This document shows, one piece after another, positions 1 to 41,183 of a stretch of 41,183 bases of DNA. This DNA comes from Planctomycetota bacterium (GTDB lineage: Bacteria > Planctomycetota > Phycisphaerae > Phycisphaerales > SM1A02). Positions within the stretch are counted from its first letter, which is position 1. Every line of letters starts with the position of its first letter. The DNA lies in NCBI GenBank assembly GCA_009926625.1, contig RFON01000024.1, positions 1-41,183 of the forward strand. Reading direction: 5' to 3'. Position numbers and translations under genes: made by a program. Under the pieces are notes generated by a model. That model was not told the DNA's origin. It did no database searches and worked only from the letters and a program-made list of their open reading frames with translations.

Positions 1-137
1 TGCGCGCCCGAGGCATCCCCTGCTGGGCGAGTTCTCGAGCCCGCGAACGCGGACCGCAGGTCCGTGGAGCGGGCGAGAGCTGTCTGAGCCCCAGCAGGGT
101 GCATGCCGAGGGCGCGCGCGGTAGAGGCGCTCTGCAG
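1..137 (+). repeat. Structured dispersed repeat, copy A (cut by window edge)
   Basis: Positions 1-99 are identical to 5590-5688. After a small indel (T at 100 against nine bases at 5689-5697) the match resumes at GCATGCCGAG. The core is a nested palindrome: outer arms CCTGCTGGG near 19-27 and CCCAGCAGG near 90-98, an inner GCCCGC/GCGGGC pair, and an apical CGGACC-GCA-GGTCCG hairpin. It lies directly 3' of the leftward gene ending at 151. It may extend left beyond the window. No protein is evident in it. Confidence 0.85.
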
Positions 138-150
138 GCGCGCGCGCGGT

Positions 151-1254
151 TCAGGGGTTTCGCGCTGCGCGGATTCCGACGATCGAACTTGGGAAAAGTG
201 TCAGATACCGCGCCGACGCGCGGCAGTTCGCTGCACCCATCAACCAGTTCCCGCCGCGCAGCACTCGAAACGATCCAGTCAATGGACCAGTCGGATCGAC
301 CTGCGCGTTTGGCTCATAGGTCCCCCACCAGTCGTTCACCCACTCGAACACATTGCCCGCCATGTCATGCAGGCCGAAGCCGTTGCCCGCCTTCAGGCCG
401 ACGCGCTTGGTCCCGTAGCTGGACGAACCGCTTGCACCGTTGTTGCCCGCGAACCAAGCGATCTCAGGCAGGCGCGCATCGTCGTCGGTGCCCGCGGGGA
501 AGTTCGCCGTGCCATGGAATGCGCTGCCAGTACCAGCGCGGAACGCGTATTCCCATTCTGCCTCGGTCGGCATGCGCATTCCCGTGATCTTGAAGAACGG
601 CATCGATGCGTCCCAGCCGATCTGTTCCACTGGTCGATCGGCGGCGTCGGGGTATGCGTCGCCCTGGAACGCACTCGGGTTGGAACCGATCACGGAAACC
701 CACTGCGCTTGCGTGACTTCGTAGCGCCCGAGGTAGAACGCATTGGTGAGCGTGACCGTGTGCCGCGGGTTTTCATCGCTATTGCATGCGCTCGCGAGTG
801 AGGCGCTGCAACCGCGCTGATAGGAGCCAGGCGGGATCAGCAGCATCTCGATGAGTGTTTGTGCGTCGCGCACGCGCCAGGCGAGTCCAGTGGCGATGAT
901 CTGCGAACGCAGGGCTGCATCAGGGACGACCGCGGGATCGGGAAGTGCCTCGATCAGCGTTGCCCAATCGGGCACCGTTGGTGCGCAGGGACCCCAGGCA
1001 GAGAGCAGAATGGTCAGGTCTGATCCGCCGACGATGCCATCGTTGTTGAGATCCGAGTTGAAGGTGCCTTGGCCGCTCGTGCCCCATGCCGAGAGCAGGA
1101 TCGTGAGATCGCTGCCGCCGACTTGCGCATTCTGGTCGATGTCCGCCGTGCACTGCGCGTGGGCTTCAGCGCAGGCGACGCCAAGCGCCAAGGCGAACTG
1201 TGCGGCGATGCCGACAGCACGGATGGAGGTGACGGACCGCGCAGAAGTTCGCAT
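151..1254 (-). CDS. Secreted SUMF1/FGE-sulfatase-fold protein with two N-terminal EF-hand-like repeats
   Basis: 367 aa. A signal peptide runs from MRTSARSV to about residue 34 (AHA-Q). Two dockerin/EF-hand-like repeats follow at about 35-90, each ending GGSDLTILLSAWG. The rest (about 130-367) is a SUMF1/formylglycine-generating-enzyme fold, shown by PPGSYQRG, YLGRYEVTQAQW, RMPTEAEWEYAFRAGT, GLHDMAGNVFEWVNDWW and FRVLRGGNW. The C-terminal stretch has one cysteine (NCRASAR) and not the cysteine pair of true FGE, so I infer a structural or binding role rather than formylglycine generation. I chose the ATG at 1254 because the signal peptide begins there; the frame is open further upstream (to 1347). 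A TATGTT box lies 9 nt before the start. The stop codon sits at the edge of repeat copy A. Confidence 0.85.
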   Translation of the reverse strand: MRTSARSVTSIRAVGIAAQFALALGVACAEAHAQCTADIDQNAQVGGSDLTILLSAWGTSGQGTFNSDLNNDGIVGGSDLTILLSAWGPCAPTVPDWATLIEALPDPAVVPDAALRSQIIATGLAWRVRDAQTLIEMLLIPPGSYQRGCSASLASACNSDENPRHTVTLTNAFYLGRYEVTQAQWVSVIGSNPSAFQGDAYPDAADRPVEQIGWDASMPFFKITGMRMPTEAEWEYAFRAGTGSAFHGTANFPAGTDDDARLPEIAWFAGNNGASGSSSYGTKRVGLKAGNGFGLHDMAGNVFEWVNDWWGTYEPNAQVDPTGPLTGSFRVLRGGNWLMGAANCRASARYLTLFPSSIVGIRAARNP

Positions 1255-1373
1255 GACTCGCCCAACATAGCGCGTAAGCGCCCCCTGCACAAACAGGTCC
1301 CGAGATTTGCGCCGTGTCGGGGGCGTCTGGGGCAACGCGTCGCCCATCGCTACTTCGTCCCTGCAAAAGCGCA

Positions 1374-1401
1374 GCGCGGGCGACCAGTCGGTCGCCCGCG
1401 C
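1374..1401 (-). terminator. Intrinsic terminator downstream of the lamin-tail gene
   Basis: A perfect 12-bp inverted repeat (1374-1385 with 1390-1401) closes a 4-nt loop AGTC. Read leftward, the stem is followed by TGCGCTTTTGC. It lies 36 nt past the stop of the leftward gene ending at 1438. The T-run is short, but the stem is long and GC-rich. Confidence 0.7.
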
Positions 1402-1437
1402 GCGAGTATCAAGTTGGGTGTTGATCGTGCGGAACGC

Positions 1438-2085
1438 TCAGCGGAAGCGTCGGCGCGAGGCAAGCCCAGCGAGTCCCAGCAGTGCGATCGCGCCAGGGGC
1501 AGGGATCGCGGTGCCGATTGATGCGGTGTCGCCGCTTCGCGAAGTGGTCACTTGCGAATCGATCGTGCCGACGGTGCTCACCACACCGTTGTACAGCGAG
1601 TTGATCGAACCGTCGGCGTTGTAGCCATAGAAGAAACTGCTGCCACTCGTTGCAGCGCCGAACGAGACCTGCGACACGATTGTTCCTGCGCTGTTGAAGA
1701 TCGATGCTCCGTCGCCACCTGAGCTCAGGCCAACGCCGCTTCCCGAGTAGTAGCCAACCTGCACGCCGCTGAGACCGCCCCAGAAGGTGCGGAAACTGCC
1801 GACAGCTGCGCCAGCGGCTGATTCGATGAACACCACGGACTCACCAGCTGCGATCGAGGAGATGCCGCTCAGCGCCACCGAAGCAGCGAAGTTGAACGAA
1901 CTGTCGTCCATCTTCCAGCCGGACAGGCTGACGGCCGTCGAGCCGAAGTTGGTGATTTCGATCCAGTCGACGGTTGGGGTTCCACCGCCGTTGCTCGAAC
2001 TCATGGCTTCGGTGATACGGATGTTGGCAGACGCGGACGCGGTCAACAACGCAACGAAACCAGCGGACAAAACGATGTTCTTCAA
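1438..2085 (-). CDS. Secreted lamin-tail-domain protein with PEP-CTERM-like sorting tail
   Basis: 215 aa. The start is taken as TTG at 2085 (MKNIVLSAGFVALL), which has GGAG six nt upstream; a TTG at 2097 would place the ribosome site inside the gene. A signal peptide ends near SASA-N. The body fits a lamin-tail domain: it opens IRITEAMSS and continues DWIEITNFGSTAVSLSGWKMDD with a beta-sandwich pattern. The C-terminus IPAPGAIALLGLAGLASRRR is a PEP-CTERM-like signal with PAP in place of PEP: short motif, hydrophobic helix, basic end. Such tails direct export and anchoring through an exosortase-type system in PEP-CTERM bacteria; no exosortase is in the window. A terminator follows at 1374-1401. 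Its substrate or ligand is unknown. Confidence 0.85.
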   Translation of the reverse strand: MKNIVLSAGFVALLTASASANIRITEAMSSSNGGGTPTVDWIEITNFGSTAVSLSGWKMDDSSFNFAASVALSGISSIAAGESVVFIESAAGAAVGSFRTFWGGLSGVQVGYYSGSGVGLSSGGDGASIFNSAGTIVSQVSFGAATSGSSFFYGYNADGSINSLYNGVVSTVGTIDSQVTTSRSGDTASIGTAIPAPGAIALLGLAGLASRRRFR

Positions 2086-2095
2086 GGGATGCTCC

Positions 2096-2142
2096 AAGAG
2101 GGGGGAGGGGGGAGAGAGAGGACGGAAAAACGGGAGGGGAAA
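2096..2142 (+). other. Polypurine tract in the leader of the lamin-tail gene
   Basis: Positions 2096-2122 are 27 uninterrupted purines with two G6 runs (2100-2105, 2107-2112). Purines then continue to 2142 with only two C interruptions. On the leftward transcript this is a C/U-rich leader just before the GGAG and TTG start. It could form a G-quadruplex or triplex, or act as a Rho or RNA-binding site; nothing here decides which. Confidence 0.5.
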
Positions 2143-2329
2143 CTGCTTGATTCAAGCCACGCGGCAATCGCCAAAGCGGCTTCCAAAAGGCGTACCGCGA
2201 CCCCCGTTCCGACTCTCCATCAACCACAGCATTGTGCCGCGATCCACCGCAAACGCAAGTGAAGAAAATGCGAAGATTTCGTTCAGGGTTCGGAACTGGG
2301 CACGGGCTGATACCTGCCTGTCGGGTGGA

Positions 2330-5272
2330 TCAGGAACCCCAGTTGGCAAGCATGGTGACCAAGTCAGCACCGTCCACGAGCCCGTTTCCATCGAGATCTG
2401 CGCCGCAGATCTGCTGACGAACATCGCAGGTGCCCCAAGCCGCCAACAGCACCACGAGATCGTTCCCATCCACGAGGCAGTCGGCCGTCACATCGCCAAG
2501 TCCATTGCACACTCGGTTGATCTGAACGACCGAGAGGGTGCCGCTGACCTCGTGCGAGGCAAGGAGGAGCGGGAAACCGTTTGGCGAATCTTCCGCACGG
2601 ATGAAGGCAAGCCCTTCCGTGCCCAGGTCGCCGGCGTTCCCAAGGAACGGCAACTGCGTGAAATCGCGGGAGTTGAGGTAGTCCTGGAACACGGGGGCGG
2701 TCGGGTCATCGACCGAATAGGCGATCACGCCGCCGACGCGCTCGAGGCACCCGAAGAAGTAGGTCTTCCCGTACGCGCTCCCAACGGTCACGCCCTCGGG
2801 CTCGGGCCCCTTCTGCCGACTGCGATTGTCGCGCGAGTTGTTGGTGTTGCTGCAGTTGAAGTTCGCGGGGAATCGCGCAGCAGTCAACTGTTCGAGTTGA
2901 TCGCCCGAATCCCAAACCTTGGCGGCCTGCGCATCCCAGATGGTGAAGCTGCGTGCGCCGTACGACACGAGGCGGTCATAGTCGCCGTCGCCATCGAGGT
3001 CGCCCAAATCCTTGCGGACCTGCAGGCGCCCCAGACGCGCGTTCGCCTTGAGCCAGGCTCGGCCTGGGAACACCTGCGGATCGAGCACCACCGTTGTCGT
3101 GCTGACTGGTGTTCCGTCGAAGAATGTGCCCCACTCGCGCGCATCGCCTTCGTTGGCGGTGACGAAGTAGTTCTGCCCACCCGCCGCAAAGCTCGCCACT
3201 GCGTCGGGCATGTAAGCGCCGAACACGGGCCAAGCGCGAATGAAGTTGCCGCCGTCCTGATCGGTGGGGTCGAGACCGTTGCCGGAGAAAGTCACCACGC
3301 CAAGCACGGTCGACGCGGGGTTCGGGTTGTTCGTCAGCAGTCCGGTCGCAGGGTTGAATGTGCCCTGCATCTGGAAGTCGTTGTCGTTGATGACGAAGAT
3401 GGTCGACGCATCGCGCATGGCAATGCCCTCGACCTTGTCACCCACGGCTGCATAGCCGACCGCGGCGAGATCGACGCGCACGCGCTTGCTGACAGGAACG
3501 ATTCCCGCAGCAACCAGTTGTGCGGCAGTCATCCGATCGAGCGTTCCACCTGGCCCAGCGACCGAACTTGGCAGCGTGGAGAGGTCAGTGGCACCAGCGA
3601 GGTCGATCTCGAAGATCTTCTTCTTGCTTGCGGGGCCGACGGCGCTGTCGCGCTCAACCACGAGGAATCGACCTGGACCCGACGCGCACGCATCGCCCAT
3701 CTTGTCGCTCGTGCCACCTTCAAGCACATAGAGGTACTCGGCGATCACGGACTCGGTCGCTGGATTGAACACCAGGATGCGCGTGTTCTGCGACGCCTTC
3801 GAGTTGGCATCGTTCGCCACATCAGGATTGTCGAGCGGGCTTTGCACGAAGCAATAGAGGAGGTCGTTCCAGACCGCGATCGCCTCGAAGCCGCGGTTGT
3901 CGCGCCGCTGCGCATACACCGCAGGCAACGCCTCCGTGCCGAGAACGCTGCCGTACGAATTCGCGCCGAACGGCACATAGCGCGCCAGCATCAGTCCATC
4001 GGCGGCAAATCGGTAAATCGACGGGCGGTACTCGTCGCACATCCACATCGAACCGTCGCTCGTTCGCACAATGCCTTCGAGGTCAGCACCGATCGGATCA
4101 AACGCCAGCGGCTGGCCGAAGAGGTCGCACGGTTGTTCATCCGTGTTCGCCAAGCCAGGTGACTGCCCGAAGACATTGGGCAACCCAGTCATCGGGGATC
4201 CATCGGGCTTGCGCAGCAGCGTCTGGCCGACCAGCGACAGTTCGTTGGTTGCAGGGTTGTATGTCAGCGTGCACACGCGCGGCTGGAACGCTGGCAGCGG
4301 GAACGGGCGCTCCAGCGCAGCATCGCCATCGACATTCACTGGCTCGCAGTTCGGACCGCGATCAGGGTTCGCAAGGAAAGTGATGACGCCTGTCGCGGGA
4401 TCGATCGAGTCAAACCACAGACCGCTGAAACCACCAAGCAGGATGTCCTGTCCCGCCGCCGTCGTGCCAAGCAGCGGCGGATTCTGCAGCGCCGCCGTGA
4501 CGAGCCCTGCAACCCCCGACGCATGATCCTTCAGCCCGAGCGGTCGCACCGCGGCAATGCGCGGCACCGTCAGATCGACAAGCGCCACCGCGCTGTGCTC
4601 CTGCAGCGTCACCACGACCGACTGCGAATCCGCCGACACCGCTGCATACTCTGGCTCGAGATCCTGCCCGATCGATGGCGCATTCACGCCGAACGGACGG
4701 ATCGACGGATCGATCGTCCCCGCAGGCAACCCATCGAAGCTGAGCGTGACCACATCTGACTGATCGATCGTGCTGCCACTGACATCGATGATCGAGATCG
4801 AACCAACGGGATCAATCTCGTAGTTCGCATCGGGTTCGCCCTCGTTGCACACGATCAGCCGCGTCCCATCTGGCGTGAAACACACATGATCCGGCAGCGC
4901 GCCAACGGTCACCGCACTGCTGACAACACCCGTTGCATCCATGAACACAACGGTGCCTGGATCGGTCTTCGGCGTCGCCTCCACCGCAAGGGCAATGAGG
5001 CCATCGCGTGCAGCCACGCTCTGCAGTCCCCCACCGTACGGAATGAGCGACACCGTTCCCACGCGCACTGGCGCGGTCGGCACGGAGATGTCAACGATGT
5101 CGACCGCATTGGCGAGCGCGTTCACCACGAACGCACGGCCCGACGCGCGATCGAACGCAACGATCTCAGCGCCGGCAACGTCGTAGCCGGATGAACTCGT
5201 CCGTCCGAGGAACTCAAAGGCGATGTCGGGACCTGCGGTGGCGGCGGCGAGAACGGCGGCGACAATGATCAT
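2330..5272 (-). CDS. Large secreted choice-of-anchor I protein with inserted phytase-like esterase domain and C-terminal dockerin-like repeats
   Basis: 980 aa from ATG at 5272 (MIIVAAVLAAATAG, a short export signal). Residues about 15-250 and 560-915 look like the two halves of a choice-of-anchor I beta-propeller-like domain: CNEGEPDANYEIDP and SIIDVS in the first; RLGRLQVRKDLGDLDGDGDYD and EPEGVTVG in the second. Between them lies an 'esterase-like activity of phytase' region with GFSGLWFDSIDPATG, DLEGIVRTSDGSMWMCDEY and NRGFEAIAVW. The last 60 residues form two EF-like repeats (LVDGNDLVVLLAAWG, LVDGADLVTMLANWG) of the kind seen in the neighbouring genes. The frame stays open upstream to 5722, but that part reads through palindromic repeats and is not taken as protein. 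Phosphate-ester hydrolysis is possible but only inferred. Confidence 0.85.
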   Translation of the reverse strand: MIIVAAVLAAATAGPDIAFEFLGRTSSSGYDVAGAEIVAFDRASGRAFVVNALANAVDIVDISVPTAPVRVGTVSLIPYGGGLQSVAARDGLIALAVEATPKTDPGTVVFMDATGVVSSAVTVGALPDHVCFTPDGTRLIVCNEGEPDANYEIDPVGSISIIDVSGSTIDQSDVVTLSFDGLPAGTIDPSIRPFGVNAPSIGQDLEPEYAAVSADSQSVVVTLQEHSAVALVDLTVPRIAAVRPLGLKDHASGVAGLVTAALQNPPLLGTTAAGQDILLGGFSGLWFDSIDPATGVITFLANPDRGPNCEPVNVDGDAALERPFPLPAFQPRVCTLTYNPATNELSLVGQTLLRKPDGSPMTGLPNVFGQSPGLANTDEQPCDLFGQPLAFDPIGADLEGIVRTSDGSMWMCDEYRPSIYRFAADGLMLARYVPFGANSYGSVLGTEALPAVYAQRRDNRGFEAIAVWNDLLYCFVQSPLDNPDVANDANSKASQNTRILVFNPATESVIAEYLYVLEGGTSDKMGDACASGPGRFLVVERDSAVGPASKKKIFEIDLAGATDLSTLPSSVAGPGGTLDRMTAAQLVAAGIVPVSKRVRVDLAAVGYAAVGDKVEGIAMRDASTIFVINDNDFQMQGTFNPATGLLTNNPNPASTVLGVVTFSGNGLDPTDQDGGNFIRAWPVFGAYMPDAVASFAAGGQNYFVTANEGDAREWGTFFDGTPVSTTTVVLDPQVFPGRAWLKANARLGRLQVRKDLGDLDGDGDYDRLVSYGARSFTIWDAQAAKVWDSGDQLEQLTAARFPANFNCSNTNNSRDNRSRQKGPEPEGVTVGSAYGKTYFFGCLERVGGVIAYSVDDPTAPVFQDYLNSRDFTQLPFLGNAGDLGTEGLAFIRAEDSPNGFPLLLASHEVSGTLSVVQINRVCNGLGDVTADCLVDGNDLVVLLAAWGTCDVRQQICGADLDGNGLVDGADLVTMLANWGS

Positions 5273-5303
5273 GGTCGGAACGGTCTCACCAAATCGTGAA
5301 TGA

Positions 5304-5322
5304 TTTGCATATGTCGTGCAAA
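5304..5322. promoter_or_regulatory. Inverted repeat TTTGCA-N7-TGCAAA upstream of the 980-aa gene
   Basis: A perfect 6-bp palindrome with a 7-nt spacer lies 32-50 nt before the ATG at 5272, in an AT-richer patch of an otherwise GC-rich region. The leftward strand also offers TTGCAC as a possible -35 overlapping it, but I see no convincing -10. It may be an operator; no regulator is identified. Confidence 0.3.
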
Positions 5323-5364
5323 GGAAATGTTGCCTACGGCGATTTCGCATCGTGAACGCATCCG

Positions 5365-5448
5365 AATGGATGCCACGCATCCATTCCCACGCCAATTGGG
5401 CTGCGGAATGGATGCCGCGCATCCATTCCCACGCCAATGGGGCTGCGG
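5365..5448 (+). repeat. Two tandem 42-bp units, each a strong hairpin
   Basis: Units 5365-5406 and 5407-5448 differ at only two positions. Each contains AATGGATGC, three bases, then GCATCCATT: a 9-bp perfect stem, lengthened to 10 bp in the first unit and 11 bp in the second by flanking bases. Each unit ends with CCCACGCCAAT and GGCTGCGG. There is no T-run, so these are not ordinary intrinsic terminators. They resemble REP-type elements in size and tandem arrangement, not a CRISPR. Confidence 0.85.
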
Positions 5449-5452
5449 CATA

Positions 5453-5534
5453 GCCGTGCTGGGGCTCAGACAGTCTCGCCTGCTCCACGCGGCTGGGCGT
5501 TCGCAGGCTCAACAACTCGCCCAGCACAGGCATG
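5453..5534 (-). repeat. Structured dispersed repeat, copy B (inverted and diverged)
   Basis: The reverse complement of this stretch aligns with copies A and C over the whole core: TGCTGGGCGAGTT, then TGAGCCTGCGAACGC, CGTGGAGCAGGCGAGA and CTGTCTGAGCCCCAGCA. Two stem positions change on both sides and keep pairing: outer C-G becomes G-C (GTGCTGGG/CCCAGCAC), and inner GCCCGC/GCGGGC becomes GCCTGC/GCAGGC. The apical hairpin is shorter. Together with copy C it forms an inverted pair about 60 bp apart. Confidence 0.75.
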
Positions 5535-5589
5535 CCGCAGCCCACCCGCGGGGCGCGTTTCGGCTCGCTCGATGTTGTGCGTTCGTCCG

Positions 5590-5740
5590 TGCGCGCCCGA
5601 GGCATCCCCTGCTGGGCGAGTTCTCGAGCCCGCGAACGCGGACCGCAGGTCCGTGGAGCGGGCGAGAGCTGTCTGAGCCCCAGCAGGGCAGCAGGGCGCA
5701 TGCCGAGGGCGCGCGCGGTCAACGCGCTCTGCAGGCGCGT
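5590..5740 (+). repeat. Structured dispersed repeat, copy C
   Basis: The first 99 bases equal positions 1-99. CAGCAGGG is then duplicated (5681-5688, 5689-5696), and the match to copy A resumes at GCATGCCGAG (5698). A further hairpin, AACGCGC-7-GCGCGTT (5721-5741), reaches into the stop codon of the E2 gene, so on the leftward transcript a stem begins at the stop codon. With the tandem hairpins and copy B it accounts for most of the 468-bp gene-free stretch 5273-5740. It may serve as a 3' stability or termination element for pdhC. Confidence 0.85.
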
Positions 5741-7045
5741 TCAGACGAGCAGCGTGGCTGGGTTCTCGAGATTGTGCTTGACGGTCTGCAGGTACTCCGC
5801 CGCCATCGCGCCGTCGATCACTCGGTGATCGAGGCTGAGGGTTGCCTGCATTTCGTGCCCGACCACGAGTTGGTGGTTCCGCACCACGGGCTGCTCGACT
5901 GCCGCGCCGCACGCGAGGATCGCGCTGTTGGGCGGGTTGATGATGGCGGTGAAGTTGTCCACGCCGAACATGCCGAGGTTGCTGATGGTGAAGGTGGCGC
6001 CCGACATGTCTTCTGGCCCGAGCCCGCGCGTTCGCGCCTTCTCAGCCAGTGCGCGCGTTTCCGTGGAGATGTCGCGCAGTCCCTTGCGATTCGCGTGCTG
6101 CAGCACTGCGACGACGAGTCCGCCGCCGCGCTCGGCGGGGAGGCTGACCGCGACGCCGACATTCACATCGCCGTGGAGGATGATCCGATCGCCGGCCCAT
6201 GATGCGTTGAAGAATGGGTGCGCGGCCATCGCGAGCGCGCAGGCGCGGACGATGAAGTCGTTCACGCTCAGCTTCACGCCTTGCGGTTCGAGCTGTGCGT
6301 TCAGCATCGTGCGCAGTTCAAGCAGCGGGTCCATGTTGACGCGCATCGCGACTTGGTAGTGCGGGATGGTGGACTTGCTTTCGACGAGTCGGCGCGCGAT
6401 CGCCTGGCGCATGCCGCTGACGGTGACTTCGCTGCTGCCGGCACCGAGTGGCGCGTGGTACGCGAGTGCGGTTTCTGCGGGGAGCGGTCGCGTTTCGAGC
6501 ACGGCGGGAGCAGGCGCGGAGGGTTGGCGGTTCGCCGCCGCGAGAATGTCCTGTTTGACGATGCGACCGCCGGGTCCGCTGCCGCGGATTGCGTCGAGCG
6601 AGACGCCGAGTTCCTCCGCCATGCGGCGAGCGAGCGGAGAAACGCGCACGCGCGCGGATGGGCTGTCGGCTGCGCGCGTTGGATGTGGCGCATGTGGCAC
6701 GGGTTGCGCGTGTGGCGCGGACTGACCGTTCGATGCCGCGGCGGGTGCTGCGGGTGTCTGCGCAGCCGCGGGGCTCGATGCAACTGCAACCGCTTGCCCG
6801 TCGTCGCCGTCGACGGCGATGATGGCGATGGGCGTTCCAACGGGGACCTGCTGTCCAGCGGCAACCATGATCTTGCTGATGACGCCGTCGTCATAGACGG
6901 GCATCTCCATCGTTGCCTTGTCCGTTTCGACATCGGCAACCACATCGCCCGATGCAACGCTGTCGCCTTCCTTCACATTCCAACGCACGATCGTTCCCGA
7001 CTGCATCGTGTCGGACAGGCGTGGCATCGTGATCTGGACTGGCAT
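5741..7045 (-). CDS. pdhC: Pyruvate dehydrogenase E2, dihydrolipoamide acetyltransferase
   Basis: 434 aa. It transfers the acetyl group from the lipoyl arm to CoA and forms the core of the cytoplasmic 2-oxoacid dehydrogenase complex. A single N-terminal lipoyl domain (1-78) has the lipoylated lysine in ETDKAT (K43). An Ala/Pro-rich linker follows. The peripheral subunit-binding domain is at about 132-170 (RVSPLARRMAEELGV, GSGPGGRIVKQDI). A second linker leads to the catalytic domain, with SLDHRVIDGA near the C-terminus (H407, D411). It is last in the operon, 9 nt after pdhB. The pdhA/pdhB neighbours suggest pyruvate as substrate; a branched-chain complex is the main alternative. The repeat immediately 3' may end or stabilise the message. 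Confidence 0.93.
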   Translation of the reverse strand: MPVQITMPRLSDTMQSGTIVRWNVKEGDSVASGDVVADVETDKATMEMPVYDDGVISKIMVAAGQQVPVGTPIAIIAVDGDDGQAVAVASSPAAAQTPAAPAAASNGQSAPHAQPVPHAPHPTRAADSPSARVRVSPLARRMAEELGVSLDAIRGSGPGGRIVKQDILAAANRQPSAPAPAVLETRPLPAETALAYHAPLGAGSSEVTVSGMRQAIARRLVESKSTIPHYQVAMRVNMDPLLELRTMLNAQLEPQGVKLSVNDFIVRACALAMAAHPFFNASWAGDRIILHGDVNVGVAVSLPAERGGGLVVAVLQHANRKGLRDISTETRALAEKARTRGLGPEDMSGATFTISNLGMFGVDNFTAIINPPNSAILACGAAVEQPVVRNHQLVVGHEMQATLSLDHRVIDGAMAAEYLQTVKHNLENPATLLV

Positions 7046-7054
7046 GGCGTTGGG

Positions 7055-8047
7055 TCAGGCTTTGTACAGACAGGCGCGCACCGCTTCGCAGATGCGGCGG
7101 GTGTTCGGGAGATACTCCTGTTCGAGATCATAGGCGTAGGGCGCGGGCACATCGGCTGAGTGGACGCGGTGCACATGGTTGTCGAGATCGTCGAAGCACT
7201 CGCGGTGCACAAGCGCTGCCACTTCCGACCCAGGCGAACCGAAACTCCACGACTGATCCACGACCACGCACGCGCCCGTGCGCCGCACGCTGCGCACGAT
7301 GGCTGCAGCATCGAGCGGACGGATGGTGCGCATGTCGAGCACCTCGCAGTCGATCCCTTCGCGCGCGAGCGCATCCGCAGCCTCGAGACAGAAGAGCACG
7401 GGGCGCCCGAACGAGACGATCGTGCAGTCGCGCCCGGTTCGTGCGATGCGCGCCTGACCGAACGGGATCAGGTACTCGGCCTCGGGGACTTCGCCCTTCA
7501 GCGAAAGCAGCCGCTCGCTTTCGAGGAAGAAGACAGGATCGTCGTCGCGGATCGCTGTCTTCATGAGTCCCTTCGCATCGGCTGGATTCGAAGGGATCAC
7601 CATCTTGAGCCCAGGCACATTCGAGTACAGCCCTTCGACTGCCCAAGAGTGAGTCGATCCAAGTTGACCGCCCGCGCCGTCATTGCCACGGAACACCACG
7701 GGGCAGCCGTACTGCCCGCCCGACATGTACAGCATCTTCGGTGCGTTGTTCAGGATCGGGTCGGCGGCGACGAGGCTGAACGACCAGGACATGAACTCCA
7801 CGATCGGGCGCAGTCCAAGCATCGCAGCGCCAATGGCCATGCCCGCGAACCCCGACTCGCTGATCGGCGTGTCGATGACGCGGCGCGGGCCGAACTCGTC
7901 GAGCATGCCGCGGCTGACCTTGTACGCGCCGTTGTACTGCGCGACCTCTTCGCCGAGCAGCATCACGCGCGTGTCGCGGCGCATCTCTTCGCTCATCGCC
8001 TCGCGCACCGCGTCGCGGAATTCGATTTCGCGCATCGTTGCGGTCAC
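7055..8047 (-). CDS. pdhB: Pyruvate dehydrogenase E1 component, beta subunit
   Basis: 330 aa. The beta half of thiamine-diphosphate-dependent E1, which decarboxylates pyruvate with the alpha subunit. Family signatures: REAMSEEMRRD, LLGEEVAQYNGAYKVSRGM, DTPISESGFAGMAIGAA, GGQYGCPVVFRG, SNPADAKGL and the C-terminal transketolase-like part (EVLDMRTIRPLD, VVVDQSW). The start is GTG at 8047, overlapping the pdhA stop as GTGA; an in-frame ATG lies 12 nt on (8035) and is also possible. The overlap implies translational coupling of the two E1 subunits, which are needed in equal amounts. Confidence 0.93.
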   Translation of the reverse strand: MTATMREIEFRDAVREAMSEEMRRDTRVMLLGEEVAQYNGAYKVSRGMLDEFGPRRVIDTPISESGFAGMAIGAAMLGLRPIVEFMSWSFSLVAADPILNNAPKMLYMSGGQYGCPVVFRGNDGAGGQLGSTHSWAVEGLYSNVPGLKMVIPSNPADAKGLMKTAIRDDDPVFFLESERLLSLKGEVPEAEYLIPFGQARIARTGRDCTIVSFGRPVLFCLEAADALAREGIDCEVLDMRTIRPLDAAAIVRSVRRTGACVVVDQSWSFGSPGSEVAALVHRECFDDLDNHVHRVHSADVPAPYAYDLEQEYLPNTRRICEAVRACLYKA

Positions 8048-9225
8048 AGCAGTTCCCCTTCGCCCTCGACGGGACGGATCGCCTTGAACGATGGCTCGTT
8101 CTCACCGCCGCCAAGCATCTCGGGCGCACTTGAACCGGTGTAGGGCCCCCACCGCTCGAGGTACACATCGCGGTAGAGGTCGCTCATCGGCGGCACGGGC
8201 GACTGATCGGACCACTCGACCGCCGCGCGCACCGTTGCGCGCACTTCGCGCTGGATCGACTTGAAGTCGTCTTCGGTCAAGCCGCGCGAATCGAGATGGG
8301 CCTTGAGGCGCCCAATCGGATCGTCGCGTTCGTATGCCTCCTCTTCCTCCCGCGTGCGGTACTTGCGCGGATCGGACATGGAGTGACCCTTGTATCGGTA
8401 GCAGCGCATGTCCACGAACACGGGTCGACTGGTGGAACGCACGCGCTCGACGACATCGCGCATCGCCCAGTAGGTCTCGAGCACATCCATCCCATCGATG
8501 GCGATGCCCTCCATCCCGTAGGCGGCTGCCTTCGCCGAAATGTCATGCCCCATGGTGGTGCCGCGCACGATCGATGTACCCATCGAGTAGCCGTTGTTCT
8601 CGCAGATGATGATGACGGGCAAGTCAAAGAGCCCTGCGAGGTTCATCGCCTCATGCACCGAGCCTTGATTGAGCGCGCCATCACCGAGGAACGCCAGGGT
8701 GACGCGCGATGACTTCCCGCCGTTGATCACTTCGTCTTCGTACTTCGTGCCGAACGCAAGCCCGACGCCGAGCGGAATCTGCGCGCCGACGATGCCGTGA
8801 CCGCCAAACAGGTTGTTGGCGCGGTCGAACATGTGCATCGATCCGCCCTTGCCCTTCGCGCATCCGCCGATGCGCCCGAACATCTCCGCCATGCAGAATC
8901 GCGGGTCCATTCCGCGCGCGAGGGCGTGTCCATGATCGCGGTACGCGGTCACGATCGGATCGCGCTGCTCCGCCGCGGCAACGCAGCCGACCGCGACTGC
9001 CTCCTGCCCGATGTACACATGGCAGAAGCCGCCGATCTTCTTGTCCTGGTACGCCTGCATGCAGCGCAGTTCAAACTCGCGGATGAGCATCATTTCGCGG
9101 AGCCAACCGCGCGCCGTCTCGAACGGCACTTCGTTTCGCGGAACATTCGGGCGCGGAGGCTGCGCTGTGGCGCAATCGCCTGCCCCCGAAGTCGCGTCAA
9201 CAGATGCTGGCGGGGCGGAAGCCAT
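8044..9225 (-). CDS. pdhA: Pyruvate dehydrogenase E1 component, alpha subunit
   Basis: 393 aa from ATG at 9225. It binds thiamine diphosphate: the motif GDGALNQG to ENNGYS is the expected GDG-X-NN Mg/ThDP site. Other marks are REFELRCMQAYQDKKIGGFCH, IGQEAVAVG, TAYRDHGHALARG, KGKGGSMHMF, GGHGIVGAQIPLG and the loop RYKGHSMSDPRKYRTREE. A 35-residue Ala/Pro-rich N-terminal extension precedes the conserved part. It is first in the operon; the promoter at 9248-9276 would give a leader of only about 15 nt. No E3 (lipoamide dehydrogenase) gene is near. Confidence 0.94.
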   Translation of the reverse strand: MASAPPASVDATSGAGDCATAQPPRPNVPRNEVPFETARGWLREMMLIREFELRCMQAYQDKKIGGFCHVYIGQEAVAVGCVAAAEQRDPIVTAYRDHGHALARGMDPRFCMAEMFGRIGGCAKGKGGSMHMFDRANNLFGGHGIVGAQIPLGVGLAFGTKYEDEVINGGKSSRVTLAFLGDGALNQGSVHEAMNLAGLFDLPVIIICENNGYSMGTSIVRGTTMGHDISAKAAAYGMEGIAIDGMDVLETYWAMRDVVERVRSTSRPVFVDMRCYRYKGHSMSDPRKYRTREEEEAYERDDPIGRLKAHLDSRGLTEDDFKSIQREVRATVRAAVEWSDQSPVPPMSDLYRDVYLERWGPYTGSSAPEMLGGGENEPSFKAIRPVEGEGELL

Positions 9226-9247
9226 GGAATGGATCTCGAGCCCCTCT

Positions 9248-9276
9248 GTTATAGGGGTTCCGACCCACCGCGACAA
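9248..9276 (-). promoter_or_regulatory. Sigma70-type promoter for pdhA-pdhB-pdhC
   Basis: Read leftward: TTGTCG (9271-9276), exactly 17 nt, then TATAAC (9248-9253). These match the consensus at 4/6 and 5/6. The predicted transcription start is near 9240, about 15 nt before the ATG. The stretch 9238-9260 also folds as GAGCCCCT/AGGGGTTC around the -10, a possible operator or weak terminator for the preceding S41 gene. Confidence 0.6.
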
Positions 9277-9298
9277 GCAGCATCGATGCGCCGCGGGG

Positions 9299-11689
9299 TC
9301 ACTGCGGTTCTGCCTTGCCTCGGCTCGTTGCCTTGCCCTGCGTGGACTTCGCGATTTGCGCACGCTCCGCTTCACCAGCAACGCGCGCCTGCAACACCAT
9401 GAGCGCCGTTTCCAACTGCGGATCAATTCCCTTGGCGAGCAGGTTGCCGATGATCGGGCGCAGGTCCGCGCCATGGCGGTTCCACTCGCCTTCATCGATT
9501 CGGTCGGCCGCGAGGCGCATCTCGCCGCTGCCTTCCGCCTGGTTCGGCGTGAGCTTCACGAGCAAGTCGGGGTTCACCCCCCAATCGGTGCTCTGCGTGC
9601 GGCGATGCACGAGCCGCCGCCCGCCCGTCTCCGTTGGGATGAGGTAGTACTGAACCGTCACCTTCACGGCAGCTTCGTTCTCGCCGTCCTGCAGCGGCTG
9701 AACGGTCTGCACGCTGCCCTTGCCGAACGACCGCTCACCGATCACCACTGCTGCGCCGTGCGCTTGCAGGCTGCCCGAGACGATTTCGCTTGCGCTCGCC
9801 GATGCGCCGTTGATCAGCACCACCAGCGGGAGCCCAGCGAGCGCCGCACGCGACCGCTCCGCATTGAATGCATTGAGGATGTTGCCGTCGCGGTCCTGCA
9901 CCGACACGATCTCCCCCTCTGGCACGAAGAGATTGACGAACGCCACCGCCGACTTGAGCAGTCCACCAGGATTGCCGCGAAGGTCGAGCACGAGGCCGTT
10001 CAGGCGCCCGCCCTTGCGCATCTCGCGGATGGAATCCATGAAGTCGTCGAGCGAATCCTCGTTGAACGATGTGAGACGGATGTAGCCGATGCCGCTGTCG
10101 GGATCGATCCACCAATCCCACTCGGGCAGTCCGCGCTCGTCGAGCGATTCCTTCCACCAGCCGTTCACGGAACGCATCTTGATGCTTGCGCGGCGCAGCT
10201 TGAAGTCGAGCGGATCTGCGGTGCCTTCGCGCGCAACGGTGAGCGTGACAGGCTGGCCGACGGGCCCCGTGATCGTGTCCACGGCGCGGTTGAGCGTCCA
10301 GCCCACGGTGGATTGCCCATCGACGGCCGTGATGCGATCGCCCGGGCGGATGCCCGCGCGCGATGCGGGCGAGCCTTCGAGCGGATTGACGATCATCAAT
10401 TCGCGCTTGTCGTTGTGGCGGATGAGGATGCCGACGCCGACGAAGTTGCCTTCGATGCCCTGGCGGAATCGGCGCAGCCCATCGGGCCAGATGATCTCCG
10501 AGTAGTCGTCCTCGTACTGCTTCGACAACTGCGTGGTCGCGCCCTCGCCGAACTCACGCAGGATCACTTCGCGCGGCAGTTGAACGGTCTCGTCGTTGCG
10601 CGTGAAGATTTCCTTCAGGACGCGCTGGAAATCCGACGGCCCGACTCGCGCGCCTGGTTCGCGCGCCGCGAGCGCCTCACGCTGGCTCTTGACGAAGGCC
10701 TTCATCACCGCAACCTTCGCTGGATCGCCGAGTCCCTTGAAGTTCTCCACCAGCTGCGGCGTGTCGAGCATCAACTCCACCGAGTCGAGCCCGCCGTCGA
10801 TCAGCGGTGCCCAGCCTGCGTTCGTGACATGCTCGCTCGCCGCCTGCCGCAGTCCCATCAGCACCAACTTCGGGGTGATGCCGCGCAGGCGCTCCTTCCA
10901 ATCATCGGCGAACAGTTCGTTGAACTCGGGATCCTTTTCCTCCTCGCTCGCGGGCGCGATCGGCTTGCCTTCTGCCTTCGCTGCCGCTTCAAGTCGCGCG
11001 TTCTGCAGCTTCCGCAAGCGATACAGCTCGCGTGGCGCGAACTCGGCGACGAGCGTCACCTTGCGGTTGAACGCATCCAGTTCCGCATCGATCTCCTTGT
11101 AGCGGTCGGTGTCGGCGCCGTCGTGCAGCGCCTTCAATCGAAAGAGGATTTCCTGCGCAAGCAGCAGGTCCCCATCGCGCTGCGCCTTGTCGAGTTCGCC
11201 GCGCGCGAGGCGCTCAAGCGACACACCATCGGGACCCGCAAGCCACGACTGCCACTGCTCCGCCGGCATCAGGTACTTGATGTTGACGGCATGAAGCAGC
11301 GCGAGCGTGACATCGGCGGCGCTGGTGGCGGTGGCAAGATCCTTGGTCCTGCGTTCGAGTTCGGCAACGCGGGCCTTTTCTTGCTCCACGACATTCGCAT
11401 TGCGCTGCTTGACGGAGGCGCGAAGCGCCTGCAAGGCCGCGGCGTCGCCCGCGGGAGGCGCCGAGAGAAGATCATGCACGCCACCGAGATCATCCGCCTT
11501 CGCGGCGTCCCACACTCGGTCGCTCCATGCTGCAACGCCGGCCTCGCCGTCGCGGGTCTCCGCGTTCGCTGGCAGAGCGCTGCCGATTGCAAGCAGCGCG
11601 GCAAGCGCCGCGGCACCCGTTTGCATCCGATGCGACGGCAGCCAAGGCGACAAATCGGCCGACATGCGGCGCGTGGCAGGGAAAGTCAT
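9299..11689 (-). CDS. Periplasmic C-terminal processing protease, family S41 (Prc/CtpA type) with PDZ domain
   Basis: 796 aa. A signal peptide (MTFPATRR to ALPANA-E) sends it across the membrane. A large N-terminal helical region precedes a PDZ domain (NPLEGSPASRAGIRPGDRITAVDGQST). The S41 protease domain follows: GLVLDLRGNPGG, LINGASASASEIVSG and GERSFGKGSVQTVQPL. By alignment with E. coli Prc (S452/K477) the Ser-Lys dyad is S632 and K657. A tail after the domain ends in basic residues. The start is ATG at 11689 because GGAGG lies 5 nt upstream; an ATG at 11701 overlaps that site. The leader carries a 7-bp hairpin (11709-11715 with 11724-11730). Family members trim C-termini of envelope proteins; the substrate here is unknown. 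Confidence 0.9.
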   Translation of the reverse strand: MTFPATRRMSADLSPWLPSHRMQTGAAALAALLAIGSALPANAETRDGEAGVAAWSDRVWDAAKADDLGGVHDLLSAPPAGDAAALQALRASVKQRNANVVEQEKARVAELERRTKDLATATSAADVTLALLHAVNIKYLMPAEQWQSWLAGPDGVSLERLARGELDKAQRDGDLLLAQEILFRLKALHDGADTDRYKEIDAELDAFNRKVTLVAEFAPRELYRLRKLQNARLEAAAKAEGKPIAPASEEEKDPEFNELFADDWKERLRGITPKLVLMGLRQAASEHVTNAGWAPLIDGGLDSVELMLDTPQLVENFKGLGDPAKVAVMKAFVKSQREALAAREPGARVGPSDFQRVLKEIFTRNDETVQLPREVILREFGEGATTQLSKQYEDDYSEIIWPDGLRRFRQGIEGNFVGVGILIRHNDKRELMIVNPLEGSPASRAGIRPGDRITAVDGQSTVGWTLNRAVDTITGPVGQPVTLTVAREGTADPLDFKLRRASIKMRSVNGWWKESLDERGLPEWDWWIDPDSGIGYIRLTSFNEDSLDDFMDSIREMRKGGRLNGLVLDLRGNPGGLLKSAVAFVNLFVPEGEIVSVQDRDGNILNAFNAERSRAALAGLPLVVLINGASASASEIVSGSLQAHGAAVVIGERSFGKGSVQTVQPLQDGENEAAVKVTVQYYLIPTETGGRRLVHRRTQSTDWGVNPDLLVKLTPNQAEGSGEMRLAADRIDEGEWNRHGADLRPIIGNLLAKGIDPQLETALMVLQARVAGEAERAQIAKSTQGKATSRGKAEPQ

Positions 11690-11736
11690 GGAGTCCTCCA
11701 TATGGATTGGGCGGCCGATGCCCGCCGCCCTCAGTA

Positions 11737-11767
11737 GTTATAGTCTGATTCCGCGGTAACGGTTCAA
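11737..11767 (-). promoter_or_regulatory. Candidate promoter for the S41 protease
   Basis: Leftward TATAAC (11737-11742) is a 5/6 -10 box. The best -35 is TTGAAC (11762-11767), but the spacer is 19 nt, longer than usual. The start codon is 47 nt downstream of the -10. Confidence 0.4.
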
Positions 11768-11865
11768 GTGGCGGCGGCGGAAATCAGCGCGGTTGCCGAG
11801 AGGGCAGGCGTTGTTCGACCGCCTCAAATGTCCTTGCGTTTTCCCAACTGACGAAGCCCCTCTGC

Positions 11866-12864
11866 ATGCCGAGCCCAGTGATCCACGACCAGCCCGTGCC
11901 CTGCCCCGACTGCGGCTACGACCTGCGCGGCAGCAGCGCGCCGCAGTGTCCCGAGTGCGGTTGTTCCGTCTCTCGTGCCTCGGTCATTCGTTCGCAGCGC
12001 TCGAGCAACCTCGACGATCCCCAGTCCGGCGGCGACTCGGTGGTCGGGCAGTCCGTCTTGGCGCTTGACCGCATCCGCAGGAATCTGCTCTGGACGCTCC
12101 CGCTGTGGCTTGGTTGTGTCGGGCTTCCAGGCCCAGGAACGCTGCTGTGGCTGCTGCTGACCATCGGCAGTGCGGCGCGCTGCCTGACACTGTGGCAGTT
12201 GCGGCGCGAGCAGGTGCAGTTGTGGAACGCTTCAAGCGAGGTGTCCGAGCGCTGGTGGCTGCTTGCACGCGCCGAGATGTTCGTCGCACTCGGCGGCGGA
12301 ATCCTGCTGGTGCTGGTGTCCTTCAGCAAGACACCCGCATTCTTTGAGTGGCTCCTTGTGTTGGTGCAATGTGCTTGGGCCGCGCTGATTGCGCTGGCCA
12401 ACCTCACTTCGGCGCAGATCGGCTTGCGGCTCATCATGGCTGAGGGCGAGCGCGAGCCGTCGAAGCACTTGGGGCTCGTGACGGCGGCATCACTGGCTGG
12501 TGCGGCGTTGGTGCAGCCGCTGTTGCTCCTTGGACTGCTGCCGAAACTGCCGCCGCAGTTCGAGTGGGTTGCGGTGGGTGCCGTGCTGCTCTTCATCGGC
12601 GGCTGCCTCGCGGGCATCGGGTCGCTCGTGCTGACGCGCGAGATTCTCGAGGATGCGGCATCAGCACTCCGCGAGGGAGATCGCGCGCGGCGCCGCGCGT
12701 TGACCCGCGACCGCGAAGATGCGTTGGCTCGGGCCGTGCTTCGGCAGCAGATGGAACGCCCCGTGCGCCCACCTGAACACCCGCGTCCCGCGCATCGCAG
12801 CGACGGCGGCGACGGCAAGGACGACAGCGACGATCCGATTCCGCTTGCCGACGAGGACGACTGA
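11866..12864 (+). CDS. Zinc-ribbon membrane protein of unknown function
   Basis: 332 aa. An N-terminal zinc ribbon (CPDCGYDLRG, then CPECGCSV) of the type common in planctomycete membrane proteins precedes about five hydrophobic segments: LLWTLPLWLGCVGLPG, TLLWLLLTIG, MFVALGGGILLVLV, WLLVLVQCAWAALIAL, and the LAGAALVQPLLLLGLL to AVLLFIGGCLAGIG region. The C-terminus is charged and cytoplasmic in character (basic stretch, then an Asp-rich end). It stands alone between two leftward genes. A similar zinc-ribbon-plus-membrane design is seen at 23938-24828. Function is not recognised. Confidence 0.75.
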   Translation: MPSPVIHDQPVPCPDCGYDLRGSSAPQCPECGCSVSRASVIRSQRSSNLDDPQSGGDSVVGQSVLALDRIRRNLLWTLPLWLGCVGLPGPGTLLWLLLTIGSAARCLTLWQLRREQVQLWNASSEVSERWWLLARAEMFVALGGGILLVLVSFSKTPAFFEWLLVLVQCAWAALIALANLTSAQIGLRLIMAEGEREPSKHLGLVTAASLAGAALVQPLLLLGLLPKLPPQFEWVAVGAVLLFIGGCLAGIGSLVLTREILEDAASALREGDRARRRALTRDREDALARAVLRQQMERPVRPPEHPRPAHRSDGGDGKDDSDDPIPLADEDD

Positions 12865-12870
12865 GCATTC

Positions 12871-12920
12871 ACCCGCCGTCACCCGCCGTCACCCGCGCCA
12901 AACCGCGCCGAACCGCGCCT
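12871..12920 (+). repeat. Five contiguous degenerate 10-bp repeats between convergent genes
   Basis: Units ACCCGCCGTC, ACCCGCCGTC, ACCCGCGCCA, AACCGCGCCG and AACCGCGCCT fill almost all of the 66 bp between the stops at 12864 and 12931. There is no stem-loop plus T-run. It may be a slippage-prone spacer or a C-rich Rho-type site for the rightward transcript. Confidence 0.6.
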
Positions 12921-12930
12921 GCGGATTGGT

Positions 12931-14454
12931 TCATTTCGCAGCGCGCGAGGCCCATGCGTTTTCTGCGAGGTCGATCGCGCGCGCGAGCCCAGCCGCCTTG
13001 TTCGCCGTTTCCTCCCATTCGCGCGCCGCATCGCTGTCGAGTACCACGCCCGCACCTGCCTGCAGGTGGTACTGCCACTGCACCGATCCAGTCGGCGCAT
13101 GATCCGCTTCGGGAGGCACGGGAACGACCATCATGCGAAGCGCGATGGCCATGTCGACATCGCCCGACCATCCGATCGCACCGATCCCACCCGCATAGGG
13201 ACCGCGCCGCACGGGTTCGAGTTCATCGATGATCTCGATCGCGCGCACCTTGGGTGCACCGCTGACCGTGCCGACAGGCAATGCCGCGCGCAGCGCATCC
13301 CACCCATCGACCTCCGCACGCAGTCGCCCAGTCACCGTCGATGAGATGTGCATGACATGCGAGAAGCGTTCAATCTCCATCGAGCGAACGACCCGCACTG
13401 ATCCTGCATCGCTGACGCGCCCCAGATCGTTGCGCGCGAGGTCGACGAGCATCGTGTGCTCGGCGCGCTCCTTCTCGTCGGCGAGCAGTTCGCGCGCGAG
13501 TGCTGCGTCCTCGTCGTGCGTGCGCCCGCGGCGGCGCGTTCCAGCGAGCGGCCTGCTGACGACATCGCGCCCGCGCGTTCGGCAGAGGATTTCGGGGCTC
13601 GCCGCAACGAGGATGCATCCCTGCGCCTGCAGATAGACCTGATACGGGCTTGGATTGACCACACGCAGCGCGCGGTAGACATCGAACGGGTCGACCCAAC
13701 TGCTGCGCATGAATCGCTGGCTGAGCACCACCTGGAACGCATCTCCCGCGGCGATGTATTCGACCGCCCGCCGCACGGATGCCTCGAATGCGCTGCGTTC
13801 GGTGACGCTCGTGCCTGGATCGCGCGGTCGTGCCGCGACATCAAGGTCGACGCGCCCGCTCGCAAGCGGCGGCATGGGGGCAGTGAGGCGCGCTTCAAGT
13901 GCATCGAGCGCCGACGCACCGCTGCGAGCCTCGTCCGCCAGTTGCGCGCAGACCAAGTGAACGACCTTGGTGGCGTGATCGAAGATGACGACATCGCGGT
14001 AGAGCGCGACATGCAGGTCGGGCAAGCCTCGGTCGTCGCGCGGCGCATGCGCGAAGGGAAGCTTGCCTGGTTCGAGCCATCGCACCGCGTCGAAACCGAC
14101 CATGCCGACCCATCCGCCGCAGAAGCACGGCGGGAGTTCGCCGATCGGCTCGACTCCCGACCAGCGTGCTGCATCGCGCACGCAGCGGAACGGGTCCTCG
14201 GCATGCGCGTGCGTGTCATGCGCCCCGCTTGGTGAATGTTCGCGCACCGTGACGCTGTTGCCGCGCGCTATGACCTCGACCACGGGCTGTGCGCCGAGCA
14301 TCGAGTACCGCCCCACCGCCCCGCCCTGATCGACGGATTCGAACAGGAAACTCGGTGCACTGCGTTGGTCCGGCGCGACAAGGCGGCGATACGCCAATAC
14401 GGGCGTCAACTGGTCGCCGAAGATGCGGCGCGTATGCAGGCGAACGGGCTTCAT
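12931..14454 (-). CDS. trpE: Anthranilate synthase component I
   Basis: 507 aa. It converts chorismate to anthranilate with a glutaminase partner (TrpG), first step of tryptophan synthesis. The N-terminal part has FLFESVDQGGAVGRYSMLG, matching the LLES..RYS region that binds tryptophan for feedback inhibition; this favours TrpE over PabB. The chorismate-binding domain has GDAFQVVLSQRF, PSPYQVYL, RPLAGTRRRG, ERAEHTMLVDLARNDLGRV, PVGTVSGAPKVRA and GPYAGGIGAIGW. ATG at 14454 is chosen because homology starts there (MKPVRLHTRRIF). It follows ruvC by 28 nt. No other trp gene is nearby, and the operon leader shows no Trp-rich peptide. Confidence 0.9.
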   Translation of the reverse strand: MKPVRLHTRRIFGDQLTPVLAYRRLVAPDQRSAPSFLFESVDQGGAVGRYSMLGAQPVVEVIARGNSVTVREHSPSGAHDTHAHAEDPFRCVRDAARWSGVEPIGELPPCFCGGWVGMVGFDAVRWLEPGKLPFAHAPRDDRGLPDLHVALYRDVVIFDHATKVVHLVCAQLADEARSGASALDALEARLTAPMPPLASGRVDLDVAARPRDPGTSVTERSAFEASVRRAVEYIAAGDAFQVVLSQRFMRSSWVDPFDVYRALRVVNPSPYQVYLQAQGCILVAASPEILCRTRGRDVVSRPLAGTRRRGRTHDEDAALARELLADEKERAEHTMLVDLARNDLGRVSDAGSVRVVRSMEIERFSHVMHISSTVTGRLRAEVDGWDALRAALPVGTVSGAPKVRAIEIIDELEPVRRGPYAGGIGAIGWSGDVDMAIALRMMVVPVPPEADHAPTGSVQWQYHLQAGAGVVLDSDAAREWEETANKAAGLARAIDLAENAWASRAAK

Positions 14455-14482
14455 CGGCGGCGCGAAGCGTAGCCGCGCCGCG

Positions 14483-14959
14483 TCAACGCTGGCGATTCGC
14501 GTCGGCGAGCGCCACGGCGAGCGCATCCGCCACATCGGCGGGCGATGGCGGCTTCGCCAGTCCGCATCGTGCCGCGATCGCCAACTGCATCTGCCGCTTG
14601 GTCGCGTGACCGTTCCCAGTCAGCGATGACTTCACCGTGGTCGGCGCGATCTCGCTGATGGCGATGTCTGAGCGCGCAGCGGCGAGCAGGATCACGCCGC
14701 GCGCATGCGCCATGATGACGGCGGTGCGGACATGCTTGGCGTGAACGAACAATTGCTCGACGGCGATGCGCTGCGGTCGCAGTTCGGCGATGAGTTCCGT
14801 GAGGTCGCGCTCGAGCGCAACGAGGCGCGATGCCACCGTTGTGCGAGCCTGCAGGCGCAGGATGCCCGCTTCCACCACGCTGACGCTGCCGGCGCGGCCG
14901 CAGTCAACGCAGCCGTAGCCCGTGCGCTGCAAACCTGGATCGATGCCGAGGATTCGCAT
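14483..14959 (-). CDS. ruvC: Holliday junction resolvase RuvC
   Basis: 158 aa, normal length. It resolves four-way junctions made in recombination repair, usually with RuvAB. It opens MRILGIDPGLQRTGYG, with the catalytic acidic residues D7, E68 (AVEQLF), D142 and D145 (SPADVADALAVAL) all in place. It starts 2 nt after the ABC ATPase stop. RuvA and RuvB are not in the window. Confidence 0.93.
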   Translation of the reverse strand: MRILGIDPGLQRTGYGCVDCGRAGSVSVVEAGILRLQARTTVASRLVALERDLTELIAELRPQRIAVEQLFVHAKHVRTAVIMAHARGVILLAAARSDIAISEIAPTTVKSSLTGNGHATKRQMQLAIAARCGLAKPPSPADVADALAVALADANRQR

Positions 14960-14961
14960 CG

Positions 14962-15720
14962 TTAGGCGTGTGGCTCCGCGGGAGCCGATGCGTTCATGGC
15001 ATGCACTGGGGCGGACGCTCCGCGACCACCTGGAACATCCGACATGAGCAATCCATCGCTCAGTCGGATCACACGCTGCGAGCGTTCGGCGATGCGGTCA
15101 TCGTGCGTGACGAGCACGATCGTCAGCCCCTGCGCATGCAGGCGATCCAGCACGCCGAGGATCGCCTCGCCCGTTGCGGAGTCGAGGTTCCCCGTGGGCT
15201 CGTCGGCCATGATGATCGACGGATTCGACACGAGCGCCCGCGCGATCGCGGCGCGCTGCTGCTGTCCGCCCGAGAGTTCCGCGGGGCGATGCGACATGCG
15301 CGCGGTGAGCCCGACGAGCTCGATCTTCTCGGCCGCGCGCGCGCGTCGCTCTGCGCGGTCAAGCCCCTGATAGAACAGCGGCACTTCCACATTCTCAAGC
15401 ACCGTGAGTTCGGGGATCAGGTTGAACGCCTGGAAGACGAATCCGATGCGCTTGCCGCGCACATGCGAGAGTTGCTCGTCGCTCAGTTGCGCGACATCCT
15501 GTCCATCGAGCAGGTACTGACCGCCCGTCGGTCGATCAAGGCAGCCGAGGATGTTCATCAGCGTGCTCTTACCCGAACCCGACGCGCCCATGATGGCGAG
15601 ATACTGCCCGCGCGGGATCTGAAGGTCCACGCCGCGAAGTGCATCGACCATCACCGTGCCATCGGGATGGCAATACCGTCTGCAGATGCCCCGCAGCTGT
15701 GCTGCATGATCGCCGTGCAC
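14962..15720 (-). CDS. ABC transporter ATP-binding protein, LolD/MacB type
   Basis: 252 aa from GTG at 15720, with AGGA upstream; the frame is open further (to 15828), but that part overlaps the preceding gene. All ABC motifs are intact: Walker A GASGSGKST, Q-loop VFQAFNLIPELTVLENVEVPL, signature LSGGQQQR, Walker B SIIMADEPTGNLDS and the switch histidine VTHDD. The NLIPELTVLENV and DEPTGNLD wording fits the MacB/LolD/FtsE group acting on envelope substrates. It follows the YdjY-like lipoprotein by 10 nt. No permease subunit is adjacent, so the partner must be elsewhere. Confidence 0.88.
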   Translation of the reverse strand: MHGDHAAQLRGICRRYCHPDGTVMVDALRGVDLQIPRGQYLAIMGASGSGKSTLMNILGCLDRPTGGQYLLDGQDVAQLSDEQLSHVRGKRIGFVFQAFNLIPELTVLENVEVPLFYQGLDRAERRARAAEKIELVGLTARMSHRPAELSGGQQQRAAIARALVSNPSIIMADEPTGNLDSATGEAILGVLDRLHAQGLTIVLVTHDDRIAERSQRVIRLSDGLLMSDVPGGRGASAPVHAMNASAPAEPHA

Positions 15721-15730
15721 GCGGGCGATC

Positions 15731-16567
15731 CTACTGCGATTGAGTCGCTGCAACGCGGAAAACCAGTTGCACCGCGCTGCCCTCGGGCGGCATGCGCGCT
15801 GTGTTCGCCGCCCATGTCGCAGGCGCAAGTTCGATTCGATCGGGAATGACTTCGCGGAAGGCGATCATCTCATCGCCGAAGGTCACGAGCCCGACGATCG
15901 ACCCGGTGTAGTCGGCGACATAGTGTTCACCTGGTCCAAGCGACGGAGGATTCGCACGCACATGCGACCCCGCGAACACGAATCGGTCGCAGGGAAAACG
16001 CTCATCGATGATCGTGCCATCCTTCTCCCGCGCGCCGCGCACCCATTCGCACAGCCGCTCTTCGCGCTCACCATCGGGACCGCCAACGCGCACGAGCACT
16101 TCGACGGGCGATCCGCTCGGACTGACGCAACTGATCCGCCAACTGCCGCCCGCATCCTGCTCCTCGCGCCACGAGCCTGGGGTGCCGGGTCGTGCGCCGA
16201 CGAGCAGCAGCGCCGCGTGGATGAGCGATGGCTCCACCGCCACCGCGAGCAGCGACTCATGTTCGCGGGTGCCCGCCTTGCAAACCAACTGCTCGAGCCA
16301 TCCCTCGCGCACGGCGATCCGAGCATCCACCACAACTTCACCCCGCTCGCGGCAGACCCACAGCCCTTGCGAAATCAGCACGGGACCCCGCGCGCCTTCG
16401 AGCGCCTCTGTTTTCTGCAATTCGTCGGCGGAATGCGCGCATGAAAGCAGCAATCCGGAGCCCAAGGCGAGGAGCAACCCACGGCGAAGCAGGCCGCACC
16501 ACTGCGAGGACCCACGGGACGCTCGTTCTCGGAACCTCATTCGGGCCATTCGGATCAGGCGGACCAT
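15731..16567 (-). CDS. YdjY-domain lipoprotein
   Basis: 278 aa. A basic N-terminus precedes a hydrophobic stretch ending LLLSC, a lipobox with Cys at about 43. The body fits the YdjY family: GWLEQLVCKAGTREHESLLAVAVEPSLIHAALLLVGARPGTPG, then EWVRG and FVFAGSHV, ending with Y.ADYTGSIVGLVTFGDEMIAF. The conserved cysteine and KEHE-like motif are kept. Function of the family is unknown to me. It is first in the operon with the ABC ATPase, ruvC and trpE. ATG at 16567 has no Shine-Dalgarno; in-frame ATGs at 16549 and 16540 are alternatives. Its leader holds a terminator and tandem repeats (16618-16717). Confidence 0.78.
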   Translation of the reverse strand: MVRLIRMARMRFRERASRGSSQWCGLLRRGLLLALGSGLLLSCAHSADELQKTEALEGARGPVLISQGLWVCRERGEVVVDARIAVREGWLEQLVCKAGTREHESLLAVAVEPSLIHAALLLVGARPGTPGSWREEQDAGGSWRISCVSPSGSPVEVLVRVGGPDGEREERLCEWVRGAREKDGTIIDERFPCDRFVFAGSHVRANPPSLGPGEHYVADYTGSIVGLVTFGDEMIAFREVIPDRIELAPATWAANTARMPPEGSAVQLVFRVAATQSQ

Positions 16568-16617
16568 GCGGACGGCATCGTAAATCCCGCTAAAAACAGC
16601 GTCGGCAGGTCAATCGC

Positions 16618-16681
16618 GATGAAGAGAGGGCGTACTGAAGAAAAGGCGTAGAAGAAAAGGCGTAGATGAAGCAAGGGCGTA
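16618..16681 (-). repeat. Four contiguous 14-17-nt repeats in the ydjY operon leader
   Basis: Units on the + strand are 16618-16634, 16635-16650, 16651-16664 and 16665-16681. On the leftward transcript each begins TACGCC and continues as a C/U-rich tract ending CTTC or similar. The two outer units match at 15 of 17 positions; the inner two share TACGCCTTTTCTT. The array starts directly after the terminator stem and ends about 50 nt before the start codon. Regular spacing suggests repeated binding of an RNA- or DNA-binding protein, or a Rho site. Confidence 0.7.
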
Positions 16682-16717
16682 AAAAAGGCCCGGCGGAGGC
16701 AAGCCTCACGCCGAGCC
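16681..16717 (-). terminator. Intrinsic terminator inside the ydjY operon leader
   Basis: Read leftward, GGC-CGGCG-GAGGC-type arms (16703-16717 with 16687-16700) form 13 base pairs with one bulge and one mismatch, followed at once by six T (16686-16681). Orientation is leftward only; the rightward strand has no T-run. A second small hairpin (16713-16718 with 16725-16730) lies just before it and shares its outer three pairs, so the two partly compete. Confidence 0.75.
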
Positions 16718-16736
16718 CTTCCGGGGGCTTGGTAGT
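16681..16736 (-). ncRNA. Candidate ~56-nt small RNA or attenuated leader
   Basis: The promoter at 16743-16771 predicts a start near 16736, and the terminator ends at 16681. The transcript would be just two hairpins and a U6 tail. It may be a free small RNA or the terminated form of the ydjY operon leader. It matches no RNA family I recognise. The 61-codon frame from ATG 16740 begins upstream of the predicted transcription start and reads through the terminator, so I do not call it a leader peptide. Confidence 0.4.
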
Positions 16737-16742
16737 GCATGA

Positions 16743-16771
16743 AATATAGGTGAATCTTGGGGAGCGGTCAA
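16743..16771 (-). promoter_or_regulatory. Strong sigma70-type promoter upstream of the leader terminator
   Basis: Leftward TTGACC (16766-16771), 17 nt, TATATT (16743-16748): 5/6 and 5/6 to consensus, the best promoter found in the window. It points to the ydjY-ABC-ruvC-trpE operon, with the terminator within 60 nt. It overlaps the region upstream of the rightward gene at 16803, so the two may compete. Confidence 0.7.
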
Positions 16772-16802
16772 GCCGCGGAACAGCACTATCCTCGTTTTCG
16801 TC

Positions 16803-17717
16803 ATGGAAGCTTCTCCCCAACGCGACAGGACTCCCTCGGAGATGGTGCCGAGGGCGTCGCCCGAGGCAGTGCTGACCCGCGCCGTACGCATCTTTGTTGG
16901 GCGCGAATCGGCTCCGGACTCAGCAACCAAAGGCAACTCGTTTGCCTCCTTTCCGTGCCCCGATCGCGTGGGCGCTTGGTTCGAACTCTCGGTTTCGCTT
17001 CGGGGAGATCCGCTGAAGAACCACGGCTGCATCGCCACTTTGGCTGACATCGATCACGCGGTTCGCGCCGCCGCGATCCGTATCCTGCGTTCGGCGCTCT
17101 TTGTCCGCGAGGATGCTGCATCGGCACAACCAACTGTGCTGGTCCATGAGCTTGCTCGCGGGGTCGAGCGCGCCCTCGGACGACCCGTTGACCTGCTTCA
17201 ATGGAGGTTGACCCCATTTCATCAGGTGTTGTGGAGACTGGATATGCCAACGCAAACGACAGTGACATCAACCTTCGAGTTCGCCGCATCGCACCGAATG
17301 CATGATGCAGCGCTCACCGAGGATGCGAACCGCGCGCAGTTTGGCAAGTGCAACTGGGCACACGGGCATGGGCACAACTACCGCGTGGAAGTGTCGGTGT
17401 CGGCTGATGTCGCGAGTCCCCCGTCGATGGCTGCGCTCGAGGAGGAAGTCTGTCGCCATGTCATCGAACGGTTCGATCATCGCAACCTGAACCTGGATTG
17501 CCCTGAGTTTGCCCAGCGGAACCCGTCCGTGGAGAACATCGCAACGGTTTGCTTCGCACTGCTCGAGAGTCCGCTTCGGGCTCGGGGACTGGATTTGCGC
17601 GCAGTCCGGATCTGGGAGACTTCAAAGACATCGGCGACCGTTGAGGCAGCACCAGTGAACGCACAGCACGGAACAGCGCATCGATCCAGCCAGTGCGGCG
17701 AAACGATGCGCGCCTGA
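16803..17717 (+). CDS. Two-domain 6-pyruvoyl-tetrahydropterin synthase/QueD-like protein
   Basis: 304 aa, about twice the usual QueD length. The second half (about 152-282) is a complete PTPS/QueD domain: zinc ligands H164 (ASHRM), H189 and H191 (HGHGHNY), catalytic-type C183 (GKCNWAHGHGHNY), D225/H226 (FDHRNLN) and E272 (IWETSKT). QueD makes 6-carboxytetrahydropterin for queuosine or other 7-deazaguanines. The first half (about 24-145) has the same fold pattern (AWFELSVSLRGD, CIATLADIDHAVRAAAI, LLQWRLTPFHQVLW) but lacks the His/Cys zinc site, so it is probably a non-catalytic repeat. No other queuosine gene is near. ATG at 16803 has no Shine-Dalgarno; a TATCCT box lies 12-17 nt upstream. Confidence 0.85.
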   Translation: MEASPQRDRTPSEMVPRASPEAVLTRAVRIFVGRESAPDSATKGNSFASFPCPDRVGAWFELSVSLRGDPLKNHGCIATLADIDHAVRAAAIRILRSALFVREDAASAQPTVLVHELARGVERALGRPVDLLQWRLTPFHQVLWRLDMPTQTTVTSTFEFAASHRMHDAALTEDANRAQFGKCNWAHGHGHNYRVEVSVSADVASPPSMAALEEEVCRHVIERFDHRNLNLDCPEFAQRNPSVENIATVCFALLESPLRARGLDLRAVRIWETSKTSATVEAAPVNAQHGTAHRSSQCGETMRA

Positions 17718-17776
17718 GTTGCGTTTCCACACCACCCCGATCCACACTTCGCCATCGCCTTCTTGGAGCACGCACC

Positions 17777-17989
17777 ATGGCCCGCCTCGTTCGCATCACG
17801 GCAAACCGCCCCATCAAGATTGAACCGTCGGACAAGCCAGTGTGGATCTGCGCGTGCGGACTGTCGCAGAAGTTCCCCTTCTGCGACGGCCATCACAAGC
17901 AGTGTGACGCGGAGCAAGAGGGAACCGTCTACGCGTACGACGATCAGGGGGCCAATCCGCAGCCCGCTCCGAAGCCTGCTGCTGGCTGA
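17777..17989 (+). CDS. Small CDGSH-type iron-sulfur protein
   Basis: 70 aa from ATG at 17777, with GGAG 8 nt upstream. It contains CACGLSQKFPFCDGHH, an exact C-x-C-x2-S-x3-P-x-C-D-G-x-H motif that binds a redox-active 2Fe-2S cluster through three Cys and one His. The N-terminal RITANRPIKI is typical of short bacterial CDGSH proteins. The C-terminus is Pro/Ala-rich. It lies 59 nt after the PTPS-like gene and may be co-transcribed. Its electron partner is unknown. Confidence 0.9.
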   Translation: MARLVRITANRPIKIEPSDKPVWICACGLSQKFPFCDGHHKQCDAEQEGTVYAYDDQGANPQPAPKPAAG

Positions 17990-18016
17990 TGCGACTGGGC
18001 TGACGAGTTGGCGTGC

Positions 18017-18031
18017 CGCCGCACTTCGGCG
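18017..18031 (+). terminator. Weak hairpin between convergent genes
   Basis: CGCCG-CACTT-CGGCG followed by CGTTTG, in the 48 bp between the stops at 17989 and 18038. The stem is only 5 bp, so a terminator role for the CDGSH gene is tentative. Confidence 0.3.
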
Positions 18032-18037
18032 CGTTTG

Positions 18038-18508
18038 TCAGCCGAGGTCCTCTTCGCCGAGCAGCGTGAATCGCTTGCGCAGCAGGATCTGTCCCGCGAG
18101 GTAACAGTCATCGACTGCAAGCGCGACGCACGGCTCTCCCGAAGCACGCAGAAGCACTGGGTAGACGAATCGGATGTTGAGTTCAGCGCCGAGGAGGTAC
18201 AGGCACAACTTCGTCAGCGACTGCCCCTGCCCGATCTGCACCACGATGAGATCGAGTTCGCTGAATGTGTAACTGTGCTTGCGGAGTGCGTGCCGCGCGG
18301 CATCGGCGTTCGAGAAGATCATGCGCACGACCGCATGATCGCTCGAGTCCATCACGCTGAGGGCGGCGATCGACACAGACGAATCGTCGTCGAACAGTTT
18401 CAGCAGTTCGAGAAGCTTGCCGACCTTGTTGTCGAGAAACACCGCGAACTGCCGCACCGATGGAGGCGAATATCCCTGTTCCGTAGGTGTGGGGATGGCG
18501 GCGCTCAC
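18038..18508 (-). CDS. ACT-domain-like small regulatory protein
   Basis: 156 aa from GTG at 18508, 11 nt after a TATACT -10-like box (18520-18525). Two ACT-like units can be seen: RQFAVFLDNKVGKLLELLKLF to HAVVRMIFSNADAARHALRKH, and FSELDLIVVQIGQGQSLTKLCLYLLGAELNIRFVYPVLLRASGEPCVALAVDD. ACT domains bind amino acids or other small ligands, and here there is no attached enzyme. A longer frame to 18580 would run through the -10 box. It is divergent from the DUF885 gene and convergent with the CDGSH gene. Ligand unknown. Confidence 0.75.
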   Translation of the reverse strand: MSAAIPTPTEQGYSPPSVRQFAVFLDNKVGKLLELLKLFDDDSSVSIAALSVMDSSDHAVVRMIFSNADAARHALRKHSYTFSELDLIVVQIGQGQSLTKLCLYLLGAELNIRFVYPVLLRASGEPCVALAVDDCYLAGQILLRKRFTLLGEEDLG

Positions 18509-18582
18509 GGGGGGCGGCAAGTATAGCCCGCGCCGCGCATCGCTTGGCCGCGGTGGCGTCCATGGTGCGGTACCGTCCAAGC

Positions 18583-20508
18583 ATGGTGAGCACGCGGGCT
18601 GTGGTGTCGATCGTGCAGCGGTGCGTTCGGGGGAAAGCGCATCCGTGCTCCTGTGGACGCATCCACATGTTGGCGGCGTTGGCGGGCGCGTGTGCGCTGG
18701 TGTTCAGCAGTGTGGGCGTTGCAGCCGATGAGCCTCCGCCGTCTGCCTCCGCCGCGGCGTCCGCTGCCTTCGAGGCGCTCATCCAAGAACACCAGCGGTG
18801 GCGCGACCTTGCGTTCCCCGAGTCAGCGATCGCTCGCGGGAGGCCGACGCAGGCGGATCGAATCACCGAGCCTGGTTCGCGCGGCGCGTTGCTGCGGCAC
18901 AACGACATCACCTACTTCATCGAGCGCGGCGAGGCGATCGATGCAGCCGCGCTGCCCGAGACAGACCGACTCGACTATGCGCTCTTCATGCGCGAGATGC
19001 GCCAAGACGCGGCAGGGTTCGCGTTCAAGCGCTGGATGATGCCGGTCGGACAGCGCGGCGGTCCGCAGCAGGATTTGCCGCAGTTCGCGGAGGGAGTTCC
19101 CTTTCGCACGCCCGAAGACTGGGAGAACTATGTGAAGCGCTTGACCCGGCTGCCATCGGCGGTGCGCGATACGCAGGCCATGATGGTGGAGGGACTGGAG
19201 GCGCGCATGGTGCCGCCGGCCGCGGTGCTCGAGGGAACGACGACGCAGTTTGAGGTGGTGCTTGCGGGCAATCTTGATCCCATGATGGCGCCGCTGGACA
19301 CGATGCCCGCATCGATCCCGCCGGCGCGTCAGGCGGAACTGCGCGCAGTGGCGGAGAAGGCGCGGCTCGATGCGTTGCTTGCGCTCGGCGAGATGCTGCT
19401 GTGGCTGAAGTCCGACTACATCCCCGCTGCGCCGCAGTCGGTGAGCGTGCGCGACCAGCCGATGGGGAGCGCGTTCTACGAGTTCGAGTTGCGGCGTTTC
19501 ACCACTACGGACATGAGTGCGCAGGCGATCCACGAGACCGGCCTTCGGGAGGTGGCGCGCATCCGAAGCGAGATGCTCGAGGTGATTGCGCGCACCGACT
19601 GGTTCGCGGCGGACACTGCGCGCGCTGCGCTGCCAGCCGACGAACGACTTGCGCAGTTCATTGCGTACCTGCGCAGCGACCCGCGCTTCTACCACCGCAG
19701 CGCCGATGCCCTGCTCGACGGGTACCGCGCGATTTGCAAGCGCATCGACGCGAAGTTGCCCGAGTTCTTCGGCGTCCTGCCCCGATTGCCCTACGGCGTC
19801 CGCGAGATTCCGCGCTTCATGGCGCCGTCGCAGACCACCGCGTACTACCAGTCGGGCAGCATGGAAGCCGGACTGCCGGGCTGGTTCTACGCGAACACCT
19901 ACGCGCTCGATCAACGGCCGATCTACGAGATGATCCCGCTGTCGCTGCACGAGGCGGTGCCCGGGCACCACCTGCAGATCGCGCTCGCGCGCGAGGTCGA
20001 AGGGATTCGCGAGTTCAGGCGCGACATCGATGCAACCGCTTTCACCGAGGGCTGGGCGCTGTACGCGGAGCGGCTGGGGATGCCGATGGGGCTCTTTGCC
20101 GATCCCTATGACGACTTCGGGCGGCTGCTCTACGAGATGTGGCGTGCCTGCCGGCTGGTGGTGGACACGGGCATCCACGCGCAAGGCATGCCGCGCGCGG
20201 AGGCGATCCGATTCATGGCGTCGAACACTGCGCTGTCAATGTTGAACATCGAGCGCGAAGTGGATCGTTACATCGCTTGGCCCGCGCAGGCGTGCGCATA
20301 CAAGATCGGCGAACTGGAGATTCGCCGCATCCGAAGCGAGTGCGAACGGCGGCTCGGCGCTGCGTTCGACCTGCGCGCGTTCCACGACCACCTGCTCGGT
20401 GCGGGCCCCCTTCCGCTTGATGTGCTTGCAATCCGCATGGCTGCCTGGTGCGAGGCGCGCTCACCGAAGGAAGGGATTGCTGCGCCGCTCGGCGCCGATG
20501 GTGGTTGA
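18583..20508 (+). CDS. Secreted DUF885 putative zinc metallohydrolase
   Basis: 641 aa if it starts at ATG 18583; ATG 18667 (MLAALAGACALVFSSVGVAAD) is an alternative that begins at the hydrophobic segment. A signal sequence ends near VAA-D. The body is a DUF885 protein, with SLHEAVPGHHLQ (H456, E457, H462, H463) and TAFTEGWALYAERLG resembling zinc-peptidase sites. Also typical are PRLPYGVREIP, GSMEAGLPGWFY and PAQACAYKIGELEI. Peptidase activity is likely but not certain for this family. The last 48 bp overlap the convergent hydrolase gene that ends at 20461. Confidence 0.85.
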   Translation: MVSTRAVVSIVQRCVRGKAHPCSCGRIHMLAALAGACALVFSSVGVAADEPPPSASAAASAAFEALIQEHQRWRDLAFPESAIARGRPTQADRITEPGSRGALLRHNDITYFIERGEAIDAAALPETDRLDYALFMREMRQDAAGFAFKRWMMPVGQRGGPQQDLPQFAEGVPFRTPEDWENYVKRLTRLPSAVRDTQAMMVEGLEARMVPPAAVLEGTTTQFEVVLAGNLDPMMAPLDTMPASIPPARQAELRAVAEKARLDALLALGEMLLWLKSDYIPAAPQSVSVRDQPMGSAFYEFELRRFTTTDMSAQAIHETGLREVARIRSEMLEVIARTDWFAADTARAALPADERLAQFIAYLRSDPRFYHRSADALLDGYRAICKRIDAKLPEFFGVLPRLPYGVREIPRFMAPSQTTAYYQSGSMEAGLPGWFYANTYALDQRPIYEMIPLSLHEAVPGHHLQIALAREVEGIREFRRDIDATAFTEGWALYAERLGMPMGLFADPYDDFGRLLYEMWRACRLVVDTGIHAQGMPRAEAIRFMASNTALSMLNIEREVDRYIAWPAQACAYKIGELEIRRIRSECERRLGAAFDLRAFHDHLLGAGPLPLDVLAIRMAAWCEARSPKEGIAAPLGADGG

Positions 20509-21117
20509 CGGACCGTGCCCGGGATGCACGGCGAAGCGGTCGTCGAGCTGGAGGAGCCGTGCGAGCGATGCGTCGAGTTGGCGCGGATCGCTCGTCGGGA
20601 AATCGCTTCGGCCGACCGAGCCGGCAAACAGTGTGTCGCCGACGATCGCCGCTGCGGCGGCGTCGCAGATCAGTGACACGGATCCTGGACTGTGCCCGGG
20701 CGTGTGCATCACGCGCCACGCAGTCGGGCCAAGCTGCAGGGTGTCGCCCTCCGCAAGCGTTCCCGTTGGCTTGGCTACGGACACGGGCGGCACATGGGCA
20801 AGCGCCGAAAGGTTGAGCAGCGGATCGGCGAACCATGCGTGTTCGGCCGCGTGAGCGAGGCGCGGCAAGTCGCCGAGGGCACGCAGCAGGTCGGGCACGC
20901 CCATGATGTGATCGAGGTGCGCGTGCGTAAACAGGATCGCCTCGACCTCCGCGCCGCTGCGCCGTACTGCATCAATGAGCGCGGCGGGTTGGTCGCCCGC
21001 ATCCACGATCCAAGCAGGCTTCCGCCCCTGATGCTCGACCCACACGAGATAGCTGTTGGTCTGCCAGTCACCGAGCGGAAATCCTTGGATGTGCAACTTT
21101 GCCACGCGAGAGAACAT
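20461..21117 (-). CDS. Metallo-beta-lactamase-fold hydrolase, glyoxalase II-like
   Basis: 218 aa from ATG at 21117. Metal motif THAHLDH (H65, H67, D69, H70), then TPGHSPGSVSLI, GDTLFAGSVGRSDFP and HPGHGPSTTIGAERRSNPFL at the end. These match hydroxyacylglutathione-hydrolase-like proteins of the short type, found in many bacteria that may use other thiols. The C-terminal GHGP.TTIG.ER..NPFL is conserved in the family, so the end of this gene is secure although it overlaps the DUF885 gene by 48 bp. It is divergent from the cupin gene, 18 bp apart. Confidence 0.88.
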   Translation of the reverse strand: MFSRVAKLHIQGFPLGDWQTNSYLVWVEHQGRKPAWIVDAGDQPAALIDAVRRSGAEVEAILFTHAHLDHIMGVPDLLRALGDLPRLAHAAEHAWFADPLLNLSALAHVPPVSVAKPTGTLAEGDTLQLGPTAWRVMHTPGHSPGSVSLICDAAAAAIVGDTLFAGSVGRSDFPTSDPRQLDASLARLLQLDDRFAVHPGHGPSTTIGAERRSNPFLR

Positions 21118-21135
21118 AGCCGCTACCCTCCTGAC

Positions 21136-21504
21136 ATGCTGAAGCGCCGCGTGGAGGAAGTGCAACCGACCCCCGTCGACATGCCCGGCGTGCAGGGCGT
21201 GGCGATGCGGCTGCTCGTGGGACGAAAGGATGGCGCGCCGACATTCGCGATGCGGCATTACACGGTTGCGCCAGGCGGTCACACACCGCGCCATCAACAC
21301 AACTATGAGCACGAGGTGATGATCATGGGTGGAACGGCGCGCGTGGAGTACGACGGTGCGTTCCATGCCTGCTCGGCCGGCGATGTGCTGCTGATCGAAC
21401 CCAACAAGATGCATCAGTTCGTGAACGCAGGCACGGATGACTTGACCTTCCTCTGTTTCGTTCCCGTGACCTTCGACTGCGGGACGCCGACGCCCGGCAG
21501 CTGA
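21136..21504 (+). CDS. Small single-domain cupin
   Basis: 122 aa from ATG at 21136, 5 nt after a TACCCT box, so probably leaderless or nearly so. Cupin motif 1 is APGGHTPRHQHNYEHEVMIMGG (H53, H55, H59 or E60 as metal ligands); motif 2 is SAGDVLLIEPNKMHQFVNAG. Similar cupins bind a metal and act as sensors or small enzymes; the substrate is unknown. The next gene starts 4 nt after its stop, so an operon with the HEAT lipoprotein and the MATE transporter is likely. Confidence 0.85.
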   Translation: MLKRRVEEVQPTPVDMPGVQGVAMRLLVGRKDGAPTFAMRHYTVAPGGHTPRHQHNYEHEVMIMGGTARVEYDGAFHACSAGDVLLIEPNKMHQFVNAGTDDLTFLCFVPVTFDCGTPTPGS

Positions 21505-21508
21505 TCGC

Positions 21509-22411
21509 ATGCGCAGCCTTGCCATCACCGCTGCGGCTGCGATGCTCGTCCTGTGCAGTTGCGACACGATCGGATCGGACTTCCAGTCCATCGGCGAGAA
21601 GTTTGCCCCGCCGTCACCGCAGGAGGCGGCGCAGTGGGCTGTCGACACCACCGACGCGGAAAACATGCGCCGCGGAACGGTGCTGCTCGGCACCTCGGCA
21701 TTCGGTGGAGCCGCGCCGTATGTGAAGCTCTACCGCTTCTACGCCAAGGACATCAAGGATCCGCTGGTGCAGGCTGCGGCGATCACTGCGTTGTCGCGCT
21801 TCGGCGATCCCGCAGACGCACTGCTGCTTGCGGAGAAGCTTGCGCCGGCCGCCGAGGGCGGCGAGAACGCACCAACAACGAGCAAGGGCGGCAGCGCGTT
21901 CCCTAAGGTTCGGCTTGCCGCCGCAATCGGTCTGCAACGGCTGCACAACAAGGACCCGATCGTCGTGGAGACGATGTGGCGCCGCCTGCAAGATGAGACA
22001 GAAGAACCAGAGACACGCGTCGAACTCGCGATTGGGCTCGGGCAATACGCGCAGGACGATGTCTTTCAGGCGCTCTGTGCGGCGCTTGACCAGAGCGAAC
22101 TCTCGGTGAATGTTGCCGCGCGCGACAGCCTGACGCAAATCACGGGTGTGGACTTCGGCCTCGACAAGATCCGCTGGCTCGGCTGGTACGCGACCACGCC
22201 CGAATCAAGGCGCTTCGTTGCGCAACCGCCCTATCTCTTCCCGACTTTCCAGCGTCACCTTGTCTTCTGGGATTACGTCATCTTCTGGGATATTCCTCGC
22301 TGGGAATCCCCTGGCGTTCCCCGCGGCCTCGCGGATGCGGGCGCGCGGAGCACCTATCCCGCGGGCAGTGCGCAGCCCGCAGCAGTTCCCGATGCAACCG
22401 CGCCGCGCTGA
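21509..22411 (+). CDS. HEAT-repeat lipoprotein
   Basis: 300 aa. The lipoprotein signal MRSLAITAAAAMLVLCSC ends in a lipobox-like LCSC. The middle has HEAT/PBS-type helical repeats: DPLVQAAAITALSRFGDPADALLLAEKL, PKVRLAAAIGLQRL, PETRVELAIGLGQYAQDD, LSVNVAARDSLTQITG. The C-terminal part is rich in aromatic residues (FPTFQRHLVFWDYVIFWDIPRW) and then Pro/Ala-rich. It is probably a scaffold at the membrane; no enzyme motif is seen. Its end overlaps the next gene start by 20 nt. Confidence 0.82.
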   Translation: MRSLAITAAAAMLVLCSCDTIGSDFQSIGEKFAPPSPQEAAQWAVDTTDAENMRRGTVLLGTSAFGGAAPYVKLYRFYAKDIKDPLVQAAAITALSRFGDPADALLLAEKLAPAAEGGENAPTTSKGGSAFPKVRLAAAIGLQRLHNKDPIVVETMWRRLQDETEEPETRVELAIGLGQYAQDDVFQALCAALDQSELSVNVAARDSLTQITGVDFGLDKIRWLGWYATTPESRRFVAQPPYLFPTFQRHLVFWDYVIFWDIPRWESPGVPRGLADAGARSTYPAGSAQPAAVPDATAPR

Positions 22412-23930
22412 CGCTTCCGACTCGCTCACTGCCGTCGGACCCGACGATCCTCCGCAAACATTGCTGGCGGTGGAGGAAGCGGAGTCCACGCTCGATGGCC
22501 GCATCGCCAGCGGCAAGTTGGCTGGCAAGACGATGTGGGCAGCGATCTGGACGCTTGCGATCCCCGTCTTGCTTCAGCAATTGGTCACCGCATGCGTCGG
22601 ACTGGTCGACAAGATCATCGCCGGCAGTCTGCCTGGGTCGACGGTGGTGCCCGCACTCGATGGCATCGGCATCGGCTCGTATGTCGGCTGGTTCATCGGC
22701 ATCGCCATGGCGGGACTCGGTGTTGGAGCGCAAGCGATCATCGCGCGCGGAATGGGCTCGGGCAACACGCGCGACAGCGAGGTTGCGTGCGGGCAGGCGT
22801 TGACGCTGAGCCTTGTTTGGGGAGCACTCGTGGGCCTCGGACTGTGGTTTGCCGTGGTGCCGCTCGCGCGCGTAGCTGGGCTGCACGGCGATGCAGAACT
22901 CTACTGCACCCAATACTGCCGAATCCTCGCGATTGCGATGCCGCTGACGGGACTGATGACCGTTGGCTCGATGTGCCTGCACGGCGCAGGCGACACATGG
23001 ACGCCCGCTGCGATCGCCGTTGCAGTCAATGTCGTGAACGCCGTCCTGTCGTGGGTGCTTTCGGGGGCGCAGTATGAAACGCCGCTGTTCACGCTGCCGA
23101 ATGTGCTTGGCATCGACGGTGCGCGCTGGGGTGTCATCGGCATCGCCGCGGGAACCGCGCTTTCCTATCTCGCAGGCGCGGCACTGACACTGCATGCGCT
23201 GAAGCGAGGAACGCGCGACTTCCATCCGACGCCGCGCGACCTCCGACCAACGGTCGCGATGACCTGGCGCATCGCACGCATCGGGGTGCCGAACTTCGCC
23301 GAGGGGATCGCGCTGTGGGCGGTCAACCTGGCGGTGATGGTGTTCATCGGCATGATCGCTGCCAAGCATGCGGCGCGCGGCGAGCCTTCAGATGGGCTCA
23401 TCGGCGCGCACATGATCGCCGTGCAGTGGGAATCGTTCTCGTTCCTGCCTGGGTTTGCCATGGGCATCGCCGCAGGTGCGCTTGCTGGGCAGTACATCGG
23501 TGCCGGCAACAGGAAACAGGCGCGCAAGGCGATTGCTGCATGCACGGTCGTCGGGTGCGTGATCATGGGGCTGCTTGGCATCGTCTTCATGACCAGCGGC
23601 GAATCGCTCACGCGCATCATCAGCCGCGAGGAGGTTCACCTGCGAGAGGTGCCTCGCTTGCTGCTCGCATGCGGGATCATCCAGGTCTTCTTCGCAATGG
23701 CGATGGTGATTCGAAACGGTTTGCGCGGCGTGGGTGACACGGCAGCGTGCTTCTGGATCACGGTCGTCAGTTGCTACGGGGTGCGCATGCCGCTGGCTTA
23801 TGCACTTGGACTGTGGATGGATTGGGGGTTGACCGGCATCTGGATCGCGCTGTGCGCAGAGTTGTGCCTGCGTGGACTCTTGTTCCTCGCGCGATTCCGA
23901 TCGCCGCGCTGGGAGCGGATCACCGTGTGA
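22392..23930 (+). CDS. MATE-family multidrug/cation efflux transporter
   Basis: 512 aa. It has twelve hydrophobic segments in two similar halves, beginning WAAIWTLAIPVLLQQLVTACVGLVDKIIAG, with GLGVGAQAIIARGMGSGN and AAGALAGQYIGAGNRKQARKA at equivalent places, as in MATE exporters that expel compounds in exchange for Na+ or H+. Conserved details include GAGDTWTPA and RNGLRGVGDTAACFWI. ATG at 22392 gives an acidic 45-residue N-terminal tail; a GTG near 22471 is an alternative. It overlaps the HEAT lipoprotein by 20 nt. Substrate unknown. Confidence 0.88.
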   Translation: MQPRRADASDSLTAVGPDDPPQTLLAVEEAESTLDGRIASGKLAGKTMWAAIWTLAIPVLLQQLVTACVGLVDKIIAGSLPGSTVVPALDGIGIGSYVGWFIGIAMAGLGVGAQAIIARGMGSGNTRDSEVACGQALTLSLVWGALVGLGLWFAVVPLARVAGLHGDAELYCTQYCRILAIAMPLTGLMTVGSMCLHGAGDTWTPAAIAVAVNVVNAVLSWVLSGAQYETPLFTLPNVLGIDGARWGVIGIAAGTALSYLAGAALTLHALKRGTRDFHPTPRDLRPTVAMTWRIARIGVPNFAEGIALWAVNLAVMVFIGMIAAKHAARGEPSDGLIGAHMIAVQWESFSFLPGFAMGIAAGALAGQYIGAGNRKQARKAIAACTVVGCVIMGLLGIVFMTSGESLTRIISREEVHLREVPRLLLACGIIQVFFAMAMVIRNGLRGVGDTAACFWITVVSCYGVRMPLAYALGLWMDWGLTGIWIALCAELCLRGLLFLARFRSPRWERITV

Positions 23931-23937
23931 GCACCGA

Positions 23938-24828
23938 CTAGGGTCCAGTGGCGACCCAATACACGATGGCGGCGGCAATGATGCTGCCGCTGATGGGCGG
24001 CGCAAGTACTGCAAAGCACGCACGCAGCGCGCCGACCTCGTGCAGTTCCATCGTCGCAATGACGAATGAGATGTAGATCCACACGGTGCTGACCATCGAC
24101 AGGTAGACGCCGCAGCACGGAAGCGCACAGCACACCATCGGGCCGAGGCAGTACAAACTTGTGCAGAGGGTCCATCGCAGCGGGTGCTTGACCGATCCCG
24201 TCAGACGCAGCAGCAGGTGCGTCAGCAGCCCCGACACGATCGCCGACAACACGACCCCGATGGAGGCCGCGACAGGAATCAACACCATGACAGTGGTGGC
24301 GACGAGCCACTGTTGCGTTCCCATCGCGCTGCCTCGCATCGGCATGATGCCGATCGGCAACACGAACACTGGTCCGATGCTGATGACCAGTGGAACGAGC
24401 GTCACAATCACCGCGAACCAGAGTGCCCCCCACATGCTCGGCTTCAGCGGCAGCGATGTCACGAGCCGCCGTGGATTCCCGAGTGCTTGACCGACCGTGG
24501 TCCAGAACGCTCGCCAGCGCCCCACACGCTTGCGTTCCGTCCATGGATGTTCGATCCCCATGGCCGTTTCCTCGCTGACGGTCGGCGAAGGAAGGGCGCG
24601 CATGCTGTTGAGGTCGATGTCCGTCCCGCAGCCGCTGCAGACAAACGATCTCGGCTGCGGCAGTCCAGCCTCGTCGGTTCCCATGTAGGCGCGGCCGCAT
24701 GTGTTGCAGCAGAACTGCACCACCTGGGGCACGAAGCGGAAGTCCTCGAAGCGCCACGGAGCGCCGCACTCGCTGCACCCGCCGGGCACGGCGTTCCACA
24801 GTCGGTAGCCGCAGTTCCTGCAGCGCAT
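23938..24828 (-). CDS. Multi-zinc-ribbon membrane protein, Yip1-like
   Basis: 296 aa. The first 75 residues hold several CxxC pairs: CRNCGYRLW, CSECG, CCNTCG, CSGCG. The pattern is that of stacked zinc ribbons. About five hydrophobic segments follow (FAVIVTLVPLVISIGPVFVL, VATTVMVLIPVAASIGVVLSAIVSGLL, LYCLGPMVCCALPCCGVYLSM, WIYISFVIATM, SGSIIAAAIVYW), spaced as in Yip1-domain proteins. Its ATG shares one base with the rpoN stop (TGATG), so it is translationally coupled to rpoN. It ends 7 nt from the convergent MATE gene. Role unknown. Confidence 0.78.
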   Translation of the reverse strand: MRCRNCGYRLWNAVPGGCSECGAPWRFEDFRFVPQVVQFCCNTCGRAYMGTDEAGLPQPRSFVCSGCGTDIDLNSMRALPSPTVSEETAMGIEHPWTERKRVGRWRAFWTTVGQALGNPRRLVTSLPLKPSMWGALWFAVIVTLVPLVISIGPVFVLPIGIMPMRGSAMGTQQWLVATTVMVLIPVAASIGVVLSAIVSGLLTHLLLRLTGSVKHPLRWTLCTSLYCLGPMVCCALPCCGVYLSMVSTVWIYISFVIATMELHEVGALRACFAVLAPPISGSIIAAAIVYWVATGP

Positions 24829-26333
24829 CAGCTCTTCTCGCGCCTGCGCAGCCGCGCCGTCGGAATCCCGAGTTGCTCGCGGTACTTCACCACGGTTCGG
24901 CGGGCGAGCGGGATGCCGCGCTCCTTCAGCGCGCTCACCACCGCATCATCGGCGAGCGGGTGCGCCTTGTCCTCCGCCGCAATGATCTCCGCGACAACGC
25001 CGCGCACGGCGGTCCACGAGATGTCTGCCCCCGACTCCGTCTCAGTGCCGCCCGTGAACGCCTTTCGCAGCTCAAAGGTGCCTCGCGGCGCTACCACCCA
25101 CTTGCCAGCGACCGTTCGACTGATCGTGCTGACATGCAGCCGAAGCGAACGCGCGACCTCGATCATGGGCATCGGCTTGAGGGTCGCGCCGCCCACCTCG
25201 ATCCATTCGCGCTGGCGAGCGATCACTTCTTGAACGACACGCAGCAGTGTGGCACCGCGCTGCTCGACCGCGTCGATGAACCAGCGCGCGCGGCGAATCC
25301 CATCCTTGAGCATGGTGCGTGTCGCCGCATCGGTGCGGCGGTCCTTCGCCAGTCGGAGATATTCCTCGCTGACACGCAGGTTCGGGATCAATCCGCTCGC
25401 GAGCCGCGCCGTGAACTGATCGGTCGCGGGGTCGTGCTCAATGATCACATCGGGGCGAAGCAGTGCTGCCGGCTCGCTTGCGAGCGTGCGCCCAGGTGCA
25501 GGGTCGCAGCGGCGCAGGCACGCGAGCGCCGCATCGAGCCGCTCGGCACTCCACCCGCGCTGCTGACGGATCGCCGCCATGCGGGCGCGCTCGAGGTCCG
25601 CGAGGTGATGCAGGACCAATTCCCGCGCATCGGCAAAGCGCGTGTCATCGGTTCCATGGCTCTCCGTGCGCTCGTGAGCGTTCAACTGCAACTGCAGGCT
25701 CTCGCGCAGGTCGCGCGCCGCAAGCCCCGCAGGCTCGAGGAACTCCTGCAAGCGCAGCAGCGCCTGCTGGAGGAGTTCGGCGCTCGGCGCGAACGCCTCG
25801 CTCGCACTCTCGGCAGCGATCGCTTCGATGGACCTCGCGAGAAAGCCGCGCGCATCGATGTTGGCGATCAGGACCTTGCCAGCAGCGAGGATCGGCTTGG
25901 GCGCTTCGCACAGCGCCCACTGATCCAGCAGCGCTTGTTCAAGTCCGCCGCTGGGAGCCGCCGCACCTTCAACGGCGGCGACGCGCGGATCGAACTCCCC
26001 CTCGCGCCGCGCCGCCTCGCGGTACTTCGCAGCCTCGTCATCGTCACCCATGCGGCTGCGCAGGCGATCCGCACTTGAAATGCGCTCGCCCTCCGCCTGC
26101 GACGCCTTGCTCCGCGTTTCAGGTCGCGCTGGCTCTTCAGCCGTTTCCTCCGCGGGCTCGCCCGAGGGTTCCACTTGCTCGAGCGCGACATTCGACTCCA
26201 GTTCCGCAGCGATCCGCTCCTCCATCGCCGTGATCGGCATTTGCAGGATCTCGACGGATTGCAACACCCGCGGGGCGATCTTCAGTTGCTGGCCCAGCCG
26301 CGCCTGCGGTGTCTGCGACAGTTCGAACTTCAC
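24828..26333 (-). CDS. rpoN: RNA polymerase sigma-54 factor
   Basis: 501 aa from GTG at 26333, with AGGA 7 nt upstream. Region I is present (KFELSQTPQARLGQQLKIAPRVLQSVEILQMPITAMEERI). An acidic region II follows, then the core-binding part (LASGLIPNLRVSEEYLRLA, RARWFIDAVEQRGATLLRVV). DNA binding is through the HTH (SLRLHVSTISRTVAGKWVV) and the RpoN box (ARRTVVKYREQLGIP) near the C-terminus. It directs polymerase to -24/-12 promoters with AAA+ activators; none is encoded here. Gap to recR is 76 nt. Confidence 0.93.
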   Translation of the reverse strand: MKFELSQTPQARLGQQLKIAPRVLQSVEILQMPITAMEERIAAELESNVALEQVEPSGEPAEETAEEPARPETRSKASQAEGERISSADRLRSRMGDDDEAAKYREAARREGEFDPRVAAVEGAAAPSGGLEQALLDQWALCEAPKPILAAGKVLIANIDARGFLARSIEAIAAESASEAFAPSAELLQQALLRLQEFLEPAGLAARDLRESLQLQLNAHERTESHGTDDTRFADARELVLHHLADLERARMAAIRQQRGWSAERLDAALACLRRCDPAPGRTLASEPAALLRPDVIIEHDPATDQFTARLASGLIPNLRVSEEYLRLAKDRRTDAATRTMLKDGIRRARWFIDAVEQRGATLLRVVQEVIARQREWIEVGGATLKPMPMIEVARSLRLHVSTISRTVAGKWVVAPRGTFELRKAFTGGTETESGADISWTAVRGVVAEIIAAEDKAHPLADDAVVSALKERGIPLARRTVVKYREQLGIPTARLRRREKS

Positions 26334-26409
26334 GCAAAAATCCTACATGCGCGGCGCAGGAAATCCCCGCGGACCGATTCGTGAAAGACTGCGCCGCGGT
26401 CCACAACGA

Positions 26410-27051
26410 TCACGAGACCGATTGGCGCAGCGCGATGGCATCGGCGAGCGCCGCGCGGTTGGCGAACTCGATCTGCGATCCCGACGGCAGTCCTCGCGCG
26501 AGCCGCGTGACCTGTACGCCCGTTGGGCCGAGCATTTCGGCGATCAGGAGTCCCGTGGAATCACCCTCCATGTCTGGGTTCAGGGCGAGCACCACTTCGC
26601 GCACAGGAACGCCGCGCGCATTGCGCGTTGCTTCGCGAACGCGCGCGAGCAGGTCGGCCACGGTGATGCTCTCGGGACCGACGCCATCAAGCGGATCGAG
26701 TCGTCCCATGAGGCAGTGGTAAGTGCCGCGGAACATTCCTGTCTGCTCAAGATTGATGAGGTCCTTCGGCTGTTCCACCACCATCACGATGCCCGCATCA
26801 CGGCGCGGGTCGGAACAGATGTGACAGGGAGCGGTGTCCGCGGGATTCCAGCAGATCGAGCAATGTCGCACGGTGCGCTTGACGGCGGCGATCGCATCGG
26901 CAAGCGCCATGGCCTGCGCGTCCTCCGCCTTCAGCACCCAGAACGCGAGCCGTTCCGCCGTGCGACGACCAACCCCAGGCAGTTGGGCAAGCGCTTGGAT
27001 GAGCCGATTGACGCTTGCGGGATACGGACCTTGCGCATCCTCGCCGCTCAT
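26410..27051 (-). CDS. recR: Recombination protein RecR
   Basis: 213 aa. It helps load RecA at gaps together with RecF/RecO. N-terminal HhH (LAQLPGVGRRTAERLAFWVL), a C4 zinc finger (CSICWNPADTAPCHIC), then a Toprim domain (IVMVVEQPKDLINLEQTG, LALNPDMEGDSTGLLIAEML) and the C-terminal RLARGLPSGSQIEFAN. ATG at 27051 overlaps the dnaX stop as ATGA. In many bacteria ybaB lies between dnaX and recR; it is absent here. Confidence 0.95.
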   Translation of the reverse strand: MSGEDAQGPYPASVNRLIQALAQLPGVGRRTAERLAFWVLKAEDAQAMALADAIAAVKRTVRHCSICWNPADTAPCHICSDPRRDAGIVMVVEQPKDLINLEQTGMFRGTYHCLMGRLDPLDGVGPESITVADLLARVREATRNARGVPVREVVLALNPDMEGDSTGLLIAEMLGPTGVQVTRLARGLPSGSQIEFANRAALADAIALRQSVS

Positions 27052-28649
27052 GGAGCGGACTCGCCTTCGGGCGGCGCGACTGTTGCATCGCGCTCAGGAA
27101 CGATGTCGCCTTGCAGCGCGACGGCGCCGACAGTGGCGTCGAGGATCTGGGCGATCTCGCGCACCACTGGATTGCGGCGGATCGCCTCTGCGTCCTCTCG
27201 GCTCGCCGGCGACGAGAGCGCACCGGCACGAGGCGTCACGCGTTGCGGCGCGGGAACGCTCGCGCGCGGTGCTACGGACTCGGTTCGAACCATCGGCGGG
27301 CTCGCAGGCACTGCCGCAACTGGCGTTGCCGCAACTGGCGGTGCCACCGAACGGGTCACTGGAGGCGCAGCGCGCCCAGTGGAAGAGCCCCCAACCTCAG
27401 CCCCTACTTTTTTTTTAGCGCCGCCGCCCCGCGCGGCTTCCGACGCTTCAGCCTGCGGCTCTCCAGCAAGGAGTGCCGTGGCCTTGAGGAAATGCTCGCT
27501 CATGCACAACCGCGCCACCACCGCATCGAAGATCGCGCGCGGCACCGCGGATGATCGCACGCTCCGCACCGACGCATCGCACAGCGCGATCAGGTGCACG
27601 AGCGCGGGCGCATCGAAGCGTGCCGCATGCGCTGCAAGCCGCTGCTTTGCCTCCTCCGGCAAGTCGACATGATTGGCATCCGTGCCGCTCAACAACAGCA
27701 GCAGCGCATCGCGAAGGCGCGCAGCGATGGTGTCCAGCGCATGATCGCACGACATGCCATGATCAAGCAGTTCGCCCGCGGCTGCCAGCCCAGCTGCAGG
27801 ATCACACGCCGCGATCGCCGCCATGAGCCGCTCGAGCAGTTCTTCGTCGGGCAACCCAAGCACATCGCGCGCGAGTTCGCTCGACACATGACCGCTCGCT
27901 GCAGCGACCAGCCGATCGAGAAGGCTGAGCCCGTCCCGCATCGACCCGTTCGCGAGCCGCGCCACCTGCAGCACGACCGCCTCATCGGCGGTCACCGACT
28001 CACGCTGCAGCACGCTGCGCATGTGCGCTGCGATCGCCTGCGTCGGGATGGACTTGAAGTCGTAGCGCTGGCAGCGGCTCTGGATCGTGGCGGGCACCTT
28101 GTGCGGCTCCGTCGTGCACAGGATGAACTTCACATGCGAAGGCGGTTCTTCCATCGTCTTCAGCAGCGCGTTGAACGCAGGCTGCGTCAGCATGTGGACC
28201 TCATCGATGATGTAGATCTTGAACGGACTTCGCGCGGGTGCCATGCCAGCGCCGGCGATCAGGTCGCGCGCGTCATCGACGCCACGGTTGCTCGCGCCGT
28301 CGATCTCGATCACATCGAGATCCTGCCCCCGCATGATCGAATCGGCGATTGCATCCTGCTGCGAGAGCGACTCGACCGCGTTCAACGCCCGCGCAAAGAT
28401 GCGTGCCATCGATGTCTTGCCCACGCCCCGCGTTCCGCAGAAGAGGTACGCATGAGCGGTGCGCCCGAGCGCGATCGCGTTCTGCAGCGTGCGCGCGATC
28501 GTCTCCTGCCCCACCACCTCGCCGAAGGTGCGCGATCGATAGCGCCTGGCAAAGACCTCGTAGGGTGCAGGCTGCCCATCCGCGCCGAAGAGGGCAACGG
28601 GCGGTGCAGCGTCTGCGGCTGGCTTCTGGGTTGGCTTGCTCGGTGACAT
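27048..28649 (-). CDS. dnaX: DNA polymerase III subunits tau and gamma
   Basis: 533 aa (tau form). It is the clamp-loader ATPase. AAA+ motifs: Walker A GTRGVGKTSMARIFA, Walker B IIDEVHML, sensor 1 ILCTTEPHKVP, and SRC (TIQSRCQRYDF). Domain III follows to about residue 375. The usual four-cysteine zinc module between Walker A and IEID is absent: residues after ARALNAVE read SLSQQDAIADSIMRGQ, with no Cys. An A9 run (27408-27416) encodes K412-K414, and both shifted frames stop within four codons, giving a gamma form of 414 or 417 aa. The tau-only tail (about 119 aa) is short and Ala/Pro-rich. ATG at 28649 lies 8 nt after the SRP RNA and has no Shine-Dalgarno. Confidence 0.94.
   Translation of the reverse strand: MSPSKPTQKPAADAAPPVALFGADGQPAPYEVFARRYRSRTFGEVVGQETIARTLQNAIALGRTAHAYLFCGTRGVGKTSMARIFARALNAVESLSQQDAIADSIMRGQDLDVIEIDGASNRGVDDARDLIAGAGMAPARSPFKIYIIDEVHMLTQPAFNALLKTMEEPPSHVKFILCTTEPHKVPATIQSRCQRYDFKSIPTQAIAAHMRSVLQRESVTADEAVVLQVARLANGSMRDGLSLLDRLVAAASGHVSSELARDVLGLPDEELLERLMAAIAACDPAAGLAAAGELLDHGMSCDHALDTIAARLRDALLLLLSGTDANHVDLPEEAKQRLAAHAARFDAPALVHLIALCDASVRSVRSSAVPRAIFDAVVARLCMSEHFLKATALLAGEPQAEASEAARGGGAKKKVGAEVGGSSTGRAAPPVTRSVAPPVAATPVAAVPASPPMVRTESVAPRASVPAPQRVTPRAGALSSPASREDAEAIRRNPVVREIAQILDATVGAVALQGDIVPERDATVAPPEGESAP
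27408..27416 (-). promoter_or_regulatory. A9 slippage site in dnaX (tau/gamma switch)
   Basis: On the leftward strand the run reads GCT-AAA-AAA-AAA-GTA in frame. One extra A gives AGT-AGG-GGC-TGA; one fewer gives AAG-TAG. Both alternatives end at once. A hairpin (27357-27381, arms CACTGG/CCAGTG with an inner GCGC pair) lies about 26 nt downstream. That is too far for a standard -1 ribosomal stimulator, so RNA polymerase slippage, as known in Thermus dnaX, is the better guess. Confidence 0.75.
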
Positions 28650-28657
28650 GATTCGAA

Positions 28658-28779
28658 GGGGCGCGGAGGACGACCAGGCGACCGACGGCACGGACAACGA
28701 CGCTTATGGCTGCTGCCGTCAGGCCCTGACCAGGTTCACGAGCCGACCGCCCAACGGGCCCGGCCGTCCTCCGCGACCC
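28658..28779 (-). ncRNA. ffs: Signal recognition particle RNA, small bacterial type
   Basis: The conserved domain IV core is present on the leftward strand: CCTGGTCAGG, GCC, loop TGAC, GGC, AGCAGCC, ATAAGC. It matches the E. coli core with TCC/GGA replaced by GCC/GGC, and a URRC-type loop (UGAC) instead of GGAA. The ends pair: GGG-CGCGGAGGACG at the 5' side (28779 leftward) with CGTCCTCCGCG-CCC at the 3' side, giving about 122 nt. It guides Ffh to signal sequences during co-translational export. The dnaX start codon follows after 8 nt; scr-dnaX proximity is also known in Bacillus. Confidence 0.88.
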
Positions 28780-28820
28780 TTGCGTCGAGAATCGTAGCAG
28801 CGACAACTACACTCGTTCGC

Positions 28821-30074
28821 GTGACGGTCGAAACCCCGCTTCCGCCCTCCCCCAGCGAAATCCGCTGGAACCCCTCACCGCTCGATGGATCCCGCCCACG
28901 CGGCGGTCGGTTCCTGCTCTTTGCCGTCCGACTCATCTTCGTGGTGCTGTTGGTGGTGGTCGTCACGGTCACCGTCGCCAGTTCACGCACCATCGAGGAG
29001 TTCGGTCCTCCCTTCGTCGTCGGACTGATCGTTGCGTCCGTCGGGGTCGGGATCGTGGTGCTGCTGCTCGATGTCCTCACGCCCAACAAGAAACTGACTT
29101 CAGTCGTCGGGGTCTACCTCGGCATTTGCCTCGGGCTGGTGGCGGCGGTCGCGTTCGGATCACTGATCGACATCGTGGCGCGGGCATGGGACATCGCGCA
29201 AGGACCCGCGCAGGTGTACCTCAGCCTGACCAAGATAATCATCGGCATCGTCCTCTGCTACCTCGCGACATCGATCGTGCTGACCACAAAGGACGATTTC
29301 CGCCTCGTGATTCCTTATGTGCAGTTTGACCGCAAGCCCGATCGTTTTGCGCCGGTCCTGCTCGACAGCTCCTCGCTGATCGATGGTCGAATCGAAGCAC
29401 TGGCATCGGCCGGGCTCGTCGATGCGCATCTTGTCGTGCCGCGATTCATCCTCGACGAGCTGCAGGCTCTGTGTGACAGCGACGATCGTCACAAACGAGC
29501 GCGCGGGCGGCGTGGGCTCGATGCCGTCGCTCGCATGCAGTCGAATCCCCGCATGGATTTGCGTGTGCAGGATGTGCCGCTCGACGGGCGCGGCGCCGAT
29601 CGGATGCTGGTCGAGTGCGCCTCGCGCGACCACCTGCGCATCGCCACATGCGATGCGGGATTGCAGCGCGTTGCGCAGATCAGCGGCGTTCAGGTCATCA
29701 ACCTGCACGAAGTATCGGCAGCGCTTCGCCCACCGATGCAGCAAGGCGAACCGCTCAGCGTCGCGATCACGCGCGCTGGCGAACAGGCGGGACAGGGCAT
29801 CGGGCACCTGGCGGATGGAACGATGGTGGTCGTCGATGGTGCGGCGGCGCTCATCGGGGGCGAGTCCAGCTGCACCATCACCAATGTCCTGCAAACGCAG
29901 ACCGGACGCATCATCTTTGCGCGGAACGATCCACCGCAGCCGGGTTCTGCCGCGTCGATGGCCGCGGCTGCCACGGCGCAGCCCAGTGAGTCGTCGCGTG
30001 GCAGCGATCCCGCTGCGAGGAGCGGTCCGCCGCGGGCATCCTCCGCACCCTCGCGGAATCCTCGGCGAGCGTAG
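28821..30074 (+). CDS. Membrane-anchored PIN-TRAM domain protein, YacL type
   Basis: 417 aa from GTG at 28821, 7 nt after a TACACT box. Four hydrophobic segments (about 31-55, 64-84, 94-119, 137-155) precede a PIN nuclease-like domain with acidic residues D182 and D188 (LLDSSSLIDGRI), the ELQ of ILDELQALCDSDD, and DRMLVECA and TCDAGLQRVA. A TRAM domain follows (GEQAGQGIGHLADGTMVVVDGA to TITNVLQTQTGRIIFAR), then a low-complexity Ser/Pro/Arg tail. The order fits YacL of Gram-positives, a putative membrane RNase. The next gene begins 9 nt on. Confidence 0.88.
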   Translation: MTVETPLPPSPSEIRWNPSPLDGSRPRGGRFLLFAVRLIFVVLLVVVVTVTVASSRTIEEFGPPFVVGLIVASVGVGIVVLLLDVLTPNKKLTSVVGVYLGICLGLVAAVAFGSLIDIVARAWDIAQGPAQVYLSLTKIIIGIVLCYLATSIVLTTKDDFRLVIPYVQFDRKPDRFAPVLLDSSSLIDGRIEALASAGLVDAHLVVPRFILDELQALCDSDDRHKRARGRRGLDAVARMQSNPRMDLRVQDVPLDGRGADRMLVECASRDHLRIATCDAGLQRVAQISGVQVINLHEVSAALRPPMQQGEPLSVAITRAGEQAGQGIGHLADGTMVVVDGAAALIGGESSCTITNVLQTQTGRIIFARNDPPQPGSAASMAAAATAQPSESSRGSDPAARSGPPRASSAPSRNPRRA

Positions 30075-30083
30075 CCTTGCACG

Positions 30084-31837
30084 ATGGCTGAGGATGCGAA
30101 AGTCCGAGACCCGTTTGAGGGGCTGGACCTCGACAACCATGAACTGCTGCTCGTCGGCACTGACTTCGCGCTCATCCGCGAACTCGCCGATTCGATCGCC
30201 AACTCGGGCGGCATCCGCGTCAATGTCTGTGGACGCGTGCAGGATGCGGTGGACGAAGCCGTCCGCACCTGCCCCACCTGCGTGCTGATCGACCTGCGCG
30301 GCACGGAACTCGATGGGCTTGGCATCCTGGAGGCGTTCAAGCGGAGCCCCGAGGTTGGCGCCGTGCCGATCCTGCTGTTCGGTGCCCAAGAATCCGAGCG
30401 CATCCGCGAGACGGCATTCGGGCGCGGAGTGACGGACTTTCTCACCGCGCCCGTACCCATGGGCGAGATCGTGTCCCGCGTGCGCATCCATTCGACTTCC
30501 TATCTCAACATCATCCGGCGCAATCGGACCGCGGCGGCATACGAGTCGCTGCAAGCGGAGTTGCGCTTGGCGAATCGTTCGCTCGAGGAGGCTCGCCGAC
30601 AACTCGCGGATCGCCACCGCAACCCAGATGACCTGCAGTGGCAACTTCGGGTCAGCGGACTGATGCAGATCGGGATCGAACTGAATCAGATCCAGGACTT
30701 CCACACGCTGATGGACCGCATCCTGTCGGAGGCACGGCACCTTCTCCGTTCGGAGGCAGGCACGATCTTCCTGCGCGAAGCCGACTCGCTTCGATTTGCG
30801 TTCTTCCACAACGAGGTCCTTGCGCACCGAACGGCGACCGGGGACACCCCGCATGTCTCGAGTTTCCGCGTGCCAATCACGGATCGCAGCCTCGCGGGAT
30901 GGGTGTGCCTGACGGGACAACCGCTGCACATCCCCGACTGCTACCGAATCCCGCAGCAGGCACCCTATCGATTCGACTCGTCGTTCGATCAACTGCTCGG
31001 CTATCGCACCTGTTCGATGGTTGCCATGCCGCTGAAGAACCAGTCGGGGCGCATTCTCGGCGTGATCGAGCTGATCAATCCGCGCTCGCAGGATGGTCGA
31101 TCGCTCATCGGCTTCACGGCTGAGGACATTCGCCTGCTCGAGCACTTTGCCAGCATCGCGACCGTGGCAATCGAGCGCACCAACCTCGCCGAAGGTTCGG
31201 TGCTGCGGATGATCCGCATGGCGGAGATCCGCGATCCGGCGGAGACGGCGCCGCATGTCGAACGCGTCGCTGGCTATGCCGCCGTGCTGTTTGAGGAGTG
31301 GGCGCGCCGCCGCGGACTCGAGGGTGCTGCGTTCGAGCGCCAGCGTGATCGCCTCCGCACTGCCGCGAAACTGCATGATGTCGGCAAGGTGGGTGTGCCC
31401 GACTCGATCCTGAAGAAGCCTGGGCGGCTGACGCCCGAGGAGTTCAACGAAGTCAAGAAGCACACCGCAATCGGCGGCGACTTGTTCACCCACGATCCAT
31501 CGGATGTGGACGAAGCGGCGCGCGAAGTGGCGCTGCTCCACCACGAGAAGTGGGATGGCAATGGTTACCCGGGCTTCGATGACGGCGGGACCCCCGCGGC
31601 CGCAAGGGCGAGGAGATCCCGCTGTTTGCGCGCATCGTCGGACTGGCGGATGTCTTCGACGCACTCAGCACCGCGCGCTGCTACAAGGAAGCCTGGAGCG
31701 AGCAGCGTGTGCTGGAACTGATCCAATCGGAAGCGCACAAGCACTTCGACCCAGAACTCGTCGAGATCCTCTTCGCGCAGCTCGATGCGATCCGCCGCGT
31801 CCGCGATGCGAACCCGGAAGAGCCGCGTCCAACATGA
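30084..31837 (+). CDS. REC-GAF-HD-GYP cyclic-di-GMP phosphodiesterase-type regulator, with an apparent frameshift
   Basis: A receiver domain (about 19-135) has the phospho-acceptor in VLIDLRG (D70). A GAF domain (about 195-370) follows, then HD-GYP: KLHDVGKVGVPDSILKKPGRL (H431, D432) and HHEKWDGNGYPG (H486, H487). HD-GYP enzymes cleave cyclic di-GMP. After GFDDGGTP the reading frame breaks at a C5 run (31591-31595): as given, frame 0 runs on as unrelated residues to a stop at 31721. The family continuation (RGRKGEEIPLFARIVGLADV, FDALSTARCYKEAWSE, KHFDPELVEILF) is in another frame and ends at 31837. One extra C would restore a 584-aa protein. The 31837 stop overlaps the apbE start (ATGA), supporting the restored frame. 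This could be a sequencing error or a real mutation. Confidence 0.82.
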
Positions 31838-32970
31838 GTCGGTCCTGCGGTCGCCTCGCGGCTGCCCTGCTGTGCGCGGCGCTCGCCGCCGCTGGCTGCA
31901 CCGCGCAGCAAGCATCCGATGGCTCGCATGCGTCTGGCGGGGTTCATGCGCGCTTCACTCAGCTGGTCATGGCATCTCCGATGCGCATCACGATCGATGC
32001 GGATGATGCCGAACGCGCGCGAACCGCTGCTGCCGCGGCCTTCGCTCGCGCCGTGGAAGCGGAGAACGCCCTCAGCGATTGGCAGCCGACCTCGGACGCG
32101 TCCCGATTGCCCGCGACTGCTGGAGCGCCAACGGTCGTCACGGGCGACCTCGCCGCGGTGCTCGAGCGCAGCAGCGCTGTGCAGCAAGCCACCGACGGCG
32201 CGTTCGATCCTGCCCTCGGTGCACTCACGCTGCTCTGGCGGCAGGCACGCGCGTCGGGGACGCCGCCGACGGATGCCGCAATCGCCGAGGCGCGCGAACG
32301 AAGTGGCTGGTCGCATGTCCGCTGGGACGGCGCCACGCGAGAGATTGCGTTCAACCGCGATGGCGTGCGGTTGGACTTCGGCGGCATCGCCAAGGGGTTC
32401 GCCGCAACGGAAGCGCTGCGCGCGATTAAGCGGGCTGGGTGCTTGATCGCGCTCGTCAGTCTTGCGGGCGACATCGCCTGCGGTGCGGCGCCACACGGTC
32501 GCGCTGGCTGGCGAGTCCAGGTCGACAGCGGGGTTCACGGCGACGCCGGTTGCGTGCTCTGCCTCGCGCACTGCGCCCTGTCGACGAGCGGCGACTGCGA
32601 ACAATCGATGGATGTCGGCGGCGCACGCATCACCCACATCATCGATCCGCTCGCCGCTGCACCACGCCGCGGGCACTTTGCGGTGACGGTAGTCGCGCCG
32701 CACGGAGCGACCGCGGATGCGCTCGCCACCGCCATCGCCGCACGCCCAACGCTCATGGACCGCGTCGACGAACTTCGCGCCGCGCTCGGTCCGTTTGAAG
32801 CTCGGCTCGTCACGGTCGATTCGAATGCTGAGGGGCGTTCAACCGCTTGCGTCAGGGCGACGGAGGGGTGGACGGCGCTGGTGGCCACGGACGCCCCGGC
32901 ATCGGCACCGTCGCCTGCGGCAGCGGCCCCATCTTCAGTTCACGCGGGAACAAGTCCGTCGAATCGTTGA
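31834..32970 (+). CDS. apbE: FAD:protein FMN transferase, lipoprotein
   Basis: 378 aa from ATG at 31834, coupled to the HD-GYP gene by ATGA. The signal MSRSCGRLAAALLCAALAAAGC ends in a plausible lipobox. ApbE motifs: LVMASPMRITID, ENALSDWQPTSDASRLP, DGAFDPALGALTLLW, VRLDFGGIAKGFAATEAL, LVSLAGDIACG, STSGDCEQ and THIIDP. The enzyme attaches FMN from FAD to Thr/Ser of partner flavoproteins such as NqrB/NqrC in the envelope; no target is in the window. The last 39 residues or so (Ala/Pro/Ser-rich) overlap the convergent oxidoreductase gene by 119 bp and lie past the conserved domain. Confidence 0.88.
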   Translation: MSRSCGRLAAALLCAALAAAGCTAQQASDGSHASGGVHARFTQLVMASPMRITIDADDAERARTAAAAAFARAVEAENALSDWQPTSDASRLPATAGAPTVVTGDLAAVLERSSAVQQATDGAFDPALGALTLLWRQARASGTPPTDAAIAEARERSGWSHVRWDGATREIAFNRDGVRLDFGGIAKGFAATEALRAIKRAGCLIALVSLAGDIACGAAPHGRAGWRVQVDSGVHGDAGCVLCLAHCALSTSGDCEQSMDVGGARITHIIDPLAAAPRRGHFAVTVVAPHGATADALATAIAARPTLMDRVDELRAALGPFEARLVTVDSNAEGRSTACVRATEGWTALVATDAPASAPSPAAAAPSSVHAGTSPSNR

Positions 32971-34189
32971 GCGCCTGCTCCCACGACACTTCCGCACCCG
33001 TGTACGCAGCGGTGCGCCCCATGATCGCAGCGAGCGTGCTGTGCGCCACACTCCACGCCTCGTTCACGGGCGTTCCGCTGCGAATCGCGCCATGCAGGTC
33101 GACATGCTCCTGCACATACGGGTTGTTGTCCTCTCCCGTGAACTGCCAAGGGGTTTCGCCAGAGATCTGCGCAAAGCCGGGCGAAAGGCGCGCCATGCCG
33201 CGCGTGCCGCGCAGGACCTCCTCGACGCGACCCGCCGTCCCATCTTGCTGCCGCGCCATGCTGAGGACGAAGCGCGGTGCTCCATCGCGCGCGGGTGGGT
33301 ACTCGAAGTCGACCGCGAAGTGGTCGAAGATGTTGCCGAAACTCGTGGGATCGGTGCGAACCTGGCGCCCGCCCACCGCAACGCATCGCACGGGGTTGGC
33401 ATCGAGCGCCCAGTTGGCCACATCGATGTTGTGCACATGCTGCTCGACGATGTGATCGCCCGACAGCCAAGTGTGATACAGCCAGTTGCGGACCTGATTC
33501 TCCATGTCGGTGCGCGCTGGATCGGGCTGCTTGTGCCAAAGGGTTCCCATGTTCCAGAACACACGCGCCATGACGATGTCGCCGATTGCGCCACCGCGGA
33601 TTCGCTCGATCGCTTCGCGGTAACTCGTTTCGTGCCGTCGCTGCGTGCCCGCAACTACCGCGAGCCGTCGTTCATCAGCGCGCGCCGCTGCGGCGAGAAT
33701 CGCGCGGATCCCCGTTCCGTCGACCGCAACTGGCTTCTCGAGGAACACATGCTTTCCCGCGTCCACCGCTGCAGCGAAGTGCTGTGGTCGGAATCCAGGC
33801 GGCGTTGCAAGGATCACCACATCGCACGGCGCAGCAAGCACACCTTGGAACGCATCGAAGCCGACGAACCGATTTGCGGGCGCGACCTCCGCCCGACTGC
33901 CGAGTTTTCCCAAGTGCCCGAGGCACGAGGCGATCCGATCTTCGAAGAGATCCCCCACCGCCGTGATGCGCGCATCGGGCGATGCCTCGAGCGCATTCGC
34001 GGCGGCTCCCGTCCCGCGCCCTCCGCAGCCGATCACCCCGATCCGCAGTTCACTGCCGAGTCGAGCGGCGCTCGCACGCGCGGCACCAGGCGCGCTGGCG
34101 ACTCCCGCGGATTGCTGCAGGAACGACGGAAGCGCGGCTGCGGCGCCAAGCGCTGCCGTGTGCTGGATGAACGCGCGTCGATCGATCAT
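32852..34189 (-). CDS. Tat-exported Gfo/Idh/MocA-family oxidoreductase
   Basis: 445 aa. A twin-arginine signal (DRRAFIQHTAALGAAAALPSFL) precedes a Rossmann NAD(P) domain (RIGVIGCGGRGTG, VILATPPGFRPQH, HVFLEKPV). A C-terminal alpha/beta domain follows, with NWLYHTWLSGDHIVEQHVHNIDVANW, SMARQQDGT and the tail motif ALNDSTDLFPRELKMGP. Planctomycete paralogues of this kind act on sugars or sugar acids, but the substrate cannot be read here. It starts 9 nt after the next oxidoreductase, with which it shares the WLSGDH..EQ.VH..D..(N/H)WA signature. The 3' end overlaps apbE. Confidence 0.9.
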   Translation of the reverse strand: MIDRRAFIQHTAALGAAAALPSFLQQSAGVASAPGAARASAARLGSELRIGVIGCGGRGTGAAANALEASPDARITAVGDLFEDRIASCLGHLGKLGSRAEVAPANRFVGFDAFQGVLAAPCDVVILATPPGFRPQHFAAAVDAGKHVFLEKPVAVDGTGIRAILAAAARADERRLAVVAGTQRRHETSYREAIERIRGGAIGDIVMARVFWNMGTLWHKQPDPARTDMENQVRNWLYHTWLSGDHIVEQHVHNIDVANWALDANPVRCVAVGGRQVRTDPTSFGNIFDHFAVDFEYPPARDGAPRFVLSMARQQDGTAGRVEEVLRGTRGMARLSPGFAQISGETPWQFTGEDNNPYVQEHVDLHGAIRSGTPVNEAWSVAHSTLAAIMGRTAAYTGAEVSWEQALNDSTDLFPRELKMGPLPQATVPMPGRPWPPAPSTPPSP

Positions 34190-34198
34190 CGGGTCCGC

Positions 34199-35509
34199 TC
34201 ACACCTTCGGAGCTTGCGGCACTGGACGACGACCAGGGCGCGGCACGGGCGGCACGGCAAGCGTTCCGCTGAGATCCGCTGGACGGAGCGACTCGGTCGA
34301 CTGCGTCGCTTCTTCCCAGGTGATCGCCTGCCCCGAGTACGCGGACATGCGACCCATGATCGCCATCATGCATGAGTTGGCCATCCACTCGCCCTCGTTC
34401 ACGGGACGACCTGAACGGATCGCCGCGAAGAGCGTGTCATGCTCGACCTGATACATGTTGGGCGTGGGACCGTCCTTGGGATACGACCAGAGCAGCGAGC
34501 CCGAATAATCCTTGATCCAGTGGGTCGGGCCCCATCCATTCACCCATCCGTAACCCTTGGTGCCGTTGATCCAATCGTCGTTGATGTTGTAGCAGTCGGG
34601 CTGCTGACGGCACATCAGCACGCAGCGCGGGCCATTCTCATACTCATAGGTGACCGCGAAGTTGTCGTACACATCGCCGCGCTCGGGAAGCGGATCATGC
34701 GTGAAGCGGCTGCCCATCCCCACGCACCGCGTCGGCAGCCGACCGCCCATCGCCCAGTGAATCTTGTCGACGGAATGAACCGCCTGCTCCACGAGATGAT
34801 CGCCCGAGAGCCAGGTGAAGTGCTGCCAATTCCGCAGTTGGAAGTCGAGATCGCTCCAGCCAGGTTGCCGTGCTCGCACGCCAAGCGGCGATGTGAGGTA
34901 GGTGGAGTGAACGCCCACCACTTCGCCGAGGGTCCCAGCGTGAATCTGCGCGAACATCGCTCGCTCCGGCGATGAACTGCGCCAGCAGAATCCGCTGACG
35001 AGCGACAGCCCCTTTGCACGCGCTGCGCGAACGCTCTCCAACACTGATCGGTAGCCAGGCGCGTCCACGCACACGGGTTTCTCGCAGAAGATGTGCTTGC
35101 CCGCCGCCACGCTCTTGGCGAGTTGCTCTGGGCGGAAGCCTGGCGGGCTGCACAGCAGCACCACATCCACTTCGGCGAGCAGCGCATCGATCGAACCGAT
35201 CCCCACATGTCGGCGTTCTTGCGGCACCTCGACACGGTTCTTCTGCTCCAAGCCGAGCAACTGCTTGATGCTTTGTTCGATTCGGTCTGCGAACGCATCC
35301 GACATCGACCAGATCACGACGCCGGGATCGGCTGCGAGCGCTTGCGCCGCAGCACCCGTGCCGCGCCCGCCACAACCAACGATGCCAACCCGAATGCGCG
35401 AGTCGGGCGCGTGTGCGAGGACGCTCCAGGGTGCCACTGCTGCACCGACTCCAACAGCTGCCGTCTTCAGGAACATCCGCCGAGAGTGCTCTGCGTGCGC
35501 TGCGTGCAT
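34199..35509 (-). CDS. Tat-exported Gfo/Idh/MocA-family oxidoreductase (paralogue)
   Basis: 436 aa from ATG at 35509, with AAGGAG 8 nt upstream. Tat signal SRRMFLKTAAVGVGAAVAPW; Rossmann domain VGIVGCGGRGTGAAAQAL, VVLLCSPPGFRPEQ, HIFCEKPVCVD. The C-terminal domain has HFTWLSGDHLVEQAVHSVDKIHWAMGG, CVLMCRQQPDCYNINDDWINGTKG and SGRPVNEGEWMANSCMMAIMGRMSAYSG. Both paralogues end in PxPRPGR-like tails. Substrate unknown. It lies 70 nt after the SUMF1-fold gene, so a long leftward transcript is likely. Confidence 0.9.
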   Translation of the reverse strand: MHAAHAEHSRRMFLKTAAVGVGAAVAPWSVLAHAPDSRIRVGIVGCGGRGTGAAAQALAADPGVVIWSMSDAFADRIEQSIKQLLGLEQKNRVEVPQERRHVGIGSIDALLAEVDVVLLCSPPGFRPEQLAKSVAAGKHIFCEKPVCVDAPGYRSVLESVRAARAKGLSLVSGFCWRSSSPERAMFAQIHAGTLGEVVGVHSTYLTSPLGVRARQPGWSDLDFQLRNWQHFTWLSGDHLVEQAVHSVDKIHWAMGGRLPTRCVGMGSRFTHDPLPERGDVYDNFAVTYEYENGPRCVLMCRQQPDCYNINDDWINGTKGYGWVNGWGPTHWIKDYSGSLLWSYPKDGPTPNMYQVEHDTLFAAIRSGRPVNEGEWMANSCMMAIMGRMSAYSGQAITWEEATQSTESLRPADLSGTLAVPPVPRPGRRPVPQAPKV

Positions 35510-35579
35510 GGCTGTGTCTCCTTCGCGGTTCACCGAACATCCCCCAATCGCCCGTTGGCGAATCGAACACCGCTGAAGG

Positions 35580-36449
35580 CTACTGCGCTTTCTCGGGCTT
35601 CATCGGTGCCGCGGCGGGCTTCGATGGCGGCGCATCACACACCACGCGAAAGCCAATCCAGCCTGCATCCGCCAGCCACCAGATGCTCTTGGGCATCTGC
35701 GGGTCGCTCTGGTTCCAGCGCGGCGAATCAGGCTCGCGCGCGGCGCACCCGATGCCCGCAGCGGCATCACGGTAGGACCCGCCGAACACGGCACCGCGCC
35801 CATCGGGCAGAACGCACCACTCTGCAAGATTGCCCCACAAATCATGCACTCCCTGTGCATCGGCACGCTTGCTTCCGACGCGGTGCGTGGTCCCGCCGCT
35901 GTTGCCCTCGAACCATGCGTGGTCGGGTGCGCTTGCCGCGGTCACGCCGCTGCGCACGCACGCCTCGATCCACTCCGCCTCGCGCGGCAGGCGGTACGCA
36001 CCACCGCACTTGGCGCTCAGCCACTCGCAGAATGTCTTGGCATTCTGGAAGCTCACCGAGTTGGCAGGCCACCCTGCATGCCCGAAGCCTCGGTCCGTGG
36101 CGATGTACGGCTTCGTCGGACGAGTGATTGCATCCGCATTCGGCGACTCGCTCTTGCCATCGACCTGATCAAAGCCGTACACGCACACATCGAGCACCTC
36201 CCAAGGGATCTCGGTTCGGCTCATCCAGATCGAGCGTCCATCAGCAAGTGAAACAGGAACGAAGTCGATGGTCAGCGTCGTGCCAGCGATGGCCTGCGTG
36301 AACGGCGCACGCGCTGGGGGTGTGGTGACGAGCGATGGACCCTCACCGCTCCCTTGCCCATCGCCAGGCGACGAATCACCCAGAGGAGCATCCACCCATG
36401 CAACCCACAGCAAAGCGAGCAACAGCAACGGCAGGACGCGCGGCATCAT
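35580..36449 (-). CDS. Secreted SUMF1/FGE-sulfatase-fold protein
   Basis: 289 aa. The N-terminal hydrophobic segment (MMPRVLPLLLLALLWVAWVDA) is a signal or anchor. Fold marks: IDFVPVSLADGRSIWMSRTEIPWEVLDVCVYG, WPANSVSFQNAKTFCEWLSAK, RLPREAEWIEACVRSG, GVHDLWGNLAEWCVLPDGR, FGGSYRD and GWIGFRVV. It lacks a clear FGE-type cysteine pair near the C-terminus, so a non-catalytic or different role is likely. Ends in Pro/Lys/Ala-rich residues. Two adjacent ATGs (36449, 36446) can start it. Confidence 0.85.
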   Translation of the reverse strand: MMPRVLPLLLLALLWVAWVDAPLGDSSPGDGQGSGEGPSLVTTPPARAPFTQAIAGTTLTIDFVPVSLADGRSIWMSRTEIPWEVLDVCVYGFDQVDGKSESPNADAITRPTKPYIATDRGFGHAGWPANSVSFQNAKTFCEWLSAKCGGAYRLPREAEWIEACVRSGVTAASAPDHAWFEGNSGGTTHRVGSKRADAQGVHDLWGNLAEWCVLPDGRGAVFGGSYRDAAAGIGCAAREPDSPRWNQSDPQMPKSIWWLADAGWIGFRVVCDAPPSKPAAAPMKPEKAQ

Positions 36450-36483
36450 GGGCGAAAAACTACCGCAGCGACACGCGGGGCGT

Positions 36484-38739
36484 TCAACCCCAGTCGCTCA
36501 GCAGGATCGCCATGTCGCTGCCGTCGGTGGTTCCATCGGTGTTGATGTCGCTCTGCCCAGCGGTTCCCCAACCGGACAGCAACAACGCAAGATCGGATCC
36601 ATCGACAGCGCCGCTTCCATCGATGTCACCCGGACGCGGCGCAGTGCAGTCGTACCCAAAGACGCGCAGATCATCGATGCCAGCCTCGACGAGACTGCCC
36701 GTGAGAAGGTCGCGGGCCTGGAAACGAATGCGCATCTGGCTCGTCGGCGTCATGAAACTGGCGATGCGGATCGTCCGCTCCACCCAAGCCGTTCCACTGG
36801 TGGAGATCAGTTCAACCTGCGTCCACGTGGTGCCGCCGTTGTTGGACAGCAGCACCGGCATGGAATCCTCATTCGGTGCCCCGCCGAGATTGTTCGAGTA
36901 CCAGACCCAGTAGCCGACTCGCGGATCGGAGAGTCCGGCGGCACTGAAGATGGGGCTTGTCAGCGTGGTGGTGCCGCCATCAACATCAGCTGCACCAGCC
37001 GCGCCACCGATCGTGCCCTGCCCCGTCACCCAACACTGCGTGCCCGTGACCGTGTGATCATCTTCCGGCTGCGCCGTCGTGCCGTTGGGATCCACACGCA
37101 CCCACTGACCAGCGGTGGCATCGTCCGTGGCGAGCCCGACCGTCCATCCGTTGGTTCCACTCTCCATCGTGTCTGCGAAACCAGCCAATTCACCGTAGGA
37201 AACGCTCGCGGTGCGCCACCCAGAGATCGGATCCCGCACCACGGTGCCGCTGGCAAGCGTCACCTCGATGCCATACGACACGGTTGATGGGCATGACAGC
37301 GATGGGAACGGTGCACGGAACAGGTTTCCACCGAGAGGCTGCATTTGTTCGGAGCGATCGGTCGGTCCACCTGTGTTGTAGATCAGCTTCGCGCCGTTGG
37401 CTGCGATCGTCTGCCCTGGCGCAAGGTCGAGCGTGACCTGGAAACTGCCGCCCGATGGCGTCGTCGAAGTGGGAGCACCATTCGGGTAGCCAATCGTGAG
37501 CGGGGCAACGCCGAGTGAGACCACGAAGAGCCCGCGCTGGATGTCACTCAGCAGCACGGTGCCGCTGGGCAAGAACGGATAGTTGCTCCAAAGTCCGGCG
37601 TAGCCCGTGCCGTCCGAATCGGGATAGGTGTCGAACCAAGCCGTCTCGCTCAGGTTCGTGCGGTTGGTGATGTCGTAGACGCGCAGTCCCGTCTTGTAAT
37701 TGCTGGCGAACAGCTGGTTGCCACGGATGTACAGGTTGTGATCGACCGACACCAATCCGTTGGTGAAGCCGCCGACCGAGACGGGATTTGCCAGGTTCTC
37801 GATGTTGATGATGCGCGTGAGGCAATTGATGCCGAAGTTCGACTCGTCGAGCTCGTCGTTGATGTACGCGTACTTGTAATCGGGGGAGATCCACACCTGA
37901 TGGCAGAACGCCGCGCTCGAATAGGTCGCTCGACCTATGACGGTGATGTTGCTCTTGTCGGTGACATCGAGGATGTCCATGCCAGTGTCGGTCTGCCCGC
38001 CGTTCAAGCCACCGCACGCGAGGAAAATCTCCTTGCCCGCATACGGTCCACTCGGCCAGTTGAAGACGGCACCGTCATGCGTGTACTTCGGATTCCACGA
38101 CGACACGAACGCGGGCTGCGCTGGATTCGCCAGGCTGTAGCAGCGCACGCCGTTCGAGCCGCCACCCATGCGGTAGAGGTAGCCCGTCTGCTCGTTGATG
38201 ATCATTGTGTGGGTGGCGACCGAGCCGCCCGTGGTCACCGTGCCGAGGTCGGTCACATTGCCCTGATCGATTCCCGAGATGTCGAAGATCTGGATGCCGC
38301 CGCCACCCTCGCTCACCGAGTAGGCATACTGCTGATAGGTCTTGACATTACGCCAGAGGCTCGACGATGCCGACGCGGGCTTCGGCATGAACTTCACGAG
38401 CGCTGCCTGCGACGGGTTCGTGACCTCCACGAATCCAGTGCCGTTGTCGAGTCCCATCAGCGCGTATTCGCGGCCGCTCGGGCTGACATAACCCCAACAA
38501 TCATTTCCGCTCGTCGATGCGCTGTTGAGGGTGTTGCACGGGAACCATGCGCGCAAGTTGATGTTCGATGAAGAGAAGGTGTCGGCAACCCCGCTCGGTG
38601 GGTCAGTATCACGCCAGACGGGCCCGATGAACGCTGCCTCCATATCCTGCCCCTTTGGATCGTCTTCGTGCGCGTACGAGAGCGAGGCGGCGAGAACAGC
38701 CACTGAAGCCCCGGAAAGGGTCAGGACGCATCTCTTCAT
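36484..38739 (-). CDS. Secreted choice-of-anchor B family protein with C-terminal dockerin-like repeats
   Basis: 751 aa from ATG at 38739 (MKRCVLTLSGASVAVLAASLSYA signal). Residues about 50-410 fit the choice-of-anchor B/LVIVD beta-propeller type: WGYVSPSGREYALMGLDNGTGFVEV, YQQYAYSVSEGGGGIQIFDIS, FCHQVWISPDYKYAYINDELDE and SVDHNLYIRGNQLFASNYKTGLRVYDI. A beta-sandwich-like region of about 150 residues follows (DTMESGTNGWTVG to AGIDDLRVFGYDC). Two EF-like repeats close the protein: DIDGSGAVDGSDLALLLSGWG and NTDGTTDGSDMAILLSDWG. A TACCCT box lies 6 nt before the start. The two repeats may dock it to a shared surface partner. Confidence 0.87.
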   Translation of the reverse strand: MKRCVLTLSGASVAVLAASLSYAHEDDPKGQDMEAAFIGPVWRDTDPPSGVADTFSSSNINLRAWFPCNTLNSASTSGNDCWGYVSPSGREYALMGLDNGTGFVEVTNPSQAALVKFMPKPASASSSLWRNVKTYQQYAYSVSEGGGGIQIFDISGIDQGNVTDLGTVTTGGSVATHTMIINEQTGYLYRMGGGSNGVRCYSLANPAQPAFVSSWNPKYTHDGAVFNWPSGPYAGKEIFLACGGLNGGQTDTGMDILDVTDKSNITVIGRATYSSAAFCHQVWISPDYKYAYINDELDESNFGINCLTRIINIENLANPVSVGGFTNGLVSVDHNLYIRGNQLFASNYKTGLRVYDITNRTNLSETAWFDTYPDSDGTGYAGLWSNYPFLPSGTVLLSDIQRGLFVVSLGVAPLTIGYPNGAPTSTTPSGGSFQVTLDLAPGQTIAANGAKLIYNTGGPTDRSEQMQPLGGNLFRAPFPSLSCPSTVSYGIEVTLASGTVVRDPISGWRTASVSYGELAGFADTMESGTNGWTVGLATDDATAGQWVRVDPNGTTAQPEDDHTVTGTQCWVTGQGTIGGAAGAADVDGGTTTLTSPIFSAAGLSDPRVGYWVWYSNNLGGAPNEDSMPVLLSNNGGTTWTQVELISTSGTAWVERTIRIASFMTPTSQMRIRFQARDLLTGSLVEAGIDDLRVFGYDCTAPRPGDIDGSGAVDGSDLALLLSGWGTAGQSDINTDGTTDGSDMAILLSDWG

Positions 38740-38787
38740 TCCAAGAGGGTAGTCCGACAACGCCAAAAATCCACCCGAACCAAACAT

Positions 38788-40128
38788 TCACTGGCTCTTT
38801 TGTGCTTCGGCAACAGGGGTCGGCTTCACGACTTCGGCCATCGGGATCGACTGCCCTGGACCGAGTTGCCACGGATCGCGAACCCAATCGGCGGGCGGCG
38901 ACTCGCCCGTCAGCGACCGTAGAAACGCGACGATGTCAGCACTCTCCTCGGGTGAAAAGTCCCGTCGGCGAAGCACCGATTCGCGGTGGTGATCCATCGT
39001 GACAGCGCCTTCGAGTGTGCTGTAGAAGGCCACGACTTCCTCAAGCGTTGCGAACTGTCCCTGATGAAAGTAGGGCGCCGTGAGTGCAACATTTCGGAGG
39101 TTTGGCGTTCGAAACGCTCCCCACTGGTCGGGCTGCGGAACAAGCGACTCGACCAGTTTCCCTTGCTCGCCCTGCGGATTTGCCGAGTGAACGCCCGCCG
39201 CTCGGAACGGACTCGCCTTGAGCTGCGGAACCGCCTCGAAGCGGCCACCATCGGCGATGAGGTCATTTCGCGGAGCAGCGCCGAGCGCGTGGAACTCGCC
39301 GTCGCTGAGTAGCGGTCCGACATGGCACTGCCAGCACAGGCCGCGACTGGTGAAGAGGTCGAGACCACGAAGTGCCGACGCACTGAAGTCCATCGGCGGC
39401 ACCGAGTCAGCGTCGCGCGGCGTGCCGCGTTCGCGCCAGCGGGCAACCCAACGGTCGAATGAGCTCGGCCCCGTCACGAGTCGCCGTTCGTACGCGGCGA
39501 TCGACTTGCCGATGTTCGCGATGGCGGTCTCTCCCGCAAGCCCCGCGGCGGGCGCTGCGGGCAGCGCGCCGAAGATCTGTTCGTACCGCTCGCGAAGGAC
39601 GGGCGTTTCGCGCACATGCTCGACCGCCTGCGCGAATGAACTGCCCATCTCACGCGGATGCGAGATCGGACCGTGGCTCTGCCCCCACAGCGAGTCGAAG
39701 CGTCCATCCCAGTTGAACCAGCGCATGTGTGCCGCATCGAGCACCGACAGCGTGTTTCGACGACCGCGTTCGAGTCCCTGATTCAGGGCAAGCCCATCGG
39801 TGAATCCGCGGTCGGGGTCATGGCATGTGGCGCAGGAGATCTTTCCGTTCGACGAGAGTCCCGCGTCGAAGAACAAGAGGTGACCGAGTTGTGCTGCACG
39901 GAGGTCATCCGCCACGAGATTGGTTTCGTCTGGCGGCGGCGGTCCCGGGTACCCCATCTCGTTGATGCGCTCGATCTGGGCCGCGCCGAGTTCCACACCA
40001 GATGTACCGCGATCGGGCTGCGCGCGCTGCTGCTTCGCTGCATCGACACGCTCGCCGCCCTTGCAGCAAATCAACAGGGTGCAGATCGCAGCCGGCACCG
40101 CAACAATCAGTACATGCCGATGTCCCAC
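38788..40128 (-). CDS. Di-heme cytochrome c peroxidase (MauG/CcpA family)
   Basis: 446 aa. Two heme c sites, CATCH (C99, C102, H103) and CWQCH (C265, C268, H269), in the order of bacterial cytochrome c peroxidases. Family signatures are LGHLLFFDAGLSSNGKISCATCHDPDRGFTDG, ISHPREMG, FRTPNLRNVALTAPYFHQGQFATLEEVVAFY and SADIVAFLRSLTG. It reduces hydrogen peroxide with electrons from periplasmic cytochromes, or modifies a partner as MauG does. The start is GTG at 40128, 5 nt after AAGG and overlapping the YtkA-like gene by 22 nt. The N-terminus is hydrophobic and ends CC, but it is not a standard lipobox. Confidence 0.92.
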   Translation of the reverse strand: MGHRHVLIVAVPAAICTLLICCKGGERVDAAKQQRAQPDRGTSGVELGAAQIERINEMGYPGPPPPDETNLVADDLRAAQLGHLLFFDAGLSSNGKISCATCHDPDRGFTDGLALNQGLERGRRNTLSVLDAAHMRWFNWDGRFDSLWGQSHGPISHPREMGSSFAQAVEHVRETPVLRERYEQIFGALPAAPAAGLAGETAIANIGKSIAAYERRLVTGPSSFDRWVARWRERGTPRDADSVPPMDFSASALRGLDLFTSRGLCWQCHVGPLLSDGEFHALGAAPRNDLIADGGRFEAVPQLKASPFRAAGVHSANPQGEQGKLVESLVPQPDQWGAFRTPNLRNVALTAPYFHQGQFATLEEVVAFYSTLEGAVTMDHHRESVLRRRDFSPEESADIVAFLRSLTGESPPADWVRDPWQLGPGQSIPMAEVVKPTPVAEAQKSQ

Positions 40129-40544
40129 TGTGCCCTTTCGATGGTCTCGCCATCGTCGATGTCCACATCCACTTCCCAGCGACCGGACATGTGGAACAGC
40201 ATGCCCTCGCTCGCCACCTCGCCGCCTTTGAGCATCAGGATGGTCGGGGCGACAGTCATCCCATGCACATGATCGGGCATCTGCGCGTCTACAAGCACGC
40301 TTCGCACGGGGCGCTTCGGTTCGAGCAGTGACTCGATTCGCAGTTCGATCGTGAACCGCTTGCGCACTTCAGGCAGCGGCAACGGCTTGGAACCCATCAT
40401 CACTCGCCACTGCACACGCCATGATCCATCGTTGCTGATGACGCTGCCCCATTCGTCAGCCTTCTGCACGAGCGAACTCGGCGCCGCCATGATCGCCGCC
40501 GCGAGCGCTGCAACAGGCAGTGTCCATCGAGCCCGCTGATTCAC
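40107..40544 (-). CDS. Secreted YtkA-like/FixH-like small domain protein
   Basis: 145 aa from GTG at 40544, coupled to the preceding NHL gene (GTGA). Signal peptide RWTLPVAALAAAIMAAPSS. The domain has VLVDAQMPDHVHGMTVAPTI, EGMLFHMSGRWEVDVDI and ends WDIGMY. The MP.H.HGM and FHM.G.W pattern is that of YtkA-like/FixH-type beta-sandwich proteins, some of which are linked to copper or cytochrome maturation; His and Met here could bind a metal. Adjacency to the cytochrome peroxidase supports a redox or metal role (inference). Confidence 0.78.
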   Translation of the reverse strand: MNQRARWTLPVAALAAAIMAAPSSLVQKADEWGSVISNDGSWRVQWRVMMGSKPLPLPEVRKRFTIELRIESLLEPKRPVRSVLVDAQMPDHVHGMTVAPTILMLKGGEVASEGMLFHMSGRWEVDVDIDDGETIERAQWDIGMY

Positions 40545-41183
40545 TGCTCGCCTCCCTTGCCTTGCGGCGCAATCGGGGGACCTGCTGGCGAGGGCTGTCG
40601 CCGATTCACCTTCAGGACTTCGTCCGCGCTTCGCGCGCGCGTATAGGTCCTGCCGAGACTGAAAGTCATCTCCCATTCACCCGCTGCGCCGAAACGCTGC
40701 GCGCGGTGGTTGCCCGAATCGACAACGATTGCGCGTCCCTGCGAGTCGATGACTGCGGCGCTCGGCAGCCACAACTGCCCATCGGCAACGCCGCGCGTTC
40801 CAACGCGCCTGACGAGACCGCCCGAACCAATCCAGGCAACCTGATCGCCAGCGCTGTCCGCCACGAGCCATTCGCCTCCATCGAGAGGCACGACAGATCG
40901 GGCATCACGCAGTTCCCTCAGCGGCAACGCGCCGCGCGACTCCCACGCCTGCGCGGCGCGTTCAAAGAAGCAAAGCATGGCGGGACGATCGAGCAGGACC
41001 GCCACCCGTCCATCGCTGCCAACCGCCAGGCCCGTCGGCTGCGCGGTCGTGTCGGGGAGCGCAATGGGAAGGCTCTCCACCGTTCGCAGCGATGGATCGA
41101 GCCGAACCAGACGCGGTCCAGGCAGCGTCAGCGCGAGCACATCACCGTTCAGCGCGCGCGCGAGTGCGACCACCTTGCAATCC
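40541..41183 (-). CDS. NHL-repeat beta-propeller protein (5' end outside the window)
   Basis: At least 210 residues are visible and the frame stays open to the window edge, so the true start lies beyond 41183. Repeats of the NHL type can be seen: QPTGLAVGSDGRVAVLLDRP, DARSVVPLDGGEWLVADSAGDQVAWIG, and VADGQLWLPSAAVIDSQGRAIVVDSGNHRAQRFGAAGEW. Such propellers bind proteins or ligands. The C-terminus is Pro/Gly/Lys-rich. It is coupled by GTGA to the YtkA-like gene and heads the visible part of the leftward cluster. Confidence 0.75.
   Translation of the reverse strand, partial: DCKVVALARALNGDVLALTLPGPRLVRLDPSLRTVESLPIALPDTTAQPTGLAVGSDGRVAVLLDRPAMLCFFERAAQAWESRGALPLRELRDARSVVPLDGGEWLVADSAGDQVAWIGSGGLVRRVGTRGVADGQLWLPSAAVIDSQGRAIVVDSGNHRAQRFGAAGEWEMTFSLGRTYTRARSADEVLKVNRRQPSPAGPPIAPQGKGGEQ

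Follow-up and report, generated by a model that had tools for sequence, protein, structure and literature searches.

RPEs, described from Rickettsia, are hairpin repeats of 105-146 bp, found between genes as well as in frame within protein genes, according to the excerpts available of two papers (PMC2229807, PMC10969869). The GTAG and CGTC types of REPs are palindromic, occur in many prokaryotes, and are found mainly between genes, near gene 3' ends, and sometimes within genes. As the excerpted text of the same source has it, CGTC REPs are without a dedicated transposase, and REPs measure 20-40 bp, with super-families whose members have only a short terminal tag in common (PMC3733652). ERIC, Correia, RUP and CIR, which are MITEs, are small non-autonomous elements, mostly with terminal inverted repeats, and the extracts available mention in-frame fusions for some of them (PMC2229807, PMC10969869). 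Here, we analysed a window of 41,183 nucleotides from a member of the Planctomycetota (contig RFON01000024.1), which carries three copies of a long hairpin. We hold, with moderate confidence, that this hairpin is a non-autonomous structured palindromic mobile element, similar to RPEs in its behaviour, which extends over several phyla.

An earlier note on this DNA had reported three structured copies, and these are real. Two details need correction: the first copy is truncated by the contig start, and the copy at 5590 (copy A2 below) carries an 8-nt tandem duplication, CAGCAGGG. The copies and their surroundings are as follows.

1 to about 138, plus strand: copy A1 of the element, truncated at the contig start, with a presumed right end
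27 to 89, plus strand: conserved core of copy A1, GCGAGTT...TGTCTGAGC
151 to 1254, minus strand: gene of an FGE-sulfatase domain protein (PF03781), stop codon toward copy A1
5364 to 5447, no strand assigned: 42-nt tandem repeat in two copies, containing a small palindrome; the repeat adjoins and overlaps the arm of copy D
5416 to 5567, minus strand: copy D (copy B of the earlier note), with different outer arms
5464 to 5520, minus strand: conserved core of copy D, whose inner hairpin is shortened
about 5567 to 5736, plus strand: copy A2, head-to-head with copy D, with the 8-nt tandem duplication, presumed right end
5616 to 5678, plus strand: conserved core of copy A2
5741 to 7045, minus strand: 2-oxoacid dehydrogenase acyltransferase gene (PF00198), stop codon toward copy A2

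Copies A1 and A2 share 99 nt without any difference. The folding of the copies exceeds chance: the fold z-score is -5.45 for 5590-5740 on the plus strand and -2.24 for its reverse strand, and it is -6.60 for 5440-5560 on the minus strand. Both compensatory changes described previously are present in copy D when compared with the A copies, an outer C-G pair being replaced by G-C and an inner C-G pair by T-A. The inner difference is real, but it had been framed the wrong way round: T-A is usual in this genome (12 of 13 aligned copies), which makes A1 and A2 the exceptions.

The element, of about 110-200 bp, is one long hairpin with outer arms of roughly 15-45 bp. The centre has the consensus GCGAGTT-NNNN-AG ... 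TGTYTGAGC; it encloses a variable hairpin and is flanked by variable arms. This centre is nearly fixed and asymmetric. It begins with two GC pairs and an internal loop in which GA faces TGTYTGA, followed by a short helix from which a U bulges out and by another internal loop, beyond which lies the variable inner hairpin. About 20-30 bases over the two strands are nearly invariant from the Coriobacteriia to the Planctomycetota and the Omnitrophota. Of 192 cores, 157 have the helix XY/Y'X' as CC/GG, CT/AG, AC/GT or GC/GC; this rule is broken in 19 cores, about 17 of which come from the window's own genus, and the other 16 were unparsed. Units of 113 nt and longer align end to end, and 59 distinct copies of the Adlercreutzia type measure 113-115 nt. 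The outer arms pair, so that terminal inverted repeats are present, and the arm ends vary between copies.

The further copies that had been expected were found. The genome of the window (G000) has 17 matches, one of which is a 33-nt fragment. Model R1 was poor in its outer stem, and model R2 recovered more genomes, with matches at E≤0.01 in 24 of the 181 genomes of the window's family, where the counts per genome are floors because about 21 candidates were scored in each. Within the genus, the element is found in 15 of 19 genomes and none is shown in the remaining four. The derived pattern occurs in at least 118 stretches among genome contigs and recurs in Coriobacteriia, Lachnospiraceae, Myxococcales, Omnitrophota, Krumholzibacteriota, Acidobacteriota and other Planctomycetota. 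This spread over several phyla, as well as the copies lying in frame within genes, goes beyond what the earlier note had in view. Twenty-eight genomes chosen from the pattern matches have 1-30 exact matches each, and the reversed control gave 0 in all 28. The distribution is patchy: 2 of 392 Planctomycetota genomes carry the exact pattern, as do 40 of 296 from the Coriobacteriia.

A small number of plasmid, phage and viral searches, with queries of types other than the window's own element, revealed no carrier. Viral contigs gave no match to one strict pattern and one to a permuted form; the permuted form had none in phages and six weak matches (E about 6) in plasmids, where one Adlercreutzia copy as query had none. 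The permuted form was also absent from the 259 loci searched.

The expected further covariation is seen as pairs with double changes in both alignments, A2 and A3, and changes are not confined to one side of the stems. In alignment A3, which has 47 Adlercreutzia-type copies, 97.7% of the cells are paired, compared with 35-44% in slid controls. Double changes occur in 25 of its 39 pairs, and on all five measures 0 of 500 shuffles reached it. In alignment A2, 91.1% of the cells are paired (27-46% in slid controls) with 32 double-change cells, while its further pair types are not above shuffles, the count being reached in 493 of 500. The paired changes had been taken to mean selection on a fold, of RNA or as a cruciform. 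Maintained folding is supported; selection, however, is not the only route to paired changes, and template switching in the hairpin could be a source of some of them.

No named family had been recognised previously, and Rfam agrees, giving no gathering-score match over the copies. The only such match in the window is an SRP RNA elsewhere, 18 copy-bearing stretches (143 kb) gave none, and a sub-threshold match over a copy, to snaR-A, scores 20.6 bits where the cut-off is 98. A description of the element was not found in the literature searched, among the matches listed. Two candidate partners were rejected: a reverse transcriptase is present in 13 of 30 element genomes and an IS110 transposase in 11 of 30, versus 1 and 6, respectively, of 10 genomes taken as without the element, four of which have no model R2 match and six of which lack an exact-pattern match only. 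For a partner linked in cis, 1177 called proteins were compared all against all, and among the clusters that spanned three or more groups, ABC ATPases and response regulators formed the largest. By inspection, some clusters of 3-4 proteins, for example putative ClpB-like and SPFH-like proteins, are close to copies.

Of the 129 elements in the 118 stretches listed, 80 have an antisense gene on the 3' side of the motif, 42 have a sense gene there and 7 have none, and 60 of the 80 antisense neighbours are at most 100 nt away. This arrangement favours the main rival explanation, in which the element is a cis-acting RNA near gene ends that serves the host in 3'-end processing, termination or mRNA stability. 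Moreover, in at least three Coriobacteriia copies the inner hairpin consists of an A-run, a GC stem and a T-run, like a two-way terminator. The orientation bias and these hairpins could mean function, against a mobile element. The strand counts, which are not independent because the copies are related, also lean in part toward RNA rather than a cruciform. Loose counts of G.T versus A.C were close to even, at 110 versus 128 in the named stretches and 104 versus 92 in the planctomycete ones. With clean flanks, they were 44 versus 8 (inflated by a single fixed G.U position) and 15 versus 8 in the arms, and 4 versus 6 and 24 versus 13 in the inner hairpins. Counted per column, they were 9 versus 3 in the arms of 11 of 12 copies of 115 nt, and G.U exceeded A.C by 30 to 8 on the motif strand of alignment A3, pairs 2-113 and 16-99 being excluded. 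However, the RNA-like strand is antisense to most of the genes on its 3' side, the 5' neighbours of the same listed elements are nearly balanced (58 antisense, 52 sense), and four of the 19 genus genomes show no copy. Copies are also located inside coding sequences, upstream of start codons and between divergent genes; since they lie within genes and between divergent ones, a terminator was rejected as the whole story. We therefore regard a host-serving cis-acting RNA as unlikely.

The in-frame copies are found in several genes. The gene trmD carries one in 8 of 9 related genomes, with a linker of 82-113 aa versus 34 aa, and the other hosts are rsmA- (RrnaAD-family), ABC-F- and DUF512-type genes; Pfam confirmed six of seven host proteins tested. 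A RASSAA...SEDCLSE-like peptide is common to the TrmD, RrnaAD-family, ABC and DUF512 proteins. Over 225 elements, frame ASS is open in 99 versus 75.5 expected, a weak excess, the two other motif-strand frames in 35 and 57 (78.0 and 74.5 expected), and the reverse frames in 121, 120 and 117 (104-107 expected). Visual inspection of the same-strand neighbours of copies revealed no obvious split gene.

Template switching within the hairpin, which would copy arm onto arm without any recognition and leave the copies as relics, could account for the near-perfect arms and for the 320 double-change cells that stand against 29 one-sided ones (summed from the table) in alignment A3. Such correction should erase G.U pairs, yet the G.U at columns 16-99 is kept in 43 of 47 copies while adjoining pairs vary, and it would not hold the centre near-identical across phyla. 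As a full explanation it is quite improbable.

Integron attC sites are imperfect bulged hairpins with a variable terminal part, recognised by their R' and R'' end boxes and an integrase. By description, the element resembles them in its bulged hairpin, its variable terminal part and the accessory genes between some copies, and differs from them in that its arm ends vary. The D/A pair in G000 (C27) encloses an EcoRI-type methylase and a GmrSD/HNH protein, whereas the matching site in another genome, G051 (C39), encloses a C5 methylase and a 223-aa protein, flanked by direct repeats 29 bp or more in length. An A copy beside copy D is missing in G051, which may reflect deletion or recombination. 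Head-to-head pairs could thus be attC-like sites for cassette exchange, but this is a single locus, many copies are solitary, and repeat recombination or insertion with a long target duplication gives the same pattern, so that we find this reading very doubtful. REPs moved by a RAYT (Y1) transposase are hardly credible: the palindromes between genes, the inverted pairs between convergent genes and the intragenic REPs already known, as excerpted (PMC3733652), would fit, but Y1, rejected as a partner, is found in 0 of 19 genus genomes, is present in 12 of the 21 other element genomes and missing from the remaining 9, and the element is several-fold longer than 20-40 bp.

The dispersed hairpin, the in-frame copies and the co-changing halves round a nearly fixed centre point to a family of structured mobile repeats that has so far gone uncatalogued. 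Its copies would multiply within genomes and transfer horizontally, moved by an activity that acts in trans and recognises the centre in its folded form. Such recognition would let the arms and the inner hairpin drift only while they still pair, and in-frame copies would be tolerated because a motif-strand frame (ASSA...EDCLSE) can be open. A bolder version, to which we give a low probability, is that the centre is an RNA motif not recognised before, folded on the motif strand and either bound by a conserved protein or itself catalytic, driving RNA-mediated, SINE-like spread over phyla inside genes that hosts keep, including trmD.

Compared by description, the mobile element resembles RPEs in its many palindromic copies of about 100-150 bp and in its in-frame insertion with a shared peptide; in the excerpts RPEs are described from Rickettsia, whereas this element spans several phyla and has a near-fixed asymmetric centre. 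Like REPs, it is palindromic, located mainly between genes and close to gene 3' ends, sometimes intragenic, and of types shared among many prokaryotes, and like CGTC REPs it has shown no dedicated transposase; unlike REPs, its unit is 110-200 bp, the part that copies have in common lies in the centre, on two strands, and Y1 does not track with it. With MITEs it has terminal inverted repeats in common, but its pairing spans most of its length, the Y1 and IS110 comparisons gave no cognate transposase, and at the one locus compared, the junctions of G000 and G051 show no clear target-site duplication.

A short tag is all that REP super-families share across prokaryotes, as far as the excerpts describe (PMC3733652), versus about 20-30 near-fixed bases here. 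The near-fixed centre across distant phyla, together with the in-frame copies in trmD and an rsmA-type gene, suggests one shared recognition system. Since the distribution is patchy, the mobiliser should be findable by gene presence and absence. The many copies per genome are a natural experiment on compensatory evolution.

The three structured repeat copies that the earlier note claimed for this stretch are real, each folding as one long hairpin. The features are the following.

1..138, forward strand: copy A1 of the element
5364-5447: 42-nt unit, twice in tandem and with a small palindrome, next to copy D
5416..5567, reverse strand: copy D of the element
5567..5736, forward strand: copy A2 of the element, head to head with D
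28669-28765, reverse strand: bacterial small SRP RNA (RF00169, 52.1 bits)

Copies A1 and A2 have 99 identical bases in common; copy D is inverted and its outer arms differ from theirs. Both compensatory changes named by that note, one in an outer pair and one of an inner C-G pair to T-A, are present in these copies; in the genome of this organism, G000 (2.58 Mb, 105 contigs), the inner pair is usually T-A, as in 12 of the 13 copies that were aligned. With positions 5605-5695 of the window as query, G000 gave 17 matches, one of them a 33-nt fragment, a number that is a lower bound because several matches sit at contig ends. The G000 copies share a common centre and, by our sorting, have four types of outer arm, each with a matching partner arm.

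The hairpin can be described from the outside inward. The outermost part is made of arms of about 15-45 bp, followed by two GC pairs, an internal loop in which GA faces TGTYTGA, a short helix that contains a bulged U, another loop and, innermost, an inner hairpin of a few bases up to about 60. By our sums, the two bases after GCGAGTT are complementary to those after CGA in 157 of 192 distinct cores, as CC/GG (138), CT/AG (9), GC/GC (6) or AC/GT (4). Another 19 cores, mostly from the window's own genus, lack this complementarity, and 16 were not fitted by the expression used; in that genus the short helix uses another pairing register. In three single-copy Coriobacteriia genomes (G914, G946 and G1026), the inner hairpin consists of an A-run, a GC stem and a T-run, and resembles a two-way intrinsic terminator. 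A weaker sister form, GCGAGTTTGCAAG ... GCAGCATGTTTGAGC, lies inverted at loci L110 (16236-16332) and L113 (10103-10202), about 170-190 bp away from strong copies in genome G090.

In an alignment of 19 planctomycete rows, 91.1% of cells are paired, with double changes in 8 pairs. Of the five measures, four exceed nearly all shuffles, and the number of further pair types is not above them. The 47 distinct 113-nt copies of Adlercreutzia type are 97.7% paired, with double changes in 25 of 39 pairs (320 cells). With partners slid by 1-3 columns, 35-44% of their cells were paired and at most 52 had double changes, and none of 500 shuffles matched any of the five measures; these controls are tilted in favour of the structure, because the rows are kin and the structure was derived from them. 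Two copies within trmD (loci L195 and L261) have, by our count, nine aligned differences, eight of which make up four exchanged pairs, a result that recombination swapping whole copies could also have produced. On the motif strand, which carries GCGAGTT and TGTYTGAGC as written, 30 G.U cells were counted against 8 A.C cells once a fixed G.U pair and a frayed pair at the end had been excluded; looser counts did not reproduce this excess, and inner hairpins alone gave mixed counts. With modest confidence we consider the motif strand, rather than its complement, the likelier RNA strand.

Further copies, sought with covariance models in Phycisphaerae relatives, were found. The first model matched 8 of 301 genomes of the window's order, all within one family, and the second 24 of 181 genomes from that family. 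These are 15 of the 19 members of the window's genus, 7 genomes of genus g14, a single g17 genome and, as a weak match (E 0.0095), a single g3 genome. Per-genome copy numbers from the second model are lower bounds, because about 21 candidates were scored per genome. Across phyla, the pattern GCGAGTT-N4-AG ... CGA-N(2-5)-TGTYTGAGC matches at least 118 stretches of genome_contigs. Among the matches listed are Coriobacteriia (Adlercreutzia, Enterorhabdus, Senegalimassilia, Collinsella, Olsenella), Lachnospiraceae, Myxococcales including Plesiocystis, Omnitrophota, Krumholzibacteriota, Vicinamibacteraceae, Chloroflexi, Gemmatimonadetes, Planctomycetota beyond the window's own, and some others. Those in Mycolicibacterium (L173), Gallionella (L219) and Corynebacterium (L252) look like chance matches, with unconvincing arms or a poor fit. 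In 28 genomes searched again, chosen for already having a match, the exact pattern occurs 1-30 times per genome (17-30 times in six Adlercreutzia-group genomes, twice in another), and the reversed pattern, used as control, occurs in none of the 28. The exact pattern, which is stricter than the covariance models and has a gap range too short for the longer g14 copies, is present in 40 of 296 Coriobacteriia and 2 of 392 sampled Planctomycetota. Loci L188 (titled Betaproteobacteria) and L204 (titled Planctomycetota) have the same element and the same near flanks; they come from two MAGs of one sampling series, and their conflicting phylum labels are probably due to misbinning.

Genes were called with a home-made caller, checked against the window. 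For the 129 elements in the 118 listed stretches, the gene on the 3' side of the motif is antisense in 80, sense in 42 and absent in 7, and that on the 5' side antisense in 58, sense in 52 and absent in 19, genes called across an element (15 elements) being omitted. Convergent genes often carry one copy each, hence the many inverted copy pairs. Thirteen of the 15 copies called within genes run in the sense direction, some host genes being doubtful calls. Some copies lie in frame within protein genes, trmD being the clearest case. The span between two TrmD landmarks is 82-113 amino acids in eight of nine genomes of one genus group, with full, double or half copies inside, and 34 in the ninth; two of the eight (L262 and L263) have a decayed 3' motif. 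In trmD of genome G370, a TAG is listed within the longer match, and the landmark span itself is open. Six of seven scanned host proteins with in-frame copies have Pfam matches, of the types ABC transporter, RrnaAD (rsmA type), TrmD, radical-SAM/DUF512, Fe-S and GHMP kinase; the DUF512-type gene carries a copy in four loci.

The same D/A pair at one site encloses different genes in two related species.

G000: EcoRI-type methylase and GmrSD/HNH protein
G051: C5 methylase and a 223-aa protein (no Pfam or PADLOC match)

The G051 cargo lies between direct repeats at least 29 bp long, and the repeats may simply supply homology for cargo exchange. Both gene sets are of restriction-modification type and lie, with the hairpin pair around them, at L099 (5750-8530) and L129 (5667-8178).

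In the window's genus the element is not a RAYT-borne REP (Y1 transposase in none of 19 genomes), and neither a reverse transcriptase nor an IS110 transposase tracks the element as a partner. Rfam gave no family at its cut-off over any copy scanned, and a few plasmid, phage and viral searches gave no carrier. From its distribution, and from corresponding sites that hold a copy in one genome and lack it in another, we infer that the element is mobile. The Rickettsia palindromic elements (RPEs), as described in the reviews PMC2229807 and PMC10969869, work similarly, but the present element differs in spanning several phyla and in its nearly fixed asymmetric centre. Among dispersed palindromic elements we place it as a new variant apart from the RPEs, with which it was compared by description. 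A viral contig (L259, 9041-9080, reverse strand) has a circularly permuted centre closed by a CCCC-GCA-GGGG hairpin; if common, this form would support a self-standing three-dimensional motif.
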